21,077 bases of DNA from a virus. Below are positions 1-21,077 of this stretch, in pieces; within the stretch, counting starts at the first letter, position 1; the number at the start of each line of letters is the position of its first letter. Both the position numbers and the translations under genes were made by a program. Location of the stretch: the IMG/VR virus record IMGVR_UViG_3300025889_001141, positions 1-21,077 of that record; one strand, given 5' to 3'. The notes under the pieces were generated by a model, which ran no database searches, was not told where the DNA came from, and saw nothing but the letters and a program-made list of their open reading frames with translations.

Positions 1-2
1 AT

Positions 3-893
3 CCAAACTTACCTTTCGGTGCAAGATCTGTTGAAGTTGCAACTGATAAAAAAACAGGTTTAGATATGATGATTGTTCCAAGAATAGAGAATGGTCAAAA
101 CGTTGGAACAATGGCTGTTCCTATGCAATATACTGACTATACACCAGTCAAAGTATCTGAAGCAAGATTAGATAAAAGAAGAAAACAATTAAGAAGTATT
201 CAACAAGGTTATGAATTAACACAAAAAGTAGACCAACTTCCTAAAGGAACTTTTGGTACAAAAGGTACAACTAAACTTTATGTAGAAAATGTATTAGGAA
301 CTTTTGGTGACATAGGTGAAATGTTAGGTTTGGGTAATTTAGGTACAACTGAATCTCCAATAGATGCAACAATTATTAATGATTACATCGGTGGAGAGAA
401 GTTAGATGAAGCAGGTAATGTAAGACCTCCAACTGAAGCTGAAAGAAAAGAAATGAACGAATTACAAGAACAATATAGAAATGAAATAAGAGATATTACA
501 GCTGATATTTCACCTAATGAAACTGACTTAGATAATATAACTAAAGCAAGACTAATTCAGGTTAGAATGAAATACATCCTTGCAAACGCATTAAAAGATG
601 AAGATAGATTGACAAGAGCCGACATTGAAGATGCTGCGCAATCAACAGAAGTATTAAAATTCTTCTCATCTGACAAAGCTATCAGATCAAGTTATAGAAA
701 TTTAGCAAAGAACTTAGAGAAACAATTTGAAAGAGTAGGCACTGACTTTATCGAAGCTGGTGGATCTGAAAAATATTTAATGTCTTTTGATAATATGCCT
801 TATATAGCAGAGATAAAAGCAAAAGCACAAAATGCTTTAATGTCTAATCAAATACAACAACAGAACATGAATGTACTTGGAACTATTAAATAA
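3..893 (+). CDS. Virion-module protein, 5' end cut by window edge
   Basis: The reading frame is open from the left edge (codons from base 3 read PNLPFGARSVEVATDKK) into the ATG at base 66, so that ATG is probably internal and the true start lies outside the window. At least 297 residues are visible. The protein is hydrophilic and mostly helical in appearance, with many Lys, Glu and Gln residues, a Gly-rich stretch (KGTFGTKGTTKLYVENVLG) and a Gln/Asn-rich end (SNQIQQQNMN). No signal peptide, membrane segment or catalytic motif is seen. Its stop overlaps the start of the next gene as TAATG, which implies translational coupling. I do not recognise the family. Its place before a giant internal-protein-like gene suggests a virion or ejection component. 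The coding call is solid and the role is inferred. Confidence 0.85.
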   Translation, partial: PNLPFGARSVEVATDKKTGLDMMIVPRIENGQNVGTMAVPMQYTDYTPVKVSEARLDKRRKQLRSIQQGYELTQKVDQLPKGTFGTKGTTKLYVENVLGTFGDIGEMLGLGNLGTTESPIDATIINDYIGGEKLDEAGNVRPPTEAERKEMNELQEQYRNEIRDITADISPNETDLDNITKARLIQVRMKYILANALKDEDRLTRADIEDAAQSTEVLKFFSSDKAIRSSYRNLAKNLEKQFERVGTDFIEAGGSEKYLMSFDNMPYIAEIKAKAQNALMSNQIQQQNMNVLGTIK

Positions 894-3800
894 TGGCTAC
901 TTTACAAGAATTACAAACAAGGTTAGATAATAAAACCTTTGACCCTTCTGCTCTTAATAAAGAACAAAGAGTAGCTGTAGATAATGCTTTCAAATCAGGA
1001 CAACTTAAAGGTTATTCAAGCGTTTCAGAAATAGAAAAAGAAAGAAACATTGCTAGTAGAGTAATTGCTGCAGAGAAAGAAAAGAAAGCAGATCCATTTA
1101 AAGTAGCAACAAGAGGTAAGATTCCTTTTACAGATGAAGGAGTTGAACGATCTGATTTAGAATTAGCTGGAGATGTTACAGGAAGTGCATTTGTATATTT
1201 AAAAGATGCTAAAAAAATTACTGAAGCATTTACTAGAGATCCTGCAGCAGGTTATGGTGCAGATAAATTAAGAGCTGCGGCTACAGATTTTGATAAATTT
1301 GAAAAAGCTTTTCAAAGATTACCAGTCATTAAAGGTGTAAAAATATTACAAAAAACTGCAAGAGCTTTAGGAAAATTCGCAGATGGATTTAGAACAGTAT
1401 CCAAAGCACCTACACAATTATTAGTAACTGAAGCTAAATCTCAATTAGCTGGAGCAGGAGGAGCTGGAGCAGGTTCTGTTTTATATGATATGGCAAATGT
1501 AGCTACTGATTTTAACGTAGCTGTAAATAAAGACCTTGCTGCTATATCTGATAACGATATTAAAAAACTTCCGTATGCACAGCAAGTAGCAGTACATAGT
1601 GCAGAGGCTATGCGTAATGCTTTGTATTTTAATTTAATAGGTTCTTCATTAGCGCCGATTTTAAATGTAACTTTAAGAGGTATGAAAGGCGCATTAGGTT
1701 TAGGGAGTCCAGAAGCTAAACAATTAGCTGAAGCAGCTGAGAAACAAGGTATTAAATTATCTATGTCTACTTTAGCAGATACAGGATCTATTGGTGGAAG
1801 AATTATACAAGGTTTTGAAAGAGTCTTTGGTGTAATTCCATTAGTTAACGTATTTGCAAAAAAACAAAGAGCTGCTGTAGAGAAACAAACATTTGAAGCA
1901 TTTATTGATCAAGTATTAAGTAAAGCACCTTTGGAACACGTAGGTCTGATGAATTTAAAATTTTTACCAACTATGAGAGCTAACTTTGAACAATACTTTA
2001 ATATGATTCAACAAAACTATGCTCTTGTAGATACTATCGCAGAAAAGATGGGTAACCCTAAATTTATTCCAACTGCTGGTATGAAAGAAGCGGCACAGAA
2101 TTTTATGACTAAAATGGAAGCCTCGTTACCTCCTGAAGTGTTAGGTAGAATGCAAAGGGAAGGACAAGCGTATCCAGAATTTTTAGCAGCTAAAATGAGA
2201 GATTCAGGGTTTGATGATTCTTTTACAGATATAATTAATAAAGTTAGATCTTTAGATGATCAAATAACTCCTACAGAATATCAAGGTTTGATGAGACAAG
2301 TTGTAAATGGAATGTCTAAATCTAAAATGTCTGATATTAGAGGGACTTTCCATAATGTAATGAATGCAGCAAGAGAAGATTTTAATAAAGTTGCAGATCC
2401 AAATAACATACAAGGATACTTAGCAAGCAGAAACTTCAAAGAAGAGTATCAAAGAATTTTAGAATCAAATGGTGAGCAAGCTGCAAAAGAATATTTAACT
2501 AAAATACAAAGTGGTATGCAAGATTTTGGTAAGCAATTACAAGTTGCTAACGGTTTCTTTTCAACAGTTACTTCCGCTTTCAATAGTCCTATTGCCAAAA
2601 AAATAAGAAATAGTTCTGAAAATGTATTTGCAACTAAAGGTTTATTAGGTGTTATGCCTGAAGGAAGAATACAACCTGATGAGATATGGGAAAAAACAAT
2701 TCAACAAGTATTTGCAAAACCTAACGCAGGTTCAATGAGAGAACTTAAATTTATTTTAGGTGTAGATAATCCTAAAAATGAATTAGGAAAACAATTATTT
2801 AATAGAGCAAGATCTGTTTATTTAACTGAAGCTTTACTGAACTCATATACTAAACAACCTATGATCCCAGGTAAAACTATGGGTGATATCATGGATCAAG
2901 CTAGAGAACTTGGTGTAATTGATTACAAAGGTAATAAAGAAATATTTGATATGGCAGGCACTACACAGTTAGAGGAAGTAAAAAGAATTAATCCTCTTAT
3001 GGCTGATAGATACAATTTAGGTGATGTAAATGTAAGGGATATTAAAATGGCAGCTAAAGATGCTGGTGAATTTAATATTAAATTATTTAAAGAACAACTA
3101 GGTTTAACAAGAAAAAATATGTCTGATGAGGCTGCTAAGATTCAAGCAATCGATAAATTTACTGAGATGTATGGTGGTGGAAGAGAAGGTAAAGAAGCTG
3201 CTAGAAACTTAATTCAGTTAATAGACATCATGGATAAAGAATATGGTAAATACATTTCTGATTCTAACTCATACCTAATGAGAAGAATTATGTTATCGGG
3301 TGCAGGTCAAACTGCAATTGGTGGTGGTTTCTTAGCAGGTGCTGCGGCATCTGGAGGTGTTATTAATGCTTTACCTTTAACACTTATGTTAGCTTCAGGT
3401 GGTTACCTATTAGCTAGTCCTAAAAGTTTAAAATACATGTTAGATGTTTATACAGATTTTGAAAGATTAGATAAGTTAGGTAAAAAGGTTACAGTTGCTA
3501 ATGTACCTAAATCTATGTTTAGATTATTAAACTGGGCTTCAGAAGAAGACAAAGACTTTCCTGATGTAGATCCTAAGAAAATTAACTTTGAAGAAGTTAC
3601 TGATTACTTATTAACTAAAAACATATTAATTCCTGAGCTAGGCTTTAGTCCACAAGCTGTAAATAAACCACAAAGAGATCATTTCTTTCCTGAATTAAAA
3701 GTAGTTGATAGAAGCTCTGAAGCACAAAATTCTTCAGGTATTAATTTTTTAAATGGTTCATTACAAGGTGGACAAAAAGCAGAGCAGGTTGTTAATTTTC

Positions 3801-3997
3801 AACCAGCTGCACAACAGCCTCAAGCAATACCTCCAGGATCAGTAGGTAACATACCTTTAAATGCTCCTGCATACCAAGGTTTAGTTGCACCACAATATTT
3901 ACCGCAAAATCAAATGAATGCACAAAGACAACAACAGTTTCAATCTTTATTTCCTAATGATGCATTAGGAGCAGCAATATCAGGAAGGGCGCAGTAA
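893..3997 (+). CDS. Large virion internal/ejection-like protein (1034 aa)
   Basis: This is the largest gene in the window. The protein is Lys/Ala/Gln-rich and largely helical in appearance. It has a Gly/Ala-rich hydrophobic patch near residues 183-200 (LAGAGGAGAGS) and a longer hydrophobic Gly/Ala stretch near residues 803-842 that could insert in a membrane. The last 100 or so residues are rich in Pro, Gln and Asn and look disordered. I see no lysozyme or transglycosylase catalytic motif. Size, composition and position after another virion-type gene resemble the internal core or ejection proteins of podovirus-like phages (role of T7 gp15/gp16), but this is analogy, not a recognised domain. 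The start is the ATG in TAATG, coupled to the upstream gene, and the stop is coupled in the same way to the next gene. Confidence 0.8.
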   Translation: MATLQELQTRLDNKTFDPSALNKEQRVAVDNAFKSGQLKGYSSVSEIEKERNIASRVIAAEKEKKADPFKVATRGKIPFTDEGVERSDLELAGDVTGSAFVYLKDAKKITEAFTRDPAAGYGADKLRAAATDFDKFEKAFQRLPVIKGVKILQKTARALGKFADGFRTVSKAPTQLLVTEAKSQLAGAGGAGAGSVLYDMANVATDFNVAVNKDLAAISDNDIKKLPYAQQVAVHSAEAMRNALYFNLIGSSLAPILNVTLRGMKGALGLGSPEAKQLAEAAEKQGIKLSMSTLADTGSIGGRIIQGFERVFGVIPLVNVFAKKQRAAVEKQTFEAFIDQVLSKAPLEHVGLMNLKFLPTMRANFEQYFNMIQQNYALVDTIAEKMGNPKFIPTAGMKEAAQNFMTKMEASLPPEVLGRMQREGQAYPEFLAAKMRDSGFDDSFTDIINKVRSLDDQITPTEYQGLMRQVVNGMSKSKMSDIRGTFHNVMNAAREDFNKVADPNNIQGYLASRNFKEEYQRILESNGEQAAKEYLTKIQSGMQDFGKQLQVANGFFSTVTSAFNSPIAKKIRNSSENVFATKGLLGVMPEGRIQPDEIWEKTIQQVFAKPNAGSMRELKFILGVDNPKNELGKQLFNRARSVYLTEALLNSYTKQPMIPGKTMGDIMDQARELGVIDYKGNKEIFDMAGTTQLEEVKRINPLMADRYNLGDVNVRDIKMAAKDAGEFNIKLFKEQLGLTRKNMSDEAAKIQAIDKFTEMYGGGREGKEAARNLIQLIDIMDKEYGKYISDSNSYLMRRIMLSGAGQTAIGGGFLAGAAASGGVINALPLTLMLASGGYLLASPKSLKYMLDVYTDFERLDKLGKKVTVANVPKSMFRLLNWASEEDKDFPDVDPKKINFEEVTDYLLTKNILIPELGFSPQAVNKPQRDHFFPELKVVDRSSEAQNSSGINFLNGSLQGGQKAEQVVNFQPAAQQPQAIPPGSVGNIPLNAPAYQGLVAPQYLPQNQMNAQRQQQFQSLFPNDALGAAISGRAQ

Positions 3998-4233
3998 TGT
4001 CAAAAAAATTAAAAAAATTAGGTAAAGCAATTGCAGTGGGAGCTGTGTTAAGTGGTATGGGTAAAGGTAAAACTTTAACTGGTGAGACAATTAAGAAAGT
4101 TCCTGTGACTGTAGAAAATATTGGTACAAATGATATAGAAAATAAATATTCATACCTATATGAATTTCCAACTAAATTAAAAGGTGGTGGAGAAGTTTAT
4201 TTAGGAAAGAACGTAGATAAGGATTTACTATAA
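3997..4233 (+). CDS. Small basic membrane-active virion-module protein (78 aa)
   Basis: The gene is coupled by TAATG overlaps to the genes on both sides. Residues 1-25 form a strongly basic, glycine-containing amphipathic helix (MSKKLKKLGKAIAVGAVLSG) that could bind or cross a membrane. The rest is a short, polar, probably beta-rich domain (PVTVENIGTNDIENKYSYLY). Small proteins with such an N-terminus are common at the end of virion or ejection gene clusters in marine podoviruses, which is a memory-based comparison. No specific function can be assigned. An ejection accessory or minor virion protein is the simplest reading. Confidence 0.7.
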   Translation: MSKKLKKLGKAIAVGAVLSGMGKGKTLTGETIKKVPVTVENIGTNDIENKYSYLYEFPTKLKGGGEVYLGKNVDKDLL

Positions 4234-4409
4234 TGCCTAGAAAATCTGCAATTGACAGAATAGATCATCATGAAAAAATTTGTAGATTGATGCAAAAGCA
4301 AACATTTGAGAGAATAGATAGAATGGAAACTAGAATAGCTCGAATGGAAAAATGGATTGTTGGTGGTTGTGTGGCTATAGTTTTAGCTGTACTTTCAAAT
4401 CATTTGTAG
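4233..4409 (+). CDS. Coiled-coil plus C-terminal membrane helix protein (58 aa)
   Basis: The gene starts at an ATG that overlaps the upstream stop (TAATG) and encodes 58 residues. Residues 5-40 are charged, with regular hydrophobic spacing (ERIDRMETRIARMEKW), and look like an amphipathic or coiled-coil helix. Residues 41-56 (WIVGGCVAIVLAVLS) form one transmembrane helix, followed by a very short tail. This coiled-coil plus single C-terminal helix design is that of XhlA-like or other small lysis accessory proteins. That assignment is only by shape. No endolysin is visible in the window. The gene closes the virion/lysis cluster, and a 12-nt gap separates it from the exonuclease. Confidence 0.65.
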   Translation: MPRKSAIDRIDHHEKICRLMQKQTFERIDRMETRIARMEKWIVGGCVAIVLAVLSNHL

Positions 4410-4421
4410 TATATACATTGG

Positions 4422-5144
4422 ATGAAAATCATCCGAGAAGAAACAAAATTCACTATTACAGATTATAAGTGGGATAACCGATACTCATACAGTAATTACT
4501 TTCGAGACGACGACCACGGACCACGAACCTACAAGGTAGGAGAGAAAAAGGTACCTTCAGTTACAACCATATTATCAGCAACTCAATCACCAGAAAAGAA
4601 AGCATCCTTGGACGCCTGGAGAGAAAGAGTTGGTTATCAAGAAGCACAGCGAATCATGAATCAAGCTGCCGTAAGAGGTACAGAAATGCATTATGTGCTA
4701 GAAAACTACATAAATGGCGTAGGATACTTTAATTTATCAAAAGAGGGTGCTCAGGCCAGGTTAATGGCTCATCGCGTAATAGAGGACGGCTTAGGCCCCT
4801 TAACGACGATATTTGGGAGCGAGGTAAACCTAGCATATGAAGATCAATGGGCTGGTTCTACAGATTTAGTAGGGTTATATGAAGATAAGCCTACAATCAT
4901 AGACTTTAAACAATCAAATAAACCTAAAAGAGAAGAGTGGATTGAAGACTATTATTATCAAATTGCAGCATATAGTTTAGCACATAAAAAACAACACGGC
5001 GAGATCTTGCAAGGGTTTATAGCTATTTGTACTAAAGACTTATTGTTTCAAGGTTTTAAGATGGATCAATCGAAGTTATCTGAATATGAAGATAAATGGT
5101 TTAAAAAAGTAGAACAATATTACTCTACATTAGCCACTTCTTAA
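4422..5144 (+). CDS. PD-(D/E)XK exonuclease, RecB/Cas4-like
   Basis: The 240-residue protein shows the RecB-type nuclease signature. There is a His in RGTEMH (H90), an acidic position in GSEVNL (E134), an Asp in AGSTDLVG (D148), the core IIDFK (D161, K163), and the QxxxY motif in YYYQIAAYSLA (Q180, Y184). Family members degrade or process DNA ends and in phages take part in recombination or host-DNA breakdown. The gene follows the virion cluster with only a short gap and a weak ribosome-binding site. Its start region (4490-4560) is richer in GC than its neighbours. Its 3' end overlaps the 3' end of the convergent helicase gene by 20 nt, so the two transcripts run into each other with no room for a separate terminator. 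Confidence 0.88.
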   Translation: MKIIREETKFTITDYKWDNRYSYSNYFRDDDHGPRTYKVGEKKVPSVTTILSATQSPEKKASLDAWRERVGYQEAQRIMNQAAVRGTEMHYVLENYINGVGYFNLSKEGAQARLMAHRVIEDGLGPLTTIFGSEVNLAYEDQWAGSTDLVGLYEDKPTIIDFKQSNKPKREEWIEDYYYQIAAYSLAHKKQHGEILQGFIAICTKDLLFQGFKMDQSKLSEYEDKWFKKVEQYYSTLATS

Positions 5145-6528
5145 CCTGTTCTCCTAAAGTCTGTGCAGATAGTTTCATTTTTTTATCTAACGCGCTTACT
5201 ATAAATTCATCAATTGTTTTTTCTGCCATAAGATCAATGTAAGTCACATTTTTTTCTTGACCGATTCTATGAGCTCTATCTTCCGATTGTTCACGTACTT
5301 CCAAGTTGTACGAATTAGAGAAGTACACAACATAGCTAGCAGCTGTAAGAGTAAGACCATAGCCACCGGTGGAAGGATTACCAACAAAATAACGGCAGCT
5401 ATCATCATCCTGAAACCTTCTAACCGCTTCTTGACGATCAGTCGTTGACACTTCTCCAAAAATAGAAACCACAGACTTATCACCGTATTTCTCCTTCAGT
5501 TTACTAATAATCGTTTTTATGTTTTGTACATAATTAGCCCATATTATAAACTTTCCATCAGACTCCTCCAATATGTTTAGTAATTCTTTTATCTTAGGAC
5601 AATCATCAAATACCTGCACAGTTCCATCATCTGAGTTAACAAATCCATTTGCTACCTGGTGTAGTCTAAGTATTTCTGTAAGTTTGTTTTGAAAACTGAC
5701 TTCATCTTGATTAATAATTGCATAAGCAAACTTCTTTAATCTTTCATATACTTCAGCTTGTTTCACACTTAAAGTAACTCTTCTGACAGTGTAAAGTTTA
5801 TCGGGTAAATCTAAACAATCTTTTTTCTTAACACGATAAGAAAATGTTTTTAATTTATCGGTTAACTCTTCAAGATTAGTATAATATTTAGGGAATAACA
5901 TTTGTTTACCGCCCATTTCAATTTGTTGCATAACTGCATACCTAGCTCTAAATGTAAAAAAAGAAGTGAACCCTAAAAGATCTGGACTTAGGAACTCACA
6001 TTGTGTATAGAGATCTAATGGAGATTTTGTTATTGGGCTCCCTGTTAGGATTCTTTTGTACGCTACTAGTTTACCTAATTTACAAATGTTTCGTGTTCGT
6101 TTTGCTGATCTGTTTTTTATTGTGGTGGATTCGTCTAGAATCCAAAGCATCTTCTGACCATGATACTTAATTAATTCTGATATAATACTGACTCCACTTT
6201 TGTGACTAAGCGCTTCGACATTTATTAAATGCCAAATAAGTTTACCTTTACCGTAAACATTTTTATCTTTGTGTACATGTATTTCTGATTCAGTGTGTGA
6301 ATGAACTTCTATTTCTTTTATCCAATTACGATAGACTGAATTAGGTGCAACAACCAAGACATGAGTAATAGCGCCAGTAGTATAAAGATAGTTTGCATTG
6401 TCAATCGCAACTTTAGTTTTGCCTGTACCCATCTCCATGAAGTAAGCATAGGCTCCCCACTTGGCACCTTTTTGTAAAGCTGTTCTTTGATGTTCAAATG
6501 GTTTTGTTTTGTATTCAAATTTTTTCAT
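5125..6528 (-). CDS. SNF2/SF2-family DNA helicase (467 aa)
   Basis: A compact SF2 helicase of SNF2 type. Motif I is MGTGKT (residues 33-38), motif II is DEST (132-135, a variant of DEAH), motif III is LTGSPI (161-166), motif V is GGYGLTLTAASYVVYFS (from 388) and motif VI is QSEDRAHRIGQ (414-424). Phage members act as ATP-driven DNA translocases in replication, recombination or transcription. The start is placed at the ATG at 6528 because GAAGGAC lies just upstream. A longer frame could begin at TTG (6594), but that TTGACA is better read as a -35 box, so the extra 22 codons are promoter and leader. It is the only minus-strand gene inside the replication block and has its own divergent promoter. 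Confidence 0.9.
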   Translation of the reverse strand: MKKFEYKTKPFEHQRTALQKGAKWGAYAYFMEMGTGKTKVAIDNANYLYTTGAITHVLVVAPNSVYRNWIKEIEVHSHTESEIHVHKDKNVYGKGKLIWHLINVEALSHKSGVSIISELIKYHGQKMLWILDESTTIKNRSAKRTRNICKLGKLVAYKRILTGSPITKSPLDLYTQCEFLSPDLLGFTSFFTFRARYAVMQQIEMGGKQMLFPKYYTNLEELTDKLKTFSYRVKKKDCLDLPDKLYTVRRVTLSVKQAEVYERLKKFAYAIINQDEVSFQNKLTEILRLHQVANGFVNSDDGTVQVFDDCPKIKELLNILEESDGKFIIWANYVQNIKTIISKLKEKYGDKSVVSIFGEVSTTDRQEAVRRFQDDDSCRYFVGNPSTGGYGLTLTAASYVVYFSNSYNLEVREQSEDRAHRIGQEKNVTYIDLMAEKTIDEFIVSALDKKMKLSAQTLGEQVKKWLM

Positions 6529-6541
6529 GTTTCGTCCTTCT

Positions 6542-6557
6542 ATGCATTTTGATGCAT
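6542..6557. other. Hairpin in the helicase mRNA leader
   Basis: ATGCAT-TTTG-ATGCAT can fold as a 6-bp stem with a 4-nt loop. On the minus strand it sits directly before the GAAGGAC ribosome-binding site of the helicase gene, so it could modulate translation or be a protein-binding site. The sequence is seen directly and the function is a guess. Confidence 0.4.
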
Positions 6558-6567
6558 CGGAAAAATA

Positions 6568-6594
6568 ATTATATTTTTTTCTTGACGATGTCAA
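6568..6594 (-). promoter_or_regulatory. Minus-strand promoter for the helicase gene
   Basis: On the minus strand TTGACA (6594-6589) and TATAAT (6573-6568) are perfect sigma70-type boxes separated by 15 nt. A 17-nt alternative -10 is TAATTA (6571-6566). Transcription would start near 6561, leaving a leader of about 33 nt before the ATG at 6528. The short spacer is unusual but recurs at 19736-19762. Confidence 0.6.
6582..6594. promoter_or_regulatory. Palindrome joining divergent -35 boxes
   Basis: TTGAC-GAT-GTCAA is a perfect inverted repeat with 5-bp arms. Each arm is the core of a -35 box, one facing the helicase (minus) and one facing the replication operon (plus). It could be simply back-to-back promoters, or an operator controlling both. 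The plus-strand -10 is poor (around TACATG, 6605-6610). Confidence 0.45.
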
Positions 6595-6627
6595 ATTATT
6601 ATTTTACATGGCATCAAGGAGGTCACT

Positions 6628-7173
6628 ATGGACTTAGAACAAATATCGAAGAGTATTACTCTTGATACAACAGCAATGGAAGATATTGCCACTGCCTGTA
6701 ATAAGTTATTGGACGTTCAGAAGGAAGTATCAGAGCTAGAGGACAAACTAAAAAAGAAAAAAGAAGAAGAACTGAAACTTTCTGAACAAGATATACCAAA
6801 CTTAATGCAGAAAGCTGGTGCAGCTTCTATTAAACTTACAGACGGAACCGCAGTTGAAATCAAACCATACTATGGTGCGAGAATACCTGCGTCTCGAACT
6901 GAAGAAGCTTTTGATTGGCTTCGTGAAAATAATTTTGCGGATCTAATTAAAAACAATGTAACATTAACCTTTGGTCGTAATGAGGACAACGTAGCAAAAT
7001 CTATAGTTGACGATTTGCGAAATAAAGGGCATAATGTTAAGCAAGCCGAAAAGGTAGAACCGATGACTCTTAAAGCTTTCGTAAGAGAGCAAATTGAAAA
7101 AGGGAAAGACGTTCCTGCCGATTTATTCGGTGTTTATGTAGCAACACGAACAAAGTTAACAACGAAGGAGTAA
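6628..7173 (+). CDS. Coiled-coil phage protein of the replication operon (181 aa)
   Basis: First plus-strand gene of the replication operon, with an excellent ribosome-binding site (AAGGAGG, 5 nt before the ATG). Residues 20-55 are a charged coiled coil (VQKEVSELEDKLKKKKEEE). After this comes a compact domain that begins with a hydrophobic turn (AGAASIKLTDGTAVEIKPYY), continues with AFDWLRENNFADLIKNNVTLTFG, and ends in a helical Lys/Glu-rich tail. I know similar proteins only as conserved phage hypotheticals beside replication genes. No enzyme motif is visible. It lies 1 nt before the next gene, whose ribosome-binding site is inside this gene's end, so the two are probably translated together and act in the same process, perhaps as a DNA-binding accessory factor. 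Confidence 0.8.
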   Translation: MDLEQISKSITLDTTAMEDIATACNKLLDVQKEVSELEDKLKKKKEEELKLSEQDIPNLMQKAGAASIKLTDGTAVEIKPYYGARIPASRTEEAFDWLRENNFADLIKNNVTLTFGRNEDNVAKSIVDDLRNKGHNVKQAEKVEPMTLKAFVREQIEKGKDVPADLFGVYVATRTKLTTKE

Positions 7174-7174
7174 C

Positions 7175-7999
7175 ATGCAAAACGCAAAAGATGCAGCTAA
7201 TAGTGTAGCTGTGAAAAAAGAAGCGGGTGTTCCAACGCAATTTAATTTGGAAGAGTTAGCAGGACAAGGACAAGAATTTGTCACTGCAAGGGATACTAAA
7301 CTCCCAATCTTAAAAATCCTTTATAGCAATTCACCTGTGCTTGACGAATCAGATGGCAAGTATATTGAAACTGCTAAGCAAGGAGACATTTACAACGAAA
7401 CATCTGGAAGTCTTTACAAAGGTAAAGATGGATTAATTGTTGTACCATGTTTATATATAAACACGTTTAATGAGTGGAAAGACAGAGGCGATAGTCCTGG
7501 AAGACCAGTTGGTATCCATATGGATCCATCAATCATGTCTCAAACATCGAGAGGTGATGACGGTAAAGACAGACTAGAGAATGGTAACTATGTAGAAGAT
7601 ACAGGTAACCATTTTGTTTATGTCTTAGATAGTGATTACAATCCAGTTGAGACTGCATTGATCTCTATGAAATCTACTCAGAAAAAGAAGAGTAAGACTT
7701 GGAATTCTATGATGCAGAGTCGTAGAATGAAGGGTAAGAAAGGTTTCTTTACTCCACCGTCTTGGGCAACAGCCTATAGACTAAAAACAACTAAAGAGAG
7801 TAACTCACAAAACTCTTGGTACGGTTGGGTCATTGAGTTCGATAGATATCTAGATGATCCAAAATTGTCGGGTACATTAGAGTCGACAAAAGCGTTTTAT
7901 GAGTCCGCTAAGCAAAGCGATATCTTTGGTAAAGTTGACTTCGGTAAAGAAGAATCTGCTAAAGTTAAGCAGGTTGAAAATCAAAGTACACCGTTCTAA
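7175..7999 (+). CDS. Possible phage ssDNA-binding protein (274 aa)
   Basis: This conserved-looking phage protein has the segments LPILKILYSNSPVLDESDGKY, a Gly-rich region near residues 125-145, and a basic, aromatic segment SMKSTQKKKSKTWNSMM (about residues 163-179) that would suit nucleic-acid binding. The C-terminus becomes charged and ends in STPF. A C-terminal Pro-Phe or a lone terminal Phe is a hallmark of bacterial SSB and of T7-type SSB, where it docks partner replication proteins. Here the tail is only mildly acidic, so the match is weak. Position between the coiled-coil gene and the primase supports a replication role. The ribosome-binding site is GAAGGAG. The coding call is firm; SSB is a hypothesis. 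Confidence 0.8.
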   Translation: MQNAKDAANSVAVKKEAGVPTQFNLEELAGQGQEFVTARDTKLPILKILYSNSPVLDESDGKYIETAKQGDIYNETSGSLYKGKDGLIVVPCLYINTFNEWKDRGDSPGRPVGIHMDPSIMSQTSRGDDGKDRLENGNYVEDTGNHFVYVLDSDYNPVETALISMKSTQKKKSKTWNSMMQSRRMKGKKGFFTPPSWATAYRLKTTKESNSQNSWYGWVIEFDRYLDDPKLSGTLESTKAFYESAKQSDIFGKVDFGKEESAKVKQVENQSTPF

Positions 8000-9591
8000 T
8001 GCAAAAAGAGTTACTTCAATTATTTGAAGGAGACTCTTCCCAGTTCATCACCATCTCTCTAACGGGAGAGATGGATGAACGGGGTAAGCGTAAAGCCTCA
8101 TATCTCACGGTACACGAACCAGTCACAGAAGAATTGTGGAAAAGTCATGTGGATGGTACACAACAGATAGGTATAAGACCAGAAAATGGCGACAAGCTTA
8201 AATGGTCTTGTATAGATATAGATCCAGCTAACTATAAAGAATATACATCTAAAAAGTATGTAGACATAATAAGAGATTTTGAATTACCCTTAGTGCCTGT
8301 AAAATCTAAATCAGGCGGGTTACATTTATTTATTTTTTTTAGTGATTGGGCTGATAAACAAAAAGTTAAAGATAAGTTAGAAGAAATTAATAAAGAATAT
8401 TTTTTATCAAAAGAAGTATTTCCCTTAAACAAAGGTGTAGGTATGCCATACTTCAACGCAAATGCTGCAGTTGAATATGCATTTGATGATACTAACACTC
8501 CATTAATGTTGGGTGGGTTTTTAGAACTTGCAAAAAAGAAAACAATTAAACCAGAAGAATTTTTTAAGTATAAAGTTACAGAGTACAATGCTGAAACAGA
8601 TTGGAGAGATTATCCACCATGTGTTCAGAAAGTAATACAGGAAGGTTGGACAGGCGACAGAAATAATATGTTGTTTAATGTTTGTGTTACTGAAATGAAA
8701 AAAGCAGAGGGTAATCTAACTGTAAGACAATTAAAAGATATCGCATGGGAAAGACAAAAAACAATTTTTGCATCACATCCTAAAGGTCCACTTAAAAGAA
8801 ATGAAAGTGACGGCACTGCACAATCCGTGCATACAAAAGGTTATGAATATTTTTGTCCACCTAAACATAATTTTGTTTCATCTATATGTGATAAAGAAAC
8901 ATGTAAACTTAGAAAACTTGGTATTGGTGTTCAAGCACCAGATATTAAGAATGAGTTTGAAAACTTAACATACACTGAAGACTCAAAAGGTATTATTTAT
9001 GAATGTGATTTTAGAGATAGACATATTACTTTTAAGCCAGAAGATACTAAAGATGAAAAGTCATGGAGAGTATGTTTAGCTAAATACAGAATATTCTGGT
9101 TGACATTACCAAGACCCAAAAAAGGACCAAGTCCATTTGAGTTATTGATGAAACATTTATTAGAGTCTGCAACAGAGAATACCGCATTTAAGTATGAAGA
9201 TACCAAAGAAGAAGAGAAATACAATACACTTAAAATATTTTTTGAAAGTACAATTGAACAAGATGATTTCACTAAATTAAAAGATGGTTACACAGTATTA
9301 GATAGTAAAGATAATGTTTGTTATTTTAAACGTAATACATTGGCTGATTTCTTAGAAAAAAGAAAGACACCATTTAGAAGTGTTAATGCAGCTGTAAGAT
9401 TATTAGAATGTAAAAAACATGATTTCTTTGAAGGTGAGCGTAATGTGTGGTATGTAGAAATGCCTGAGTTTGTTAACCATCAAAAGATTAAACCAAAAAA
9501 TCAACAACCCGAACTTAGTGAAATGGATGATGAGTACCACAGCAAATTTAGGACTCCAGAAACAAAAACAGATCTATCAAAAAACGATTAA
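7999..9591 (+). CDS. Archaeo-eukaryotic-type (AEP) primase
   Basis: The 530-residue protein has the AEP catalytic core. The first metal-binding pair is in CIDIDP (D73, D75), the nucleotide-binding motif is SKSGGLHLFIFF with H109, and a later acidic motif is VEYAFDD (about 158-164). A Cys/His cluster follows at residues 286-302 (C286, H290, C297, C302), like the zinc or iron-sulphur region that follows many AEP domains. Such enzymes make primers, and some also polymerise DNA. The remaining 220 residues form a C-terminal domain I cannot name. The start overlaps the upstream stop (TAATG) with no clear ribosome-binding site, so translation probably depends on reinitiation. The 3' end is overlapped by the next helicase gene in another frame. 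Confidence 0.85.
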   Translation: MQKELLQLFEGDSSQFITISLTGEMDERGKRKASYLTVHEPVTEELWKSHVDGTQQIGIRPENGDKLKWSCIDIDPANYKEYTSKKYVDIIRDFELPLVPVKSKSGGLHLFIFFSDWADKQKVKDKLEEINKEYFLSKEVFPLNKGVGMPYFNANAAVEYAFDDTNTPLMLGGFLELAKKKTIKPEEFFKYKVTEYNAETDWRDYPPCVQKVIQEGWTGDRNNMLFNVCVTEMKKAEGNLTVRQLKDIAWERQKTIFASHPKGPLKRNESDGTAQSVHTKGYEYFCPPKHNFVSSICDKETCKLRKLGIGVQAPDIKNEFENLTYTEDSKGIIYECDFRDRHITFKPEDTKDEKSWRVCLAKYRIFWLTLPRPKKGPSPFELLMKHLLESATENTAFKYEDTKEEEKYNTLKIFFESTIEQDDFTKLKDGYTVLDSKDNVCYFKRNTLADFLEKRKTPFRSVNAAVRLLECKKHDFFEGERNVWYVEMPEFVNHQKIKPKNQQPELSEMDDEYHSKFRTPETKTDLSKND

Positions 9592-11161
9592 GATCTTTGG
9601 TCCACCAGGAACAGGAAAGACTTGGACTTTGATAGAACGAGTTGTTAAAAAATATTTAAAGAATGGTGTAGATCCAGAACAAATTGCATTTATATCTTTT
9701 ACTAATAAAGCTGTAGATACTGCAAAGATTAGAGCGCTAGAAGCGTTTCCACATTTAGACAGTAAATCATTTTCTAGATTTAAAACTTTGCATTCATATT
9801 GCAGGAGATATTTTGAAGAAGAAATCTTCGATACTAAAGATTGTATGATTGATTATGCACTTACAAATAATTTTGTAAAAAGATCTGACAATAGATTATC
9901 ACAAGATAACTTTACTTATTCCGATTGGTCGCTTGGTATTTATGACAAAGCTAGAAACTTATTAGAAGATCCTGTGTTAGTTTATAAAAGAGAATCTCAA
10001 AAGAAAGATAACCTAGATGTGTTTACAAGAAAGATTAGCACTTACGAACATTATAAAACTGGTGGTGGCGAAAGATCTTTTTTAGATTTTACAGATATGA
10101 TTGAACGAGCTTTGCATGAAGTAGAGTTTCCAAAGCTTGAGGTATTGATACTAGATGAAGCTCAAGACTTTACTCCATTACAATGGTCATTGATCTATAA
10201 GATGTCGGATAATGTAAAAAGAATTTATCTTGCAGGAGATGATGACCAAGCAATCTATCAATGGAATGGTGCAGATACAAAATATTTTACAAAATATTTC
10301 CCTGGACGAAAAGTTGTATTGCGTAAGACCAGAAGATTTGGACAAGCTATACACCAATTCTCACAGATAGTTAGAAAAGGTATCTTAGATAGTGTTGATA
10401 AAACATTTGAACCCTTGGTTAAAGAAGGAATTGTAAAAAGATATTTAAGTTTCAAAGAAATACCTTTTGAAAAAGATGAGGGTAAATGGTTTTTACTTGG
10501 TAGAATTCATACAACTGTGAACGAGTTGAAAGCTTTAGCTAAAGATGCAGGTATATATTTTGCAGATAACAAAGGTCAAAAATCTTTTGATATGAATCAA
10601 TGGCAAGCTATCAAAGCCTGGACAGCTATCTCAAACGGTAGAGAGATAATGAAAAAAGAAGCTGAGGCTATGTTTAAATACATCAGAGAAGTTACAGATC
10701 CAGATTATAGAACTCCTAAGTTTTGGTCTAAAGAACCAGATTATAAACGATATGATTTTACTGCACTCAAAGAATGGTGTGGATTAGATTTACCCGATGA
10801 AGCACAAAAGAAAGCTTGGTGGTGGATATTAAGACGTAACTTTAAACCAAGACAAGTAATTTATTTTTTAAGATTATTAAAAAGATATAAACAAGCTAAG
10901 TTAGATGAACCACCTAACGTAATTATTGATACCATACATTCAGTAAAGGGGGACGAAGCTAATCATGTTTTATTATACTCCAAAGCTAACTGGCCATCAA
11001 GTTATCGACACAAGGATAAAGATGAGAAATCAAATGAAAAGAAAGTTTGGTATACAGGAGTAACAAGAGCAAGAGATAGTTTGCATTTATTAAGCACAGA
11101 CTATAAATATCATTATCCAATTGGAGAAGATTATTTAGTATATGTACAAGGAAACAAATGA
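9527..11161 (+). CDS. UvrD/Rep-like superfamily 1 DNA helicase
   Basis: SF1A helicase motifs appear in order: Walker A GPPGTGKT (residues 25-32 from this start), motif II LDEAQD, motif III GDDDQAIYQWNGAD, motif V IDTIHSVKGDEANHV and motif VI YTGVTRARDSLHLL. Such helicases unwind DNA 3' to 5' in replication or repair. The frame is open further upstream to a TTG at 9470, but that would bury 40 codons in the primase gene. The adjacent ATGs at 9527 and 9530 are better, and they still leave a 62-65 nt out-of-frame overlap with the primase. No strong ribosome-binding site is present, so coupling to primase translation is likely. At about 545 residues it is shorter than cellular UvrD (about 720). 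The stop overlaps the methyltransferase start as ATGA. Confidence 0.88.
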   Translation: MMSTTANLGLQKQKQIYQKTIKIFGPPGTGKTWTLIERVVKKYLKNGVDPEQIAFISFTNKAVDTAKIRALEAFPHLDSKSFSRFKTLHSYCRRYFEEEIFDTKDCMIDYALTNNFVKRSDNRLSQDNFTYSDWSLGIYDKARNLLEDPVLVYKRESQKKDNLDVFTRKISTYEHYKTGGGERSFLDFTDMIERALHEVEFPKLEVLILDEAQDFTPLQWSLIYKMSDNVKRIYLAGDDDQAIYQWNGADTKYFTKYFPGRKVVLRKTRRFGQAIHQFSQIVRKGILDSVDKTFEPLVKEGIVKRYLSFKEIPFEKDEGKWFLLGRIHTTVNELKALAKDAGIYFADNKGQKSFDMNQWQAIKAWTAISNGREIMKKEAEAMFKYIREVTDPDYRTPKFWSKEPDYKRYDFTALKEWCGLDLPDEAQKKAWWWILRRNFKPRQVIYFLRLLKRYKQAKLDEPPNVIIDTIHSVKGDEANHVLLYSKANWPSSYRHKDKDEKSNEKKVWYTGVTRARDSLHLLSTDYKYHYPIGEDYLVYVQGNK

Positions 11162-12114
11162 ATCATTTAGATCTTTTTAGCGGTATTGGTGGATTTAGTT
11201 TAGCCTTAGAAAAAGTAGGATTTAAAACAATAGCCTTCTGCGAAAGAGATGAATATTGCAGATTGTTGCTGCAAAAACATTGGAAAGGAGTTAAGATATA
11301 TAATGATATTAAGAAATTGGAAGGAAAGGACATCAAAGAAAAAGTCGACATCCTCACAGGTGGTTTCCCCTGCCAACCCTACAGCGTTGCAGGAAAACAA
11401 AAAGGAACCAATGACGATAGATATCTCTGGCCAGAAATGTTTAGAGTCATTAAAGAAGTCCAACCCACCTTCATTATTGCAGAAAATGTCAGAGGTCTTA
11501 TTAACATCCAAGACGGCATGGTCTTCGAGACAGTGTGCTCTGATTTGGAAAGTGAAGGCTTCGAAGTCCAAACGTTTGTTATTCCAGCTGCAGGCGTCGG
11601 CGCGCCCCACAAAAGAGACAGAGTCTGGATTGTGGGCTACTCCAAACACAATGGATCACTTACCTCCAAGATCAAAAGAGGGAACAATGAAATTAATGCA
11701 GGGGCACAGGAAAGGCAGAACGAGACCATCGAATCTGAGAGAGCAAGTGGATCCAGAAACAATGAGGTTATGGAGAACTCCAGACGCACATTGCGACAGG
11801 GGAGCAAGCTCAGCAAAAAGAATGCAGATGAAAGTAGAAAAGAAAATGCCAATCAGTTTGAACGATCAAGTAGCACATCCAAACATAATGTGGCCGACAC
11901 CGAGAGAGTTTATGTACAAGGACAGCAAGGTAGATCGAGGCAAGAGCAATCTAGGGGAAAAAGTTGGTGGGAGTTTGAACCCAATGTGGGTAGAGTGGCT
12001 AATGGGGTACCCGGGCGGGTATACCGACTTAAAGCATTGGGAAACTCTATCGTCCCGCAAATCGCAGAAGAAATAGGAAGGGCAATATGGAAAGTAACAA
12101 AGAACCAAAACTAA
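11158..12114 (+). CDS. dcm: DNA (cytosine-5) methyltransferase
   Basis: The core C5-methyltransferase motifs are present: I at the N-terminus (LDLFSGIGG), IV with the catalytic Cys (GGFPCQPYSVAG, C72), VI (AENVRG, E109), VIII (APHKRDRVWIVG, 149-160) and IX-X (RLKALGNSIVPQIAEEIG, from 290). It would methylate cytosine in duplex DNA using SAM, probably to protect the phage genome. No linked restriction enzyme is seen. The start is an ATGA overlap with a preceding AAGGA. Residues 162-268, where the target-recognition domain should be, are polar and low in complexity, with recurring GYSK, MENSRR and VADTER turns, and no obvious hydrophobic core. A second frame over this same DNA is open and protein-like (see the overlapping CDS). 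GC is higher here than in neighbouring genes. Confidence 0.92.
   Translation: MNHLDLFSGIGGFSLALEKVGFKTIAFCERDEYCRLLLQKHWKGVKIYNDIKKLEGKDIKEKVDILTGGFPCQPYSVAGKQKGTNDDRYLWPEMFRVIKEVQPTFIIAENVRGLINIQDGMVFETVCSDLESEGFEVQTFVIPAAGVGAPHKRDRVWIVGYSKHNGSLTSKIKRGNNEINAGAQERQNETIESERASGSRNNEVMENSRRTLRQGSKLSKKNADESRKENANQFERSSSTSKHNVADTERVYVQGQQGRSRQEQSRGKSWWEFEPNVGRVANGVPGRVYRLKALGNSIVPQIAEEIGRAIWKVTKNQN
11411..12076 (+). CDS. Overlapping +1-frame gene inside the methyltransferase (221 aa)
   Basis: This frame is open from at least 11249 to 12076, wholly inside the methyltransferase gene. The ATG at 11411 has AAAGGA 4 nt upstream. Three features look selected. First, a segment ending KRLLFQLQAS (residues 37-63, with SSRQCALIWK before it). 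Second, three repeats beginning WATP (75), WRTP (121) and WPTP (161), each followed by an acidic turn and then SNLREQV, ISLNDQV or SNLGEKV (107, 148, 179). Third, the terminal motif LNPMWVEWLMGYP (189-201). From memory, WxTP and LNPxWVEWLMG motifs are typical of proteins found in many phages and Bacteroides genomes. The same DNA in the other frame encodes methyltransferase motifs VIII-X. Function is unknown. A TRD-like partner subunit or a product of frameshifting is possible. Confidence 0.55.
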   Translation: MTIDISGQKCLESLKKSNPPSLLQKMSEVLLTSKTAWSSRQCALIWKVKASKSKRLLFQLQASARPTKETESGLWATPNTMDHLPPRSKEGTMKLMQGHRKGRTRPSNLREQVDPETMRLWRTPDAHCDRGASSAKRMQMKVEKKMPISLNDQVAHPNIMWPTPREFMYKDSKVDRGKSNLGEKVGGSLNPMWVEWLMGYPGGYTDLKHWETLSSRKSQKK

Positions 12115-12899
12115 GAATACTAAGCCTTGGAGCAGGCGTACAGAGCTCTACAATGGCCTTGATGGCAGATGCTGGAGAGTTTGGTGTAAAGCCAGACGCA
12201 GCTATCTTCGCTGATACGGGTTGGGAACCTGAACCTGTAATAAAACATTTAGAGTATCTAAAGTCAGTATTAAGTTATCCTGTGTATTTAGTTAAGAAAG
12301 GTAATATCCAAGATGACATCCTCACGGCTCTCGCACCAGGTGGTAATCAATTTGCTTCTGCACCATTCTATACTTTAAACGAACAAGGTAAGAAAGGTAT
12401 GGGTAGAAGACAATGTACAAGAGAATACAAGATTACTCCGATTGCTAAAAAGATTAGAGAACTATGTGGACTTAAACCAAGACAAAGATTTCCAAAAACA
12501 GAATTTGTAGAAGTTTGGGTTGGTATATCAACTGATGAAATTATGCGTATGAAGCCTTCAAGATTTTGGTGGCAGAAAAATGTATGGCCATTGATAGATA
12601 AAAAAATGTCAAGAGAGGATTGTTTAAAATGGTATGAAGGTAAAGGATTTAAAATACCAGTTAAGAGTGCATGCATTGGATGTCCATTTCATGATGATAA
12701 GTTTTGGATTGATATGAGAGACAACCGTCCGAAAGAATTTGCATCTGCTGTAGAATTTGATAAAAAGATGCGTATGCATAACCCTAAAGTTAAAAACTTT
12801 GTACATCGACAATGTGTACCATTAGATGAGGTTAAGTTCAAAGATGATGAGGGTCCAGATTTATTTAATCAAGAATGTGAAGGGATGTGTGGTGTATGA
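12087..12899 (+). CDS. PAPS-reductase-like ATP pyrophosphatase
   Basis: The PP-loop of the adenine-nucleotide alpha-hydrolase fold is clear near the N-terminus (ILSLGAGVQSSTMALMA, residues 11-27), followed by FADTGWEPEPV (41-51). The MGRRQCTREYKI segment carries C110. C-terminal cysteines in SACIGCPFH (C196, C199, H202) and CEGMCGV (C264, C268) suggest a metal or iron-sulphur site. Phage relatives are usually annotated PAPS reductase, but the same family includes DndC, which acts in sulphur modification of DNA. I infer an activity that adenylates a substrate, not necessarily sulphate reduction. The start lies 28 nt inside the methyltransferase gene with AGGAAGG before it. Adjacency to a methyltransferase fits a role in DNA modification. 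Confidence 0.88.
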   Translation: MESNKEPKLRILSLGAGVQSSTMALMADAGEFGVKPDAAIFADTGWEPEPVIKHLEYLKSVLSYPVYLVKKGNIQDDILTALAPGGNQFASAPFYTLNEQGKKGMGRRQCTREYKITPIAKKIRELCGLKPRQRFPKTEFVEVWVGISTDEIMRMKPSRFWWQKNVWPLIDKKMSREDCLKWYEGKGFKIPVKSACIGCPFHDDKFWIDMRDNRPKEFASAVEFDKKMRMHNPKVKNFVHRQCVPLDEVKFKDDEGPDLFNQECEGMCGV

Positions 12900-13144
12900 C
12901 CAATAAAGATTTATTAGAAGAAGCTTTTCCGCAAAGTAAACAGATTGGCGGAAATCATTATAAGGAGTTTCGTATACAGCCTTATGAATTTATTAGTAAA
13001 AACAATTTAACGTTCTTCCAAGGCAACGTAATTAAATATGTTTGTAGATATATGAATAAAAATGGTATCGAGGATTTAGAAAAGATTAAACACTATTGTG
13101 ATTTAGAAATACTTAAACTTAAAGACATGAAAAAAAAGAAATGA
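12896..13144 (+). CDS. DUF3310 protein (82 aa)
   Basis: The protein carries the DUF3310 pattern: QIGGNHYKEFRIQPYEFI, then FFQGNVIKYVCRY and KNGIEDLEKIKHY. This small family is widespread in phages beside nucleotide and replication genes, and its biochemical role is not settled. The ATG at 12896 overlaps the upstream stop (ATGA). A GTG at 12887 would add three residues (MWC) and is less likely. AAGGGA lies about 10 nt before the ATG. The stop in turn overlaps the next small gene as ATGA, so this is a tightly coupled string. Confidence 0.88.
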   Translation: MTNKDLLEEAFPQSKQIGGNHYKEFRIQPYEFISKNNLTFFQGNVIKYVCRYMNKNGIEDLEKIKHYCDLEILKLKDMKKKK

Positions 13145-13320
13145 TTGGAGACAGAGATCTTGGTAAAAATTGGCACCTTAGATTTCGAAAGATAATAGAT
13201 AAGTTAAAACAAAAAAATGAAAAACTATACTTAGAGAACCAAGTAATGAAACGACGACTAGAAAAGTATGAAGGATCACGAGCAATGGTAACGTACTACA
13301 ACAAAAAGGTATCAGTATGA
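13141..13320 (+). CDS. Small basic coiled-coil protein (59 aa)
   Basis: This 59-residue frame is bounded on both sides by ATGA overlaps, with DUF3310 before and the DNA polymerase after, and fills the interval exactly. That is strong positional evidence that it is translated. The protein is basic and largely one helix (FRKIIDKLKQKNEKLYLENQ), probably a coiled coil, with a short tail containing TYYNKK. No family is recognised. A polymerase accessory or DNA-binding peptide is possible but unproven. Confidence 0.75.
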   Translation: MIGDRDLGKNWHLRFRKIIDKLKQKNEKLYLENQVMKRRLEKYEGSRAMVTYYNKKVSV

Positions 13321-15188
13321 CAGGATTACAATTTACATTTAACTTTAAAAAACATATTTGGTCATGTCCATCAGAGTATAAAGACTTATCAAAGTATGAT
13401 GAGATTGCAATTGACTTAGAAACAAGAGATGAAGGTATTAATAATAAATTAGGAGCAGGTTGGGCAACTGGTAATGGCTATGTGATTGGTTTTGCTGTAG
13501 CTGTAGAAGGTTGGCAAGGATATTATCCATTTAAACATTTTGGTGGTGGCAATATGATCGAGCCACAAGTTTTACAATACATGAAAGATGTTTGTAAGTT
13601 ACCTGCAAGAAAAATATTTCATAACGCACAATACGATGTTGGATGGTTAAGACATATGGGTATTGAAGTTAATGGTGAAATAGTAGATACGATGATAGCT
13701 GCGGGTATCATTGATGAAAACAGATGGTCTTATAGTTTAAATGCATTGGCTAAAGATTATCTTGGTGAGCTGAAGTCCGAAAACGATTTAAAAGAAGCTG
13801 CAAAAGATCATGGTATAGATCCTAAAGCAGAGATGTGGAAGTTACCTGCAGAGCATGTCGGGTTCTATGCGGAACAAGATGCACGCCTCACGTACCTATT
13901 ATGGCAAAGATTTAAGCCAGAAATTTACAATCAAAACTTAGAAACGATTTGGGAGTTAGAAGCTAAACTACTTCCAATATTAATTAAGATGAGGGAAAAA
14001 GGGGTTTTGGTTGACGTAGATAAAGCTCATGCTTTAAAGAAAGAGTTCCAATTACAGGAGAAAACTTATTTACAAAAAATAAAGCAATTAGTAGGAAAAG
14101 ACATAGACATATGGGCAGCACGACAAATAGGAGAAGCTTACGATAAATTAGGGATAGATTATCCACGTACTGACAAAACTCATGAGCCATCTTTTACATC
14201 CAATTGGTTAGCTAATTCGAAACACGAAATAAGTAAATATATAGCACAGGCTAGAGAGATCAACAAGTTTCATGGTACATTCCTGGATTCAATTTTAAGA
14301 TATGAACATAATGGGAGAATACATGGTGAGATTAATCAATTACGTAGCGACAGTGGTGGGACCGTTTCTGGCCGTCTGTCTATGGCTAATCCTAATCTTC
14401 AACAGCTACCCGCTCGTAATAAAGACTTTGGCCCAAAAATCCGAGGTCTCTTCTTACCAGAGCCAGGCTGTAGATGGGGATCATTTGACTATAGTCAGCA
14501 AGAACCAAGAATGGTAGTTCACTATGCAGCCTCTATAGGAGAAGGATACGAGGGATCCAATGAACTTGTAGAGGCATATGCAAATTCTGAGACAGACTTT
14601 CATCAAACTGTAGCTGATTTAGCAGGCATAGAAAGGAAACAAGCAAAGACAATAGGATTAGGACTAATGTACGGTATGGGAAAGAATAAACTGGCCAATT
14701 CTCTTGGATTATCAACAGAAGAAGCGTCAGCGCTAATAGCAAAATATAATAGAAAGGTACCATTTGTGAAGCTATTATCTGATAGATGTATGAAAAAAGC
14801 AAGCGATGAGGGTATTATTAGAACTAAGAAAGGTCGTAAGTGTAGATTTGATATGTGGGAGCCAAGAGATTTTGGTATTCACACACCAGAAACATTTGAA
14901 AACGCATCTTCAAAATACGGCAGACAAAATATTAAAAGAGCCTTTACCTACAAAGCATTAAATAGATTGATCCAAGGATCTGCAGCTGATCAAACAAAAC
15001 AAGCAATTGTAAGTTGTTATGAGGCTGGATACTTACCTAAAATACAAATACATGATGAATTATGTTTTGATATTAAGGATGAAAATGATATAAATACCAT
15101 TAAAGAAACAATGGAAACTTGTATGGAATTTAAAGTGCCAAGTAAAGTAGATGTAGCATTGGGAGATGACTTTGGACAAGCTTCATAA
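13317..15188 (+). CDS. polA: Family A DNA polymerase with 3'-5' exonuclease
   Basis: The phage replicative polymerase, 623 residues. The DEDD exonuclease domain is complete: AIDLE (D33, E35), FHNAQYD (D107) and YAEQD (Y184, D188). Polymerase motifs follow: A is FDYSQQEPRM (D391), B is ERKQAKTIGLGLMYG (R440, K444, L448, Y452) and C is IHDE (H579-E581). No 5'-3' exonuclease domain is present, which fits phage pol A enzymes. The residue equal to E. coli Phe762 (T7 Tyr526) is Leu448, a variant linked in the viral-ecology literature to slower or temperate replication. Motif A has QQEPR where QIELR is usual. The start overlaps the upstream gene as ATGA, and the 3' end is overlapped by the ParB-like gene. 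Confidence 0.95.
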   Translation: MTGLQFTFNFKKHIWSCPSEYKDLSKYDEIAIDLETRDEGINNKLGAGWATGNGYVIGFAVAVEGWQGYYPFKHFGGGNMIEPQVLQYMKDVCKLPARKIFHNAQYDVGWLRHMGIEVNGEIVDTMIAAGIIDENRWSYSLNALAKDYLGELKSENDLKEAAKDHGIDPKAEMWKLPAEHVGFYAEQDARLTYLLWQRFKPEIYNQNLETIWELEAKLLPILIKMREKGVLVDVDKAHALKKEFQLQEKTYLQKIKQLVGKDIDIWAARQIGEAYDKLGIDYPRTDKTHEPSFTSNWLANSKHEISKYIAQAREINKFHGTFLDSILRYEHNGRIHGEINQLRSDSGGTVSGRLSMANPNLQQLPARNKDFGPKIRGLFLPEPGCRWGSFDYSQQEPRMVVHYAASIGEGYEGSNELVEAYANSETDFHQTVADLAGIERKQAKTIGLGLMYGMGKNKLANSLGLSTEEASALIAKYNRKVPFVKLLSDRCMKKASDEGIIRTKKGRKCRFDMWEPRDFGIHTPETFENASSKYGRQNIKRAFTYKALNRLIQGSAADQTKQAIVSCYEAGYLPKIQIHDELCFDIKDENDINTIKETMETCMEFKVPSKVDVALGDDFGQAS

Positions 15189-15618
15189 AAATATAGTTGT
15201 AGGCCATGGAGAAGTTATTTGGCCTTTGTACATGATCTTTAAAGAGAGGCTACAGATAAAACAATTTAAAGATATTAAAATAATACACAACACACACGCA
15301 GAATTTAAAGCAACTATAAGAGGGGATATAGAGACAAAGGGTTTATTGTGTCCATTAGTAGTTGATGAAAAATTACAATTAAGAAATGGTAATCATAGAT
15401 TCAAAGCTATTAAAAAACATGGAGATGCAAGTTTATTTTACGTTGCTAAGTCAGATGAAGAAGTAAATTTTTTTTCTAGATTAAATGTTTTAACCTGGGA
15501 GCTACATCCTGATGTATCAAACTTAATGGAGAAACTATGGCAAGGGAAAATGAAAAAGTATACCGAGAAAGTCCCACACATCTTCCAAGAAAATGTAAGG
15601 ACTGTAGATCTAAAATAG
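15166..15618 (+). CDS. ParB/Srx-like N-terminal domain protein
   Basis: The 150-residue protein shows the ParB-type core: an Ile-rich strand (KDIKIIHN), then KGLLCPLVVDEKLQLRNGNHRFKAIKKHG (about residues 58-86), where NGNHR corresponds to the DGxHR-type motif. This fold occurs in ParB partition proteins, sulfiredoxin, and phage proteins with nuclease or nucleotide-binding activity. No helix-turn-helix follows, so it is unlikely to be a true partition ParB. The gene overlaps the polymerase end by 23 nt. The ATG at 15166 is directly abutted by GGGAG, which is too close. TTG at 15172 would have better spacing, so either may be used. Its 3' end is overlapped for 82 nt by a zinc-finger gene. Confidence 0.8.
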   Translation: MTLDKLHKNIVVGHGEVIWPLYMIFKERLQIKQFKDIKIIHNTHAEFKATIRGDIETKGLLCPLVVDEKLQLRNGNHRFKAIKKHGDASLFYVAKSDEEVNFFSRLNVLTWELHPDVSNLMEKLWQGKMKKYTEKVPHIFQENVRTVDLK

Positions 15619-15710
15619 CAGTCATAATAGAGAACAACGAATATTTTTGTGCTGAGTGTGCATGGCACAAAATCTGTTTAAAAGAGGGCAAGAACCCCCT
15701 AATCAAATGA
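15537..15710 (+). CDS. Hidden small zinc-finger protein (57 aa), overlapping
   Basis: A 57-residue gene starts inside the ParB-like gene, in another frame, with GGAG 5-6 nt before its ATG. It encodes CKDC (C20, C23) and CAEC (C38, C41), with H44 and C47 just after, which is a typical zinc-ribbon or zinc-finger spacing, flanked by charged residues. The cysteine pattern and good ribosome-binding site make chance unlikely although 82 nt are shared with the upstream gene. Small zinc-finger proteins in phages often bind DNA or host polymerase. No specific role can be stated. It is the last gene before the bidirectional terminator. Confidence 0.65.
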   Translation: MARENEKVYRESPTHLPRKCKDCRSKIAVIIENNEYFCAECAWHKICLKEGKNPLIK

Positions 15711-15721
15711 ATGATTTTTTA

Positions 15722-15757
15722 GAAAAAATTTTAACTAGTTAATTAACCAGTTTTTTC
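15722..15757. terminator. Bidirectional AT-rich terminator
   Basis: The core at 15733-15752 is a near-perfect 20-bp inverted repeat (arms AACTAGTT and AACCAGTT around AATT). It is flanked by GAAAAAA on the left and TTTTTTC on the right, so both strands end in a T-run after a stem. It lies between the plus-strand replication operon and the convergent minus-strand operon and overlaps the stop of the 62-residue gene. Confidence 0.6.
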
Positions 15758-15931
15758 AACAAAAAGCTCTCTTGCATCAGTAACGCTTTGTGCGTTAATA
15801 GCATTTTTAAGCTCTTTAATTTTAATATCAATCCACTTCATGTCAGTAGTAACTCTACCCTGCGCTAACGCCTGTGATGCCCATTTGGACTCCAGCAGAA
15901 GTTTCTCCGATATTAACTTTTGTAGTGCCAT
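15743..15931 (-). CDS. Small helical protein (62 aa)
   Basis: A strong ribosome-binding site (GAGGAG, 7 nt from the ATG) on the minus strand supports this frame. The product is helical and amphipathic (ALQKLISEKLLLESKWASQ, then WIDIKIKELKNAIN). It begins inside the preceding gene and overlaps it by 77 nt in another frame. No family is recognised. It is the last of three minus-strand genes and ends in the bidirectional terminator. Confidence 0.65.
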   Translation of the reverse strand: MALQKLISEKLLLESKWASQALAQGRVTTDMKWIDIKIKELKNAINAQSVTDARELFVEKTG

Positions 15932-16118
15932 TATCTAGCTCCTCATAAGTTAGATGGTATCGACGCATTCCTCGACCGAAACCATCCTTTTTAACCGAAT
16001 ATAAACCTTGGTTTAAATTCGATGCGAAGTTTTTAATCGCCTCTTCATCGTCAGCAGCGTTTACGACACTAGTAAAATACAGTCCAGCTGCATAACATTG
16101 AAAGCGATATTGCTTCAT
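15855..16118 (-). CDS. Conserved-looking small phage protein (87 aa)
   Basis: The first 70 residues look like a compact alpha/beta domain: MKQYRFQCYAAGLYFTSVV, an acidic helix NAADDEEAIKNFASNL, then RRYHLTYEEL. I recall similar short proteins as phage hypotheticals, without known function. The last 25 or so residues are Gly/Ser/Thr-rich and share DNA with the next gene. The ribosome-binding site is weak. The leader contains a 14-bp palindrome immediately before the ATG, which may control this gene. Confidence 0.6.
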   Translation of the reverse strand: MKQYRFQCYAAGLYFTSVVNAADDEEAIKNFASNLNQGLYSVKKDGFGRGMRRYHLTYEELDNGTTKVNIGETSAGVQMGITGVSAG

Positions 16119-16119
16119 G

Positions 16120-16133
16120 TGATAATCTTATCA
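16120..16133. promoter_or_regulatory. Palindrome before the 87-residue gene
   Basis: TGATAA-TC-TTATCA is a perfect inverted repeat with 6-bp arms. It sits 1-2 nt before the ATG at 16118 on the minus strand, in a 31-nt gap between two genes. It could be an operator or an RNA hairpin covering the start. This is seen in the sequence; the function is inferred. Confidence 0.4.
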
Positions 16134-16149
16134 ACTATTTAGTGTAAAA

Positions 16150-16380
16150 TCAAGTGTTTTTGTGTTCTTTGTCAACCAGGCAGGTTATTCTTAATTCAAG
16201 TATTTGAAAACCATTTGCAGTGAAATTATTGGCCATTTCATTGGCTTTTTGATTAGAAAATGCTTTACAGTCTTCTAAATTGTAATATTTTATTGGATCT
16301 TCATGAAAATTAAAGCATTGAGGCATGTCCGAAACAGGATTTAATAAACAAATCATACCCGCTATAAAATATTCTTTCAT
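16150..16380 (-). CDS. Small putative secreted/membrane protein (76 aa)
   Basis: First gene of the minus-strand operon. The N-terminus MKEYFIAGMICLLNPVSDMP is short and hydrophobic and could be a signal or membrane anchor. The rest is polar, with Cys residues (PQCFNF, EDCKAF, ITCLVD) that could form disulphides outside the cytoplasm. No family or enzyme motif is recognised. There is no ribosome-binding site. Instead TATAAT lies 5 nt before the ATG, so the mRNA probably starts at or near the ATG and is leaderless. Confidence 0.6.
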   Translation of the reverse strand: MKEYFIAGMICLLNPVSDMPQCFNFHEDPIKYYNLEDCKAFSNQKANEMANNFTANGFQILELRITCLVDKEHKNT

Positions 16381-16385
16381 AATTT

Positions 16386-16411
16386 ATTATATCATATTTT
16401 TGTCTTGACAA
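16386..16411 (-). promoter_or_regulatory. Promoter for the minus-strand operon
   Basis: On the minus strand a perfect TATAAT (16391-16386) lies 5 nt before the ATG at 16380. A TTGTCA-like -35 lies about 14 nt further up. The -35 area is a palindrome, TTGTC-TT-GACAA (plus-strand 16400-16411), whose other arm is the plus-strand -35. Confidence 0.5.
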
Positions 16412-16440
16412 CTTACATGGGATTTCTTATGTAGATGGGA
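16405..16440 (+). promoter_or_regulatory. Plus-strand promoter of the small-gene operon
   Basis: TTGACA (16405-16410) is a perfect -35 box. A modest -10 (TATGTA, 16428-16433) follows after 17 nt. ATGGGA occurs twice, 18 nt apart (16417 and 16435), and could be a repressor or activator site. The layout, with divergent promoters and an inverted TTGAC-like repeat in the middle, mirrors the one at 6566-6610. Confidence 0.5.
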
Positions 16441-16454
16441 CAAGGAGAAAAACA

Positions 16455-16652
16455 ATGAACTTAAAAAGTAAATCAAAAATATTTAGATCTTTGGTTGAGA
16501 AGATGGACTTAGCATTATCTGAAGGAAAAAGTTTTGATGAGATATCAGATAAACTAAAAAATGTTCATATCAAACACAAGGACGAATATCAAAAACCATT
16601 ACACACAGATCTGTGTGATATCTTAGCTATGAATGAATTGGAGTCTAGATGA
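16455..16652 (+). CDS. Small hydrophilic protein (65 aa)
   Basis: First gene of the small-gene operon, with a good ribosome-binding site (AAGGAG) before the ATG. The product is Lys/Asp/Glu-rich and helical (FRSLVEKMDLALSEGKSFDE, then DKLKNVHIKHKDEY). No family is recognised. Its stop is coupled to the next tiny gene as ATGA. The position just after a promoter suggests early expression. Confidence 0.7.
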   Translation: MNLKSKSKIFRSLVEKMDLALSEGKSFDEISDKLKNVHIKHKDEYQKPLHTDLCDILAMNELESR

Positions 16653-16744
16653 ACTTGATTCATATTTTAGCATTTATAATTTTACTGTGTTTCATGTTTC
16701 CTAAATTAGCATTAGTCATGTTAGGAGTTTTATGGGTAATGTAG
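16649..16744 (+). CDS. Tiny single-helix membrane peptide (31 aa)
   Basis: The ATG overlaps the upstream stop (ATGA), and GGAG lies about 6 nt before it. Almost the whole peptide is hydrophobic (LIHILAFIILLCFMF, then LALVMLGVLWVM), enough for one or two membrane helices. Its stop overlaps the next gene. Size and composition suit a small inner-membrane phage peptide, for example one that affects host membranes or exclusion. No homologue is recognised. Confidence 0.5.
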   Translation: MNLIHILAFIILLCFMFPKLALVMLGVLWVM

Positions 16745-16914
16745 ATTGGAAAGATAGACAGTATAAAGCTCACTATCGATTGAGCAAAAAAAGAGGTTGG
16801 GACTTCAGTGACAACAATCCATACTTTGAAAGAATGTGTATTGTATTACCAAATCCTAAAATTAAAACAAAACAACAGATGAAACAGGAGTTAAAAAAAC
16901 ATGGATATAAATAA
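16732..16914 (+). CDS. Small basic protein (60 aa)
   Basis: AGGAG lies 4-5 nt before the ATG, and the gene overlaps the preceding membrane-peptide gene by 13 nt. The product is basic and aromatic (DWKDRQYKAHYRLSKKRGW) with a Lys-rich C-terminus (KQQMKQELKKHGYK), so it may bind nucleic acid. No family is recognised. It overlaps the next gene by 14 nt. Confidence 0.65.
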   Translation: MGNVDWKDRQYKAHYRLSKKRGWDFSDNNPYFERMCIVLPNPKIKTKQQMKQELKKHGYK

Positions 16915-17200
16915 ATTTAAATCAGTTGCAGTAAGAAAAGCAGATTATGATACTTTGCAAGGACTTTGTAATCATAAGTTTAGATCACCTGCATCAATGA
17001 TTTCAAAACTTGTAAATGAATATGTAGAATACCAGGCAATGAAAAATAAATTTTCTATCCCTGAGTATAAAGAATTAGTTTTAAAAATGGATCCAAAATT
17101 AATTAAAAAGGAGGACTTAGATGGACGAAATATCAAAGCTAAAAGCAACAATAGTAAGGTTGGAAAAAAGCTTAAAAGATACTCAAGAAAGTCTAGATAA
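16901..17200 (+). CDS. Ribbon-helix-helix-like small DNA-binding protein (99 aa)
   Basis: Residues 6-45 (KSVAVRKADYDTLQGLC, then SPASMISKLVNEYVEYQ) have the strand-helix-helix pattern and the Ser/Pro-capped second helix of ribbon-helix-helix repressors (CopG/Arc/MetJ class). The C-terminus is highly basic (KVGKKLKRYSRKSR). That suggests a transcription regulator, which would fit nearby palindromic promoters, but the match is by pattern only. AGGAG lies about 11 nt before the ATG. The last 80 nt also encode the start of the next gene in another frame. Confidence 0.65.
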   Translation: MDINKFKSVAVRKADYDTLQGLCNHKFRSPASMISKLVNEYVEYQAMKNKFSIPEYKELVLKMDPKLIKKEDLDGRNIKAKSNNSKVGKKLKRYSRKSR

Positions 17201-17303
17201 GTTACAGAAAAATGTAATTAAAAGTTGTGATGATGCTATCGCAATTTTAAGGGACAATGAACATTATCATAAACTTGATGATTATACGGAGAGTAAAGAA
17301 TGA
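17121..17303 (+). CDS. Small coiled-coil protein (60 aa), overlapping
   Basis: A strong ribosome-binding site (AAGGAGG, 6 nt from the ATG) lies inside the preceding gene, with which it shares 80 nt in another frame. The product is a heptad-patterned coiled coil (ISKLKATIVRLEKSLKDTQE, then LDKLQKNVIKSCDDAIAI) followed by an acidic tail. No family is recognised. Its stop overlaps the next start as ATGA. Confidence 0.65.
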   Translation: MDEISKLKATIVRLEKSLKDTQESLDKLQKNVIKSCDDAIAILRDNEHYHKLDDYTESKE

Positions 17304-17551
17304 TGTCTGATAAGGATTGTATTGACTTTGATAATTACCTTGATGATCTAAAAAAAGGAGAGCGAGTTATTAAAGTTAATAATTATATTCGACACCATGT
17401 GCATGCAGTTCAGAATGGTCATGATATTACTATCTTAACTGGTGACGAGAAAAATTTAGACAGTGTAGTCACACAAGTGTTCAAGTGTCGTTGGCCTAAA
17501 AATCGTAACCCTAGAAATAAACCCTTTACTTATGTCAAAAAAGAAATATAA
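17300..17551 (+). CDS. Small phage protein (83 aa)
   Basis: The start is an ATG overlapping the upstream stop, with GGAG before it. A second in-frame ATG lies three bases later. The protein has an acidic N-terminus (DKDCIDFDNYLDDLKKGE), a middle with VNNYIRHHVHAVQNGHDITI and a basic, Pro/Asn-rich end. The HH and HVH residues might bind metal, but no motif is certain. Function is unknown. Confidence 0.65.
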   Translation: MMSDKDCIDFDNYLDDLKKGERVIKVNNYIRHHVHAVQNGHDITILTGDEKNLDSVVTQVFKCRWPKNRNPRNKPFTYVKKEI

Positions 17552-17798
17552 GAAAAATATGAATATAAAATTTGGTGAACCCTACAAGATTTGTAAGAAT
17601 TGCAAGGGCAATGGCTATGTCAGAATAGCCATGTATGAAGAAACGCAAACTTGCAAAGAGTGTGGAGGAGCAGGTCACTTTGAAAATGTTAAACGAACCA
17701 CGGATCAAGACCCAGTTGTAGAAACACAATATGTGTTAAAGCTGATCAAGTTATTAGAGGAGTTTGTAAAACGTGGCTCGAAAACAACAATCCACTAG
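17532..17798 (+). CDS. DnaJ-type zinc-finger small protein (88 aa)
   Basis: Two CxxCxGxG units are visible: CKNCKGNG (C21, C24) and CKECGGAG (C41, C44), 20 residues apart. This is the DnaJ cysteine-rich type of zinc binding, often seen in small phage and bacterial proteins unrelated to chaperones. The N-terminus is very basic. The ATG at 17532 has no clear ribosome-binding site. A second ATG at 17559 (residue 10) is an alternative. It overlaps its neighbours on both sides, which supports coupled translation. Confidence 0.72.
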   Translation: MSKKKYKKNMNIKFGEPYKICKNCKGNGYVRIAMYEETQTCKECGGAGHFENVKRTTDQDPVVETQYVLKLIKLLEEFVKRGSKTTIH

Positions 17799-18048
17799 TC
17801 CATTTTTAGATAGTCTTAAAATCCTAGCCAACAAATTAGAGAAAAAAGATTACTCTAAAGTCACAAGCATCATGTTTAGATTATACATGGGCGATAAGTG
17901 TGGTTATAAAGAAACGTTTGATCCTCAAGTAATGGCTGATATCCAGGCTGTGTGGCAGTTTGGAAAAGAAAAAAAAGTTAAAAGTAAGGCTAAACTTTAC
18001 AAATTAAAGGTCATCAAAGGTGGAAAAAACGCAGATAAATCATTATAA
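17773..18048 (+). CDS. Small basic protein with GTG start (91 aa)
   Basis: The frame begins at a GTG with GAGGAG about 10 nt upstream, inside the end of the zinc-finger gene. The product has an amphipathic N-terminal helix (PFLDSLKILANKLEKKDYSK), a middle with FRLYMGDKCGYKETFDPQV and a Lys-rich C-terminus (GKEKKVKSKAKLYKLKVIKG). No family is recognised. Nucleic-acid binding is possible from the charge alone. Confidence 0.6.
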   Translation: MARKQQSTSPFLDSLKILANKLEKKDYSKVTSIMFRLYMGDKCGYKETFDPQVMADIQAVWQFGKEKKVKSKAKLYKLKVIKGGKNADKSL

Positions 18049-18055
18049 TAGATCC

Positions 18056-18238
18056 ATGGCTAGAGATATTTTCACGAAGCACGAAGATCAACCTAAACAC
18101 TCTGGAGAGGATATACACCAAATCATTGATGGTGTACATATTGATTATGAAAAATCAAAAAAATCTCGTAGAGATATAGAAGGAACTATCTACCATCGTG
18201 ACTTACTCTCTTTCCTTATTAAAACTTATGGGCACTAG
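18056..18238 (+). CDS. Small polar protein (60 aa)
   Basis: The preferred start is the ATG at 18056, a few bases after the upstream stop. A GTG at 18020 would add 12 residues inside the previous gene. No good ribosome-binding site is seen at either. The product is polar and His/Asp/Lys-rich (FTKHEDQPKHSGEDIHQIID). No family is recognised, so this is a moderate call based on packing. Confidence 0.5.
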   Translation: MARDIFTKHEDQPKHSGEDIHQIIDGVHIDYEKSKKSRRDIEGTIYHRDLLSFLIKTYGH

Positions 18239-18659
18239 TTTTGCAGCTCAGTTGTTGAGCACTGAAGTAGAACCTGAAGAAAAATTATGGAGAGGAGTGT
18301 TAGTCAATGCCATCGAAGACGCAGGATCCAGGTCTCAAGAAAGAAAGCCTTCAATTTATAAATGTGAGGCTCATACATGGATTATGTCGAATACTACTGA
18401 TTTTCATACTGTTTGTTATTATGCTGGTTTTGAGCCTGAGCATGTAAAAGAACGATATAAAATGGCTATTATGAAAGGCGATATAGCCTTCAGTCCAAGG
18501 AACTTTGCCTGGAAAAAATATTCACTACAATTTACTAAGTATCGAAATTGTAAGGAAGAAGAATCTAAAAAATATCACCGAAAACATCTAGAACATTTAA
18601 GGCACGCAGTTGATTTGTGTACTACTGCATTTATTTCAAATTTAGTAACATCAATATAA
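18228..18659 (+). CDS. Conserved-looking phage protein, possible regulator (143 aa)
   Basis: The start is placed at the ATG at 18228, 11 nt inside the previous gene. A GTG at 18198 is possible. The core WRGVLVNAIEDAG, EAHTWIMSNTTDFHTVCYYAG and FEPEHVKERYKMAIMKGDI resembles a helical domain I associate with alphaproteobacterial phage genes near terminase genes, where DFxxVCxxAGxxP looks like part of a helix-turn-helix. That recollection is unverified. The C-terminus is basic and His-rich (KKYHRKHLEHLRHAVDLC). It is the last gene before a strong terminator. Confidence 0.7.
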   Translation: MGTSFAAQLLSTEVEPEEKLWRGVLVNAIEDAGSRSQERKPSIYKCEAHTWIMSNTTDFHTVCYYAGFEPEHVKERYKMAIMKGDIAFSPRNFAWKKYSLQFTKYRNCKEEESKKYHRKHLEHLRHAVDLCTTAFISNLVTSI

Positions 18660-18662
18660 ATA

Positions 18663-18699
18663 AAAAGGGCAGCACCAGTCTCCCGGTAGCTGCCCTTTT
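18663..18699 (+). terminator. Strong Rho-independent terminator
   Basis: AAAAGGGCAGC (18663-18673) pairs perfectly with GCTGCCCTTTT (18689-18699). Inside, ACC and GGT can extend the stem past one bulged base. The stem begins 4 nt after the stop at 18659 and ends in a T-run. The A-run on the left means it may also work on the minus strand. Confidence 0.9.
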
Positions 18700-18718
18700 C
18701 CAACTAACTTAGAAAGAA

Positions 18719-18737
18719 TGATTATGAAACATAATCA
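18719..18737. promoter_or_regulatory. Perfect 19-bp palindrome
   Basis: TGATTATG-AAA-CATAATCA has 8-bp perfect arms and lies 20 nt after the terminator in the gene-free interval. It is a good candidate binding site for a dimeric protein. The rest of 18700-18811 shows no gene beyond a 15-codon frame. Confidence 0.45.
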
Positions 18738-18811
18738 AGCGTTCGCATTAGTTTATTTTGATTAAATAGTCAAGTCATTTTTTCCTCCTTAGTTGATTCA
18801 AAGAGCGTAAT

Positions 18812-18978
18812 ATGAAAAAAAGCTAACATTTACTCTTACACCTTATCAAATTGGTCACAGGGGTCAAGTAAAATGTGTAGTTTATAATGGTTCTAAGGTA
18901 CACGCTCCTAGAACCAGATATCAAAAAGCTAGGTTTTACGTGGTTTCTCCTAGATTTTGGTATATACCCACTGCTTAG
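18812..18978 (+). pseudogene. Small ORF broken at an A7 tract
   Basis: ATG (18812) reads two Lys codons, a Ser codon and a stop, but seven A's and a G (18815-18822) form a classic A AAA AAG slippery site. A -1 slip gives M-K-K-K and then 51 open codons to the TAG at 18976-18978: LTFTLTPYQIGHRGQVKCVV and later RYQKARFYVVSPRFWYIPTA. The segment is rich in Tyr, Val and Arg and looks like a real beta-type protein. The frame itself has no start codon. It may be a decayed gene, a homopolymer sequencing error, or programmed slippage. Two copies of the CTCCTAGA repeat lie in it. Confidence 0.4.
18888..18916. repeat. Inverted repeat TGGTTCTA/TAGAACCA
   Basis: Perfect 8-bp arms (18888-18895 and 18909-18916) flank a 13-nt loop. 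The right arm overlaps the first repeat copy of the iteron-like cluster, so the left arm is in effect a diverged inverted copy. Confidence 0.5.
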
Positions 18979-19128
18979 AAAAAAAAATTAAAAAAAACTT
19001 TTTAGAAAAAATAGCCTTTTTTTCTAGGAGTCTAGGAGTAATTGACTATTATTCGCTAATACCAACACTTATTTACTCCTAGATTTACTCCTAGAACCAG
19101 TTTTACTCCTAGAAATTTCTAGGAGTAA
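18905..19128. repeat. Iteron-like cluster, eight CTCCTAGA/TCTAGGAG copies
   Basis: Exact copies of CTCCTAGA start at 18905, 18947, 19076, 19088 and 19106. The complement TCTAGGAG starts at 19023, 19031 and 19118. Three carry the longer TTTACTCCTAGA, two of them in tandem (19072-19095). Copies at 19106 and 19118 form a perfect 26-bp palindrome (19103-19128) with arms TTACTCCTAGAAA and TTTCTAGGAGTAA. CTCCTAGAACCAG occurs twice (18905, 19088). Degenerate forms (CTAAGG-type) occur at 18892, 19133, 19164 and 19180. The cluster includes an AT-rich stretch (18976-19023) and ends about 80 nt before terS. It could be an origin, a packaging site or an operator array. Confidence 0.85.
19003..19026. other. 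AT-only-stem hairpin beside iterons
   Basis: TAGAAAAAA (19003-19011) and TTTTTTCTA (19018-19026) are perfect 9-bp arms around a 6-nt loop. The site lies in the very AT-rich stretch between repeat copies and its right arm runs into the 19023 copy. It might ease strand opening or act as a weak terminator. Confidence 0.4.
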
Positions 19129-19194
19129 CTATACTCCTTACGAGTGGGGGGTAGAAATTTTTACTAAGGAGTTTTATTTTCTAAGGAAGGGGTA

Positions 19195-19206
19195 TATAGT
19201 AATTAC
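19195..19206 (+). promoter_or_regulatory. Possible -10 box for terS
   Basis: TATATAGT (19193-19200) contains a -10-like TATAGT about 6 nt before the GTG start of terS. No convincing -35 is seen, so an activator or the nearby repeats may be involved. If this box is used, the terS mRNA would be leaderless. Confidence 0.35.
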
Positions 19207-19719
19207 GTGCCAAAAAAGTCAAATCAGTTAAAAACAATATCAGAACTTACACCTAAACAACGTAAGTTTGTTGATATTTATGTTTCCAATTATGGCGAAA
19301 TTTCGAAAGTAGAGGCTGCTAAGCAAGCGGGTTTTACTTCAACAAATAAATATGGACCTACAGATCAAGCTAGTAGGTTATTAAATCCAGATAAGAATCC
19401 TCATGTAGTTAGATATTTTGAAAAACGTATGGCTCAAGAACTAGAGAAAGAAGAGAAAGATAAATTATTGTCATACAAGCACTACAACAGAATGCGAGAT
19501 GTGTCAGAGAAAAAAGGCCAGATGACAGCAGCAATTACTGCTCAGTTTAGAAGAGATCAGATGGCAGGACACTTTGTAGATAGGAAAGAAATAAGCCATA
19601 TAGGTTTAGAAGGTATGAACCGAGAACAACTGGAGAAGAGACTTGAGGAGCTTGAATCAAAAATCGGCGAAGCAAAAAACATCATTGACGTTACGCCAAT
19701 TGAAACTAGTACAGAGTAA
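19207..19719 (+). CDS. terS: Terminase small subunit
   Basis: The N-terminal 75 residues match the Terminase_2-type small subunit: ELTPKQRKFVDIYVSNYG (13-30), EAAKQAGF (36-43), a variable loop, ASRLLN, then NPHVVRYFEKRM (64-75). A helical oligomerisation region and an acidic tail follow (EQLEKRLEELESKIGEAKN). TerS recognises phage DNA and starts packaging together with the large subunit, which is not in the window. The start is a GTG at 19207. GGAAGGGG lies some 15 nt upstream, too far for a normal ribosome-binding site, while TATAGT is 6 nt upstream. The gene directly follows the repeat cluster, a common place for pac or cos sites. Confidence 0.88.
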   Translation: MPKKSNQLKTISELTPKQRKFVDIYVSNYGEISKVEAAKQAGFTSTNKYGPTDQASRLLNPDKNPHVVRYFEKRMAQELEKEEKDKLLSYKHYNRMRDVSEKKGQMTAAITAQFRRDQMAGHFVDRKEISHIGLEGMNREQLEKRLEELESKIGEAKNIIDVTPIETSTE

Positions 19720-19825
19720 GGATTGGAAAGATTTCTTGACAGTATTCAATGAAGTCCATAATAGTACTCTTACTACAAAACTTGGTATTGTATCTGTATT
19801 AACAAAGGACGATTATGAAAAGTAA
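19700..19825 (+). CDS. Doubtful small ORF between terS and next gene
   Basis: A frame running to 19825 reads KLVQSKDWKDFLTVFNEVHN and then LGIVSVLTKDDYEK, which looks like a short helical protein. It has no ATG. TTG starts at 19700 or 19736 (with GGAAAG 5 nt before the latter) are possible, giving 41 or 29 residues. Its stop overlaps the next gene by 11 nt. It fills the gap, but the TTGACA at 19736 is also a promoter-like box, so I am unsure it is translated. Confidence 0.3.
   Translation: MKLVQSKDWKDFLTVFNEVHNSTLTTKLGIVSVLTKDDYEK
19736..19762 (+). promoter_or_regulatory. Candidate promoter after terS
   Basis: TTGACA (19736-19741) and CATAAT (19757-19762) are separated by 15 nt, the same spacing as the helicase promoter (TTGACA-N15-TATAAT at 6594-6568). 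It would serve the 109-residue gene and those after it. It rests on pattern alone. Confidence 0.4.
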
Positions 19826-20144
19826 AAGATTAAACAGAAAGAAAGCATTAGAACTTAATATAAAATTTCCAAAAGAAAAAATTGAAAGATATCCGTTTGT
19901 AGAAGTACATTGGGTAGATATTGTTGGAGAGTCAGGTTGGCAAACTTTTGATCAATTGATGAAGTCAGGACTTGGTAGAATGGTTTCAAGAGGTTGGTTG
20001 CTCTCACGTGAAAAAGGCATAACTAGAATCTTTTGTGACTATGGTCTTAAAGATGGAAAGGAAGGCGATGAAGGTTATATTGAAACTATTGGTGGTAGCA
20101 CTATTATTCCTAATTCCGTCATCACTAAAATCGTCGAGCTTTAA
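19815..20144 (+). CDS. Conserved-looking phage protein (109 aa)
   Basis: AAAGGAC lies 5 nt before the ATG. After a basic N-terminus (KSKRLNRKKALELNIKFPKE) comes a compact domain: VEVHWVDIVGESGWQTFDQL, GWLLSREKGITRIFCDYG and ETIGGSTIIPNSVITKI. The W-D and IPxxxI pattern is familiar to me from small phage proteins of unknown function. No catalytic motif is seen. The last 77 nt also encode, in another frame, the signal peptide of the next gene. Confidence 0.75.
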   Translation: MKSKRLNRKKALELNIKFPKEKIERYPFVEVHWVDIVGESGWQTFDQLMKSGLGRMVSRGWLLSREKGITRIFCDYGLKDGKEGDEGYIETIGGSTIIPNSVITKIVEL

Positions 20145-20340
20145 TGAGCGGATTGGAGTTATTTTTATTAATAGAGATGGTGGCTATAGCTTATTATCTT
20201 TCAAAATAAATCAGCCCTGTGATGTTTGGTGGCAAAATAATCTTGTAATCATCGAAAAAGATAACCCAGCAGAGTTTGAAAATTGGGTTGAACATCGTAT
20301 TTTTAATGAGCCTGTGATAGGCAAAATTTGCAATTATTGA
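20068..20340 (+). CDS. Small exported protein with signal peptide (90 aa), overlapping
   Basis: The frame opens at GTG 20035, but the best start is the ATG at 20068, with AAAGGA about 5 nt upstream. It yields a classic signal sequence: basic MKVILK, a hydrophobic core LLVVALLFLIP and a polar Ser-rich region near residues 18-24. The mature part of about 67 residues holds two Cys (NQPCDVWW and the terminal GKICNY) and Trp-rich stretches (DVWWQNN, FENWVEH), suggesting a small secreted or periplasmic domain. No family is recognised. A lysis accessory or superinfection-exclusion factor is possible. It shares 77 nt with the previous gene in another frame. Confidence 0.68.
   Translation: MKVILKLLVVALLFLIPSSLKSSSFNERIGVIFINRDGGYSLLSFKINQPCDVWWQNNLVIIEKDNPAEFENWVEHRIFNEPVIGKICNY
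20144..20209 (+). CDS. Possible 21-residue hydrophobic peptide
   Basis: An ATG overlapping the upstream stop (TAATG) opens a 21-codon frame reading GLELFLLIEMVAIAYYLSK, one potential membrane helix. It lies wholly inside the exported-protein gene in another frame. Only the coupled start and composition support it, so it is uncertain. Confidence 0.25.
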   Translation: MSGLELFLLIEMVAIAYYLSK

Positions 20341-20351
20341 CCGATTAAATT

Positions 20352-20762
20352 ATGGCTCAAAACAAAGAAACTAGGATATGGCAAGAACTAAAAAATTTAG
20401 ATAAAGATTGGCATTTTACCCGCATAGAATCTAGCACAGTTAATGGTATTCCAGATGTGCACTGTGTCGTAAATAAGCAAGTTTTTTGGATAGAACTCAA
20501 AGCCAACACCAGCAAGAATTGTGGTCTTTCAAAGTATCAAATTAATTGGCATATTAAATATTTGAAAGCAGGTGGTAGAGCGTATATCTTGAATAGGCCC
20601 CTCTTGCAGAGCGCCTATGAACTTCTGGCCGTGAGCCGTGAGTCCCGAACCCCGATCCCGTTGGCACGCCACACGGATCTTAGAACCTTAATCACCTTCG
20701 CAGCGCAGCTGGGCACTGGCGCATCCTCCCGGGTCCCCGATCCCCGTCCCGAATCCCGTTAA
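20352..20762 (+). CDS. VRR-NUC nuclease with GC-rich 3' end
   Basis: The first 83 residues are a VRR-NUC (PD-(D/E)XK type) nuclease. GIPDVH carries D35, FWIELKA carries E48 and K50, LSKYQINWH carries Q63, and AGGRAYIL closes the fold. E6 or E12 near the start could be the fourth acidic residue. These enzymes cut branched or structured DNA in phages and in host FAN1. From about codon 83 the DNA becomes GC-rich and the protein turns into a Pro/Arg/Ser-rich tail (AVSRESRTPIPLARH, later RVPDPRPESR) unlike a nuclease. The normal end of the gene may have been replaced by the repeat block. No ribosome-binding site is evident before the ATG. Confidence 0.82.
   Translation: MAQNKETRIWQELKNLDKDWHFTRIESSTVNGIPDVHCVVNKQVFWIELKANTSKNCGLSKYQINWHIKYLKAGGRAYILNRPLLQSAYELLAVSRESRTPIPLARHTDLRTLITFAAQLGTGASSRVPDPRPESR
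20593..20618. other. Hairpin at the GC-block junction
   Basis: ATAGGC (20593-20598) pairs with GCCTAT (20613-20618). Inside, CTCT pairs with AGAG around TGC, giving a 10-bp stem with a small internal loop. It sits exactly where composition changes within the VRR-NUC gene. Confidence 0.5.
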
Positions 20763-20768
20763 ATAACG
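20757..20768. other. Short palindrome across the nuclease stop
   Basis: CGTTA-AA-TAACG has perfect 5-bp arms and contains the nuclease TAA stop. It directly follows a CCCG cluster. It has no T-run, so a terminator role is doubtful. Confidence 0.35.
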
Positions 20769-20794
20769 ATAATAGAACCATTGAACTCTGGCCT

Positions 20795-20830
20795 GGTGAG
20801 CTGGGAGACGCGGCTCAGGAGCAGCTCACC
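20795..20830. other. Strong GC-rich hairpin in the repeat block
   Basis: GGTGAGCTG (20795-20803) and CAGCTCACC (20822-20830) are perfect 9-bp arms. The 18-nt loop can form an extra GAG/CTC pair. A CCCG cluster follows at once. A smaller hairpin (ACCAGC/GCTGGT, 20884-20909) occurs in the next module. Confidence 0.6.
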
Positions 20831-21077
20831 CCCGATCCCGAAGCCCGATTATCAAGGAGAAATGTGGAAGAACTTAGGGCATCACCAGCTGGGAACTGGC
20901 GCTGCTGGTCAGGAGATGGTAAAGTTTCTTGGGGCGTGGGTATGGTTTATTTTCATTTTCCTTTCTCGACCCACGACCCCGTTCCCGTTACGAAAAGCTA
21001 CCCTGCTTTTCTGAACTAAGCCATCAGGAGCTGGCCAGGCGTGCAGCTGGCAGCAGAGGATCCTATTTCGGTAAATT

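Follow-up and report, generated by a model that had tools for sequence, protein, structure and literature searches.

Fully overlapping reading frames in a phage genome probably encode a two-subunit C5-cytosine methyltransferase

The methyltransferase locus and its nested frame

The window, by which we mean the whole 21,077-base virus record analyzed here, contains a C5-cytosine methyltransferase gene (alpha) with a second open frame (beta) inside it, surrounded by phage replication genes. The neighbors of the pair are a primase, a UvrD-like helicase, a PAPS-reductase-like gene, and a family A DNA polymerase. The PAPS-reductase-like gene lies straight after the methylase (12087–12899; PHROG 424, E 1.9e-49), and phage C72C1 (L005) likewise carries one a short way 3' of its methylase pair. 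Elsewhere in the window, consecutive genes at 6628–9591 encode a DUF7307 protein (Pam3 gp33-like), a Pam3 gp34-like protein, and a primase weakly similar to TOTE-type AEP, and a 1034-aa ORF at 893–3997 has no Pfam or PHROG match. None of the genes annotated in the window was recognized as encoding a restriction enzyme, so the methylase looks solitary and phage-encoded.

Family searches were run separately for the two frames, as the initial annotation had proposed, and assigned alpha to PF00145 and PHROG 363 and beta to PHROG 1008. Alpha contains the PF00145 catalytic domain, with motif I, motif IV (PCQ), motif VI (ENV), and motif VIII, and motif X is present near its C-terminus, with LGNSIVPQ conserved. 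M.HhaI was matched by profile over alpha residues 1–164. Alpha has no recognizable target-recognition domain of its own and no motif IX. Its features are as follows.

11158..12114, + strand: alpha, predicted C5-cytosine DNA methyltransferase catalytic subunit, 318 aa (PF00145, E 5.6e-57; PHROG 363, E 9.2e-84)
11170..11196, + strand: motif I, DLFSGIGGF (from sequence; G9–G12 invariant in the alpha alignment)
11362..11385, + strand: motif IV with the catalytic Cys, GGFPCQPYS (from sequence; P71, C72, and Q73 invariant)
11482..11490, + strand: motif VI, ENV (E109, N110, and V111 invariant)
11608..11637, + strand: motif VIII, HKRDRVWIVG (from sequence and alignment; aligned to M.HhaI)
11977..12012, + strand: EPNVGRVANGVP, from the same bases as the beta motif IX (E274, P275, V277, G278, R279, V280, and G283 invariant)
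12031..12060, + strand: motif X, KALGNSIVPQ (L294, G295, N296, and P300 invariant)

Within alpha, a +1-frame ORF of 275 aa spans 11249–12076, and the frame is free of stops from 11234. It contains the elements listed here.

11249..11410, + strand: upstream stretch of the +1 frame, open, without detectable beta-frame selection
11400..11406, + strand: Shine-Dalgarno-like AAAAGGA, 4 nt ahead of ATG 11411 (from sequence; kept in close homologues)
11411..12076, + strand: beta, putative nested +1-frame subunit, 221 aa, start most likely ATG 11411 (PHROG 1008, E 9.8e-23; selection)
11633..11644, + strand: WxTP unit 1, WATP (from sequence)
11771..11782, + strand: WxTP unit 2, WRTP (W121, T123, and P124 invariant in the beta alignment)
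11891..11902, + strand: WxTP unit 3, WPTP (W161, P162, and T163 nearly invariant)
11975..12013, + strand: motif-IX-like LNPMWVEWLMGYP (invariant in the beta alignment; its fused-enzyme counterpart aligns with canonical motif IX)

The initial annotation described this frame as it stands, including the three WxTP units and the elements that follow them (NLREQV, SLNDQV, and NLGEKV). It also proposed that one DNA repeat serves both proteins. The consensus TGGnnnACnCC does fit all three sites, at which alpha reads GYSK, MENSRR, and VADTER; the alpha repeats are probably an out-of-frame shadow of the beta WxTP codons, because alpha is unconstrained there (see below). LNPMWVEWLMGYP and EPNVGRVANGVP are likewise read from common bases (11975–12013 and 11977–12012). 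Close relatives have 2 to 4 WxTP units, and units may have been gained or lost.

The start of beta is most likely ATG 11411, judging from the onset of beta-frame constraint at about 11411–11424. The AAAAGGA ahead of it falls inside conserved Q-K-G codons of alpha. The ATG and SD-like sequence noted in the initial annotation are present in the window, but such a start is not universal: within a codon or two of this spot, 41 of 60 distinct loci have a start codon (38 ATG, 3 GTG) and 19 have none, and the latter may use upstream ATGs. The +1 frame 5' of 11411 is open in all 60 (at least 32 codons), more often than permutation predicts, yet without beta-frame selection.

Conservation of the overlap and selection in both frames

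The +1 frame in alpha is real and not a product of chance. In 5000 synonymous-codon permutations of alpha, the longest +1 run averaged 84 codons and never exceeded 203, compared with 280 observed, and the same test on 10 other genes of the window gave nothing comparable. With the beta peptide held fixed and its codons permuted, an average of 0.65% of trials left alpha open past motif VIII, whereas 59 of 59 real loci have it open. Neither permutation reproduces the openness, and together with the substitution classes described below they rule out a chance ORF.

Searched with the beta ORF, viral contigs yielded 558 relatives, 80 of which were examined; wherever both genes could be placed, beta lay +1 relative to alpha and both were open. 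An alpha-anchored search, which used only residues 1–84 upstream of beta and so avoids selecting by beta, gave 71 distinct loci. The +1 frame matches the beta profile in 69 of these and is open for at least 200 codons in 65. Frequent +1 stops in homologues, which the initial annotation had named as evidence against a nested gene, are thus not seen, the frame being open and beta-like in 69/71.

The nested pair occurs in Paenibacillus, Lacticaseibacillus, Klebsiella, and Escherichia phages, in N15, on plasmids, and in bacterial contigs of several phyla, as well as in prophage-like loci of Bacillota, Pseudomonadota, Elusimicrobia, Nitrospirota, and Parcubacteria. The N15 methylase had no high-identity match among complete E. 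coli genomes. Citrobacter and Salmonella plasmid records list only alpha, in a gene table that is incomplete. Paenibacillus polymyxa plasmid pAP1 (L093:1733–3223) carries the pair in nested form, with four WxTP units, and shows a second, duplicated motif-IX-like stretch in the +1 frame, 3' of the beta stop. In Deep1-GF2-KM23-C739 (L003:1300–2136), the alpha frame is broken near the N-terminus and two methylase CDS are annotated, perhaps owing to a sequencing frameshift.

Codon-position diversity was measured among 36 close homologues; diversity is low among the loci of one clade, in which events are not independent. At alpha third positions it is 0.31 before 11411, 0.14 in 11411–11620, and 0.09 in 11621–11950, where alpha first positions (beta third positions) climb to 0.34 and become the most variable, with alpha third positions the least. 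The most variable codon position shifts along the gene, such that constraint belongs entirely to beta at about 11650–11960 and returns to alpha at motif X.

Substitution classes were evaluated over 602 pairs with a codon bootstrap; the pairs are non-independent, and the intervals describe how values differ from place to place in the gene and do not extend to variation over the tree. Beta dNN/dNS is 0.22 (0.17–0.29) in the overlap and 0.14 in the putative recognition region, compared with 0.87 (0.52–1.48) upstream, the proper baseline for this ratio being the 0.56–0.65 of flanking control genes. Alpha dNN/dSN is 0.13 up to motif VIII and 0.15 in the tail at motif X (12025–12073). Between them, at 11641–11960, it rises to 2.2 (1.5–3.5), and alpha is without amino-acid constraint here, where the initial annotation had noted low complexity at the expected place of the target-recognition domain. 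Alpha-silent changes (alpha third, beta second positions) number 0.15 per site within the overlap, compared with 0.85 in the part of alpha upstream of it and 0.78–0.99 in flanking genes, and thus do not reach the neutral rate that would have spoken against dual coding.

Purifying selection thus acts on both frames: jointly in 11411–11640 and at motifs IX/X, and on beta alone in 11641–11960. The view in the initial annotation that the overlapping pair is conserved and not fortuitous is borne out by the 69/71 alpha-anchored loci, the permutations, and selection in both frames. The long ORF from 11249 that it described is indeed open, but its part 5' of 11411 shows no beta-frame selection; in 11249–11410, dNN/dNS is 0.80 and the alpha-silent rate is 0.80, like single-coding DNA. 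A shadow of alpha is adequate to explain sequence similarity in that part.

Could such a shadow, or a fortuitously open frame, account for the rest of the ORF? Same-strand shadows of conserved proteins do appear conserved, and the conserved alpha motifs VI–VIII underlie the N-terminal third of beta. At 11650–11960, however, the conserved frame is that of beta and not alpha, and in the same loci the pattern in flanking genes is normal. A shadow is therefore rejected for this segment, and we give this explanation of the +1 ORF as a whole virtually no chance.

Nested, split, and fused members of the beta family

PHROG 1008, a family built independently by others and labeled "DNA methyltransferase," covers two mycobacteriophage proteins in addition to matching beta: Rebeuca gp79 and residues 203–364 of Estave1 gp75. 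In Rebeuca, motif VIII is the last motif before alpha (gp80) stops, and the recognition region and motifs IX and X follow in the +1 frame; gp79, which holds IX and X, is a distinct polypeptide, and its gene overlaps that of gp80 at the end of the latter. In single-chain mycobacteriophage methylases such as that of Estave1, the beta-family segment is read in the alpha frame and separates motif VIII from motif X. The family is therefore found nested (window), split (Rebeuca), and fused (Estave1), representing three architectures of one enzyme.

An iterated profile search started from nested betas alone reaches the in-frame VIII–X segment of many fused mycobacteriophage enzymes. The first-pass profile–profile link covers the motif-IX segment only (probability 65%), with the WxTP link made via intermediates or PHROG 1008. 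When the fused enzymes are aligned with a standard phage enzyme, EWMMGWP falls on its canonical motif IX, and the spacing between motifs IX and X is 25 residues, compared with 26 in the standard enzyme. On this profile evidence, beta is homologous to the VIII–X segment of single-chain methylases. The model of fused Estave1 matches M.HhaI over the whole span (Z 22.3, rmsd 3.3, 218 residues aligned), with low confidence in the WxTP part (pLDDT 24–40). AlphaFold gave a poor model of beta alone (pLDDT 43). Profile searches with beta found no match in PDB or Pfam, and the Estave1 motif IX–X segment had no meaningful match in PDB.

Two further observations concern the fused forms. In several mycobacteriophage single-chain methylases (L087, L095–L111, and L116–L124), the +1 frame is open at roughly codons 112–245 despite the fusion, and alpha third positions dip at codons 121–165; a shorter overlapping gene or a remnant may persist there. 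Another locus (L117:2001–3233), with motif IX in the alpha frame and several LLPTP repeats in the +1 frame, has the look of a nested–fused intermediate.

The strongest indication that beta would work as part of a methylase comes from the natural fusions. Since PHROG 1008 spans both a split subunit and an in-frame VIII–X segment, beta most likely supplies target recognition and motif IX in trans. The initial annotation had suggested the recognition role, and beta probably does have it, as single-chain methylases have homologues of it between motifs VIII and X, and the VIII–X sequence of alpha itself is free of amino-acid constraint. That beta carries motif IX, and the M.EcoHK31I precedent discussed below, were absent from that annotation.

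Alternatively, beta may be unrelated to methylation, acting as a selfish out-of-frame HNH endonuclease or a host-takeover factor, roles that have been proposed for out-of-frame ORFs inside phage methylase genes (PMC11855218). The model for the former is ShiLan, whose hidden HNH endonuclease is an out-of-frame ORF in phage methylases, inserted as a mobile element with a patchy distribution (PMC11855218). Beta resembles it in lying out of frame inside a phage methylase gene. Its Pfam and PHROG matches, however, include no HNH or other nuclease family, so that a ShiLan-type element is rejected; the overlap is present in nearly all relatives and not as a patchy insertion; and the beta family forms part of methylase chains elsewhere. 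We consider a role apart from methylation improbable.

A probable two-subunit enzyme and its relation to known systems

Taken together, selection in both frames, the conservation of the pair, its motif content, and its family relationships make it probable that two fully overlapping frames specify the subunits of one C5-cytosine methyltransferase, with beta contributing recognition and motif IX. Alpha would provide AdoMet binding and catalysis (motifs I–VIII) along with the C-terminal motif X. Beta would be made separately in the +1 frame by internal initiation, most likely at ATG 11411, with its WxTP-repeat region acting as the target-recognition domain. We infer that the two chains associate into one M.HhaI-like bilobal enzyme, which would methylate phage DNA at a specific site, probably as protection against host restriction. 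The alpha sequence between motifs VIII and X would then be a pass-through linker, kept open only for ribosomes to reach motif X.

Programmed +1 frameshifting would instead have ribosomes slip from alpha into beta, yielding one fused chain and no second polypeptide. In Rebeuca a single slip would give the whole enzyme, and the +1 frame is open well 5' of 11411 at every locus. Selection on both frames at about 11424–11640 in the window implies that beta residues over motifs VI–VIII are made in addition to those of alpha, whereas a fusion after motif VIII needs none of them. Moreover, because motif X lies in alpha, a single whole chain would require two shifts. A start codon and SD-like sequence are found where beta selection begins, and no frameshift site was identified. 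We regard frameshifting as a poor prospect compared with internal initiation of a separate beta.

Prokaryotic systems seldom have same-strand nested genes of more than 200 codons with both frames clearly selected, and annotation often passes over such genes; what is noteworthy here is how widespread and poorly annotated the nested methylase arrangement is. The chances are roughly even that these loci represent a large, mostly unrecognized class of phage and prophage C5-methyltransferases that keep the recognition module as a +1-frame subunit. In such a class, the module would have moved between frames, and repeat units would be gained or lost free of amino-acid constraint from the catalytic frame, which could let specificity change while the catalytic subunit stays as it is. 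Should beta be the recognition subunit, then the search for specificity in many phage methylases has been directed at the wrong frame, and what looks like a low-complexity "recognition domain" in alpha is a shadow. With one enzyme in nested, split, and fused versions, the family lends itself to studies of how overlapping genes originate, and it supplies a natural split methylase for engineering.

Among phages, Paenibacillus larvae phage Tadhana has the same nested pair (gp54/gp55), with both CDS annotated as DNA methyltransferase, and so does phage N15 at gene 58, where the beta frame is unannotated; each has ~28–31% identity to the window in beta. Single-chain methylases of the Estave1 gp75 type share the beta family, with WxTP-like units and a motif-IX-like EWMMGWP, but within their own methylase frame. 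M.AquI is a C5-methyltransferase divided into two polypeptides after motif VIII (PMC3404938). Its small subunit holds motifs IX and X, whereas motif X of the window is in alpha; Rebeuca gp80/gp79 looks AquI-like and shares the beta family.

In M.EcoHK31I (YGGCCR), a C5-methyltransferase made of two polypeptides, the small subunit bears motif IX and the large subunit the remaining motifs (PMC3404938). The window resembles it in having motifs I–VIII and X on the larger chain and the motif-IX-like LNPMWVEWLMGYP on a separate, smaller one. Work attributed to Lee et al. in 1995 reportedly placed the EcoHK31I small subunit inside the large one in another frame, an arrangement that the window shares. 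The two systems differ in that the literature puts the EcoHK31I recognition domain in the large subunit, whereas here the beta WxTP region is the likely candidate, and in that M.EcoHK31I belongs to a restriction-modification system, whereas no restriction gene was recognized among those annotated in the window. On the basis of its architecture, alpha/beta may be classed as a split methylase of the EcoHK31I type.

Follow-up and report, generated by a model that had tools for sequence, protein, structure and literature searches.

The locus described here raises the question of what a dense cluster of short repeats beside the small terminase gene (terS) of a phage does, and which protein recognises it. 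The window, i.e., the whole stretch of 21,077 bases that was analysed, is a 21-kb virus record that constitutes a piece of an HTVC023P-type pelagiphage, which infects abundant marine bacteria; HTVC023P was its only nucleotide match among phage records, and the terS of that phage is 63% identical to that of the window. The accessible part of PMC9599517 ranks HTVC023P-type phages among the most abundant pelagiphages and makes no mention of intergenic repeats, termini or an origin. A description of the array was not found in the literature searched by title and abstract. The gene order gp19-array-terS is shared by the window and HTVC023P, except that gp20 separates gp19 from the array in HTVC023P. 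The large terminase gene (terL) of HTVC023P is located 5 kb beyond terS, and the distance from terL to terS in relatives is 3 to 7 kb. The window contains the following features.

18198-18659, plus strand: conserved gene upstream of the array, homolog of HTVC023P gp19 (in 101 of 101 genomes with more than 5 kb of upstream sequence)
18663-18699: hairpin with an 11-bp stem, GGGCAGC...GCTGCCC, and A and T runs at its sides (inverted-repeat search)
18905-18912, plus strand: box CTCCTAGA, outside the left arm (exact-match search)
18947-18954, plus strand: box CTCCTAGA, outside the left arm (exact-match search)
18961-18987, minus strand: left inverted-repeat arm TATATACCCACTGCTTAGAAAAAAAAA, 27 nt, an imperfect (85% complementary) reverse complement of the right arm
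18978-19022: A/T-rich tract from the left arm to the tandem boxes (read from the sequence; same position in relatives)
19023-19030, minus strand: box, first of a tandem pair with an 8-nt period (exact match; pair conserved in relatives)
19031-19038, minus strand: box, second of the tandem pair (exact match; pair conserved in relatives)
19076-19083, plus strand: box CTCCTAGA (exact-match search)
19088-19095, plus strand: box CTCCTAGA (exact-match search)
19103-19128: perfect 26-bp palindrome (inverted-repeat search)
19106-19113, plus strand: box CTCCTAGA, left half of the palindrome (exact match)
19118-19125, minus strand: box, right half of the palindrome (exact match)
19172-19198, plus strand: right inverted-repeat arm (sequence, inverted-repeat search)
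19207-19719, plus strand: terS, terminase small subunit (Terminase_2; SF6-type helix-turn-helix [HTH] at residues 14 to 78; Pfam, PHROG, structure)
20352-20762, plus strand: gp25 homolog, Hjc/resolvase-like nuclease (Pfam, PHROG), the gene behind the array in relatives L448 and L452

The repeat cluster covers about 300 bases adjoining terS and includes a module of about 240 bp with the order inverted-repeat arm, A/T tract, 6 to 8 boxes, second arm and then terS. All eight exact CTCCTAGA boxes (five on the plus strand and three on the minus strand) were found within 18905-19125 and nowhere else in the 21,077 bases. The preliminary description of this DNA had reported these numbers and orientations, two repeats in tandem, a perfect 26-bp palindrome and a location upstream of the small terminase gene; each was recovered (tandem pair at 19023-19038, palindrome at 19103-19128), with the boxes ending at 19125 and terS starting at 19207. 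The arms enclose six of the eight boxes, while the left-most copies (18905 and 18947) lie outside the left arm. The hairpin at 18663-18699 is, from its sequence, likely a terminator that separates gp19 from the array. TATA-like elements were observed inside the arms of the window and of L448, and TATATA at 19193-19198 in the right arm of the window may, judged by eye, be a -10 element for terS. A sigma-70 promoter scan of 18500-19400 in the window found none, and we therefore treat a promoter role of the arms as a guess. Farther downstream, the window carries a GC-rich island (20600-21050; 52% GC compared to 34% for the window) with repeated CCCGATCCC, which is not an assembly chimera, since it is 99% identical in relative L002.

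A chance origin of the cluster was rejected. In 100 dinucleotide shuffles of the window, CTCCTAGA occurred 0.46 times on average and three times at most, compared to eight observed copies, and in 60 order-2 Markov resamples none of the 8-mers (all those not made of A and T only) exceeded 4 copies per 300 nt, compared to the 8 observed. A genome-wide repeat was likewise rejected, because CTCCTAGA is confined to 18905-19125 and because, in 10 near-full-length relatives, 14 of 22 CTAGGARWAA matches were located at the array by coordinates. Foreign or satellite copies were also considered and dismissed: 84,980 species genomes yielded 24 scattered matches, none with a SAR11 title, which we took as chance because the even-base estimate was about 100.

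Conservation was analysed at several distances. All 36 close relatives (TerS at least 90% identical) with upstream sequence carried 2 to 8 exact boxes at most 450 nt from terS. The cluster is thus neither spread evenly nor lost in close relatives, the two outcomes which, according to the preliminary description, would argue against a site-specific function. When TerS was 60 to 72% identical, the exact box was gone and a cognate array with the same place and core and another flank was present (ACTAGGAAAA replaces TCTAGGAGTAA). When viral contigs were scanned for the tandem-box pattern, 70 stretches were returned, 62 of which had a same-strand terS 170 to 255 nt downstream; two others have terS on a second piece that overlaps the first within one contig (L111/L060 and L129/L395), two end before terS, and four were lone matches without an array. 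The 362 usable TerS matches, many of them duplicates, yielded 176 distinct loci with at least 300 nt of upstream sequence and a TerS of at least 150 amino acids. At least 5 boxes in 230 nt were present in 151 of these loci, 147 of them with the array at most 420 nt upstream of terS, and the second-best box clusters elsewhere in the 176 loci had at most 4 boxes.

The box varies among relatives while the layout is kept (CTAGGAGT, CTAGGAAA, CTGGGAAA and CTAAGAAA, with unrelated motifs in distant members). The 25 loci outside the dense-array count mostly carry variant boxes, such as CTAAGAAA in L373, where every box changed together to CTAAGA. Boxes in L333/L335 are largely CTGGGA/TTGGGA, and repeats are of the TTTGTGACA type in L401 and L402 and of the TTTCAGCCTA type in L404. 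No clear array was seen in L483 and L380/L381, and L457 ends downstream. The common plan, derived from many relatives, begins with a left arm, an A/T tract and the tandem pair (8-nt period). After a spacer of 30 to 50 nt come two boxes about 11 nt apart, then one inverted and one direct box, and the plan ends with an AT-rich spacer, the right arm and terS. The middle box pair has the opposite orientation in the window's clade. Only in the window and its closest relatives is the palindrome perfect; other relatives have an imperfect inverted pair. In 38 of 48 representatives, the arms matched each other within their own genome better than the mean cross-genome match; those of L401 have a wholly different sequence, yet match one another.

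Beyond this group, no comparable array was found before terS in HTVC027P and DSL-LC04 (TerS 32 to 35% identical), which displayed only other repeat groups. In HTVC027P, dispersed GCTTGNRGCTTG repeats were observed near terS, partly inside predicted genes (L311, 16513-16650 and 17396-17740). Short CACGG-rich repeats of the CCACGGCTCACGGGCC type are numerous upstream of terL in the freshwater phage DSL-LC04 (L312, 14570-14830) and were also seen close to the array in many relatives, on its upstream side in L010, L038, L043, L055 and others.

TerS of the window was assigned to Terminase_2 by Pfam (6.5e-7), as were 26 of 26 aligned TerS proteins. Its structure model (mean pLDDT of 72.6) superposed with residues 13 to 78 on the SF6 TerS DNA-binding domains 4zc3 and 2cmp (Z of 7.7 and rmsd of 1.7 to 1.8, over 57/57 and 56/56 residues at 25% identity; the tool rates a Z below 8 as weak). 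Full-length SPP1-like, PaP3 and NV1 small terminases were also among the structural matches. The TerS profile matched the PDB weakly (E of 0.085 to 0.11), and a Foldseek search of the model against the PDB returned no match at an E value of 0.001 or below. In the predicted model, TerS has the SPP1/SF6 DNA-binding fold, and the Pfam assignment and the weak PDB profile agree with the superposition. The relatives of TerL are distant and mixed as to packaging mode.

Natural REARRANGEMENTS were found, and several of these genomes separate terS from the array. In L417, L419 and L422, the array and terS are about 300 nt apart; in L417, the stretch from -330 to -1 relative to terS is coding-like and looks, by eye, like a possible SET-domain protein. 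In L448 and L452, terS directly follows gp19 with no array before it, and a complete array is located 3.7 to 4.5 kb downstream of terS, before the gp25 homolog, which is the next gene of the block. The displaced regions, in both of which terS and the array are more than 3 kb apart, are as follows.

L448, 8001-12200: displaced terS
L452, 8001-13000: displaced terS

Since the array stays intact in these genomes although terS has moved, its role extends beyond that of a terS operator. Together, the displaced and spaced genes point to a trans-acting protein that operates on a cis site. L393 and L394 have identical TerS proteins and equal box counts, while their PolA proteins share only 61% identity, an apparent replication-gene swap. 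From L393/L394, the spacing of the L417 type and L448/L452, we conclude that, as a cis element, the array strictly follows neither PolA nor the start of terS.

The preliminary description had named TerS, a ParB-like protein and a ribbon-helix-helix (RHH)-like protein as candidate binders. Among the 101 genomes with more than 5 kb of upstream sequence, the ParB-like gene was present in 25, the RHH gene in 92 and gp19 in all. Box variation followed TerS distance after controlling for gp19, RHH and PolA (partial r of 0.28, 0.41 and 0.39, respectively; 0 of 300 permutations were as high for each control), whereas nothing remained for gp19, RHH and PolA after removing TerS (partial r of -0.05, -0.02 and -0.13). 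These tests covered 58 to 99 genomes that had at least four detectable boxes and were not near-identical in TerS, and the box pattern comprised the YTRGGA-type family only, so that arrays of the L401, L402 and L404 type lie in effect outside the result. Location, covariation and fold thus argue for TerS, while the ParB-like protein is disfavoured by its rarity and the RHH-like protein, with no covariation beyond TerS, gains no support. When TerS was split, box variation followed the C-terminal part (partial r of 0.33) and not the HTH part (0.01); the expectation that the HTH part would covary better was not borne out, and the C-terminal signal argues against a simple recognition-helix code. 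A DQASRLLNP helix accompanies CTAGGA-GT boxes in 31 of 31 members of the window's clade; as this is one clade, the association perhaps reflects a single event. One recognition-helix residue pair as the sole determinant is contradicted by L450, which combines DQASRLLNP with TTAGGAA boxes. Hitchhiking could also produce the TerS-box covariation, because terS is usually the nearest gene and is linked to the array.

The cluster persists while its repeat changes with TerS, both of which were observed directly, and it therefore may well be the packaging start site. The pac layout of SPP1 and the TTAGGTT preference of SF6 TerS, described below, led us to favour a pac-like packaging-initiation site recognised by TerS, a reading to which we assign roughly even chances. 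In such a mechanism, TerS rings would bind the YTRGGA-core boxes via their SF6-type helix-turn-helix domains, with the box array held between A/T-rich, bendable tracts. Bound TerS would bring the large terminase into place to cut the concatemer that results from replication, and head filling would then begin. TerS binding may also silence terS itself, which has been reported for SPP1; such self-shutoff is possible because, in the window, the site shares sequence with the start region of the gene block that terS leads. Binding of TerS to the array, cutting there and autoregulation are what we infer. TerS need not require an array of this kind, because pac binding by SF6 TerS depends little on sequence.

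The preliminary description had offered three readings, namely, an iteron origin, a TerS-binding packaging site and an operator array. An array that serves solely as terS operator is disfavoured by L448 and L452, where it is intact, away from terS and before gp25. In an iteron-type replication origin, an initiator would bind the boxes and melt the A/T tract, and the inverted arms would give a bidirectional start. Direct repeats with an adjacent A/T tract, resembling the SPP1 ori, are present; the array is the only strong repeat cluster in the window, occupies a single locus at the early/late boundary and survives displacement of terS. However, box variation did not follow PolA beyond TerS, and the array is retained in L393/L394 despite their diverged PolA, although a protein other than PolA may be the initiator. 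No GC-skew switch was detected at the array in HTVC023P, where co-directional genes confound the measure, and further repeat groups lie between genes of this phage (12,460-12,566 and 14,890-15,080). We consider an origin at the array unlikely. The two other groups (L081) lie between terS and terL: a 33-nt unit of the ATCTTGAGAATACATACCGAAAATTTTTTGCAA type occurs three times in tandem at 12460-12566, and three spaced TTGAGAATAACAACGAAAA copies are located at 14890-15080. They are possible origin or promoter elements. A TTGAGA..CGAAAA pattern was seen in 5 of the 176 fetched loci.

An array for late-operon control, bound by a gp19-type or RHH-type regulator instead of TerS, appears similarly improbable. 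Promoters in the inverted arms would drive terS/gp25 rightward and small genes leftward. The arms, inverted copies of each other, vary in concert within genomes (38/48) and contain the TATA-like elements in the window and L448, the array precedes gp25 in L448/L452, and a gp19 homolog was found upstream of terS in every relative mapped. On the other hand, TerS and not gp19 or RHH explains box variation, RHH is absent from 9 of the 101 genomes, the gp19 homolog at 18198-18659 has neither a notable Pfam or PHROG match nor a recognised DNA-binding domain, and the promoter scan of 18500-19400 was negative. We regard as very unlikely a lambda-like cohesive-end (cos) site, in which TerS-binding boxes would accompany fixed virion ends. 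The boxes are beside terS and next to an arm, and contig ends were in excess at most 500 nt upstream of terS (16 of 131 rows, compared to 1 to 7 in the other 500-nt bins up to 12 kb; the rows were compiled by hand, with one contig, L070/L161, counted twice). These ends are ambiguous as proof of termini, being scattered over 16 to 498 nt upstream of terS instead of one point, and could reflect poor assembly of low-complexity DNA. Moreover, 7 of 10 near-full-length contigs close via repeats of 74 to 141 bp at map positions that differ relative to terS, which is consistent with a circular map and, in principle, compatible with cos. The least probable reading, to which we give next to no credence, is a partition site served by the ParB-like gene of the window: 15166-15618 gave weak ParB-like PHROG matches, but the gene is present in far fewer genomes (25 of 101) than carry the array.

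We therefore best read the locus as one of terminase recognition, the array of which is unusually regular, fast-changing and layout-stable. If the pac-like reading holds, it would show where packaging begins in an important group of phages. More tentatively, and with some doubt on our part, TerS and the 6- to 8-box array may co-diversify as an allelic series that lets co-infecting pelagiphages package only their own DNA. The box types CTAGGAGT, CTAGGAAA, CTAAGAAA, CTGGGAAA, TTTGTGACA and TTTCAGCCTA would constitute this series, and arms, spacing and orientation persist throughout. How a small terminase chooses its own genome is an unsettled question. In an allelic series, TerS would recognise specific sequences by reading several boxes, in contrast to the conformation-based proposal for SF6, and the combination of array series and SF6-fold TerS makes such recognition testable by in vitro swaps of arrays and TerS proteins.

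Among known systems, lambda cosB with its R sites has a set of TerS boxes in both orientations immediately before the TerS gene, together with a bendable stretch. The array is similarly arranged, whereas fixed ends were not seen among our contigs, and lambda TerS presumably belongs to a different family. The SPP1 ori combines direct repeats with an AT-rich DNA-unwinding element (DUE) (accessible parts of PMC6316719 and PMC4737164). The array resembles SPP1 oriL/oriR in its repeats and its putative AT-rich DUE; unlike these, it is not beside a known initiator gene, and its repeat changes do not follow PolA. According to the same parts of PMC6316719 and PMC4737164, the SPP1 pac spans the promoters, ribosome-binding site and start of its own terS and contains three sets of direct repeats; SPP1 TerS binds to the left and right of the point of cleavage, and its complex with pac reduces operon transcription. 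SF6 TerS shows little sequence preference and weakly favours TTAGGTT, close to the YTAGGAA boxes described here, and its recognition is proposed to occur via DNA shape (accessible parts of PMC6316719 and PMC4737164). As in the pac site and G1P (TerS) of the Bacillus phages SPP1/SF6, a Terminase_2 TerS with the same predicted HTH fold is accompanied by repeat boxes adjoining or upstream of terS, by A/T runs and by an overlap with the terS start region. This position was observed in 147 of the 176 loci, with L417, L419, L422, L448 and L452 as exceptions. Unlike in SF6, whose repeats matter little for binding of the DNA-binding domain, the array is strictly kept. It is also far more regular than the SPP1/SF6 sites, with 6 to 8 boxes of one family at near-fixed spacing between inverted arms, and it differs from them in that terS is separable from the array and terL is located 3 to 7 kb from terS.
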